This document shows, one piece after another, positions 1 through 38,183 of a DNA stretch of 38,183 nt. The position numbers and the translations under genes are program-made. Location of the stretch: the NCBI GenBank assembly GCA_015478655.1, contig JADMIJ010000038.1, positions 1 to 38,183 of the forward strand. Direction: 5' to 3'. The notes below the pieces were generated by a model that saw only the letters and a program-made list of their open reading frames with translations, was not told where the DNA came from and did no database searches. The stretch is from Acidimicrobiales bacterium (lineage in GTDB: Bacteria > Actinomycetota > Acidimicrobiia > Acidimicrobiales > RAAP-2). Position 1 is the stretch's first letter; each line of letters begins with the position of its first letter.

Positions 1-2
1 AC

Positions 3-1334
3 GTCGGCTGTTCGATGGTCAGGCTTGGCTTCCGGTTCCCACCTGAACAGTTACTCGGCCGCAAGAAGGTCTACACAATCGTCGCAGCCATCATGATCGT
101 GGGTGCTCTTGCCTCAGCCGTCGCTCCCGGGTTCATCTGGTTGGTCATTGCTCGTTTCGTCCTGGGCCTCGGTATCGGCGGTGACTATCCGGTCTCGGCC
201 GTCCTCATGAGCGAGTACTCGAATCGAAAGGACCGAGGTCGATTGGTTGGCATGGTCTTCTCCATGCAGGCGCTGGGCCTGATCGTTGGTCCGCTGGTCG
301 GACTGGCGTTGTTGTCCTCGGGTATCAGCCACGCGTCGACCTGGCGGATCATGCTGGGTCTCGGTGCGATCCCTGCCGCCGGCGTCATCTACCTCCGATC
401 CAAGATGCCCGAGTCGCCGCGATTCAAGTCCCAGGTCCAAGGGAAGGCAGACCAAGTCAGCGAGGAGATCGCTACGTACTCCGATGGCGTTGTCGAAGTT
501 CCCCTCGGTGTAGCGCAAACGACACAGCGGCTCGGGCTTGGCGAGTTCCTCAGGAACCGCCGAATGCTCGTCCTGCTCCTCGGGACGGCAGGATCATGGT
601 TCCTCTTCGACTACGCCTACTACGGCAATACGCTCTCCCTGCCTGCGATTCTGAAAGAAGTAGACTCGACGGCGTCGTTGGAGACGAAGCTTCTGTGGAC
701 GCTCGGAATCTTCGTCGTCTTTGCCGTGCCCGGCTATCTGGTGGCCGTCATGACCATGGATCGCATCGGACATCGCCGGCTTCAATTCATCGGGTTTGGT
801 GTCATGGCGGCGGCCTTTCTCACGTTGGCCGCATTCGCGCACCTCACGACAATGGTCGTGCCATTCCTCGCCATCTTTGGGCTCAGCTACTTCTTCATCG
901 AGTTCGGGCCCAACATGACGACGTTCGTCCTACCCTCCGAGGTGTTCCCGGTCAGCATGCGAACCACAGGACACGGCATTGCGGCGGGGATCGGAAAGCT
1001 GGGTGCATTCGTCGGCGTCTTCTTGGTCCCCCAGCTACAGAAGCACGTCGGCCTCCGAGGCATGCTGACCATCGCTGGCGTAGCCGCAATCCTGGGGTTC
1101 GCTTTGACCATCGTCCTTCCCGAACCGGCTCACCGGACCCTCGAAGATATGGGCGATGAATTTGAATCGCAAAAGATCTCGGCTTCCACGACACCTCCGC
1201 TGCAGACCGTGAGAGGCATTGACCATGTTCAGAAGGAGTTGCCGTCGATGGCCCAGCAACTGGCTGACGCTCACGGGGATGTGCTGGGCGATAAGGCATC
1301 GGCTTCCCGAGAGCCGTTGACTGACGCCGTCTAG
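3..1334 (+). CDS. MFS transporter, PHS/sugar-porter type, 5'-incomplete
   Basis: A proton-coupled membrane transporter of the major facilitator superfamily. The frame is open to the left edge; the first ATG is at 15. Seen: the loop 2-3 motif GRKK near residue 20, a GIGGDYPVSAVLMSEY segment typical of phosphate:H+ symporter-like members, MPESPRF before the central loop, PSEVFPVSMRTTGHG in the second half, and a closing PEPAHRTLEDM like the family's PETKGRSLEEI. About ten hydrophobic segments can be counted. TM1 and TM2, which should precede GRKK, are absent: the residues before it (FRFPPEQLL) are not membrane-like, so the gene is cut, frameshifted or chimeric here. GC looks lower than in the genes to the right. 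The substrate cannot be told. It converges on the ABM gene at 1374. Confidence 0.75.
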   Translation, partial: VGCSMVRLGFRFPPEQLLGRKKVYTIVAAIMIVGALASAVAPGFIWLVIARFVLGLGIGGDYPVSAVLMSEYSNRKDRGRLVGMVFSMQALGLIVGPLVGLALLSSGISHASTWRIMLGLGAIPAAGVIYLRSKMPESPRFKSQVQGKADQVSEEIATYSDGVVEVPLGVAQTTQRLGLGEFLRNRRMLVLLLGTAGSWFLFDYAYYGNTLSLPAILKEVDSTASLETKLLWTLGIFVVFAVPGYLVAVMTMDRIGHRRLQFIGFGVMAAAFLTLAAFAHLTTMVVPFLAIFGLSYFFIEFGPNMTTFVLPSEVFPVSMRTTGHGIAAGIGKLGAFVGVFLVPQLQKHVGLRGMLTIAGVAAILGFALTIVLPEPAHRTLEDMGDEFESQKISASTTPPLQTVRGIDHVQKELPSMAQQLADAHGDVLGDKASASREPLTDAV

Positions 1335-1373
1335 CGCTGGGCACGGAGTCGCCGTCGCCCGAACGCTGGCGCT

Positions 1374-1730
1374 TCAGGCCTGTGGACGCTCCCAGCAGCT
1401 CACATGGGTGCACTCCCCGACCTGCACCGTGTACTCGAGGTAGAACTCATCGCGGCCCCGCTGTTGGGCGCGGCGGTGACGAGGGTCGTCTCTCCATGCC
1501 CAATGCGTTGCGGGCGAGTCGAACGTGACCAGCGAGACTCGTTCACCGTCTTCAGCGACGAAGGTCTTGAAATCGATGAAGCCCTGAGCCGCCCGAGCCG
1601 CTGCTTCCATGGCCCCGGCCACTTCGACATAGGCGTCCTCCGACTTGTCCCGCCGACGGGACCTGAACACGGTCACCACCTGGCCGGGGGCGAACGCGCC
1701 GCGTGGCGAGCCGTCCCCGGTGGCCTCCAT
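1374..1730 (-). CDS. ABM-domain (antibiotic biosynthesis monooxygenase-like) small protein
   Basis: A 118-residue protein that looks like one ferredoxin-like ABM domain, the fold of HmoA-type heme-degrading enzymes and small quinone monooxygenases. Seen: an initial strand VVTVFRSRRR, a helix with AMEAAARAAQGFIDFKTFVAEDGERVSLVTFDS, then WAWRDDPRHRRAQQRGRDEFYLEYTVQVGE, the usual order of strand, helix, strand and a W..P.H..AQ..GR motif. It is a single domain without signal peptide, so probably cytosolic. It starts 10 nt after the serA stop on the same strand and is probably cotranscribed with it, which does not tell its substrate. Family assignment is fairly secure; the reaction is unknown. Confidence 0.7.
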   Translation of the reverse strand: MEATGDGSPRGAFAPGQVVTVFRSRRRDKSEDAYVEVAGAMEAAARAAQGFIDFKTFVAEDGERVSLVTFDSPATHWAWRDDPRHRRAQQRGRDEFYLEYTVQVGECTHVSCWERPQA

Positions 1731-1740
1731 GGGTGCTGCC

Positions 1741-3306
1741 CTACGACTCGATGGTGTGCACGTCGCTGATCCCGGCAGCGGCTCGCAGGAGTTCGAGCGC
1801 CTGGTCGGGCACCGTCTGATCCGTCGACAGCACCATGAGTGCCGTGTGACCGGTGGCGGACGGTCCGACCGCCATCGAGGAGATGGACACCTCTGCCTCG
1901 CCCAGGATGGTTCCCACTACGCCGATCATGCCGGCGCGGTCGTCGTTGCGGACCACGATCATGTGGGGGGCGGGGGGCACCTCCACCGTGTGGTCGTCCA
2001 TCATCACCAACCGCGGTTCGGTGCGCGGCCCGGTGAGGGTCCCGGCCACGGAGTGGTCGCCACTGCGCAGCGTGATCAGGTTGACGAAGTCGTGCGCCGT
2101 CACCGTCGACGTCTCCCGCACCTCCAGGCCACGCTCGGCCGCCAGCTGGGGGGCATTGACGTAGGAAACCGGCTCGGCCGTTCCGGCCGCGAACAGGCCC
2201 TTGAGCACCGACAGGGTGAGGATGCCGGTGCCGGCACCGGCCAGTCCCCCTTGGTACTCGATCTCCAACGTGTCGGGCAGCCCGTCGTTCAGGCAGGAGA
2301 CGATCCGACCCAGCTGCTCGGCCAACCCCATGAAGGGCCTGACGGTCTCGGAGACGTCGGTGGCCGCCACGTTGACGGCGAAGGGCACGAAGTCGCCGTT
2401 GAGGGCCAGGATGACCTGCTCGGCGATCGTGACCCCGGCCTTGTCCTGGGCCTCGGTGGTCGAAGCGCCCAGATGGGGGGCCACCACCACCGAGGACAGC
2501 TCGAAGAGTGGGGACTCGGTGGTCGGCTCCTTGGCGAACACGTCGAGTCCGGCGCCCTGGACCTGCCCGGATCGGATGGCCTCGGCCAGCGCCTCCTCGT
2601 CCACGATGCCGCCGCGGGCGGTGTTGATGATGCGGAGCCCCGGCTTGGCTTTGGCCAGTAGCTCCTTGCCGATCAACCCGAGGGTCTCCGCGTTCTTCGG
2701 CAGGTGGACGGTCACGAAGTCGGACGCACCGATGAGCGTGTCGAGGTCCATGAGCTCGACACCCATGTGCCTGGCCCGGTCGGCCGACACGAACGGGTCG
2801 TAGGCCACGATCCGCATGCCGAAGGCCATCGCCCGCTGCGCCACCAGGGCCCCCACCCTGCCCAGCCCGACCACGCCGAGGGTCTTGCCGTGCAGCTCGA
2901 CGCCCTCCCACTTCGATCGCTCCCACTTGCCGGCCACCAGGGCGGCGTGGGCCTGCGGGATGTTGCGCGCCTGGGCCAACAACAGGGCCATGGCCTGCTC
3001 GGCGGCTGAGAGGATGTTCGACTGGGGCGCATTGACCACCATCACCCCGCGTTCGGTGGCCGCGGCGACGTCGACATTGTCGAGACCGATGCCGGCCCGG
3101 CCCACCACCACCAGCTCCGCGCCGGCGGCGAGCACCTCGGCGGTCACGGTGGTGGCGGAGCGGATGACTAGGGCCTGTGCACCGACGACCGCCGAGACCA
3201 GCTCAACGGGGGACAGCCCGAGTTGCACGTCGACCTCGTGGCCGGCCTCGGCCATCAGGTCCAGGCCCGGCTGGGCCAACTTCTCCGTGACGAGCACCCT
3301 ACCCAT
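1741..3306 (-). CDS. serA: D-3-phosphoglycerate dehydrogenase
   Basis: First step of serine synthesis: oxidises 3-phosphoglycerate to 3-phosphohydroxypyruvate with NAD+. The 521 residues match the long actinobacterial form (about 530 in mycobacteria). Order: substrate-binding half, NAD-binding Rossmann domain with GLGRVG near residue 147, NTARGGIVDE supplying the catalytic Arg, GLDVFAKEP with the Glu, and PHLGAST with the His; then an intervening (ASB-type) domain and a C-terminal ACT domain (HMIVVRNDDRAGMIGVVG), usually the site of serine feedback. The ATG at 3306 has a strong AGAAAGGA Shine-Dalgarno. It lies 64 nt downstream of the aminotransferase at 3371 and next to serC. Confidence 0.96.
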   Translation of the reverse strand: MGRVLVTEKLAQPGLDLMAEAGHEVDVQLGLSPVELVSAVVGAQALVIRSATTVTAEVLAAGAELVVVGRAGIGLDNVDVAAATERGVMVVNAPQSNILSAAEQAMALLLAQARNIPQAHAALVAGKWERSKWEGVELHGKTLGVVGLGRVGALVAQRAMAFGMRIVAYDPFVSADRARHMGVELMDLDTLIGASDFVTVHLPKNAETLGLIGKELLAKAKPGLRIINTARGGIVDEEALAEAIRSGQVQGAGLDVFAKEPTTESPLFELSSVVVAPHLGASTTEAQDKAGVTIAEQVILALNGDFVPFAVNVAATDVSETVRPFMGLAEQLGRIVSCLNDGLPDTLEIEYQGGLAGAGTGILTLSVLKGLFAAGTAEPVSYVNAPQLAAERGLEVRETSTVTAHDFVNLITLRSGDHSVAGTLTGPRTEPRLVMMDDHTVEVPPAPHMIVVRNDDRAGMIGVVGTILGEAEVSISSMAVGPSATGHTALMVLSTDQTVPDQALELLRAAAGISDVHTIES

Positions 3307-3370
3307 GGCGTTCCTTTCTATTGCAGGTCAGAGAATCGAGGCATCCGGGCGCCGACCGGCACCGCCTGGA

Positions 3371-4576
3371 TCACGAAGCGTCGCTGAACAGCTTGGCCAG
3401 GCGGGACACACCTTCGACCAGGTCGTCGTCGCCCAGCGCGTAGGACATCCGGAAGTAGCCCGGCGAGCCGAACGCCTCGCCGGGCACGACCGCCACCTTC
3501 GCCTCGTCGATGGCGACCTCCGCCAGCTCGCTGCTCGAGGTCGACCTGCGGCCGCGAACCTCGCGTCCCAGGAGACCTTTTACCGACGGGAAGGCGTAGA
3601 ACGCACCTTCGGGCAGGATGCAGGTGATCCCCTCGATCTCATTGAGCATGGTGTGGATGGTCAGGCGTCGCCGGTCGAAGGCGCGCCGCATCTCGGCCAC
3701 GGCCGTCAGGTCTCCCGACACGGCAGCCAGCGCCGCAAACTGCGACACGTTGGCCACGTTGGAGGTCTCCTGCGACTGCAGGTTGGCGGCCGCCGTCACC
3801 ACGTCGGTGGGCCCGATCATCCACCCGACCCGCCACCCGGTCATGGCGTAGGTCTTGGCCACGCCGTTGACGACCACGCAGTGGTCGGCCAGGTCGGGCA
3901 CCACCACCGGCATGGAGTGGTGCTCAGCCTCCCCGTACACCAGGTGCTCGTAGATCTCGTCGGTGAGCACCCACAGGCCGTGCTCCACGGCCCACCGGCC
4001 GATGGCCTCGATCTCGTGCCGGGGATAGACGGCACCTGTGGGGTTGGACGGCGAGACGAACAGCAACACCTTGGTGCGAGGCGTCCGGGCCGACTCGAGC
4101 TGCTCGAGGGAAACCCGGAAGCCGCTCGTCTCGTCCGTCGAGATCACCACCGGAACCCCCCCCGCCAGGGCGATGACCTCGGGATAGGTGGTCCAGTAGG
4201 GAGCGGGCACGAGGACCTCGTCGCCGGGGTCGCAGAGGGTGGCGAAGGAGTTGGCGATGGCCTGCTTGCCGCCGTTGGTCACGAGGACCTGCGAAGCGGC
4301 CACCTCGAGCCCGGAGTCCCGTCTGGTCTTGGCGGCCAGGGCCTCACGCAACTCGGGCAGGCCGGCGGTCGGGGTGTACTTGTGGGATCTCGGATCGCGG
4401 CAGGCCACCTCGGCTGCGGCCACGATGTGCTCGGGCGTGGCGAAATCGGGTTCGCCGGCGCCGAATCCGATGACGCTCTCACCTTGGGCCCTCAGCTGCC
4501 TGACCTTGGCGTCGACGGCCAGGGTGGCCGACGGGGAAACGGCGGCGATACGGGTCGATATCCGTTGCCCGGTCAT
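3371..4576 (-). CDS. Pyridoxal phosphate aminotransferase, aspartate aminotransferase type
   Basis: Class I/II fold-type I aminotransferase, most like actinobacterial and thermophilic aspartate (AspC/Ib) enzymes that interconvert aspartate and oxaloacetate with glutamate/2-oxoglutarate. Seen: GAGEPDF near the start, [45 protein letters not shown], and the PLP lysine in [16 protein letters not shown]; the C-terminal FRMSYA holds the carboxylate-binding Arg. I start at the ATG at 4576 ([24 protein letters not shown]), as family members do; the frame is open to 4651 but the extra residues are not conserved. It probably forms one transcript with serA and diverges from serC, from which 65 nt separate it. 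A role in serine-linked transamination is possible, but specificity is inferred. Confidence 0.9.
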
Positions 4577-4641
4577 GGCCTGGCACCGGGCGGGGAGGTC
4601 CGGCAGGCGCTGCCGTTTTCTGTCCAATGGGCCATGGTGCC

Positions 4642-5799
4642 ATGATTCCATACGTGACCGAGACCCCCGACATCACCATCCCCTCCAACCTGCTTCCGGG
4701 TGACGGACGGTTCGGCTCCGGTCCGTCGAAGGTCCGGCCCGCCGCCGTCGAAGCCCTGGCCGCGGCGGCTGGGGGCTATCTCGGGACCAGCCACCGCCAG
4801 AAGACGGTCAAGTCCGTGGTGGGCAGCCTCCGGGCCGGGCTGCGACAGCTCTTCTCGCTGCCAGACGGGTACGAGGTGGCTCTGGGGAACGGGGGCACCA
4901 CGTGTTTTTGGGACGCCGCCACCTTCGGGCTGATCGACCGCCGGAGCCAGCATCTGACCTTCGGCGAGTTCTCGTCCAAGTTCGCGTCAGCGGCCGCCGA
5001 GGCGCCACATCTGGGCCATCCCGAGATCCTGGCCTCCGAGGTCGGGACCCACCCGGATCCGGTGGCCCGGGAGGACATCGACCTCTATGCCCTCACCCAC
5101 AACGAGACGTCCACCGGGGTGATGATGCCGATCGTCCGCCCGGACGGTGCCCTGGCGCCCACCGAGGGAGGTGGCCTGGTGGCGGTCGACGCCACGTCGG
5201 GCGCCGGCGGCCTGAGGGTGGATCCGGCCCAGTTCGATGCCTACTACTTCGCCCCCCAGAAGTGCTTCGGCTCGGATGGCGGGCTGTGGGTGGCGCTGCT
5301 GTCCCCGGCGGCCCAGGACCGCATCCGGGCCATCTCCGCCACCAAGCGCTGGGTGCCGGCCTCGTTGGACCTGAGCATCGCCCTCGACAACTCCAAGCTC
5401 GACCAGACCTACAACACGCCGGCCCTGGCCACCATCTTCCTCTTCGAGGACCAGGTTGCCTGGTTCAACGACCACGGCGGCATGGACTTCTCGGCCGGCC
5501 GGTGCGACACGTCCTCCGAGACCCTGTACACCTGGGCCGACAATTCAGACTTTGCCACGCCCTTCGTGACCAGGGAGCAGGACCGTAGCCACGTGGTGGG
5601 TACGGTCGACCTGGTCGACTCGGTCGATGCCGCCGTGGTGGCCGCCATCCTCCGGGCCAACGGGATCGTGGACACCGAGCCATACCGCAAGCTGGGCCGC
5701 AACCAGTTGCGCATCGCCATGTTCCCCTCGGTAGACCCCGACGACGTGGCGTCACTCTGCGCCTGCATCAACTATGTGGTGGGGGCGATCGCCGGCTGA
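4642..5799 (+). CDS. serC: Phosphoserine aminotransferase, actinobacterial type
   Basis: Second step of serine synthesis: transfers an amino group from glutamate to 3-phosphohydroxypyruvate. The sequence follows mycobacterial SerC closely: [22 protein letters not shown] at the N-terminus, [50 protein letters not shown], the PLP lysine in [16 protein letters not shown], and [25 protein letters not shown] near the end. Starts at 4627, 4642 or the GTG at 4654 are all in frame without a good Shine-Dalgarno; I chose 4642. It is divergent from the aminotransferase/serA pair, so the first two dedicated serine-pathway enzymes sit side by side; serB is not in the window. Confidence 0.95.
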
Positions 5800-5869
5800 T
5801 CGCCCGCCGGTCCGGCGAAATGAGATCGGGGGGTGCGTCAGTGAGTCACCGCGCCCTCGTGGTCAGGCG

Positions 5870-6052
5870 TCAGGACGCTCCTTGCCAGTCGAGGGACCGT
5901 TCCGACCATTCCCAGTGACACCGACGGCACTGCAGCATCACGCTCTGCTCGACGATGGCGGAGCCGGTCGATTCGGTCCCGCGGACGATCAATCGGGGTG
6001 CATCCACAGAACCGCAGTCGGGGCACGTCGGATCAGTGCTTGTGCGTTCCAT
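5870..6052 (-). CDS. Small zinc-ribbon protein, function unknown
   Basis: A 60-residue protein with two CxxC pairs, CPDCGS near residue 10 and CRRCHWEW near residue 43, which should bind one zinc ion as a zinc ribbon. Between the pairs lies a short polar stretch (RLIVRGTESTGSAIVEQSVMLQ). I start at the ATG at 6052, which has a GAGG Shine-Dalgarno 8 nt upstream; the frame is open to 6118 but the added residues look non-coding. It follows ilvC on the same strand by about 150 nt, with a possible hairpin between. I do not recognise a named family. Nucleic-acid or protein binding are both possible. Confidence 0.55.
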   Translation of the reverse strand: MERTSTDPTCPDCGSVDAPRLIVRGTESTGSAIVEQSVMLQCRRCHWEWSERSLDWQGAS

Positions 6053-6135
6053 TTTGCCGACCTCTGAACGGATTGGCTGGGAGCCGCCAGGCCATCGGAG
6101 CCGCCTTGGTTTCGGCACTGTAACGCGCGGGAGCC

Positions 6136-6155
6136 CGAATCCGCCAATGGATTCG
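6136..6155 (-). terminator. Hairpin downstream of ilvC, possible terminator
   Basis: A 7-bp inverted repeat, CGAATCC and GGATTCG, around a 6-nt loop, 45 nt past the ilvC stop. No T-run follows, so it may be a U-less terminator, an mRNA-end stabiliser, or chance. Confidence 0.3.
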
Positions 6156-6199
6156 ACCGCCGAAGCCGGCCTTCCTCGGCGCGGTCAGTGCCCACCGGG

Positions 6200-7225
6200 T
6201 CAGCCGCCGGAGATTTCCTGGATCTTCTGCCTCCCGGCGGTCACGAACGGCATCATGTCGCGGAGTTGCGCACCCACCTTCTCGATGGGGTGGTCGAGCC
6301 CGGCCTGACGCAGCGCCTTGAAGTTCGGGCGGCCGTTGGCGTTCTCCGCCACCCACTCCTTGGCGAAGGTGCCGTCCTGGATCTCCCCCAGGATTCGGCC
6401 CATCTCGTCACGAACGGCCTCGTTGATGACCCGGGGGCCCCGGGTGAGATCGCCGTACTCAGCGGTGTCCGAGATGGAGAACCGCATGCCGCCGATCCCC
6501 TGCTCGTACATGAGGTCGACGATCAGCTTGAGCTCGTGCAGGCACTCGAAATAGGCCGACTCGGGCTGATAGCCGGCCCCGACCAGGGTCTCGTACCCCG
6601 CCTGCACCAGTGCGGTGAGCCCACCACAGAGCACCACCTGCTCGCCGAACAGGTCGGTCTCCGTCTCCTCGGCAAACGTGGTGTCGAGGACGCCGGCACG
6701 GGTGGCGCCGATGGCATGGGCATAGGACAGCGCCAGATCGTGGGCCTTGCCCGACGGATCGGCCGAGACCGCCACCAGTGACGGCACCCCTCCCCCTTCG
6801 GTGTAGGTACGGCGGACCAGATGGCCCGGTCCTTTTGGGGCCACCATGGCCACGTCGACCTCGGCCGGCGGGGTGATCAGACCGAACCGGATGTTGAAGC
6901 CATGGGCAAAGAAGATGGCATCGCCGGCCTTGAGATGGGGGGCGATCTCCGCCTCGTAGACGGCGGCCTGTTCGGTGTCCGGCAACAGGATCATGATCAC
7001 ATCGGCCTCGGCGGATGCGTCGGCCACCGAGAGCACCCTCAGCCCCGCCTCTTCCGCCTTCTGCCTGGACGACGATCCGTCCCGAAGGCCCACCCGCACG
7101 TCGACACCGCTCTCCGACAGGTTGAGAGCGTGGGCGTGGCCCTGTGAGCCGTAGCCGATGACGGCCACCTTGCGGTTCCCGATGAGGCTCGCGTCCGCAT
7201 CCTTCTCGTAGTACAGCGTGGCCAT
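6200..7225 (-). CDS. ilvC: Ketol-acid reductoisomerase, class I
   Basis: Second step of valine/isoleucine synthesis: Mg2+-dependent alkyl migration and NADPH reduction of acetolactate or acetohydroxybutyrate. About 341 residues, the class I length. Seen: [19 protein letters not shown], the nucleotide-binding motif [13 protein letters not shown], a GLRDGSSSR segment fitting [19 protein letters not shown], metal-binding acids in [14 protein letters not shown], and [14 protein letters not shown] with later metal and substrate contacts. I start at the ATG at 7225, 5 nt after the ilvH stop, with AGAAGGCAGG upstream; a TTG at 7234 overlapping the ilvH stop is also in frame. Last gene of the ilvBHC transcript. 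Confidence 0.97.
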
Positions 7226-7230
7226 TGTGA

Positions 7231-7800
7231 TCAACCTGCCTTCTCTGTGGTGAGCGCCACCGGGGACTCCGGACGGGGCGGTGCCAAGTGCTCACCGGAC
7301 CGGTCCAGCATAGGCAATGCCACCCGGCCCGATCGCTGCATCTCCACGATCCCGTAGGCCCGGATGAGATCCTCGAAATCGTCCAGCTTGGTGGGGGCTC
7401 CGGCCAGCATCACCGTGAGCCGGTCGGGCCCGACGTCCACGATCTTCCCCTCGAACACCCCCACCAGTTGGATGACCTGGCCCCTGGTGTCGGCTGCAGC
7501 CTCCACGGTGGCCAACAGCAGCTCCCGCTCCCGCGATCGCTCCGGGTCCAGCTCGGTGATCGAAACCACGGGAATCAGCTTGTCGAGTTGTTTGATGATC
7601 TGCTCCAGCGGGGAGGACTCCACGTCCACGACGATGGTGATCCTGCTGAAGCGCTCATTGTCGGACGGCGCCACGGCCAGGCTGAAGATGTTGTAGCCGC
7701 GGCGGGAGAACAGCCCCGCCACCCGGGCCAGCACCCCCGACTTGTTCTCCACCAGCACCGTGAGGGTGTGGTGGCGCTTGTCGGTGCCGTAGACGCTCAT
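7231..7800 (-). CDS. ilvH: Acetolactate synthase small (regulatory) subunit
   Basis: Regulatory subunit of acetohydroxyacid synthase; it raises catalytic-subunit activity and confers feedback inhibition by valine or related amino acids. The 189 residues hold an N-terminal ACT domain ([28 protein letters not shown]) and a C-terminal ALS_ss domain ([20 protein letters not shown]...[18 protein letters not shown]). Its ATG overlaps the ilvB stop in an ATGA, so the two subunits are probably translated in a coupled way. Also called ilvN in actinobacteria. Confidence 0.96.
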
Positions 7801-9620
7801 CTGCCGTCTCCTTCGGTCAGCGACGGGTCGACGATGATGTCGTCGTTGGACGCGCCGGCGGCCACCATCGGGAACACCTTCTCGAAGGCATCGGTGCGAA
7901 AGTCGATCACCACCGGGCGGTCGTCGATGTCATTGGCCTTGTCGATGGCCGACGCCACCTCCTCGGTGGAATCGACGCGGATGCCCACGCATCCCATGGC
8001 CTCGGCCCAACCCACGTAGTCAGGCAGATCCGGCGACAGGTAGACCTCGGAGTAGCGCTCTTCGTAGAACATCTCCTGCCACTGGCGAACCATCCCCAGG
8101 TAGGCATTGTTGAGAATGGCGATCTTCACCGGGATGCGCTCCGAGCTGGCGGTCACCAATTCCTGGGCCGTCATCTGGAAGCAGCCGTCTCCGTCCACCG
8201 CCCACACCATCTTGTCGGGCCGGCCCACCTTGGCCCCGATGGCCGCCGGCACCGCGAATCCCATCGTGCCGAGGCCTCCCGAGTTGACCCAGGTGTACGG
8301 GTAGTCGAACTGCCACCACTGGGAGGCGAACATCTGATGCTGGCCCACCCCCGAGGCCACGATGGTGTCGTCAGGAGTGGCATCCCGCAGCGCCTCCAGC
8401 ACGAACTGGGGCTTGAGGGCCCCCGAACCGGGCTGTTGGTCATAGACCAGCGGGAACCGCCCCTGCCACTGGCTGAGCTGGGCGCGCCAGGGGATGAGCC
8501 GTTCGCGGGGGTGCGACGCGGCCACCGAGCCTGCCGTCGCCGGTGCGCCGGACACGGCGTCGGAGGGCGCCCCTCCCGAGCCGCCGCGGGTGGCATCCGA
8601 ATGGGGCAGCCCGAGGTCGGCCAGCGCCACCAACATCTCGTCGATCACCAGGCGGCAGTCGCCGGCGATGGCGACGTCGGCGTGTCGCACCTTGTGGAGC
8701 TCGGCGGGATCGATGTCGACGTGGATGATCTTGGCCTCGGGAGCGAACGCGTCTATCCGTCCGGTCACCCGGTCATCGAAGCGGCTACCCAGCGCGATCA
8801 ACAGATCCGAGCGCTGCATGGCTGTCACCGCGGTGTAGTTGCCGTGCATGCCCGGCATCCCCAGGCACAGCGGATGCGAGTCGGGAAAGCAGCCCCGGGC
8901 CATCAGGGTGGTGACCACCGGGATGCCCGTCCGCTCCGCCAGCTCTCGCAAGGCCTCGGCGCCGCGGGCCTTGAGGATGCCGCCGCCCGCGTAGATCACC
9001 GGCCGCTCGGCGGCCAGCAACATCTCGACGGCCTGGCGCACCAGCACCGGATCACCCTCAGTCAGCGGGTGGTAGCCGGGGAGATCGAGATCGGACGGCC
9101 CGGGGTGGTACCACTCCATGGGTTTGATGGCCACGTCCTTGGGCACGTCGATCAGCACCGGGCCGGGACGGCCGGTGGTGGCCACGTGAAACGCCTCGGC
9201 CACCACCCGGGGGATGTCGGCTCCGTCCGTGATCAGCCAGTTGTGCTTGGTGATCCCCATGGTGATGCCGGTGATGTCACTCTCCTGGAAGGCGTCGGTG
9301 CCGATGGCCGAGGTGGCGACCTGGCCGGTCACCACCACCAGCGGGATCGAGTCCATGTAGGCGTCGGCCAGCGGCGTGACGATGTTGGTGGCTCCGGGTC
9401 CGCTGGTGACCATGGCCACCCCGGGCCGGCCGGTGACCTGGGCGTAGCCCTCGGCCATGTGGCCGGCGCCCTGCTCGTGGCGCACCAGGATGTGCCGGAT
9501 CGACGAGTCGATGATCGGGTCGTAGACAGGCAGGATGGCACCGCCGGGGAGGCCGAACATGACCTCCACCTGCTGCATCTCCAAGCTCTTGATCAGCGCT
9601 TGTGCTCCTGTGAGTTCCAT
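7797..9620 (-). CDS. ilvB: Acetolactate synthase large (catalytic) subunit
   Basis: First common step of branched-chain amino acid synthesis: condenses two pyruvates, or pyruvate and 2-oxobutyrate, using thiamine diphosphate and FAD. Seen: [27 protein letters not shown], catalytic Glu in [22 protein letters not shown], an FAD-type middle domain, and the ThDP motif running from GDGCFQMT to ILNN. I start at the ATG at 9620, with a strong AAGGAG 6 nt upstream; the in-frame extension to 9740 runs through the attenuator hairpins and is not coding. A Gly/Ala/Ser-rich stretch of about 30 residues (about 8512-8607) interrupts the linker before the C-terminal domain. Expression is probably controlled by the leader at 9702-9812. 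Confidence 0.97.
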
Positions 9621-9701
9621 CGGGTGCTCCTTGTCGGCGATGGCCGGTTGTCGGTTGGTGGGTGACCCGGATCTCGGGGCCGGTGGCCTGTGGCGGGACA
9701 T

Positions 9702-9727
9702 GAAAACGACCTCCCGTTCGGGAGGTC
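9702..9727 (-). terminator. ilvB leader: Intrinsic terminator of the ilvB attenuator
   Basis: On the minus strand the arms GACCTCCC and GGGAGGTC pair around GAAC and are followed by GTTTTC: a compact GC-rich hairpin with a short T-run. It lies between the leader peptide and ilvB, 81 nt upstream of the ilvB start, so it would stop transcription before the structural genes unless disrupted. Confidence 0.8.
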
Positions 9728-9732
9728 GGAAA

Positions 9733-9762
9733 GCGCACACGGCAAGAAGGCGTCGTGTGCGC
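9733..9762 (-). promoter_or_regulatory. ilvB leader: First hairpin of the ilvB attenuator
   Basis: The 9-nt arms GCGCACACG and CGTGTGCGC pair perfectly around a 12-nt loop. The hairpin begins at the last base of the leader peptide stop codon, so a ribosome stalled on the upstream Ile/Leu/Val codons would cover its 5' arm. Its loop contains CCTTCT, which can pair (with G-U wobbles) with GGGAGG in the 3' arm of the terminator, a possible antiterminator. The alternative pairing is inference. Confidence 0.65.
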
Positions 9763-9812
9763 TACGAAACGAGTACCAGGGCGATCTGAAGGTACGGCGG
9801 GCTCACGTGCAT
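9762..9812 (-). CDS. ilvB leader peptide (branched-chain amino acid attenuation)
   Basis: A 16-codon ORF reading MHVSPPYLQIALVLVS then TAG. Codons 10-15 are Ile-Ala-Leu-Val-Leu-Val, so translation would slow when the three branched-chain amino acids or their charged tRNAs are scarce. The stop codon abuts a strong hairpin and then a terminator, in the order expected of ribosome-mediated attenuation. ATG at 9812 has GGGGA only 2-3 nt upstream; the in-frame GTG at 9806 has better spacing (8 nt). Alternatively the message is leaderless, since CAGACT lies 9 nt before the ATG. Leader peptides upstream of ilvB are known in Corynebacterium and other actinobacteria; this sequence was read directly, its role is inferred. 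Confidence 0.78.
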   Translation of the reverse strand: MHVSPPYLQIALVLVS

Positions 9813-9821
9813 GGTCCCCAC

Positions 9822-9851
9822 AGTCTGGCACGGCCCGGGTGGTCCCGACAA
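9822..9851 (-). promoter_or_regulatory. Candidate promoter of the ilvB leader transcript
   Basis: TTGTCG (9846-9851) and CAGACT (9822-9827) are separated by 18 nt on the minus strand. The -10 is one base off TANNNT and ends 9 nt before the leader ATG. It sits between the ilvD stop and the leader ORF. Visual call only. Confidence 0.4.
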
Positions 9852-9934
9852 GCGCGTCCCGAAAGACGGTTCACCGCTCCCTTCCGGTCCCGTGGAAGCC
9901 GACCCCGTCCCCGTCCCGCCGGCGGCCCCATGGT

Positions 9935-11650
9935 TCAGGGCTCGGTGATGGCGCCCCGATCTGCTCCCGTGACCAGTCGGGCGTACTTGGCCAGCACGCC
10001 CGACGTGTAGCGGGGAGCGGGGTGCTTGAGCCCGCGGCGGCGGCGTGCTAGCTCACCGTCGTCGACTATCAGATCGAGCGTGTGATTGACCACATCGACG
10101 ACGATGCGATCTCCGTCCGCCACCAGGCTGATGGGCCCCCCGTCGACCGCCTCCGGGGCCACGTGGCCGATGCAGAAGCCCTGGGTCCCGCCGGAGAACC
10201 GGCCATCGGTGATCAGCGCGCAGTCACCGCCTCGGCCCACGCCCTTCATGGCCCCGGTCACCGCCAGCATCTCCCGCATCCCCGGACCGCCCTTGGGCCC
10301 TTCGTAGCGGATGACCATGACGGTGTTCGGCTGGATCGAGCCGCCAAGGATGGCTTCCATGGCCAGATCCTCCCCGTCGAACACCCGGGCCGTGCCGTCG
10401 AAGCTCAGCTGGTCGAGCCCGGCCACCTTGACCACGGCGCCCTGGGGAGCCAGCGTTCCCCGCAAGACGGCGATGCCCCCCTGGACGTGGATGGGATCGT
10501 CGATCACATGCACGACGTCGCCGTCCGGTGCCGGTGGGTGGAGTGCGGCCAGATTGTCGGCAACGGTCATCCCGGTCACGGTCATGCAGTCACCGTGCAG
10601 GAGGCCGGCGTCGAGGAGCTCCTGCATCACCACCGGGACACCGCCGATCCGGTCGAGGTCGCTCATGTGGTACTTGCCGTGCGGCTTGGTGTCGGCGAGG
10701 TGGGGAACCCGGGCGGCAACCTGGTTGAAGTCGTCCAGGGCCAACTCCACCCGGGCCTCGTTGGCGATGGCCAACAGGTGGAGCACGGCGTTGGTGGAAC
10801 CCCCGAGGGCCATGGTCACGGCAATGGCATTCTCGAACGCCGGCCTCGTCATCACCTGACGCGGGCGGATGCCGGCGCGGAGCAGGGCCACCACCGCCTC
10901 CCCCGAACGGAAGGCGGCATCGTCGCGGCGCCGGTCGACGGCCGGGGGCGACGAGCTGCCCGGGAGGGACATTCCCAGGGCCTCCGCCACCGAGGCCATG
11001 GTGTTGGCCGTGAACATTCCGGCGCAGGAGCCCTCGGTGGGACAGGCATTGTGCTCGATCAGGCTCAGCTCCTCGTCCGTGAGTGCCTCGACGGCGTGAG
11101 CACCGACCGCCTCGAACACCGAGGTGATGTCCAGGGCCCGGTCGCCCACCCGACCCGGGAGGATGGAGCCTCCGTAAACGAACACGCTCGGCAGGTTCAG
11201 CCGGGCGGCGGCCATGAGCATGCCGGGCAGTGACTTGTCGCACCCGGCCAGAGTGACCAGACCGTCGAACCGTTCGGCGTGCATGACCGTCTCCACCGAG
11301 TCGGCGATGACCTCACGGCTCACCAATGAGGCGCGCATGCCCTCGTGGCCCATGGAGATGCCGTCGGACACTGCGATGGTCATGAACTCGAGCGGAAAGC
11401 CGCCCGCCTCCCGGACCCCGTCCTTGGCCCGCTTGGCCAGTCGTTCGAGGGGCAGGTTGCACGGGGTGACCTCGTTCCACGACGACGCCACCCCGATCTG
11501 GGGCTTGTCCCAGTCCTCGTCGGTCATGCCGACCGCCCGGAGCATCGCCCGGGCCGGGGCCCTGGTCGGACCGTCGGTCACCTCGAAGCTGCGGGGTTTG
11601 AGGCCGACCAGGGGCTCTTCCGCGGGATCGGTACCCGTCTGTTCGCTCAT
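9935..11650 (-). CDS. ilvD: Dihydroxy-acid dehydratase
   Basis: Third step of valine/isoleucine synthesis: dehydrates 2,3-dihydroxy-acids to 2-keto-acids. 571 residues, the usual length. Seen: [23 protein letters not shown] (Cys64), [12 protein letters not shown] (Cys137) and [20 protein letters not shown] (Cys209), the three cysteines that bind the iron-sulfur cluster (probably [2Fe-2S] as in mycobacterial IlvD); [33 protein letters not shown]; and a closing [21 protein letters not shown]. No Shine-Dalgarno precedes the ATG, but TACCAT lies 6 nt upstream, so the mRNA is probably leaderless. It is upstream of the attenuator and separated from ilvB by 314 nt, so it may be expressed apart from ilvBHC. 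Confidence 0.97.
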
Positions 11651-11656
11651 CCCTGC

Positions 11657-11662
11657 ATGGTA
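11657..11662 (-). promoter_or_regulatory. Candidate -10 of ilvD (leaderless)
   Basis: TACCAT on the minus strand, 6 nt before the ilvD ATG, fitting TANNNT at leaderless spacing. No clear -35. Confidence 0.45.
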
Positions 11663-11703
11663 CGACGTCGCCGTCGGGAGGCGGACGTGCGCGCCGGCCG
11701 ATC

Positions 11704-11726
11704 AATTGGCATACTTGATGTCAATT
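11704..11726. promoter_or_regulatory. AT-rich inverted repeat between ilvD and the dehalogenase gene
   Basis: Arms AATTGGCAT and ATGTCAATT flank ACTTG: nine pairs, one of them G-T, in an AT-rich island within high-GC DNA. It lies 42 nt upstream of the proposed ilvD -10 and 45 nt upstream of the dehalogenase ATG, as an operator shared by the divergent genes would. CATACT inside it could be a -10 for the plus strand. Confidence 0.5.
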
Positions 11727-11771
11727 AGCCCAGCACGGCTGGGGCCGTCGATCCCGAAGGTGACCAGTCCG

Positions 11772-12680
11772 ATGGATGTGCTTCGTACCCCAGACAGCCG
11801 CTTCGAGGGGTTACCCGGATTCGGGTTCGCGCCTCACTATGCCGAGCTCTCCGATCAGGACGGTGGTGCCCTCCGGGCTCACTACCTCGAAGAAGGGCCG
11901 CCGGACGGCCAGGCGGTCGTCCTGCTCCATGGCGAGCCGTCGTGGAGCTACCTCTACCGGCACATGGTTCCCGTGCTGGCCGATGCCGGCTTGCGGGCGG
12001 TGGCGCCCGACCTGGTGGGTTTTGGCCGCTCCGACAAGCCGACCCCGCGGTCCGAGTACACCTTCGCCCGCCATGTGGAGTGGATGCGTGAGCTCCTCTT
12101 CGACCGGCTCGACCTCTCCGCGGTGACCCTGGTGTGCCAGGACTGGGGTGGCCTGATCGGCCTTCGGCTGGTAGGCGAGCACCCGGAGCGCTTCGACCGG
12201 GTCGTGGCGGCCAACACCTTCCTGCCCACCGGTGACACCCCGCCCGGGGAGGCGTTCCTCGGATGGCTCAAATTCTCCCAAGAGGTGGAGGAATTCCCCA
12301 CCGGCACCATCGTCAACGCCGGCTGTGTCTCGGAGCTGAGCCCGGAGGTCATCGCGGCCTACGATGCACCGTTCCCCGACCAGTCCCTCGCCGAGGGCGC
12401 ACGGCAGTTCCCGATGCTGGTCCCGATTTCCCCCGACGACCCGGCGGCGCCCGCCAACCGCCAGGCCTGGTCGGTCCTCGAGACGTTCGACAAGCCGTTC
12501 CTCACCGCCTTCAGCGACGGCGATCCCATCACAGCCGGTGCTGAGCGGCAGTTGCAGGCCCGCATCCCCGGCTGCCGCGGGCAACGCCACGTGACCATCG
12601 CCGGAGGCGGCCATTTCCTCCAAGAGGACAAGGGTCCCGAGTTGGCCCGGGTGGTCGTCGATTTCGTCCGCGCCACCTGA
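11772..12680 (+). CDS. Haloalkane dehalogenase, subfamily I-like
   Basis: Alpha/beta hydrolase that would cleave carbon-halogen bonds of haloalkanes to alcohol and halide. 302 residues. Seen: HGEPSWSYLYR (oxyanion region, Glu55), nucleophile and first halide-binding Trp in VCQDWGGLIGL (Asp124, Trp125), DLVGFGRSDKP, a cap containing Trp165 as possible second halide ligand, probable acid Asp251 in FSDGDPIT, and catalytic His281 in GGGHFLQED. The HGEP and QDWGG signatures separate it from epoxide hydrolases and esterases. ATG at 11772 has GAAGGTGA about 8 nt upstream; the frame is open further left but crosses ilvD. Divergent from ilvD. The natural substrate may not be a haloalkane. Confidence 0.85.
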   Translation: MDVLRTPDSRFEGLPGFGFAPHYAELSDQDGGALRAHYLEEGPPDGQAVVLLHGEPSWSYLYRHMVPVLADAGLRAVAPDLVGFGRSDKPTPRSEYTFARHVEWMRELLFDRLDLSAVTLVCQDWGGLIGLRLVGEHPERFDRVVAANTFLPTGDTPPGEAFLGWLKFSQEVEEFPTGTIVNAGCVSELSPEVIAAYDAPFPDQSLAEGARQFPMLVPISPDDPAAPANRQAWSVLETFDKPFLTAFSDGDPITAGAERQLQARIPGCRGQRHVTIAGGGHFLQEDKGPELARVVVDFVRAT

Positions 12681-12693
12681 TCGGCGGCGCCGG

Positions 12694-13947
12694 TCAGGAC
12701 TTCGGGATACCGCCCGGGACGCCCGGAGCGTCGAGAGCCTGCAGGCGCCGATCGATGAACCGGCGTTCCGCCTCATTGTTGGTCTGCTGGCGAGCTCGTC
12801 GGTAGGCGACGGCGGCCTCCTCGAGCCGTCCCGACCTGCGGAGCAGGTCCGCTCTGGTGGCCTGGAAGAGGTGGTACTCGGCCAGCGGGCGGGCCAGGGC
12901 CGGGTCATCCATCAACGAGAGACCGGCCGCCGGCGAATCGGCCATGGCCACGGCCACGGCGCGATTGAGCTGCACCACCGGCGTGGGCTCCCACAGGAGC
13001 AAGGCGTCATACAGACGGACGATGGTATTCCAATCGGTGAGGTCAGATCGAGGTGCAGAGACATGGATCGCGCTGATGGACGCCTTCAATTGGTAAGGAC
13101 CGGGTCGATCCACGCTCCGCGCCCGGTCCAAGAGGGCCAGTCCCGCGGCCACCTTCTCGGTGTCCCATCGCGAGCGGTCCTGCTCCTCGAGGGTGAGGGG
13201 GACCCCTTGAGGGTCGACCCGGGCGTCGCGGCGTGCGTCCTGGATGTGCATCATCGCCGCCAGGCTCAGCGGCTCGGGACCGTCGGGCATGAGGTCGATG
13301 ACCACGCCGATCAGGCGCAATGCCTCATCGCAGAGATCCACCCTGACCAGATCGGTGCCGGAGGGAGGGAGGTAGCCGGCGTTGAAGATCAGATAGACCA
13401 CCGCCAGCACGGCCGCCAGCCGGTCGGGTAGTTCGTCGGGAGCAGGGACCCGGTAGCCGATCCCCGCCTGTCGGATCTTGCGCTTGGCCCGCACGATCCG
13501 CTGGGCCAGGGCCGTCTCGGAGATGAGAAAGGCCTTGGCCACCTCTTCGGTGGACAGTCCTCCGAGCGAGCGCAGGGTGAGCGCCACCTGGGCTTCGAGG
13601 GTGAGCGCGGGATGGCAGCAGGTGAAGATCAGGCGCAGTCGATCATCGGCGATGGGTTGGGTGCCGTCCCCGATGTCCCAGGCCACCGACAGCTCCCCCC
13701 ACGCCCGGTTGCGCCGCTCCGACGCGGCACCGCTGCGCAACCGGTCGATGGCCTTGCGCCTGGCCGTGGTGACCAGCCATCCGGCCGGGTTCACGGGCAC
13801 TCCGTGGACCGGCCAGGTCGACGCCGCTGCCACCAGTGCGTCCTGAAGGGCGTCCTCGGCCAGGTCGAAGTCCCGCAGGATGCCGATGAGACGGGCGAGC
13901 ACCCGGTCGCGATCAGCCCTGTAGGCGGCATCGAGCGCGTCGCCCAC
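12694..13947 (-). CDS. ECF sigma factor, ECF42-type with C-terminal TPR-like domain
   Basis: Alternative sigma factor directing RNA polymerase to its own promoters. About 417 residues. Region 2: AAYRADRDRVLARLIGILRDFDLAEDALQDALVAA and GWLVTTARRKAIDRLR. Region 4: LTLRSLGGLSTEEVAKAFLISETALAQRIVRAKRKIR. The long C-terminal part (YLIFNAGYLPPSG..., LCDEALRLIGVV, LNRAVAVAMADSPAAGL, AEYHLFQATRADLLRRSGR) is the TPR-like extension of this class, which replaces an anti-sigma factor. The GTG at 13947 gives the usual length; longer ATG starts overlap the partner gene. It follows the DGPF gene by 38 nt, the standard pairing for ECF42. Confidence 0.9.
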   Translation of the reverse strand: MGDALDAAYRADRDRVLARLIGILRDFDLAEDALQDALVAAASTWPVHGVPVNPAGWLVTTARRKAIDRLRSGAASERRNRAWGELSVAWDIGDGTQPIADDRLRLIFTCCHPALTLEAQVALTLRSLGGLSTEEVAKAFLISETALAQRIVRAKRKIRQAGIGYRVPAPDELPDRLAAVLAVVYLIFNAGYLPPSGTDLVRVDLCDEALRLIGVVIDLMPDGPEPLSLAAMMHIQDARRDARVDPQGVPLTLEEQDRSRWDTEKVAAGLALLDRARSVDRPGPYQLKASISAIHVSAPRSDLTDWNTIVRLYDALLLWEPTPVVQLNRAVAVAMADSPAAGLSLMDDPALARPLAEYHLFQATRADLLRRSGRLEEAAVAYRRARQQTNNEAERRFIDRRLQALDAPGVPGGIPKS

Positions 13948-13985
13948 AGAGGCTGATCCATGGCGAGCCGGGTCAACGCCCAGCG

Positions 13986-14321
13986 CTACATCTCCGCCAC
14001 GGGACGGACCTCGACGGAGCCGAACTTGGCAGAAGGCACCATGGCGGCCGCCTTCAAGGCCTGATCGAGGTTGTCGCACTCGATCACGTAGTAGCCGGAC
14101 ATCCACTCCTTGGTCTCTTCGAAGGGCCCGTCGACGACCAGGGTCTCGCCATTGCGGATCCGCACGGTGGTGGCCGTGCTGGGGTCATTGAGCGGAGCGC
14201 CCGTGTACGAGCCCAGCTGTTCGCTGAACGCCGCATAGTCCGCCATCAGCTGGCCCCATTCCGGGTCCCCCGGCGTGGGGTGGGTGCTGGGGTCGTTGTG
14301 GATCATCAACATGTATTGCAC
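13986..14321 (-). CDS. DGPF/YCII-related protein, ECF42 partner
   Basis: A 111-residue YCII-fold protein with the signature DGPFEETKEWMSGYYVIECDNLDQALKAAAMVP. Proteins of this family are almost always encoded beside ECF42 sigma factors; their biochemical role is unsettled, and they are not anti-sigma factors of the usual transmembrane kind. The start is a GTG at 14321 (QYMLMIHNDP follows) with AGGAG 6 nt upstream. It is the first gene of a two-gene unit with the sigma factor and probably part of the same regulon. Confidence 0.9.
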   Translation of the reverse strand: MQYMLMIHNDPSTHPTPGDPEWGQLMADYAAFSEQLGSYTGAPLNDPSTATTVRIRNGETLVVDGPFEETKEWMSGYYVIECDNLDQALKAAAMVPSAKFGSVEVRPVAEM

Positions 14322-14489
14322 TGGGCTCTCCTCGGTTCGTGGGTCGTGGTGTTCACGCCCGCATCCCCCAATTGACGATGCCGCCGGGCCCGGATCGACA
14401 TTCTGGGAGCTCTTTTCCGGGTCGGCTCAGCTATTCCGACCCGTTCGGCCGGCGGCCGTCCGCCCGCGAATTTCGAGAACCAGGCTCCC

Positions 14490-14900
14490 ATGGACGATAC
14501 TGCCTCGATGGTCGATCGCAATGTGCTCGGCGGCGAGCTGGAGCCGTGCGGAGGCGATCCGGTCACCGGTTTCTATCGGGACGGCTGTTGCCACACCGGC
14601 CCCGAGGACCTGGGCAGCCACACCATATGTGCCGTGGTCACCCCCGAATTCCTCGAACACCAGCGAGGGATCGGCAACGATCTGACCACACCGGTACCGG
14701 AGTTCCGCTTTCCGGGTCTCGTGCCCGGCGATCGTTGGTGCGTCACCGCGGTCAACTGGCTGCGGGCCCACCGGGACGGCGCCGCGGCCTACGTCGTCCT
14801 GGCGTCCACCCACGAACGCGCCCTCGAGGTCGTCCCTCTCGAGGCCCTCAGAGAGCACGCCGTCGACGTGCCTCCCGGCCCCGGCGATCTCGACAGCTGA
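14490..14900 (+). CDS. DUF2237 family protein
   Basis: A 136-residue protein matching the DUF2237 (COG3651) pattern: NVLGGELEPCGGDPVTGFYRDGCC, then DLGSHTICAVVTPEFLEHQRGIGNDLTTPVPEF, PGLVPGDRWCVTAVNWLRAHRDGAAAYVVLASTHERALE. The family is widespread and has no established function. Conserved cysteines (CGGDP, GCC, TIC, WC) could bind metal or be redox-active. Start ATG at 14490 (AGG 5 nt upstream) or the in-frame ATG at 14508. It converges on the ParA gene with only 3 nt between the stops. Confidence 0.8.
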   Translation: MDDTASMVDRNVLGGELEPCGGDPVTGFYRDGCCHTGPEDLGSHTICAVVTPEFLEHQRGIGNDLTTPVPEFRFPGLVPGDRWCVTAVNWLRAHRDGAAAYVVLASTHERALEVVPLEALREHAVDVPPGPGDLDS

Positions 14901-14903
14901 GCG

Positions 14904-15488
14904 TCAGCCCGGACGCTTGCGGAGCGCCTTCCTCAACACACCGTCGTAGGCGTCGAGGCCCTCGCGGTACAGCCTGGCCTCCGGCCCGGCCGCGATCCCG
15001 ACCCGTTCGGGGATGATCCCCCAGATGGGAACTTTGGAGTCGGTCCACCACTGAATGGCCTCTTCGAGATCGTTGGTGCCCAATCGGGCCGCGCAGATGA
15101 CGACGCCGAGGGGGGTGCCCTTGTCGATGAGGTCGAGGGTCGCCACCACCCGCGAGTACTCGACGCCACCGGCCCGGGTCGGGATCACGATGGCATCGGC
15201 CCGATCGAGCGTGGCCCGCACGATGCGCTCGTCGCCTGGCGGCGTATCGACCACGACCAGCCCGTCGTGATTGGCCATGGCACGGGCCACCGTGCGCTCC
15301 GAGGGAGCTTCGACCAGATCGACTCCCTCGACGGGGCTCTCCTCGAGCCACTCGGCTGACGAGGCCTGACGATCAGCATCGATCAGTGTGACCGGCTCCC
15401 AACCCCGGGCGACGGCAGCCGCGGCCAGGTACACGGTCGTCGTGGTCTTTCCCACTCCTCCCTTGACGTTGCTGACGACGATGTTCAT
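14904..15488 (-). CDS. ParA/MinD-family ATPase, orphan
   Basis: A 194-residue P-loop ATPase of the ParA superfamily. Seen: the deviant Walker A KGGVGKTTTTVYLAAAA at residues 9-25, LIDADRQASSAEW (Walker A'), VVVDTPPG (Walker B), and IPTRAGGVEYSRV. It is short, lacks the N-terminal HTH of plasmid ParA, and no ParB or centromere-like repeats are nearby, so chromosome segregation is not supported; small ParA-like proteins also position other cargo. ATG at 15488 has GAGG 4 nt upstream. Monocistronic by layout. Confidence 0.85.
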   Translation of the reverse strand: MNIVVSNVKGGVGKTTTTVYLAAAAVARGWEPVTLIDADRQASSAEWLEESPVEGVDLVEAPSERTVARAMANHDGLVVVDTPPGDERIVRATLDRADAIVIPTRAGGVEYSRVVATLDLIDKGTPLGVVICAARLGTNDLEEAIQWWTDSKVPIWGIIPERVGIAAGPEARLYREGLDAYDGVLRKALRKRPG

Positions 15489-15765
15489 GGAGCCTCGCTG
15501 GTCCGGGCGGGCCGAGCGCCCGACACTTGACGTCGAATTGCTGTTACGGACCGACCATAGCCGAAGGAGTTCAGCGCCTGACCAGGCAGAACGACGGATT
15601 GTGGCGCCTCCCGGCCGCCGCCGGGCTCACGCGGTTCGAACCCCGGGGTCGCCGCGGCGAGGTCGCCTCCCACGACCTCCCTGGTTCGTCCCGATTCCTC
15701 CGCCGACGCCCCGTGAGACGGCCGAGATTGACAGCGGCGGAGGGGGGCGGCGACCATCTCGGATC

Positions 15766-16629
15766 GTGAGCAACCCCTTTCAGGCCACGACCACGGTGGT
15801 CGATGTGGGAGAGGGTCGCTACGAAGCCGACGTTGACAGCTCGTGGAATCTGAGCCCGCTGCCCCAGGGCGGCATTGTCAGCGCCGTTGCCCTTCGGGCC
15901 ATGGCCGCGGCATTGGGTGATCCCAGCCAGGTGTTGCGGACGCTCCATACGACGTTCGTCGCCCAGGTGGCGCACGGACCGGTCGTCGTCGACGTGGAAC
16001 TGCTGCGGCGGGGACGTTCGATGTCACATCTCCGGGCCGAGGTCTCCAACCCCGATCGGGGCCACGGCCACTTGACGACGGCCATCTTCGGCTCCCCGCG
16101 CTCTGGCTTCGCCTTCACCGACCTGGCTCCACCGTCGGAGGTCCCCCGGCCCGACGACTGCCCGTCGTTTCGGGATCCCCGACCTGTCGACCAGGCCGGT
16201 TTCACTCCGATGGAGTTCTGGGAGCGAAGGGTCGAGGGGAGGTCGGCCTTGGGACATGCCCCGTGGGACGACTACACCCCGGACCGCGCCGAGCGGGCGA
16301 TGTGGTACCGGTTCGACCAACCCCCGTACCTCGAGAACGGGACCATCGACCCGCTGGCCCTGGTGGTGCTGGCGGACACCATGCCCGGCGCGGTCCACGA
16401 GAGGGTCGGTCCCCAGGATCGGACGTGGTTTGCCCCCAGCATCGATCTCACCGTGCACCTCCTGGACGTGTGCCGGTCGCCATGGATACTGGGCCACAAT
16501 CGTGCCCGCTTCGCCGGGGACGGCTACGCGTCAGCCGACATGGCGCTGTGGGACTGTGGGGCCGCGGGAACCGAGGAGCCCCGGTTGGTCGCCTACGCCA
16601 CGCAGTTGTTCTTGTTCTCATTCCTCTAA
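15766..16629 (+). CDS. Acyl-CoA thioesterase-like (double hotdog) protein
   Basis: A 287-residue protein resembling TesB-like double-hotdog thioesterases that hydrolyse acyl-CoA. Seen: SSWNLSPLPQGGIVSAVALRAMAAALGDPSQ (first hotdog helix), RTLHTTFVAQVAHGPVVVDVELLRRGRSMSHLRAEVSN, and a second half with WFAPSIDLTVHLLD...ILGHNRARFAGDGYASADMALWD. The start is a GTG at 15766 (SNPFQATTTVVDVG follows); the frame is open to 15388 but the upstream residues look non-coding. Standing alone, it gives no hint of its substrate; neighbours elsewhere in the window handle branched acyl-CoAs. Confidence 0.75.
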   Translation: MSNPFQATTTVVDVGEGRYEADVDSSWNLSPLPQGGIVSAVALRAMAAALGDPSQVLRTLHTTFVAQVAHGPVVVDVELLRRGRSMSHLRAEVSNPDRGHGHLTTAIFGSPRSGFAFTDLAPPSEVPRPDDCPSFRDPRPVDQAGFTPMEFWERRVEGRSALGHAPWDDYTPDRAERAMWYRFDQPPYLENGTIDPLALVVLADTMPGAVHERVGPQDRTWFAPSIDLTVHLLDVCRSPWILGHNRARFAGDGYASADMALWDCGAAGTEEPRLVAYATQLFLFSFL

Positions 16630-16800
16630 TTGGCTGGACGGGCAATCGGCTGGATGAGCCACCCGGGACCCGGCCGGGCCCATCGACGCTGTCCCCATCT
16701 GGGCCGACTCGTCTCAGCCGACGACAGGAAGGCTCAAACGTTTGGCGGTATGACGGCCAGAGCAAACGGCCCGGTGGCGTATCCGTGTTTCAATCGAACC

Positions 16801-17619
16801 GTGTCCGGACCCTCGAGAATCGCCATGTCGGAGGCCGTGCGCCGTCTGGCGGCTGCGGGCTGCGTCGCCCCCGCCGAGGAGGCGGAGGAGCTCGCCATCG
16901 CCGCCCGGGGCGACGACCAGACGCTGGCCGGGCTGGTCGGGCGCAGATCGACGGGCGAGCCGCTGGCCTGGATCACCGGAAGGGCGGCCTTCTGCGGACG
17001 TTCGGTCTTGCTGGCCGCCGGCGTGTACGTCCCGCGGTGGCAGAGTGAGCCGCTGGCGGAGCGGGCCGCGGCGCTGCTCCCGCCGGACGGACGGGCGATC
17101 GACCTCGGCACCGGGAGCGGAGCCATTGCCTGCGTGCTCCTCGATCGTCGCCCCGGAGCGTCGGTCATCGGCACCGAGCTCGACCCGGTGGCGGCAAGGT
17201 GCGCCCGGCAAAACGGCGTGACCGTGGCCGAGGGTGACCTCTTCGAAGCCGTGCCCGCCTCGTGGGAGGGGTGGGTCGACGTCGTCATCGCCGTCCTTCC
17301 CTACGTGCCGACCAATGAGATCGCCTACCTTCCCCGCGACGTGCGGGCCTTCGAGCCGACACCAGCCCTGGACGGCGGCGGCGACGGGCTCGAGGTGGTG
17401 CGGCGGGCGGTAACCGAGTCCCGCCGGTGGCTCCGGTCCGGTGGCCACCTGCTGGTCGAGGTGGGTGGGGACCAGCCGGAGGCCATGGTCCCGATCCTCG
17501 AGGGGGCGCAGTTCGGATCCGTCCGCATCATTACCGACGCCGACGGTGATCCCAGGGGCGTCGAGGCCGCCGCACCGCGCCTCGACCGTCGGAGGCCACC
17601 CCGGGCCACCCTCAGCTGA
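16801..17619 (+). CDS. PrmC/HemK-like methyltransferase with altered NPPY motif
   Basis: SAM-dependent methyltransferase of the PrmC-like group often named protein N5-glutamine methyltransferase in actinobacteria. Seen: N-terminal helical domain (RRLAAAGCVAPAEEAEELAIAA, LVGRRSTGEPLAWITGRAAFCG), VPRWQSEPLAERA, SAM motif I DLGTGSGAIACVLLD, and ALDGGGDGLEVVRRA. The usual NPPY or NAPY, whose Asn binds the Gln side chain, reads AVLPYVP (17290-17310): the Asn position is Val165. It may be inactive on release factors or use another substrate. Starts at GTG 16801, ATG 16825 or ATG 16750 are possible; 16801 best matches homologue length as I recall it. A second, canonical PrmC is expected elsewhere. 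Confidence 0.75.
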   Translation: MSGPSRIAMSEAVRRLAAAGCVAPAEEAEELAIAARGDDQTLAGLVGRRSTGEPLAWITGRAAFCGRSVLLAAGVYVPRWQSEPLAERAAALLPPDGRAIDLGTGSGAIACVLLDRRPGASVIGTELDPVAARCARQNGVTVAEGDLFEAVPASWEGWVDVVIAVLPYVPTNEIAYLPRDVRAFEPTPALDGGGDGLEVVRRAVTESRRWLRSGGHLLVEVGGDQPEAMVPILEGAQFGSVRIITDADGDPRGVEAAAPRLDRRRPPRATLS

Positions 17620-17693
17620 CTTGCAAGGGAGGGTGGCGGGTCGCTCCCCGGAGATGGTCGAGCCTCCGGCACGCGACAACGGGCGTCGACCGG

Positions 17694-18896
17694 TCAGTGG
17701 CCGGCGCTCCCGAGCCGGTTGGTGCGCGCCACATCGGCGTACCACGCCGCACTTGGTTTGGGCCGGCGCTCGAACGTCGTCCGGTCCACGGCGTGCAGCC
17801 CCAGTTTGGGCCCGTAGCCCATGTTCCACTCGAAGTTGTCGAGCAGGCTCCAGACGAAGTAGCCGCGCACATCGAGTCCGTCGTCGATGCAGGCGTGGAC
17901 GTCGCGCAGCACGGCATCGATGTAGTCGATGCGCTCGGTGTCGTCCTCGGTGGCGATCCCGCTCTCCGTGATCAGCACCGGCAGGCCGGTGAACGCCGCC
18001 GTGCGCCGCACACAATGCCCGACGGCGTGCGGCCAATTCTCGATCCCCATCTGGGTCTGCCCCACCGACGGGTCGTCGGGTGCGACCCCCTCCGGCCCGA
18101 AATGCATCCGGGTGTATGCCTGGACGCCCACGAAATCATCGCCCACGGTGGCTCGCAAGAAGGTGTCTTCGAGAATGTCCTCTGCCATGTCGCGGGTGAA
18201 CTCACCGCCCTCGTCAGCCACGATCTCCGCCATCGACAGGGTGAGCCCCACGGGGTACGTGCCGGGACCTGACCGGAGCGCGTCAACAGAGAGTCGGTGG
18301 GCACGGACCATCGCCTCGTTGACCGCCAGGTGGCGGCCCAGGTCGTCCTTCACCCCCGGTGGGTATTCTCCGATGGTGTAGCCCATGGCCCCGATCACGT
18401 TGGGCTCATTGATGGTGCAGGCCCACCCGATCAGGTCGCCGAGATGGGCTCCGGCGCGCTCCACATACCGGGCGAATCGATCAGGGGCGTCCGGCGCCTC
18501 GAAGCAGCCGCGAGCCGCCAGCCACGACGGGCTCGTGAAATGGTGGAAGGTGACGACCGGGACGATAGTGCGCTCGTGACACGCTGCGCACATGCGTCGG
18601 TAGTGGTCCAACGCCGCGGTCGAGAACTCCCCCTCCGCCGGCTCGATGCGGCTCCACTCCAGCGAAAAACGGTACGAGCCGAGACCCATGTCCGCAACCA
18701 GGTCGATGTCCTCGCTCCACCGGTGGAACGAGTCACAGGCGTCCCCGCTCGACTCGACACAGGGCGACCCGGGAGCATGCTCGAAGTCCCACCAGTCATT
18801 GTTGGCATTGCCGCCCTCGATCTGGTGGGCGGCACCGGCCGCTCCCCACAGGAAGCCTTCGGGGAACCTGAGTGTGCCGTCGCTCTCTGCGCCCAT
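17694..18896 (-). CDS. Glycoside hydrolase family 1 (beta-glucosidase-like)
   Basis: GH1 (beta/alpha)8-barrel enzyme, probably cytosolic, that hydrolyses beta-glycosides with retention. 400 residues. Seen: FPEGFLWGAAGAAHQIEGG at the N-terminus, YRFSLEWSRIEP, acid/base Glu164 in TINEPNV, nucleophile Glu311 in VLITESGIA, and WSLLDNFEWNMGYGPKLGLHAVD near the end, which forms the glycone site. No signal peptide. TACCCT lies 8 nt before the ATG and there is no Shine-Dalgarno, so leaderless expression is likely. The natural glycoside cannot be told; no sugar transporter is adjacent. Confidence 0.93.
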   Translation of the reverse strand: MGAESDGTLRFPEGFLWGAAGAAHQIEGGNANNDWWDFEHAPGSPCVESSGDACDSFHRWSEDIDLVADMGLGSYRFSLEWSRIEPAEGEFSTAALDHYRRMCAACHERTIVPVVTFHHFTSPSWLAARGCFEAPDAPDRFARYVERAGAHLGDLIGWACTINEPNVIGAMGYTIGEYPPGVKDDLGRHLAVNEAMVRAHRLSVDALRSGPGTYPVGLTLSMAEIVADEGGEFTRDMAEDILEDTFLRATVGDDFVGVQAYTRMHFGPEGVAPDDPSVGQTQMGIENWPHAVGHCVRRTAAFTGLPVLITESGIATEDDTERIDYIDAVLRDVHACIDDGLDVRGYFVWSLLDNFEWNMGYGPKLGLHAVDRTTFERRPKPSAAWYADVARTNRLGSAGH

Positions 18897-18904
18897 GGCC
18901 GTTC

Positions 18905-18910
18905 AGGGTA
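18905..18910 (-). promoter_or_regulatory. Candidate -10 of the GH1 gene (leaderless)
   Basis: TACCCT on the minus strand, 8 nt before the ATG at 18896. No convincing -35. Confidence 0.4.
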
Positions 18911-19027
18911 TCGACCACTGACCGACCGTGCCCGCCCAGACGTCCGGATGAGCCCGTCTGCCCGGGCGGCGACGCGGTCCTCTGGTGCGCCGAAGGCGGC
19001 GGCCCTCAGGCCCCGAGGAGTGTGCGG

Positions 19028-19873
19028 CTAGACGAAGGCGTGCACCACGGCGCGATAGAGCTCGCTTGGCGCAGAGAGGTCGTCGGGTCTCTCCAGGCCC
19101 GCCAGCCGCCGCCCCACTCGGGCTCGCAACGGCTCCGGCTTTGGTGCCTGTGGCTGCGGAGGGCCCACGACGGTCTGCACCGATGAGAACCCGGCCGCTC
19201 GACAGAGCGCGTGGAGCCCGTCGATGGTCGGAACGTACCAATTGCCGAAGTCATGGTTGAGCTCTCCGGCACCATAGAACTGCATGAGGCTGCTGTGCTC
19301 GAGGAGCTGGAGATGCACCGCCAGGGTCTCGATCACGGCCACGCCTTTGGTGACCGATCTGAGTCGCTCGAGGCAGGTGAGGGGCTCCTTCATGTGGTAG
19401 AGAACTCCGAGATAGAGCACCACGTCGAAGACGCCGAGCTCGGAAATGTCGACCGTGGTGAAATCAGCCAGTCGGGGCTCCACCTTTGACCCGAGAGCGG
19501 CGGCGGCGAACTCGAAGCCCCGTCGGCCCGGCAGCTCGGGGAGCCAGAAGTCCGTGACGTCGCGGGACTGGTCGGGCAGCTCGCCCCGTGCGATGCACTC
19601 GGTCCAGTACTCGCCACGCGCCACCATGTCCACGCCCCAGGCATAGTGGTCAAGGGCGACGACCCGGCTGGCCCCGAGCCGTTCGGCCATGAAGGAGTAG
19701 TAGCCGTCCCAGGCGCCGATGTCGAGGACACTGCGCCCGGCGAACGACGGGAATTGGTCCTCCGGCATCTGGGGCTGCGAGAGGCCCTTGGTCACCACGC
19801 CGCCACCAAGGTCGATGGAGTGGAACCAGAGGATGGCGTCCACCTGCTCCTGCGTCGGATGGGAAACGGACAT
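19028..19873 (-). CDS. SAM-dependent methyltransferase, DUF1698/CmoB-like
   Basis: Class I methyltransferase of 281 residues resembling the CmoB/DUF1698 group. Seen: FHSIDLGGGVVTKG, motif I SVLDIGAWDGYYSFMAERLGASRVVALDHY, DVVLYLGVLYHMKEPLTCLERLRSVTKGVAVIETL, and NHDFGNWYVPTIDGLHALCRAAGF. True CmoB acts on tRNA wobble uridine with carboxy-SAM, but members outside proteobacteria are usually untested and several sit in glycan or natural-product clusters, so the substrate is unknown. I start at the ATG at 19873; TATCCT lies 7 nt upstream. Divergent from a second methyltransferase at 20002, which is not a close copy. Confidence 0.8.
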   Translation of the reverse strand: MSVSHPTQEQVDAILWFHSIDLGGGVVTKGLSQPQMPEDQFPSFAGRSVLDIGAWDGYYSFMAERLGASRVVALDHYAWGVDMVARGEYWTECIARGELPDQSRDVTDFWLPELPGRRGFEFAAAALGSKVEPRLADFTTVDISELGVFDVVLYLGVLYHMKEPLTCLERLRSVTKGVAVIETLAVHLQLLEHSSLMQFYGAGELNHDFGNWYVPTIDGLHALCRAAGFSSVQTVVGPPQPQAPKPEPLRARVGRRLAGLERPDDLSAPSELYRAVVHAFV

Positions 19874-19880
19874 GGGGCCG

Positions 19881-19886
19881 AGGATA
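19881..19886 (-). promoter_or_regulatory. Candidate -10 of the 19873 methyltransferase (leaderless)
   Basis: TATCCT on the minus strand, 7 nt before the ATG; TTGCTC lies 16 nt further upstream as a weak -35. Confidence 0.5.
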
Positions 19887-19988
19887 GCCAACAACCCCCG
19901 TCGAGCAAGGGAACGCCAGTGCTTCCGCCCGCATGTCCTGACCAACCTCAACCCGTTCGACCGGCCATGAGGGCTCCCGGCGCGCAAG

Positions 19989-19994
19989 TAGGCT
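19989..19994 (+). promoter_or_regulatory. Candidate -10 of the 20002 methyltransferase (leaderless)
   Basis: TAGGCT, 7 nt before the ATG at 20002; no Shine-Dalgarno and no clear -35. Confidence 0.45.
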
Positions 19995-20001
19995 CCTGGC
20001 A

Positions 20002-20991
20002 ATGTCGAGGGTCGAGGCAAGAGCACGGCAGGCATGGAGCCGGCTTCCCCGGCGACTGACCGTCTCCCGACCAGCCGACAGCGTCAAGGGGCTGGTCCGC
20101 CCCTGGTTGCCTCATGAGCCTCCGCCCTCCCCGAGGGTCGTTCGCACCCTGGACGAACTGGACGAGATGCTGGAACAGGTCGACAAGGCGGCCGAGGTCT
20201 CCGATGACGACTTGCGCCGCTCCTTCACCACGTTTCGAATGGAGCTCGAGCTGGACTTGCCCGCCGACCCCCATTCGGAGGGATACCGAACGGCGGTCAT
20301 GGATCTGTATGCCTGGCTGCACGGCTCGCCGTACCAGCTGAGCAACGAGAGCACCGACTTCGAGCTCGGCAAGTTCGTGGATGTGCCGTTCCCGTATTCG
20401 ACGGCCAGTGGCGTGACGGTGGGCAACCACCTGATGGGCATCGGGCATGTCATCCGGACCTTGGATCTGGCGCCGGGGAGCCGCGTGCTCGAGTTCGGTG
20501 CGGGTTGGGGCAATACCACCGTCGCCCTGGCGCAAATGGGCCACCGCGTGACGGCGATCGACATCTCCCAGCAGTTCGCCGACCTGATCCAGGCCCGGGC
20601 ATCACGAGTCAACGCCACGGTAGACACCATGGTGGGCGACTTCTCGATGGTCGACGAGCTCTCCGATTCATTTGACGCCGTCCTCTTCTTCGAGAGCTTC
20701 CACCACTGCACGGATCACTCGAGACTCCTCACCAGCCTCCATCGGATCGTCGCCCCGGGAGGTCGGGTCCTGTTCGCCGCCGAGCCGATCGAGGACGACT
20801 ACTACGCACCGTGGGGCCTCCGCCTCGACGGCGAGTCGCTCTGGGCCATACGCAAGAACGGCTGGTTCGAGCTCGGCTTCCGCACGTCGTACTTCCTGGA
20901 CTCCCTCGACCGAGCCGGCTGGTCCGCCGCCGAGGTCGTCTGTCCCGGCCTGCCTTCGGCCGATATCTGGGTTGCCCGACGTGCCAGCTAG
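20002..20991 (+). CDS. SAM-dependent class I methyltransferase
   Basis: A 329-residue methyltransferase. An N-terminal basic segment (RARQAWSRLPRRLTVSR) and a helical region (DELDEMLEQVDKAAEVSDDDLRRSF) precede the catalytic domain: motif I VLEFGAGWGNTTVALAQMGHRVTAIDIS at about residues 162-190, DAVLFFESFHHCTDHSRLL, and RIVAPGGRVLFAAEPIEDDYYAPWG. The post-motif resembles methyltransferases acting on sugars or lipids, but I cannot name a substrate. Its stop lies 14 nt before the GTG of the secreted CHAP protein, so the two are probably cotranscribed, which hints at an envelope-related target (inference). Confidence 0.82.
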   Translation: MSRVEARARQAWSRLPRRLTVSRPADSVKGLVRPWLPHEPPPSPRVVRTLDELDEMLEQVDKAAEVSDDDLRRSFTTFRMELELDLPADPHSEGYRTAVMDLYAWLHGSPYQLSNESTDFELGKFVDVPFPYSTASGVTVGNHLMGIGHVIRTLDLAPGSRVLEFGAGWGNTTVALAQMGHRVTAIDISQQFADLIQARASRVNATVDTMVGDFSMVDELSDSFDAVLFFESFHHCTDHSRLLTSLHRIVAPGGRVLFAAEPIEDDYYAPWGLRLDGESLWAIRKNGWFELGFRTSYFLDSLDRAGWSAAEVVCPGLPSADIWVARRAS

Positions 20992-21004
20992 CCAGAGGTC
21001 GGTT

Positions 21005-22390
21005 GTGCGGACCCATCGGCCGAACCGGGCGATGGCCCTGACCATTTCCCTCGTGGCCATGGCCGCCTCGCTCCTCACCCCTTCGCTCGTTGGACGCTCG
21101 TCAGCGCTGGCAGGCCCATCAGCGGCAGCGCTGTTTGCCGGCACCGGAGTGAGCGGTTACGGCAGCGCGGTGACCCGCGGAGGCTTCGGCGGCATCAGCC
21201 TGGCTTCACCCGCGGTGGCGATGGCATCGACACCCAGCGGCAATGGTTACTGGGTGGCCGCTGCCGATGGTGGGGTGTTCAGCTTTGGAGATGCCGCCTT
21301 CTACGGGTCCACCGGCGGATGGCGTATCAACGCGCCGGTGATTGCGATGGCGGCCACACCCGACGGCAGGGGCTACTGGCTGGCGGCGCTCGACGGCGGC
21401 GTCTTCACCTTCGGCGACGCCCAATTCTACGGTTCGACCGGGGCGCTGAAGCTGAACCAGCCCGTCGTGGGCATGGCGGCGACGCCTGACGGGCGGGGCT
21501 ACTGGCTGGTGGCCTCCGACGGCGGAGTCTTCACCTTCGGCGATGCCCAATTCTACGGTTCGACCGGGGCGATACGGCTGAACCAGCCCATCGTCGGCGT
21601 GGCAGCCACCACTGACAGCCGGGGCTACTGGCTGGTGGCCGCCGACGGCGGCGTCTTCACCTTCGGCGACGCCCGATTCTTCGGATCGGCGGCCAACGAG
21701 GCCATCGGTACCTCGGTCACCGGCATCGCCACCACGCGCGACGGCGGTGGCTACTGGTTGGTGGCGGCCACGGCGGGCGTGCTGCCCTTCGGCAATGCTC
21801 AATTTCTGGGTCCGTCGCCGAACGACCCACCGTTCTCACCTACCGCCGCCATCGTCGCCACCCCTGACGGGCGAGGGTACTGGCTCCTGCAACCGGGCGA
21901 CATCCCGACCGGGTTCGCCGATCCTCCGCCCGGTGGCGGTGCCGGGATCGTGCTGACGGCGGCATCCCAGGTAGGGCCCAACCCGGACGCCGGCCTGGGC
22001 CCGTTCTGCAACCTCTACGGACCCTGTGAGGAGTGGTGCGCCCTGTTCGCCACCTGGGTGTGGAACCAGCAGGGCATCGCCATCCCCCGGTTCGCCTTCA
22101 CCGGCGATGTCTACGACTGGGGTGCAGCACGAGGTCTTGCGCTCGGTCCGGGCCAGGTACCCGCGGCGGGAGACTTTGCCCTGTTCGGAACCGGGCCGAG
22201 CTCCCTCGCCACCTCGACCCACATGGGCATCGTCGCCCAGGTCTGGCCCGACGGCGCCATCATCTCCATCGAGGGCGATGCCGGGCCCGAGCCCAACGAC
22301 ACGCTGGCGGTCATCGAGAACGGCCCCTACCTTCCCGCCGATTCCGTGCAGTTCAACGGCGACCCCATCTACGCCTACGTCCAACCCTGA
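21005..22390 (+). CDS. Secreted protein: six 42-residue GYW repeats plus C-terminal CHAP amidase domain
   Basis: A 461-residue exported protein. Signal peptide: basic n-region (VRTHRPNR), hydrophobic residues 9-29, likely cleavage near ALA at 36. Residues about 67-295 contain six units spaced exactly 42 residues apart, each with GYW(L/V)...DGG(V)F.FGDA.F.GS, likely beta-propeller blades. After a Pro/Gly-rich linker comes a CHAP-like domain: Cys345 in EEWCALFATWVWNQQG, His406 in STHMGIVAQV and an acidic third residue in SIEGDAG; CHAP enzymes cut peptidoglycan amide bonds. The start GTG at 21005 has AGAGG 6 nt upstream. Repeats of this kind are, to my knowledge, abundant in Acidimicrobiia. Cell-wall remodelling is the likely role. 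Confidence 0.85.
   Translation: MRTHRPNRAMALTISLVAMAASLLTPSLVGRSSALAGPSAAALFAGTGVSGYGSAVTRGGFGGISLASPAVAMASTPSGNGYWVAAADGGVFSFGDAAFYGSTGGWRINAPVIAMAATPDGRGYWLAALDGGVFTFGDAQFYGSTGALKLNQPVVGMAATPDGRGYWLVASDGGVFTFGDAQFYGSTGAIRLNQPIVGVAATTDSRGYWLVAADGGVFTFGDARFFGSAANEAIGTSVTGIATTRDGGGYWLVAATAGVLPFGNAQFLGPSPNDPPFSPTAAIVATPDGRGYWLLQPGDIPTGFADPPPGGGAGIVLTAASQVGPNPDAGLGPFCNLYGPCEEWCALFATWVWNQQGIAIPRFAFTGDVYDWGAARGLALGPGQVPAAGDFALFGTGPSSLATSTHMGIVAQVWPDGAIISIEGDAGPEPNDTLAVIENGPYLPADSVQFNGDPIYAYVQP
21203..21889 (+). repeat. Tandem 126-bp coding repeat
   Basis: GGN-TAC-TGG (Gly-Tyr-Trp) codons recur at 21245, 21371, 21497, 21623, 21749 and 21875, exactly 126 nt apart. The three middle units are nearly identical at DNA level, the outer ones more diverged, suggesting recent unit duplication or conversion in the centre. 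Confidence 0.9.
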
Positions 22391-22457
22391 GCCCGGCGGC
22401 AACAGCTGACGGCGGGGGTGGCTCCCATGGCGCCATCGAGCGGAGGCAGTCAGGTGG

Positions 22458-23321
22458 TCATGCGTCCTCTCCGGAGAACTCGAGCGCTCCGGCATCGATG
22501 ACCGTCTCGCTGCGCTGATTCTCCGTCCGGAATCGGGCCGTCGATCCCTCGACCCACATCGAGACCGTGAGCGTGTCACCCGGGTACGTGGGTCGGGAGA
22601 AGCGCCCCCGCATGGACCGGAATCGGCTGGGATCGGACCCGCACAAGGCGTGCAAGAGCGCCCGGCCGGTGAAGCCGTAGGTGCACAGGCCGTGAAGTAT
22701 GGGACGGTCGAAACCGGCGCGCTCTGCGAACAGAGGGTCCGAATGCAGCGGGTTGCGGTCGCCCGACAGTCGGTACAGGAGGGCCTGGTCCTGCCGGGTG
22801 GCGTAGGTGACCACATGGTCAGGCTGGCGATCGGGCACCAAGGGCTGGCTCGGAGACTCGCCCCGCGGACCTCCGAAGCCTCCCTCGCCCCGGATGAACA
22901 ACCCGTTGGTGCACGTGAAGCAGGGCCGGCCGGTGGCGACATCCACGGCTGTGGATTCGGTCACCACCAGGGCACCCGAGCCCTTGTCGTAGATCCCGGT
23001 GACGACGGCCGTGGCGCGGACTGAGCCCTCGGGCGGGATCTGACCGTGGAGCTGGATTCCCTGCTCGCCGTGGAGGAGCATGGCGGGGTCGAAGGTGCCG
23101 ATCACCGACCGCGGAGGCCCGCCCGCCGCGACTACGGCGGCAAAGGTGGGCAGCACCCTCTGGGGCACGTCCGTGGAGTTCTCGGTGGTGAACTCCAGCT
23201 CCTCACCGGCGTCGAGCGAACCCGCCCCCACTCCCAGGGCATAGAGCAGGCAGTCCGAGGCGGACCACGAGCGCTCTGTCGGTTCGAAGGTGGCTCCGAT
23301 GACGTCGAGGTTGAGTGGCAC
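22458..23321 (-). CDS. MaoC-family (R)-specific enoyl-CoA hydratase, double hotdog
   Basis: Hydratase-2 type enzyme that adds water to trans-2-enoyl-CoA to give (R)-3-hydroxyacyl-CoA. About 287 residues in two hotdog halves: an N-terminal MaoC_dehydrat_N-like half (PLNLDVIGATFEPTERSWSASDCLLYALGVGAG) and a C-terminal half with the hydratase-2 motif YRLSGDRNPLHSDPLFAERAGFDRPILHGLCTYG, holding the catalytic Asp and His. I start at the GTG at 23321, whose AGGAGG lies 5 nt upstream; the ATG at 23339 has none. Actinobacterial homologues serve steroid or fatty-acid breakdown. Last gene of a probable three-gene minus-strand unit. Confidence 0.9.
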   Translation of the reverse strand: MPLNLDVIGATFEPTERSWSASDCLLYALGVGAGSLDAGEELEFTTENSTDVPQRVLPTFAAVVAAGGPPRSVIGTFDPAMLLHGEQGIQLHGQIPPEGSVRATAVVTGIYDKGSGALVVTESTAVDVATGRPCFTCTNGLFIRGEGGFGGPRGESPSQPLVPDRQPDHVVTYATRQDQALLYRLSGDRNPLHSDPLFAERAGFDRPILHGLCTYGFTGRALLHALCGSDPSRFRSMRGRFSRPTYPGDTLTVSMWVEGSTARFRTENQRSETVIDAGALEFSGEDA

Positions 23322-23381
23322 GTTCTCCTCCTGGTGCAAGGTGCGCCAGCACCTATGGGTCGGCGTGGATCATTCGGTCTG

Positions 23382-24548
23382 TTACAGGAAGGACGACTCC
23401 TCGTCGAGGCCCAGCTCCGGCCAGGCACCGACCACGGTGGTCTGGAGATTCGCCCACCCGTGCCCCCCTCCCACGGGATCGTCGACTTCAACCACGGCGT
23501 CCCTGATCTGGTGAATGCGCCGAGCGACGTCCGGGTCCGTGCAATCGGCGACGTATTCACCTTCGAGGTGGATCGGGGCGCGCCACTCCCCATGGTGCCG
23601 TCCGTCGAGGCCCATATAGAGGCCCAGGCCCAGGTGCACCCCGGTGTCCCCCAAGGAGCGCACCGAGACGGTTCGCTCGGAACCGTCCTCCATCGTGCAC
23701 CTGAGCGCACCCCCGATGACCCGGCGGTTCGTGGGGTCGAAGGTGAGGTCGCTCTGGATGGCGGCGATCCGGTCGATCCTGCCGTCGGAGTGCTCGATGG
23801 ATCCCTCCATTCGTCTCTCCTCGTAGCCGAAGGCCCTCAGCTCGCGATGCTGGTGGTGGATGGCATAGTGCGAGCCGTCACTCCGCTCCAGCAGCATGGG
23901 ACTCCACGAGAAGCGGAACGACACACCCGGGATCAAACCGCCGGCCGGTTCGATGTCGGTGGGTGCCTGGCCGACGTCATAGCGGATGCCCCACGAGTGA
24001 TCCCGCGTACTGAACCACTGTCCGTCGGCAATCGTCGTCCGCTCCCCCTCTACCTCGACCCAGCCCGATGCCAACCCGATCTGGTGGTAGCGCAGTAGAT
24101 CCGATTCGAGGCGGTACCCGCTCCTCGCCCGGCTGCGATCTCGATCTTCGAGATGAGCCGGCACGATCGCCTCGAATTCCCAATGAAACGCGATCGGCAT
24201 CTCGTCGTTCGGCTGGCAGTCGAAGCGGATGCGCCGGAACGGCTCGACCACCGTGTAGGAGATCGGTCCGACCGAGAGGGTGTCGGCATGGTCCGAGAGT
24301 CGCCGGCTACCGCGCACGGTCCACTGCTCCTGGCCGCGAGACACGCTGGCGTACCCGTCGAACACATTGCGATTGGCGTACTTGCCCACCCCGAGGCCCA
24401 CCTGAAGGGTCCCGTCCCGTGAGGCAGCCATGGCGCAGACCTTCTCGGTCCACGACCGGTCGGCGTGCGCCACGTGGGCGTGGGTCTCCACGATCTGGTG
24501 CGCGAAGGCCTCGTCGGCGTCGACCAGAGGGCCGTCTCCCGGGGTCAC
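23382..24548 (-). CDS. Lipocalin/CrtC-like domain protein of unknown function (DUF7064/7065-like)
   Basis: A 388-residue protein rich in beta strands. WFSTRDHSWGIRYDVG, FHWEFEAIVPAHLEDRDRSR and GYEERRMEGSIEHSDGRIDRI resemble actinobacterial proteins with DUF7064/7065 domains, distantly related to hydroxyneurosporene synthase (CrtC) and bound-lipid beta barrels. No signal peptide and no metal motif are seen. Start GTG at 24548 with AGAGG 8 nt upstream. It lies between the phosphotransferase and MaoC genes, so a role with lipid or steroid-like acyl-CoA substrates is plausible. The family call is from memory and moderate. Confidence 0.6.
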   Translation of the reverse strand: MTPGDGPLVDADEAFAHQIVETHAHVAHADRSWTEKVCAMAASRDGTLQVGLGVGKYANRNVFDGYASVSRGQEQWTVRGSRRLSDHADTLSVGPISYTVVEPFRRIRFDCQPNDEMPIAFHWEFEAIVPAHLEDRDRSRARSGYRLESDLLRYHQIGLASGWVEVEGERTTIADGQWFSTRDHSWGIRYDVGQAPTDIEPAGGLIPGVSFRFSWSPMLLERSDGSHYAIHHQHRELRAFGYEERRMEGSIEHSDGRIDRIAAIQSDLTFDPTNRRVIGGALRCTMEDGSERTVSVRSLGDTGVHLGLGLYMGLDGRHHGEWRAPIHLEGEYVADCTDPDVARRIHQIRDAVVEVDDPVGGGHGWANLQTTVVGAWPELGLDEESSFL

Positions 24549-24664
24549 GTCCGCGCCCTCTTCGGCGGCGATGTCACCAGGCCCACCAACAGTCCCTCCA
24601 TTTCCATCCGTCCGTCATCGACTCGATGGCACGGGATCCCGGCCACCGACCACCGCAGCGCAGC

Positions 24665-25687
24665 TCATCCAATGCGGCTCTTCACGATGTCGAGGATCGG
24701 ATTGTCCTCGATGGGCAGGAGAAGGGGCTCCCCCGCCCGCTGGCGAAGGTACCCGATGCGGGTCATCACCGCGCTACTTCTGACCATGGCCAGTGTCTCG
24801 TACCATTCGAGGTCCCGGACTGGGCGCTCGGCGCACGACTCGAACTGCCTGATGGTCTCGTCCCTGTCCGGGAATCCGGCGAGCCGTGTGCCCAGGAGGC
24901 GGCTGACGATGAGATCGAGACTGGTGAACCAGGCAAGGTCGTGCTGGGGAGCGCCGATCGAGGTCATGTCCCAGTCGAGCACGGCCAGCGGATCCAAGTC
25001 GTCGCCGAACACCACGTTCTCGAACCGGGCGTCCCCCCACAGCAACACTGGATCCGGCTCCGTTGCCGGCCTGTGACGACGACACCACTGCAGTGCGCTC
25101 ACCAGGACGGGAACCGGTGACCCATCGCTCGACCACATCAGATACTCGTCCCAGAAGTCCATCTCGGCCGCGTTGTCCCGGTGAGGAACGTCAACGGCCC
25201 TGCCGGCATCGGCCCGGTGCACGGTGGACATGGTGACGATGAAGCTCCGGTACAGGCGGCCGCGGTCGGAGGGGCTCAGGCCGCCCAGCCACCGGTCCCG
25301 ATGAGGCAACTCGCCGATGATGTGGCCGGACACCCTGGGCATGACCAGGAAGGGGGCGCCGAGCCACTGGGTGTCGGTCTCCACCGCCGGGTCTGCCACC
25401 GGCACGCCGGCGGCGGCTGCAGCCACTTGGGCCTCCCACTGTGGCACGACGTCGTAGTCAGCGAAGGTGCCGGCCTCCGCCGGAGCCATCCGGATCACGA
25501 GGGACGCGCCTTGCCGCACCCCCCGCTCCGACCACTCGATCTCGACCAGGACCGTCTCGCTGGAGTAGCCCGCGGAAGGCCGATCGAGGCTCACGATGGT
25601 GACGTCGCTCCGGGCCTGGTCGCGGCCCAGCCATCGGGCCAGCCCCGCCGCCAGCTCTGCGTCGTCCCGTTGGGTCGTGAGTGCCAT
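24665..25687 (-). CDS. APH-family phosphotransferase (ACAD10-type)
   Basis: Kinase-like protein of about 340 residues in the aminoglycoside phosphotransferase superfamily, closest in pattern to the group found with acyl-CoA dehydrogenases (ACAD10 N-terminal-like) rather than drug-resistance enzymes. Seen: RPSAGYSSETVLVEIEW, VIRMAP, a hinge with APFLVMPRVSG, catalytic loop VLLWGDARFENVVF (the usual H.D is W.D here: GD.R.EN), and VLDWDMTSIGAPQHDLAWF with the metal-binding Asp. I start at the ATG at 25687; the frame is open to 25897. First gene of the unit continuing into 23382 and 22458. The substrate may be a hydroxyacyl-CoA or small alcohol. Confidence 0.82.
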   Translation of the reverse strand: MALTTQRDDAELAAGLARWLGRDQARSDVTIVSLDRPSAGYSSETVLVEIEWSERGVRQGASLVIRMAPAEAGTFADYDVVPQWEAQVAAAAAGVPVADPAVETDTQWLGAPFLVMPRVSGHIIGELPHRDRWLGGLSPSDRGRLYRSFIVTMSTVHRADAGRAVDVPHRDNAAEMDFWDEYLMWSSDGSPVPVLVSALQWCRRHRPATEPDPVLLWGDARFENVVFGDDLDPLAVLDWDMTSIGAPQHDLAWFTSLDLIVSRLLGTRLAGFPDRDETIRQFESCAERPVRDLEWYETLAMVRSSAVMTRIGYLRQRAGEPLLLPIEDNPILDIVKSRIG

Positions 25688-25970
25688 GCGGTCCCGCCAC
25701 TCCCCCTGTTCCGTGGGCCGAACGCAGGTGGCGCGGCTCCGACCTCCCATCCGAGCCGGTCGCAACCGGCCACCCACGTGTCTAGCGCACGAAGGCCCGA
25801 TGAGGGCCCTCGGGAGCCGGAGCCGAGACACCGCTCGACCACCGACGCTCGCGGGCGTGACCGGGCGTGCGCCACCGATGTCCAGCTCGGCAGCCAACGC
25901 AGAGCACCCCGGGGACCGAGGACGAGACCGGGAGGCGGGCCAACCGGCCGGGTTCCGGCGGTCGGTGGGA

Positions 25971-26159
25971 CTAGGCGGGGACCTCGTCCTTCAGGTTCTG
26001 CCGCAGCCAGGTCCTGACTTCCTCGGTGTCTTGATGCCCGTGAGCGGACACTGCATGCTGGGTGGCGGCAGTGACCACCTCGTCCGCTTCGCCCGATATC
26101 GCCAGCATGCAGCCGTTGTCGCTGGGGAAGTCTCGGCAGTCGGCAATTTTTCGGCCCAT
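25971..26159 (-). CDS. DUF1059 family small protein
   Basis: A 62-residue protein matching DUF1059: MGRKIADCRDFPSDNGCMLAISGEADEVVTAATQHAVSAHGHQDTEEVRTWLRQNLKDE. The conserved DCR.FPS...C and HAV..HGH segments are present. The family is common in actinobacteria and archaea without known function; the Cys and His residues could bind metal. GGAG stands 5-6 nt before the ATG. Monocistronic as far as I can see. Confidence 0.85.
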   Translation of the reverse strand: MGRKIADCRDFPSDNGCMLAISGEADEVVTAATQHAVSAHGHQDTEEVRTWLRQNLKDEVPA

Positions 26160-26422
26160 GACCGTCTCCTTTGCTCAGTTGATCGTCGTCAGATCTCTTG
26201 GAGGGCCCGAAGTCGAGACTGCGGAACACCATCGGAAGTGATCTCCATCTCGATGATCTCGATGGACGCCGTCATCGCCTCCCACGACACTCCCCCACGT
26301 CGAACGGTAGTGCTGCCCATTGACCGATTCAATCGACGAATCACTCCACAATTTCTATATGGGCGGAGTCGGCCCTGGATGCGCCATCCCGTCCCGAGGG
26401 GGCGTACCGGACCACGGCCGGG
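26160..26422. other. Intergenic region between the DUF1059 gene and the icmF promoter
   Basis: No gene I can support. It holds an AT-rich patch (about 26338-26370), the inverted repeat ATTGA-CCGAT-TCAAT at 26319-26333, and GATTC/GAATC arms at 26326-26342. TCGACG followed 17 nt later by TATATG (about 26354-26359) is a weak plus-strand promoter candidate. No cobalamin riboswitch box is visible. Confidence 0.4.
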
Positions 26423-26452
26423 TCGACAGATAGTAGGACGTTGTAGTAATCT
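26423..26452 (+). promoter_or_regulatory. Candidate promoter of icmF
   Basis: TCGACA (26423-26428) and TAATCT (26447-26452) are 18 nt apart. TAATCT fits TANNNT and ends 6 nt before the ATG of the short upstream ORF at 26459, predicting a transcript that begins at or near that ATG. Confidence 0.5.
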
Positions 26453-26458
26453 TCGCCC

Positions 26459-26509
26459 ATGCGGTCCTGCCTGAAGCGCGGACGGCGGCCGGGGTGCGTG
26501 GGCTGGTGA
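26459..26509 (+). CDS. Putative leaderless 16-codon upstream ORF of icmF
   Basis: Reads MRSCLKRGRRPGCVGW then TGA. Its ATG sits 6 nt after the -10 candidate, the spacing seen at several leaderless starts in this window, and its TGA overlaps the GTG of icmF as GTGA. This arrangement would couple translation of icmF to the short ORF. The peptide is basic with two Cys. Existence is read from sequence; translation and role are inference, since a 16-codon ORF can occur by chance. Confidence 0.4.
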   Translation: MRSCLKRGRRPGCVGW

Positions 26510-29500
26510 CGGAACTCCACCGTCCTGCCTACCCCGTCCGGTTCCTGACCGCGGCAAGCCTGTTCGACGGGCATGACGCGGCCATCAACATCATGCGACG
26601 TCTCCTGCAGTCACAGGGAGCGGAGGTCATCCACCTCGGCCACAACCGTTCGGTCGAAGCAGTCGTCAAGGCGGCCGCGGCCGAGGACGTCCACGGGATC
26701 GCCGTCAGTTCGTACCAGGGGGGCCATGTCGAATACTTCCGCTACCTGGTCGACCGGCTGCGGGAGGTGGGACGGAGCGACATCAAGGTCTACGGCGGTG
26801 GGGGTGGAGTCATCGTCCCGTCCGAGATAGCCGAGCTCGAGGCCTACGGCGTGCAACGGATCTTCTCGCCGACCGACGGCCAGCGCCTCGGTCTCGACCG
26901 CATGATCAATGTTCTCATCGAGGAGTGCGATCGCGACCTCTCCGTCGATCCCCCAGCGTCGCTGGACTCGCTGGTCGGAGGGGACCATGGCGCGCTGGCC
27001 CGATGGATCACCTGTATCGAATCCGGTTCCATCGATGCGGCGATGACCGACACTCTCAACGCCCGCTCGGAGCAGGGCCCGGTGCCGGTGCTCGGGATCA
27101 CCGGTACCGGCGGCTCGGGAAAGTCGTCCCTGACCGACGAGCTGATCCGGCGCTTCCGCCTCGACCAGGAGGACAAGCTCTCCATCGCCGTACTGGCCGT
27201 CGATCCCACCCGGCGCCGGGGCGGGGGCGCCCTCCTCGGGGACCGAATCCGCATGAACGCCATCGAGGCCCCCAACGTCTACTTCCGCTCGCTGGCCACC
27301 AGGGGCTCGTCGTCCGAGTTGCCCAGCTACCTGCCGATGGCGGTGGCCGCGTGCTCCCTGGCCGGGTTCGACGTGGTCATCGTGGAGACCCCGGGCATCG
27401 GCCAGGGCGACGCCGCCATCACCGAGATCGCCGACGTCTCCCTGTACGTGATGACGCCGGAATACGGAGCGGCATCGCAGCTCGAGAAGATCGACATGCT
27501 CGAGCTGGCCGACATCGTGGCCATCAACAAGTTCGATCGACAGGGAGCGGACGATGCCTTCCGTCAGGTGTGCAGGCAGTGGAGTCGGGACCACCGTGCC
27601 TTCTCCGCCAGCGCCACCATCGAGCCGGTGTTCGGCACGATCGCCTCACGGTTCAACGACGACGGTGTCACCGCCCTGTTCCAGCGGGTCAAGGAGGCGC
27701 TGCGCGCCAGGGGGCTCGTCGCCGACGCGGGTGTCCTCGCCCGCGTGGACAGCCGCACCTCGACGCAGGCATCCGCCATTATCCCCCCGGCCAGGAGGCA
27801 CTACCTGTCCGAGATCGCCGAGACCATCCGTGACTACCACCGCACCACCGTCGAGCTGGCTGGCGATGCCCGGCGCGCCGACCAGCTGGCCGCGGTCCTG
27901 GCCCTCGGGTCCGACCGCACCATCGATACCGGCGACCTCGAGGAGTTGGCCTCGCATTTGGAGAGGGAACGGGACCCGGCGGGCCGGCTCCTGCTCGAGG
28001 AGTGGGAAGAGCTCCGATCGTCGCTGGCCAGGGAGGGGGAGGCCGATGATGAGGGCGCAGACTCCCAACTCCCGACCCTGTGGCGGACGTCGCTCTCGGG
28101 GACCCGAATCCCCCGGGTGGCCCTGCCGCGGGCAACCGACCCCGGGGATCTGCTGCGTTGGCTGCGTTCCGAGCACCTCCCCGGCCACTTCCCCTTCACC
28201 GCCGGAGTGTTCCCGCTCAAGCGCGAGGGCGAGGACCCGGCCCGCATGTTCGCCGGCGAGGGGGACGCCTTCCGTACCAACCGCCGGTTCCACCTGCTGG
28301 CCGAGGGCCAGCCTGCCACCCGTCTGTCAACCGCTTTCGATTCGGTCACGCTCTACGGTTTCGACCCTGATGAGCGCCCGGACATCTACGGGAAGATCGG
28401 CACGTCGGGCGTCTCGATCGCCACCCTCGACGACATGAAGGCGCTGTTCGACGGGTTCGATCTCTGCGATCCGACGACCTCCGTGTCGATGACCATCAAC
28501 GGCCCGTCTCCAGCCATCCTGGCCATGTTCCTCAATGCCGCCATCGACCAGCGGGTGGAGCGATTCGAGTCCGGCCACGGTCGACCGGCCACTGTCGAGG
28601 AGGCCGGCACCATCTCCTCGGAGGTGCTCCAGAGCGTGCGAGGCACGGTGCAGGCGGACATCCTGAAGGAGGACCAGGGACAGAACACCTGCATCTTCTC
28701 GACCGAGTTCTCACTCGAGGTCATGGCCGACATGCAGGAGTGGTTCATCCAACAGCAGGTCCGCAACTTCTATTCGGTGTCGATCTCCGGCTATCACATC
28801 GCCGAGGCGGGGGCCAACCCCGTCACCCAGTTGGCTTTCACGCTGGCCAACGGCTTCACCTACGTGGAGTCGTACCTGGCACGGGGCATGGATGTCGACG
28901 ACTTCGCCGCCAATCTCTCCTTCTTCTTCTCCAACGGAATGGATCCCGAGTACACGGTGATCGGCCGGGTGGCCCGAAGGATCTGGGCGGTAGCCATGAA
29001 GGAGCGCTACGGAGCGGGCGAGCGTGCCCAGAAGCTCAAGTACCACGTCCAGACGTCGGGGAGGTCCCTGCACGCCCAGGAGATGGCGTTCAACGACATC
29101 CGAACCACACTGCAGGCCTTGTGCGCGATCTACGACAATGCCAACAGCCTGCACACCAACGCCTACGACGAAGCAGTCACCACACCGACCGGGGATTCCG
29201 TCCGACGGGCCCTGGCCATCCAGATGATCATCAACCAGGAGTGGGGTCTCGCCATGAACGAGAACCCGCTCCAGGGCAGCTTCATCGTCGAGGAGCTGAC
29301 CGACCTGGTCGAGCAGGCGGTCCTCTCCGAGCTGGACCGAATCAGCCAGCGGGGCGGCGTGCTCGGCGCCATGGAGACCGGCTACCAACGGGGGCGGATC
29401 CAGGACGATTCGATGCTCTATGAGCACAAGAAGCACGATGGGACCCTTCCCATCGTCGGGGTCAACACCTTCACGGCTCCGAGCGCCGAGGGACCGCTCG

Positions 29501-29739
29501 AGCCCATCGAGCTGGCCAGGTCCACCGACGAGGAGAAGCAGTTGCAGCTGTCCCGGCTACGGGACTTCCAAGCGCGTCATGCTCTCGACCGGGAGGTGGC
29601 CCTCGACGCCCTGCGGGACACCGCGCTCGCCGGTGGCAACGTCTTCGCCGAACTGATGGCCACGGTGCGCCACGCTTCGCTCGGCGAGATCACCAACGCC
29701 CTGTTCGAGGTGGGCGGGTCGTACCGGAGGAACATCTGA
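26506..29739 (+). CDS. icmF: Fused isobutyryl-CoA mutase with G-protein chaperone
   Basis: Coenzyme B12 enzyme interconverting isobutyryl-CoA and n-butyryl-CoA (some members also isovaleryl/pivalyl-CoA), with its loading GTPase in the same chain. 1077 residues, usual length. B12-binding domain at about 10-145 (FDGHDAA with the cobalt-ligand His, SSYQGGHVEYF, GGGGGVIVP); MeaI-type G domain with P-loop GITGTGGSGKSS near 197-208, ETPGIGQGD and NKFD; then the mutase barrel (RLSTAFDSVTLYGFDPDERPDIYGKIGTSGVS, FYSVSISGYHIAEAGANP, LKYHVQTSGRSLHAQE, TNAYDEAVTTPT). VTELH at the GTG 26506 matches the family's usual MTDLH start; GTG 26494 is the alternative. Converges on a B12-type receptor gene. Confidence 0.96.
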   Translation: MTELHRPAYPVRFLTAASLFDGHDAAINIMRRLLQSQGAEVIHLGHNRSVEAVVKAAAAEDVHGIAVSSYQGGHVEYFRYLVDRLREVGRSDIKVYGGGGGVIVPSEIAELEAYGVQRIFSPTDGQRLGLDRMINVLIEECDRDLSVDPPASLDSLVGGDHGALARWITCIESGSIDAAMTDTLNARSEQGPVPVLGITGTGGSGKSSLTDELIRRFRLDQEDKLSIAVLAVDPTRRRGGGALLGDRIRMNAIEAPNVYFRSLATRGSSSELPSYLPMAVAACSLAGFDVVIVETPGIGQGDAAITEIADVSLYVMTPEYGAASQLEKIDMLELADIVAINKFDRQGADDAFRQVCRQWSRDHRAFSASATIEPVFGTIASRFNDDGVTALFQRVKEALRARGLVADAGVLARVDSRTSTQASAIIPPARRHYLSEIAETIRDYHRTTVELAGDARRADQLAAVLALGSDRTIDTGDLEELASHLERERDPAGRLLLEEWEELRSSLAREGEADDEGADSQLPTLWRTSLSGTRIPRVALPRATDPGDLLRWLRSEHLPGHFPFTAGVFPLKREGEDPARMFAGEGDAFRTNRRFHLLAEGQPATRLSTAFDSVTLYGFDPDERPDIYGKIGTSGVSIATLDDMKALFDGFDLCDPTTSVSMTINGPSPAILAMFLNAAIDQRVERFESGHGRPATVEEAGTISSEVLQSVRGTVQADILKEDQGQNTCIFSTEFSLEVMADMQEWFIQQQVRNFYSVSISGYHIAEAGANPVTQLAFTLANGFTYVESYLARGMDVDDFAANLSFFFSNGMDPEYTVIGRVARRIWAVAMKERYGAGERAQKLKYHVQTSGRSLHAQEMAFNDIRTTLQALCAIYDNANSLHTNAYDEAVTTPTGDSVRRALAIQMIINQEWGLAMNENPLQGSFIVEELTDLVEQAVLSELDRISQRGGVLGAMETGYQRGRIQDDSMLYEHKKHDGTLPIVGVNTFTAPSAEGPLEPIELARSTDEEKQLQLSRLRDFQARHALDREVALDALRDTALAGGNVFAELMATVRHASLGEITNALFEVGGSYRRNI

Positions 29740-29781
29740 ACGGCCAACCCCGGCGCTGGTATCGGTGATGGGACGGCCCGG

Positions 29782-30558
29782 TCAGCCCGTGGCCAGCGCG
29801 GCGTTGATCCGATCCACCAGGTCGGCCCGGGCCGTCACCATTGCCGGCCCGTACCAGGTGAGGCTGCGGCCCGACACGAGCGATGTGGGGATGCCGGGGA
29901 ATGCCTCTGGCCCGTCCTCGGCGGAGAAGGGGTACGGCTCGTCCGGAAGCAGAACCAGATCGGGGTGCGTGCCCAGCAGCGCACCCAGGTCGAGTTTCGG
30001 ATACCGGTCTCCGGCGTCGGCCAGGAGATGGCCGAGACCGAGGCGGGCGAGGATGTCGCCGCTGAAGGTGCGGGATCCGACCGCCATCCAGGGATCCCGC
30101 CAGATGGGGGCGATGACCCCGACGGGCGGCACCTCGGGCGGGCGGCTCCACTCGGTGTCGGCCGCCACCAACCACTCCGGTTCGGCAACGCCGAGCACGT
30201 CGACGAAGAGCCTCCGCATCGACCGGAGGGCCTGGTCGACCGACTCGACAACCGTCACCCACACCGGGACGCCGGCAGCCCGCAGGCGCTCAACGTCAAG
30301 GCTGCGGTTCTCCTCTTGGTTGGCCACGACCAGGTCCGGCAGCAGGCGGCCGATCGCCCCGTGGTCGGGGTTCTTGGTGCCCCGGACCCTCGCAACGTCG
30401 AGGCCGGCGGGATGGGTGCACCACTCCGTGGCGCCCACCAGACGACCAGGCACGGTGGCGGCCAGGGCCTCGGTCAGTGATGGGACCAACGAGACCACTC
30501 TGCTCGGCGTCCGCTCGATGAGGAGCGGGTGACCCAGGTCGTCGTCGAGTCTCGGCAC
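29782..30558 (-). CDS. Helical-backbone metal/cobalamin receptor (TroA/BtuF-like), no signal peptide
   Basis: A 258-residue protein of the periplasmic-binding TroA/BtuF fold. Seen: RVVSLVPSLTEALAATVPGRLVGATEWCTHPAG, RVRGTKNPDHGAIGRLLPDLVVANQEENR, then WRDPWMAVGSRTFSGDILARLGLGHLLADAGDRYPKLDLGALLGTHPDLVLLPDEPYPF. This is the pattern of proteins annotated as cobalamin-binding, but no signal peptide or lipobox precedes it and no ABC transporter genes are adjacent, so it may act in the cytosol. GTG at 30558 has AAGGA 5 nt upstream; longer starts run into the divergent MarR gene. Being next to B12-dependent icmF suggests a cofactor link (inference). Confidence 0.8.
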   Translation of the reverse strand: MPRLDDDLGHPLLIERTPSRVVSLVPSLTEALAATVPGRLVGATEWCTHPAGLDVARVRGTKNPDHGAIGRLLPDLVVANQEENRSLDVERLRAAGVPVWVTVVESVDQALRSMRRLFVDVLGVAEPEWLVAADTEWSRPPEVPPVGVIAPIWRDPWMAVGSRTFSGDILARLGLGHLLADAGDRYPKLDLGALLGTHPDLVLLPDEPYPFSAEDGPEAFPGIPTSLVSGRSLTWYGPAMVTARADLVDRINAALATG

Positions 30559-30609
30559 TCGCTTCCTTGCCTCCTCCGCCGTCCCCGGGACCGCCGGAAC
30601 GGGCCGAGA

Positions 30610-30615
30610 TAGCCT
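30610..30615 (+). promoter_or_regulatory. Candidate -10 of the MarR gene (leaderless)
   Basis: TAGCCT, 7 nt before the GTG at 30623; no Shine-Dalgarno. The imperfect palindrome GTCCC-C-GGGAC at 30581-30591, 18 nt upstream, could be a MarR operator. Confidence 0.45.
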
Positions 30616-30622
30616 GCCACCG

Positions 30623-31132
30623 GTGGCCTCCGAACCCCTGGACTTCGACCCTATCGAAGAGGCGCGCACGCAGTGGTCCGAGCGGTGGGATCCGGACGTG
30701 AGCGACGCCATGGCCGCGGCGACCTCGATCATGCGGGCACAGCAGATGGTCCTGGCCGCAGTGGACGGCGCCCTTCGACCCTTCGGGCTCACGTTCGCCC
30801 GATACGAGGGCCTCGTCCTCCTACTGTTCAGCCGCCGCGGCGCCCTTCCGCTCGGGAAGATGGGGCAACGCCTCATGATCCATCCCACCAGCGTCACCAA
30901 CATCATCAACCGGCTGGAGCAACAGGGTCTGGTCCGCCGTCTGCCCCATCCCACCGACGGCCGGACCACCCTGGCCGAGCTCACCGATGAAGGTCGGCGC
31001 CTGGCCAAACGCGCCACAAAGGCAGTGAATGCGGTCGAGTTCGGCTTGGGCGGACTAGACAACCAAGACCTCCAGCAGTTGATCCGGATCATCCGCAAGC
31101 TTCGCGAGGGCGTCGGCGACTTCACCGCCTAA
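30623..31132 (+). CDS. MarR-family transcriptional regulator
   Basis: A 169-residue winged-helix regulator. Seen: dimer helix region DAMAAATSIMRAQQMVLAAVDGALRPFGLTFARYEGLVLL, recognition helix in LGKMGQRLMIHPTSVTNIINRLEQQGLVRR, and the wing PHPTDGRTTLAELTDEGRRL, all in typical MarR order. Starts at a GTG with a TANNNT hexamer 7 nt upstream. Divergent from the metal-receptor gene at 30558 by 64 nt, which is a likely target besides itself. The ligand is unknown; related regulators sense small aromatic or acyl-CoA compounds. Confidence 0.9.
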   Translation: MASEPLDFDPIEEARTQWSERWDPDVSDAMAAATSIMRAQQMVLAAVDGALRPFGLTFARYEGLVLLLFSRRGALPLGKMGQRLMIHPTSVTNIINRLEQQGLVRRLPHPTDGRTTLAELTDEGRRLAKRATKAVNAVEFGLGGLDNQDLQQLIRIIRKLREGVGDFTA

Positions 31133-31245
31133 TGCCACGACCGGTGACGGTTGCGCTGTTGGCTCTGCCGGGGTCCACTGCTCGGGGTTGACGTTCCGTA
31201 GGCGAACATGAACTTCCCTGAGGGTGGGTCGGCTCTGATCCGACC

Positions 31246-31266
31246 TCACCTCATGAGGTGATCACC
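31246..31266. promoter_or_regulatory. Overlapping TCACC/GGTGA palindromes between MarR and TetR genes
   Basis: A perfect 16-bp palindrome, TCACCTCATGAGGTGA (31246-31261), overlaps a second perfect one, GGTGATCACC (31257-31266), giving three half-sites in alternating orientation. It lies about 100 nt upstream of the TetR -10. Likely a binding site for a dimeric regulator. Confidence 0.5.
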
Positions 31267-31367
31267 AGGACGGGGCCTTCGCCGTGGCCACCTGCTGCTT
31301 GGCCTTGCGTGGCCCGGGTCCTCACCGACAGAGATTCGAGCATCTGGGCTCGTCGGCTGTCGGGTCG

Positions 31368-31373
31368 TAGGCT
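31368..31373 (+). promoter_or_regulatory. Candidate -10 of the TetR gene (leaderless)
   Basis: TAGGCT, 7 nt before the GTG at 31381; the same hexamer and spacing as at 19989. No clear -35. Confidence 0.45.
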
Positions 31374-31380
31374 CCGTAAG

Positions 31381-32034
31381 GTGCCCCTGCCTCCACAGAC
31401 TGCCCGCAGCGAGCGGACGCGGGATGCACTTCGTCGGGCCGCGCAGGTACGGTTTTTGGCGCAGGGCGTCGAGGAGACATCGGCCGAGGAGATCGCCCTT
31501 GACGCCGGCGTGACGCTGCGCACCTTCTACCGGCACTTCACCTCCAAGCATGACCTGCTCTTTGAGGACTACGACGCCAGCCTGCAGTGGTTCCGATCGG
31601 CGCTGGAATCCCGGCCGCCCGGAGAGTCCATAACCGACGCTGTCCTTGCCGCCATCGACTCCTTCCCCTTCGACCGGGCCAGCATGTACGAGATCGCCGC
31701 CCTTCGAGATCGCGAGCTCGACCGCCATCGCGTAGAGCAGCACATCGGTCGGGTGAAGGCGGAGTTCGCCGTCGAAGTCGAGCGCCACCTTTTGCGCCAG
31801 GGCACTCCCGAAGACGACGACGCAACGTTCCTCTCTTCGGTGATCGCCCAGTGCATCGCCGCCGCCACCTTCACGGCCTTGGGCTCGTGGATGCGATCGG
31901 ATCACACCGATCTGGACGAACTCACCCGACGGACCGAACTCGCGCTCACCCTCCTCGAACGGGGACTCACTCCCCTTCCCCGGGATGTCTCCGTCAGCCG
32001 AAATGTCAAATTAGACAAAACGGCCCCCGCCTAG
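31381..32034 (+). CDS. TetR-family transcriptional regulator
   Basis: A 217-residue regulator. N-terminal HTH: RSERTRDALRRAAQVRFLAQGVEETSAEEIALDAGVTLRTFYRHFTSKHDLLFEDYDA, the classic TetR pattern. The C-terminal ligand-binding part contains HRVEQHIGRVKAEFAVEVERHL and FLSSVIAQCIAAATFTALGSWM. GTG at 31381 is the start best placed before the HTH; the frame is open to 31258. It precedes the flavoprotein gene at 32049 by 14 nt, and a TGTC-N6-GACA site lies inside its 3' end, so it probably represses that gene. Confidence 0.9.
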   Translation: MPLPPQTARSERTRDALRRAAQVRFLAQGVEETSAEEIALDAGVTLRTFYRHFTSKHDLLFEDYDASLQWFRSALESRPPGESITDAVLAAIDSFPFDRASMYEIAALRDRELDRHRVEQHIGRVKAEFAVEVERHLLRQGTPEDDDATFLSSVIAQCIAAATFTALGSWMRSDHTDLDELTRRTELALTLLERGLTPLPRDVSVSRNVKLDKTAPA

Positions 32035-32041
32035 CTACCTT
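32004..32041 (+). promoter_or_regulatory. Promoter of the flavoprotein gene with overlapping operator
   Basis: TGTC-AAATTA-GACA at 32004-32017 is a palindrome with two mismatched positions of 14. Its right half forms TAGACA (32012-32017), one base off TTGACA; 18 nt later comes TACCTT (32036-32041), which fits TANNNT, and the ATG follows after 7 nt. A repressor on this site would cover the -35. It lies within the last codons of the TetR gene. Confidence 0.6.
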
Positions 32042-32048
32042 CGCGGAG

Positions 32049-33617
32049 ATGTCCGACTACGACGCCATCGTCATCGGGGCCGGGCACAACGGCCTCACCG
32101 CGGCGACGGTCATGGCCCGGGGTGGAATGCGGGTGCTCTGCCTGGAGAAGAACCACTTCATCGGCGGGATGGCGACGACCACGGAGCTTGCCCGTGGCTA
32201 CCGCTTCGAACTGGCCGGATCGATACAGTTCCCGATCCCGACCGAGATCTTCGACGACCTTGGCTTCTCCTCGTGCCCCATCTACGAGCCCGAGGTGCAG
32301 TCAGCCAGCATCGGGGCATCCGGTGAGCCGCCGATCCTGCTCTACAGCGATCCCGAGCGGCTGCTCAACCATCTCAGCGAGGCCCTCGGGCTCGACGCCG
32401 TCCTGGGCATGGCCGAGGTCGCAGCGTGGGCGGAGGCGCCGGCGCGGGCGATCGGAAGACTGGACGTACGCAAGCCGCCGAAGTCGCTCGACGAGATGTG
32501 GGCGTGCGCCGTGAACGAGAAGGAGCGCCAGGCCATCCGCACCGCCATGTTCGGCAGCGTGATGGACGTCGTCGACCAGTTCCTCCCCGACCGCCAGAAG
32601 CACGCCCAGGTCCGCAGCATGCTGGCCTTCCTGGCGGTCAATTCCACCTACCGGGGCCCGTACTCGGCCGGAAGCGCCCTCTGCCTCGCGTTCGCCCTGG
32701 CATCGCCGAACGAGGCGACCATGTCCAAGGTGCGAGGTGGCATCGGCACCATGTCCGACCACCTCCTGAGTCTGTTCGAGCAGCACGGTGGGGAGCTTCG
32801 ACGCCACGTCAAGGTGGCCGGCATCGTCGCCCCCGGGCAACGGGTGGAAGGGGTGACGCTGGCCGACGGGGAGGTGGTGACCGCACCCGTCGTGGTCTCC
32901 AATCTCGATCCCACCGCCACCTTCACCCAGTTGCTGAACCGCGACGCACTGCCTGTCGCCTTCGCCCGGCGCATCGACGCCATCGACCACCGGGCGGCGT
33001 ACTTCCAGATCCATTTCGCCCTCAGCGGCCTGCCCACGTACGCCGGTCCCTACGAGATGCTCAACGAGGGCAACCTCCGCCAGAACGTGACGTTCTTCGG
33101 GACGCCGGAGGAGATGCAGCGTGACTTCGAGGGATCCGTCCGCGGCGTGGTCCCCGATTCACCCTCGCTCAACCTGGCCATACCGACCATGCGCGACCCG
33201 GGTCTGGCTCCAGACGGAAAGCACGTGGCCAGCAGCTTCGCCTTCTACTCCCCGATCGGCACCTCGCACGCGGAACAGGCACGGCTGCGCGACGAGATGG
33301 CGGCCCGCATCGTGGCGAAGATCGCCTCGAAGGCTCCGGACTTCCCAGGCCTCATCGAGCGGCAGTTCAACTACCCCGCCTACACCTACGAGCTGATGTT
33401 CGGCTGCACCGGTGGCGACTTCTGCCACGGCCTCCTGCAGCCGGAGCTCATGGGTCCGTTCCGCCCGGGGCCCCGGGGCTGGCCCGACGCTCCGGTGCCC
33501 ATCCATGGTCTGTATCTCTGCGGCGCTGGCTGCCATGGCGGACCTGGCGTCACGTTCATCCCCGGCTACAACTGCGGATACGAGGTGCTCGAATCGGCGG
33601 CCACTTCCCGGCTGTAG
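32049..33617 (+). CDS. Phytoene-desaturase-like FAD-dependent oxidoreductase (PYROXD2-type)
   Basis: A 522-residue flavoprotein of the phytoene dehydrogenase/amine oxidase superfamily. Seen: N-terminal FAD-binding DAIVIGAGHNGLTAATVMARGGMRVLCLEK, FIGGMATTTE, GGIGTMSDHLLSLFEQHGGEL, and a C-terminal GLYLCGAGCHGGPGVTFIPGYNCGYEV that contacts the flavin. It is closer to the bacterial PYROXD2/CrtI-like group of unknown substrate than to true carotenoid desaturases, and no crtB or other carotenoid gene is near. GGAG touches the ATG and is too close to serve; leaderless translation is likelier. Probably controlled by the TetR gene just upstream. Confidence 0.88.
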   Translation: MSDYDAIVIGAGHNGLTAATVMARGGMRVLCLEKNHFIGGMATTTELARGYRFELAGSIQFPIPTEIFDDLGFSSCPIYEPEVQSASIGASGEPPILLYSDPERLLNHLSEALGLDAVLGMAEVAAWAEAPARAIGRLDVRKPPKSLDEMWACAVNEKERQAIRTAMFGSVMDVVDQFLPDRQKHAQVRSMLAFLAVNSTYRGPYSAGSALCLAFALASPNEATMSKVRGGIGTMSDHLLSLFEQHGGELRRHVKVAGIVAPGQRVEGVTLADGEVVTAPVVVSNLDPTATFTQLLNRDALPVAFARRIDAIDHRAAYFQIHFALSGLPTYAGPYEMLNEGNLRQNVTFFGTPEEMQRDFEGSVRGVVPDSPSLNLAIPTMRDPGLAPDGKHVASSFAFYSPIGTSHAEQARLRDEMAARIVAKIASKAPDFPGLIERQFNYPAYTYELMFGCTGGDFCHGLLQPELMGPFRPGPRGWPDAPVPIHGLYLCGAGCHGGPGVTFIPGYNCGYEVLESAATSRL

Positions 33618-33821
33618 CGGATCTGCCGTTCCACGAACCCCAGGTAGAACGCCATCGAGAAGGCCAGGCTCGTGAAGAGGCTCATCACGAAGAAGACCAA
33701 AGGGGCTCGCAGGCCCCGTATCCGTCCATCGCTGATGGTCCAAGTTTGACACCTTGGGGATCGGCCGACGCGGCCCCGACAGACTCCAGCGGCCTTCGGA
33801 AACGGCGCCCGAACGGAGAAA

Positions 33822-34202
33822 TCAGTCGGCGGAGTCCGCCACCTGCCGCAGGGCGAGCGCATCGAGTGCGATGACCGGGAGGACCGTCGCCGTGGCGATC
33901 GCCACCCCACGGCGGCCGGCCAACCGGGAACTGGCCAGGCCGGCCACCAGGTCGAGCGAATCGCTGATCAAGCCGGCCCGCACCCATCGCCGGACATCAT
34001 CTGTGCTCTCGGACCGCACGGCGGCCAGCGATCCGAGGCCGAGAGCCAGGTCCCGCACGCCGACGGTCCGGGTGAACAGGATCAGGGAGCCGGACGCCTC
34101 ATCCTGGACGAATCGGCGCACGAACATTCCCGGGGCGACGGCCAACAACAGCCCTACGCCGATCCGGACCCAGCTCACGGCCCCGGCAGCGGTCATTCGC
34201 AC
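33822..34202 (-). CDS. Small integral membrane protein, DUF4267-like
   Basis: A 126-residue protein with about four hydrophobic segments: WVRIGVGLLLAVAPGMFV, VGVRDLALGLGSLAAV, LISDSLDLVAGLASSRLAG and VAIATATVLPVIALDALAL. The RTVGVRDLALG and D..DL..G pattern recalls DUF4267-like actinobacterial membrane proteins; no function is known. GTG at 34202 lies 6 nt after TAGCCT on the minus strand, so I prefer it to the ATG at 34196. Divergent from the thioredoxin-like gene at 34245. Confidence 0.7.
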   Translation of the reverse strand: MRMTAAGAVSWVRIGVGLLLAVAPGMFVRRFVQDEASGSLILFTRTVGVRDLALGLGSLAAVRSESTDDVRRWVRAGLISDSLDLVAGLASSRLAGRRGVAIATATVLPVIALDALALRQVADSAD

Positions 34203-34208
34203 GCCGTG

Positions 34209-34214
34209 AGGCTA
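34209..34214 (-). promoter_or_regulatory. Candidate -10 of the 34202 membrane protein gene (leaderless)
   Basis: TAGCCT on the minus strand, 6 nt before the GTG at 34202; same hexamer as upstream of the MarR gene. Confidence 0.4.
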
Positions 34215-34244
34215 CTTGACGCCGGCCTGCGCTAGACCAATGGC

Positions 34245-34805
34245 ATGGCCTCGTTTGCGGCGACACCCGTTCCGGCGCTTCACACCGCAGAAGGCGGAGT
34301 CTTGGTCGGCGACGAAGGAGCGCGGCGACAGCTCGTGTTGTTCGAGGACCCCCAGTGCCCGTACTGCCGTCAGTTCGAGGAAGCTTGCGGAGACCTCCTG
34401 CGCGGCGAGACGGCCGCCGGAGCAGTGGCTGTCGAGTACCGGATGCGATGCTTCCTTGGCATTGAATCGGTGCGGGCGGACAACGCCTTGGCCCTGGCGG
34501 CCGAAGAGGGGCGCTTCGACGAGCTACGCCGAGAACTGTTCGCCCACCAGCCGGCCGAACAGAGCGGCGGATTCACCGTTGCCGACCTGACCGATTTGGG
34601 GGCGCGGATCGGACTGACCAGCCCAGAGTATGTGAACGGCATCCGCGAAGGGCGGTACGAGGCTTGGGTGATCGCCATCGACGGCGCGTTCCAGCGGCAG
34701 GATCCACAAGGGACCCCGGCCGCCTTGCTCGACGGTCGCACGGTGAACCCACGATCGCTGTTCCATCCGGAGGCGTTCGAAGCGCTGTTGCTCGAGAGCC
34801 GATAG
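34245..34805 (+). CDS. Thioredoxin-like DsbA-family protein, cytosolic
   Basis: A 186-residue thioredoxin-fold protein of the DsbA/Thioredoxin_4 group. Seen: LVLFEDPQCPYCRQFEEACGDLL with the active-site pair Cys38-Pro-Tyr-Cys41, an inserted helical region (SVRADNALALAAEEGRFDELRRELFAHQP), and the cis-proline loop QGTPAALLDGR. CPYC resembles glutaredoxin and DsbA-like enzymes, so it is probably a thiol-disulfide oxidoreductase. No signal peptide or membrane anchor is present, unlike typical mycobacterial DsbA-like proteins, suggesting a cytosolic role. TAGACC lies 6 nt before the ATG (imperfect TANNNT). Confidence 0.85.
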   Translation: MASFAATPVPALHTAEGGVLVGDEGARRQLVLFEDPQCPYCRQFEEACGDLLRGETAAGAVAVEYRMRCFLGIESVRADNALALAAEEGRFDELRRELFAHQPAEQSGGFTVADLTDLGARIGLTSPEYVNGIREGRYEAWVIAIDGAFQRQDPQGTPAALLDGRTVNPRSLFHPEAFEALLLESR

Positions 34806-35002
34806 CGGCCCCCACCCATCCCCGCCGGCACCTGGCGCCCGGGAGCGATCCTTTCGGGAAATCCAAACCGTCTTGATGTTGTCGGGGTCGCGCACCATGA
34901 TCTGGCAATGCATCGGGGAAGCCCTTCGCACACAGTCACCTGCCGCCAGGTGCAGGGGCGGGACGGCCCCGAGCGGGCGGAGCGCACCGAAGGAGCCGGG
35001 CG

Positions 35003-35644
35003 ATGACACGGGTGTCGCTGGCCAACGCCGTCACCGACGTCGCTGCCCGCGATCCGGTGCTGGCCAACCTTGTCGCCTTGGTCGGGCCCATTCGCCACCG
35101 GCCGCGCAACCCCGACGGGCATTTCGGTGCGCTGGCCCGCGCCATCGTCTTCCAGCAATTGGCCGGACCGGCAGCCCAGGCGATCCACGGACGGGTGGAG
35201 GCCGCAGTGGGGGGCGACATCAGCCCGGAGGCCCTGGACGCCACTCCCGACGACGAACTGCGGGCCGCTGGCCTTTCGGCCAACAAGCTGGCATCGCTGC
35301 GGGACCTCTCCGCCAAGGTCCTCGATGGGACCGTGGACCTCGACGCCTCACGGGCGAGAAGCGCCGACGAGGTCATTGCCGATCTCGTGACCGTGCGGGG
35401 CATCGGACGGTGGACGGCGGAGATGTACCTGATGTTCGAGCTGCGTCGGCTGGATGTGTGGCCGGTCGACGATCTGGGCGTGCGGCAGGGCTACGGCCTG
35501 GCCTGGGGCATCGATCCGCCACCCCACCCCAAGGACCTGGTCGAGTTGGGCGAGCCGTTCCATCCGTACCGATCGGTCGTTGCCCGCTATTGCTGGGAGG
35601 CCGTCGCCCTGTTTCGAGGCGGAACGGACCCCAGTCTCCGTTGA
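35003..35644 (+). CDS. DNA-3-methyladenine glycosylase, AlkA/HhH-GPD type
   Basis: Base-excision repair glycosylase that removes alkylated purines. 213 residues, the short form without the AlkA N-terminal domain. Seen: HFGALARAIVFQQLAGPAAQAIHGR, LSANKLASLRDLS, the helix-hairpin-helix LVTVRGIGRWTAEMYLMFEL, and the catalytic Asp in VWPVDDLGVRQGYG, followed by PYRSVVARYCWEA. A strong AAGGAG lies 7-8 nt before the ATG. It is followed 23 nt later by an alkyltransferase-like gene, making a compact alkylation-damage unit. Confidence 0.93.
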   Translation: MTRVSLANAVTDVAARDPVLANLVALVGPIRHRPRNPDGHFGALARAIVFQQLAGPAAQAIHGRVEAAVGGDISPEALDATPDDELRAAGLSANKLASLRDLSAKVLDGTVDLDASRARSADEVIADLVTVRGIGRWTAEMYLMFELRRLDVWPVDDLGVRQGYGLAWGIDPPPHPKDLVELGEPFHPYRSVVARYCWEAVALFRGGTDPSLR

Positions 35645-35667
35645 GGCGTCCCGGTAAGAAGGACACT

Positions 35668-35970
35668 GTGCCAACGCGACGCCAGGGGCTGAATCCCGGC
35701 GAGCGCACCATGCGCATCCTGGCACGGGTTCGGGCGATCCCTAAAGGCTTCGTTCAGACCTACGGTGACATCGACCCCGCTGCGCCGCGTCTCGTCGGGC
35801 ACGTACTGGCATCGACGCCCGAAGACGTCCCGTGGCACCGGGTGGTGCGCGCCGACGGGACCGTCGCCATGGGCCGTTCCCAGCTCGGGCGCCTGGAGCG
35901 CGAAGGCGTTCCGATGCGCGGTGACCGCGTGGACCTGCGACATGCCCGCTGGCCCGGGTCGGTGACCTAG
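35668..35970 (+). CDS. Alkyltransferase-like protein (ATL)
   Basis: A 100-residue protein matching the C-terminal domain of O6-alkylguanine-DNA methyltransferase, with the reactive Cys of PCHRV replaced by Trp56 in PWHRVV. The rest is kept: IPKGFVQTYGDID, the Arg-finger region RLVGHVLAS, GRSQLGRLEREGVP. Such proteins bind O6-alkylguanine, cannot repair it themselves, and hand the lesion to nucleotide excision repair, as shown for fission yeast Atl1 and bacterial eAtl. GTG at 35668 has AAGGA 4 nt upstream. Probably cotranscribed with the glycosylase. Confidence 0.92.
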   Translation: MPTRRQGLNPGERTMRILARVRAIPKGFVQTYGDIDPAAPRLVGHVLASTPEDVPWHRVVRADGTVAMGRSQLGRLEREGVPMRGDRVDLRHARWPGSVT

Positions 35971-35993
35971 CCGCAGCTGGGCACGACAGCTAC

Positions 35994-36338
35994 TCAGTGG
36001 AGATGGCGCTGCCAGTCCGGAGGCACCCGACCTTCGGGCCCCGGAGTGGGCTGGTCGACCGGGTGGTACTCGGGTGCGGCCAGCGCGGGTCCCTCATAGA
36101 ACTGCTGAGCGCTGAAGTCCCAGAACCAGTCCTCTCCGGGCTCGAAGCTTCGAATCACCGAATGGCCGGAGCCCTGGGCATGACCGCTGGCGTGCTGACT
36201 GGGGGACGCGTCGCAGCAGCCCACATGGCCACACTTGGCGCAGCGGCGCAGGTGGAGCCACCAACCGTCGGACGCCAGACACTCGACACAACCGGTCCCG
36301 CTCGGGGGCACCGACGGATCGATCCGATCATCTGGCAT
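35994..36338 (-). CDS. UBP-type zinc finger protein
   Basis: A 114-residue protein consisting mostly of one ZnF-UBP domain. Seen: Cys17-VE-Cys20, WWLHLRRCAKCGHVGCCDASPSQHASGHAQGSGHSVIRSFEPGEDWFWDF with Cys33, Cys36, Cys41/42 and His49, 53 and 59 as metal ligands, in the spacing of the family. In eukaryotes the domain binds the C-terminal Gly-Gly of free ubiquitin; in bacteria its partner is unknown. No protease domain is present. TATCCT lies 6 nt before the ATG at 36338, so it is probably leaderless. Converges on the ATL gene, leaving 23 nt between stops. Confidence 0.88.
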   Translation of the reverse strand: MPDDRIDPSVPPSGTGCVECLASDGWWLHLRRCAKCGHVGCCDASPSQHASGHAQGSGHSVIRSFEPGEDWFWDFSAQQFYEGPALAAPEYHPVDQPTPGPEGRVPPDWQRHLH

Positions 36339-36344
36339 GGGTAG

Positions 36345-36350
36345 AGGATA
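36345..36350 (-). promoter_or_regulatory. Candidate -10 of the UBP zinc finger gene (leaderless)
   Basis: TATCCT on the minus strand, 6 nt before the ATG at 36338; same hexamer as at 19881. Confidence 0.5.
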
Positions 36351-36468
36351 CCGTGAGCGGTTCGCGATCGGTCCGGGAGCGATCCCCCTCCAAAGGGCTT
36401 GACTTGAGTCCTGCCCATGTCTCCCACGTCGGAAGGAATCGGGGGCCACCCGGGACCATGAGGGCCTG

Positions 36469-36474
36469 TAGGGT
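36469..36474 (+). promoter_or_regulatory. Candidate -10 of the DHA2 transporter gene
   Basis: TAGGGT ends 9 nt before the ATG at 36484 and 5 nt before an out-of-frame ATG at 36480. No Shine-Dalgarno. Confidence 0.35.
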
Positions 36475-36483
36475 CGAGCATGC

Positions 36484-38133
36484 ATGAGCGAAGTCGTGCG
36501 GACCACCGCTCCCGCAACCAGGTTCCTCGCCACGGTCGGGAAGTCCCGGTCCCGGTCGCTGGCCCTGGCGACTCTCCTCTTCGTGCTGTTCCTGACCTTC
36601 CTCGACAACACCATCGTCACCGTCGTCCTGGCCAACGTGCAGAGCGAGTTACATGCCTCGGTGAGCCAACTCCAGTGGGTGGTGAACGGCTATGCCCTGA
36701 CGTTCGCCGGGCTCATGCTGAGCTTCGGCACCATGGGCGATCTCTTCGGTCGCAAGAAGGTGATGCTGGCCGGAGTGGCGGTGTTCTGCGCCGGCTCGGT
36801 GATCGCAGCCGTCGCCCCCACCACCGACGTCCTGATCGCCGGCCGGGTTGTCATGGGCGTCGGTGCCGCGGCGTCGGAGCCGGGGACGCTGTCGATGATC
36901 CGGCACCTCTATCCAGACCGGGGGGAGCGGGCACGATCCCTCGGGATCTGGGCCGCCGTGTCCAGCCTCGGGCTGGCTCTGGGACCGCTGATCGGTAGCC
37001 TTCTGGTCTTCGGCTGGTCGTGGCGGGCCATCTTCTGGGCCAACGTCTTCTTCGGCGTGCTGGCCTTCACCAGTGCCGCTGTCGTCCTCCCCGAGAGCTC
37101 GGACCCGGTCGAGGCCCGCTTCGACATCCCAGGCTTCCTCCTCGGTGCGCTCTCCCTCGGGTCCCTCACCTTCGCCATCATCCTGGGGGAGACCGAGGGC
37201 TACCGGACCTGGTGGATCGACCTCCTCTTCCTCTTCTCCCTGCTGGCGGCCATTGCCTTCGTCTGGGCCGAATTGCGGGCCAAGAACCCGGTGCTCAACG
37301 TCCGTTACTTCAAACGGGCCACGTTCGCCGGGTCCAGCATCATCGCCTTCACGGTGTATTTCGGGACCTTCGCCATCTTCTTCATGGTGGCGCTCTACCT
37401 CCAGGTCGTGGGGTCGAGTTCGCCACTGAACCTGGCCCTGAACTTCATCCCCCTTGCAGTGGGCATGGTGGCGGCCTCGTTGCTCACTGGCCGTTGGGTG
37501 GCAGCGTGGGGGCCGCGCATCCCCATGGCCGTGGGATGTCTGCTCGCCGGGCTCGGCATCCTGCTGACCAATGTCATGATCAGCCCCCACGCGGGGATCG
37601 CCCAGATCGGATGGACCATGTTCCTCGCCGGCGTGGGGGTGGGCATGGCCATGGTCCCGGTGACCTCGGCCGCCCTGGGCTCGGTCCCGGCCAAGCACTC
37701 GGGCATGGCCGCGTCGACCACCAACACCTTCCGGGAGCTCGGTGCCGTCGTCGGCGTGGCCGTCCTGGGCTCGATCGTCAACGGCCAGCTCACGGTCAAT
37801 CTAGTCCAGCGGCTCACGGCCATCGGCATCCCCAAGTCCTACCAGTCGCTCGTCGTATCGGCGGTCACCACCGGCACCTACCAGGGTGGGGCCAAGTCGG
37901 CCGTGGCCAAGGACCCGGCCATCACCCACATCGTCAACGAGGTGGTTTCGGCCGCCTACGGCGCCTTCGGACGCGGCCTCAACATCTCCCTCAACATCGC
38001 CGCCGGCCTCCTGTTCGCGTCAGCGTTACTGGCTCTTGTCACCGTCTACGGCCGCCGTCTCCACCTCGAACGGGTCAACTCGGAGGACGGCCACCTCCTC
38101 CACGTCTCGGTAGCGGGCGGTGCGGGCCGTTAG
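36484..38133 (+). CDS. MFS drug:H+ antiporter, DHA2 (EmrB/QacA) family
   Basis: A 549-residue efflux pump with about 14 predicted membrane segments, exporting hydrophobic compounds by proton antiport. Seen: motif D1 FLDNTIVTVVLANVQSEL in TM1, LQWVVNGYALTFAGLMLSFGTMGDLFGRKKVMLAG (motif A), LIAGRVVMGVGAAASEPGTLSMI (motif B), and LGIWAAVSSLGLALGPLIGSLLVFGWSWRAIFWANVFFG (motif C region). A loop of about 60 residues with GTYQGGAKSAVAKDP lies before the last segment. It is complete, with 50 nt of window remaining. The substrate is unknown; no cognate regulator is adjacent. Confidence 0.93.
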   Translation: MSEVVRTTAPATRFLATVGKSRSRSLALATLLFVLFLTFLDNTIVTVVLANVQSELHASVSQLQWVVNGYALTFAGLMLSFGTMGDLFGRKKVMLAGVAVFCAGSVIAAVAPTTDVLIAGRVVMGVGAAASEPGTLSMIRHLYPDRGERARSLGIWAAVSSLGLALGPLIGSLLVFGWSWRAIFWANVFFGVLAFTSAAVVLPESSDPVEARFDIPGFLLGALSLGSLTFAIILGETEGYRTWWIDLLFLFSLLAAIAFVWAELRAKNPVLNVRYFKRATFAGSSIIAFTVYFGTFAIFFMVALYLQVVGSSSPLNLALNFIPLAVGMVAASLLTGRWVAAWGPRIPMAVGCLLAGLGILLTNVMISPHAGIAQIGWTMFLAGVGVGMAMVPVTSAALGSVPAKHSGMAASTTNTFRELGAVVGVAVLGSIVNGQLTVNLVQRLTAIGIPKSYQSLVVSAVTTGTYQGGAKSAVAKDPAITHIVNEVVSAAYGAFGRGLNISLNIAAGLLFASALLALVTVYGRRLHLERVNSEDGHLLHVSVAGGAGR

Positions 38134-38183
38134 CCTCGAAAATTCGTCCCGCCCCTGATCCGGTGGTGTCCGCGTCCGCGGAA

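Follow-up and report, generated by a model that had tools for sequence, protein, structure and literature searches.

A candidate ribosome-mediated attenuator of ilvBNC in the Acidimicrobiia, with sibling leaders at leuA and cimA

Introduction

Attenuation of ilvB is established in enterobacteria. The trp and his attenuators of E. coli combine a leader peptide, ribosome stalling and an intrinsic terminator, and classical attenuators of this kind carry a pause hairpin. Among actinobacteria, one of the closest described systems is the ilvB1NC operon of M. tuberculosis, in which a leader ORF encoding LVVI, with a GUA codon among its sensing codons, is followed by a terminator before ilvB; changing LVVI to AAAA abolished induction, and the model put forward there has a ribosome on the stop codon keep a termination-preventing structure from forming (PMC13236596). 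A second is the ilvB-II motif of Corynebacterium, which lies 5' of ilvB, has a leader ORF rich in Ile, Leu and Val codons and two stems, the second of which is the terminator, and is supported by a reporter test (PMC10272879). For three actinobacterial genera, a 2005 survey listed candidate ilvB leaders together with their terminators, and called their mode of regulation unclear (PMC1262725). Leader peptides at both ilvB and leuA, some of them leaderless, are also described in that survey, where the leuA version is the LEU element, and for ilvL and leuL of Streptomyces lividans (PMC8079986); the portions of these two papers considered here describe no leader for cimA. In an open-access collection, which leaves out most subscription journals, we found no description of attenuators in Acidimicrobiia or of a citramalate synthase leader.

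Here we describe a leader between ilvD and ilvB that is very probably a ribosome-mediated attenuator switching ilvBNC off when leucine, valine and isoleucine are plentiful, as judged from its sequence and that of its relatives. Its relatives suggest that attenuators specific to particular amino acids occur as a set throughout the class, in a phylum for which the survey had called the regulation of ilvB unclear (PMC1262725); later tests of that regulation were made in Corynebacterium (PMC10272879) and in M. tuberculosis (PMC13236596).

Results

The window, by which we mean the whole 38,183-nt stretch of DNA that was analysed, belongs to a 4.47-Mb genome in 347 contigs. The closest named relatives of its ilvB, among the best 80 of 588 from a scan of GTDB genomes, are Acidimicrobiales and Acidimicrobiaceae MAGs (92% identity), and we therefore take its class to be Acidimicrobiia. 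The minus strand reads ilvD, leader, ilvB, ilvN and ilvC, with all four enzymes above the cut-offs of their NCBIfam models: dihydroxy-acid dehydratase (ilvD, 9935–11650; TIGR00110, 742.5 bits, cut-off 618), the large subunit of acetolactate synthase (ilvB, 7797–9620; TIGR00118, 751 bits, cut-off 538), its small subunit (ilvN, 7231–7800; TIGR00119, 172.5 bits, cut-off 56.9) and ketol-acid reductoisomerase (ilvC, 6200–7234; TIGR00465, 448 bits, cut-off 226). The leader and its promoter occupy the gap between ilvD and ilvB, and ilvD ends about 120 nt 5' of the leader ATG. Rfam release 15 yielded no covariance model match at the gathering score in the window, and none at E ≤ 1 in 9600–9940.

The putative promoter (9822–9851, minus strand) has a -35-like TTGTCG at 9851–9846, an 18-nt spacer and an extended -10 element, TGcCAGACT, whose TG lies at 9830–9829 and whose hexamer, at 9827–9822, ends 9 nt 5' of the leader ATG. 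The leader ORF, MHVSPPYLQIALVLVS* (9762–9812, minus strand; ATG 9812–9810, TAG 9764–9762), has 16 codons and is probably leaderless. Its peptide ends Leu-Val-Leu-Val-Ser, and the putative sensing codons are Ile10 (ATC), Leu12 (CTG), Val13 (GTA), Leu14 (CTC) and Val15 (GTT). Hairpin 1 (9732–9763, minus strand) has a 10-bp outer stem, AGCGCACACG/CGTGTGCGCT, whose base is formed by the last bases of the stop codon. A 3-nt linker, TTC, separates it from an intrinsic terminator (9703–9728, minus strand) made of a 9-bp stem-loop at 9728–9707, CGACCTCCC-GAAC-GGGAGGTCG, and the run TTTT at 9706–9703; the U tract as a whole, TTTTC, is weak. The Shine-Dalgarno sequence of ilvB, AAGGAG, follows at 9627–9632 (minus strand), ahead of the ATG at 9620. 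The locus thus has a short leader ORF in which codons for the amino acids made by the operon lie near the stop and, by sequence and fold, an intrinsic terminator between that ORF and the first gene. A preliminary description of this DNA had drawn much the same layout: direct reading bears out its minus-strand ORF rich in Ile, Leu and Val codons, as well as the TTTT after the second hairpin and the Shine-Dalgarno sequence of ilvB, and both of its hairpins are present, although the stem sizes and spacing it gave differ from ours by 1–2 bases, depending on where a stem is taken to end.

We compared the leader across the best 80 of the 588 ilvB relatives. Their titles name mostly Acidimicrobiia or unclassified actinobacteria, and four name other groups, possibly as mislabelled MAGs (L025, Acidobacteriota; L043 and L074, Bifidobacterium breve; L085, Thermoanaerobacterales). 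Two loci were dropped, having only 1 and 41 nt of upstream DNA (L023 and L032). All 78 loci with usable upstream DNA have codons rich in branched-chain residues, hairpin 1 and the terminator. A first stem finder misread hairpin 1 or the stop codon in some rows (L016, L065), and later counts were taken from whole folds. A covariance model, R1, built from 71 of the 79 sequences (the window and its 78 relatives), matches each of the 79 once and on the correct strand, besides four weak matches on the opposite strand (20.7–23.9 bits). Two further matches in the window's own genome, both at 18.6 bits, were judged to be chance.

R1 is widespread in the class: at E ≤ 0.01 it matches 336 of 395 genomes, and by genus 161 of 183. 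Across the phylum it matches 93 of 396 genomes at E ≤ 0.001, of which 61 belong to other classes; these are upper figures, owing to cross-matches with the leuA and cimA models introduced below (R2 shares at least three sites with R1, in G164, G245 and G253, and R3 at least one ilvB site, in G047). Seventeen of 20 outside-class loci, read by eye, have at least three Ile, Leu or Val codons among the last seven before the stop; L282, L283 and L290 have fewer. One genome (G369) has three R1 matches, of which that at 1501–1578 of L119 precedes a complete ilvB (1630–3372) and an ilvN-like ORF, and its species may carry two attenuated ilvB operons. At L281 and L293 the element matches, yet the longest downstream ORF in the stretch examined is not ilvB-like; L281 has an ORF that reads MKIEIYNGEHVGTAEWQAPGRV...

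For quantitative work, 179 ilvB leaders were reduced to 147 by removing 32 redundant ones, among them the window itself, which is nearly identical to a row that was kept. One locus set contributed 100 of its 107 members (L193–L198 and L086 were left out), and once two loci, L282 and L292, had been excluded from the other-class set, 17 of the remaining 18 could be parsed. Measured from the first base that follows the stop codon, hairpin 1 begins at -2 to +2 nt in all 147 leaders, as it does among the parsed leuA, cimA and other-class loci. The gap between hairpin 1 and the terminator is 0–7 nt, with medians of 2 in the 147 ilvB leaders, 0 in 17 leuA leaders, 2 in 12 cimA leaders and 0 in the 17 other-class loci.

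Both stems are supported by fold strength and covariation. The 181-nt fold of the window has a z-score of -2.23, with 7 of 200 shuffles equally stable, and over the 147 leaders the mean z-scores are -4.23 for hairpin 1 and -4.77 for the terminator, in segments cut by their own fold, which favours low values. Among the 71 aligned sequences, 95.9% of cells pair. Compensatory, double-sided changes occur at 11 of 15 pairs, compared with a shuffled mean of 5.8 and with none of 500 shuffles as high, in a structure taken from the same alignment; they affect 7 of 7 pairs in hairpin 1 and 4 of 8 in the terminator. Alignment across relatives was the check by which the preliminary description proposed that its attenuator be judged, and in it the sensing codons are kept and both stems covary.

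A start codon was found in 146 of the 147 non-redundant loci, and in 131 the best -10 hexamer ends 6–9 nt before it. Because the start codon was chosen partly by its -10 box, the evidence lies in the shuffle control rather than in the raw fraction: 97% of loci, compared with 19% of shuffles, have a -10 score of at least 8. A motif resembling a Shine-Dalgarno sequence precedes only 7 of the 146 starts. This spacing suggests that the leader ORF is leaderless, a possibility already raised for the window, and comparison across relatives likewise favours the earlier suggestion that residues 1–9 are lineage-specific.

From codon -6 to codon -2, the fraction of Ile, Leu or Val is 0.63, 0.91, 0.99, 0.92 and 0.91 in the 147 leaders. 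Valine is encoded by GTA in 233 of 340 leader codons (69%), whereas in the ilvB genes themselves GTA accounts for 55 of 3070 (1.8%; odds ratio 119), as counted over the first 1500 nt of 67 genes from named contigs; in the leaders of the same 67 loci the count is 96 of 147, and in the window's own ilvB it is 0 of 55. CTA is slightly raised (9 of 231 leader Leu codons, versus 29 of 2465), and TTA (0 of 231) and ATA (0 of 71) are absent from ilvB leaders. The sibling leaders described below favour other codons: CTT at leuA (24 of 58 Leu codons, versus 132 of 2465, in 17 leaders preselected for Leu runs) and ATT at cimA (16 of 44 Ile codons, versus 139 of 1969, in 12 leaders preselected for Ile runs). 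According to theory, the choice among synonymous codons sets the sensitivity of a leader (PMC1183508), and theories about the codon best suited to sensing starvation could be examined on the GTA bias as a natural example. The bias appears to be new; for M. tuberculosis, a single GUA among the sensing codons has been noted.

Second R1 matches led us to Ile leaders (...TTTAIIIC and ...PAAIIIIP) 5' of genes for citramalate synthase, identified by TIGR00977 (685.7 and 688.1 bits, cut-off 450); among 12 such matches examined, two (L294 and L298) were judged false. A search with PF00682 gave matches in 40 of 41 genomes, which we divided, on the strength of their score and matched range, between a cimA and a leuA type; 20 loci of each type were taken, their types resting on score and range rather than on individual assignment. 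A strict scan, requiring a run of at least three codons, a stop, an abutting hairpin pair and a U tract, found Leu runs only at leuA (16 of 20 loci, versus 0 of 20 at cimA) and Ile runs only at cimA (9 of 20 loci, versus 0 of 20 at leuA); a looser scan raised these to 17 leuA and 10 cimA loci. At 30 trpE loci (from 40 matches) the strict scan found no Leu or Ile runs with a hairpin pair. Trp-run leaders were sought at the same 30 loci and none was credible, although six had Trp pairs ahead of a stop codon but lacked the two hairpins.

The window's own genome has a leuA version, MYIATTSELLLT (L219, found by the looser scan), which the leuA model, R2, matches at 68.7 bits; the cimA model, R3, has no match there. 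With some cross-matches included, R2 is found in 176 of 296 genomes of the class and R3 in 80 of 198. At five loci of other genomes (L295, L296, L297, L301 and L302) Ile/Val leaders (VIIIE, IVIIR, FVVITT, VAIIA and VIIIP) precede what we take by eye to be leuB and ilvE, followed by cimA; the cimA genes of L295 and L296 come from the PF00682 search. Elsewhere, leuA leaders are described with a candidate pseudoknot (PMC1262725) or with no typical terminator (PMC8079986), whereas those of the Acidimicrobiia have the hairpin-plus-terminator design. Within the leuA set (L219–L238), CACAT is common to the hairpin 1 region of 6 of 17 leaders, an internal bulge interrupts several of the terminator stems (CCTCCTGCGCC / GGGCCAGGGGG), and the leader sequence is conserved beyond the needs of a plain terminator.

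These data bear on the alternative that the two hairpins form a constitutive terminator, or that hairpin 1 aids termination, with the leader ORF incidental. Hairpin clusters are reported to induce termination (PMC8355165), and, also in its favour, the end of ilvD lies about 120 nt from the leader ATG on the upstream side. Such a terminator would need neither sensing codons, nor a GTA bias, nor matched Leu and Ile versions, nor a promoter between ilvD and the ORF, and a hairpin 1 that aided termination would invert the expected regulation. We regard this alternative as very improbable.

The preliminary description had proposed that stalling frees CCTTCT of hairpin 1 to pair with GGGAGG of the terminator, so that the loop of hairpin 1 would take the terminator's 3' arm and unmake it. 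In the window, GCCTTCT of inner hairpin 1 does stand opposite GGGAGGT of the terminator, with 7 pairs. A related model is published for ilvB-II, in which the right shoulder of P2 is the proposed partner of the P1 loop (PMC10272879); most of P1 lies within the ORF of that motif, whereas in the Acidimicrobiia hairpin 1 starts at the stop codon. Complementarity between inner hairpin 1 and the terminator 3' arm exceeds shuffles at ilvB (reached by 0 of 300 in the first set and 1 of 200 in the larger one), and in the first 79 rows a locus's own partners also outdid swapped ones (12 of 500 swaps reached the observed value). We withdrew this support after analysis of the 147-row set, in which own pairs are no better than swapped ones (145 of 200), as is also the case for 17 leuA (156 of 200) and 12 cimA loci (195 of 200). 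Nor does complementarity exceed shuffles at leuA (155 of 200) or cimA (196 of 200), and 8 of the 12 cimA loops have only 3–4 nt. The 17 other-class loci, by comparison, beat both controls (2 of 200 each), and a switch of this kind may exist outside the window's class. Thus the proposed pairing can be drawn in the window and lacks support across the ilvB, leuA and cimA loci of the class, and we think it unlikely that this is how the leader works.

Pairing of the leader codons, or of the 5' part of the ORF, with either terminator arm showed no excess over shuffles. By inspection, the Ile runs (ATCATCATT) are poor partners for GC-rich stems, so the sensing codons seem to act through their translation and not by forming part of an RNA switch.

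We then asked what a ribosome would do to the folding of the leader. Masking the start of hairpin 1 at equilibrium, the folding check suggested in the preliminary description, leaves the terminator at a probability of 0.99; this measure is uninformative because the E. coli trp terminator likewise stays at 0.98 in all four ribosome states, and equilibrium folding of the full leader was dropped as a discriminator. Antiterminators were instead sought by folding transcripts that end before the terminator's 3' arm, with the ribosome footprint masked (assumed to span -15 to +12 of the A site). In the controls, pairing of the terminator 5' arm rises on stalling: from 0.08 at the stop to 0.38 at Trp10 and 0.73 at Trp11 for E. 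coli trp, whereas for E. coli his it is 0.19 with the ribosome at the stop and 0.69 with it on three His codons. Unlike these, most Acidimicrobiia loci show no such change by the same computation. Mean 5' arm pairing at codon -4, codon -3 and the stop is 0.19, 0.25 and 0.30 for the 147 ilvB loci, 0.31, 0.34 and 0.47 for the 17 leuA loci, and 0.21, 0.27 and 0.39 for the 12 cimA loci, so that in none of the three sets does stalling raise it. Some loci may, on these predictions, use a base-paired antiterminator, pairing at codon -4 exceeding 0.5 in 12 ilvB, 1 leuA and 2 cimA loci, but it also exceeds 0.5 at the stop, in 21, 9 and 2 loci, respectively.

In these predictions it is hairpin 1 that responds most strongly to where the ribosome stands. 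Its mean probability in the 147 ilvB leaders is 0.96 with the A site at codon -4, 0.68 at codon -3 and 0.002 at the stop; at codon -4 it is 0.95 for leuA and 0.98 for cimA, and it is about zero at the stop for both. In the window, hairpin 1 is predicted at 0.99 with the A site at Ile10, 0.98 at Val13, 0.70 at Leu14, 0.03 at Val15 and 0 at the stop, while the terminator 5' arm pairs at 0.38, 0.18, 0.18, 0.19 and 0.40. A stall on Val15 would already melt hairpin 1 in this model, and only earlier stalls would signal.

Discussion

Our favoured explanation, which we consider probable, is that the leader is a ribosome-mediated transcription attenuator of the ilvBNC operon in which hairpin 1 antagonises the terminator. 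Transcription would start at or beside the leader ATG, so that a ribosome would load on the 5' end of the RNA and follow RNA polymerase. With charged Val, Leu and Ile tRNAs plentiful, the ribosome would reach the stop codon and melt hairpin 1, leaving the terminator 3 nt downstream to work and ilvBNC off. With these tRNAs scarce, it would halt on the codons before the stop, Val13 GTA being the likeliest sensor; hairpin 1 could then form against the terminator and antagonise it, and polymerase would read on. This sign of the effect follows from the role of the operon: stalling of the ribosome should leave a biosynthetic operon switched on, and formation of hairpin 1 should therefore mean read-through. 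The antagonism could come from steric hindrance at the RNA exit channel or from a changed folding race; a likely cause is that closing the base of the terminator near the RNA-DNA hybrid would draw hairpin 1 into the exit channel, where it would misfit. We infer from sequence both that the cell regulates with this leader and the manner in which hairpin 1 weakens the terminator. As to the first, the preliminary description's proposal of attenuation by a Leu/Val/Ile leader peptide gains strong support from conservation, covarying stems, the GTA bias and the leuA and cimA versions.

Two published observations count against parts of this explanation. Hairpin clusters are argued to induce termination (PMC8355165), and in the ilvB leader of Streptomyces coelicolor a codon substitution was without effect, as reported in PMC1262725. 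The weakness of the U tract counts against it as well.

The same folding results could be read differently, with hairpin 1 serving only to pause RNA polymerase until the ribosome arrives and with antitermination brought about by a protein factor or by ribosome contact, either of which would be invisible in the RNA. In its position just after the leader stop, hairpin 1 resembles the pause hairpin known from classical attenuators, and most loci gave no antiterminator. This reading is improbable in our estimation; it leaves unexplained that hairpin 1 abuts the terminator, at 0–7 nt and with a median of 0 at leuA and in other classes.

A more general form of the favoured explanation is attenuation without an exclusive antiterminator: a hairpin at the stop codon would report ribosome position and antagonise the terminator that it abuts, in a module reused with swapped codons for Leu, Val and Ile at ilvB, for Leu at leuA, and for Ile or Ile/Val at cimA and leuB-ilvE-cimA, in one actinobacterial class and parts of others. 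We hold the chances of this broader statement to be evenly balanced. For M. tuberculosis, a mutually exclusive antiterminator is proposed in a leader RNA of 166 nt (PMC13236596), whereas at most Acidimicrobiia loci we found none, the terminator lies directly against hairpin 1 and the leader ORF is apparently leaderless; the two systems are likened here by description, not by sequence. Attenuators of this kind are thus already known, and what appears to be new is the class-wide family with its Leu and Ile siblings, terminators included, together with, if our reading holds, the absence of an exclusive antiterminator. With these leaders one could test whether a terminator can be controlled by an adjacent hairpin with which it has no bases in common.

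Some minor features of the window complete its description. An ATG at 9701–9699 (minus strand), directly 3' of the U tract, is in frame with ilvB, and the terminator's GGGAGG, 8 nt upstream, is a possible Shine-Dalgarno sequence; this ATG looks incidental, since only 7 of the 71 rows of alignment A1 have an ATG within their last 10 nt. Other ORFs of the window, named by eye, are presumably a phosphoserine aminotransferase (4627–5799, plus strand), a haloalkane dehalogenase-like hydrolase (11214–12680, plus strand), an ECF-type sigma factor (12694–14106, minus strand) and a YCII-like protein (13986–14321, minus strand).
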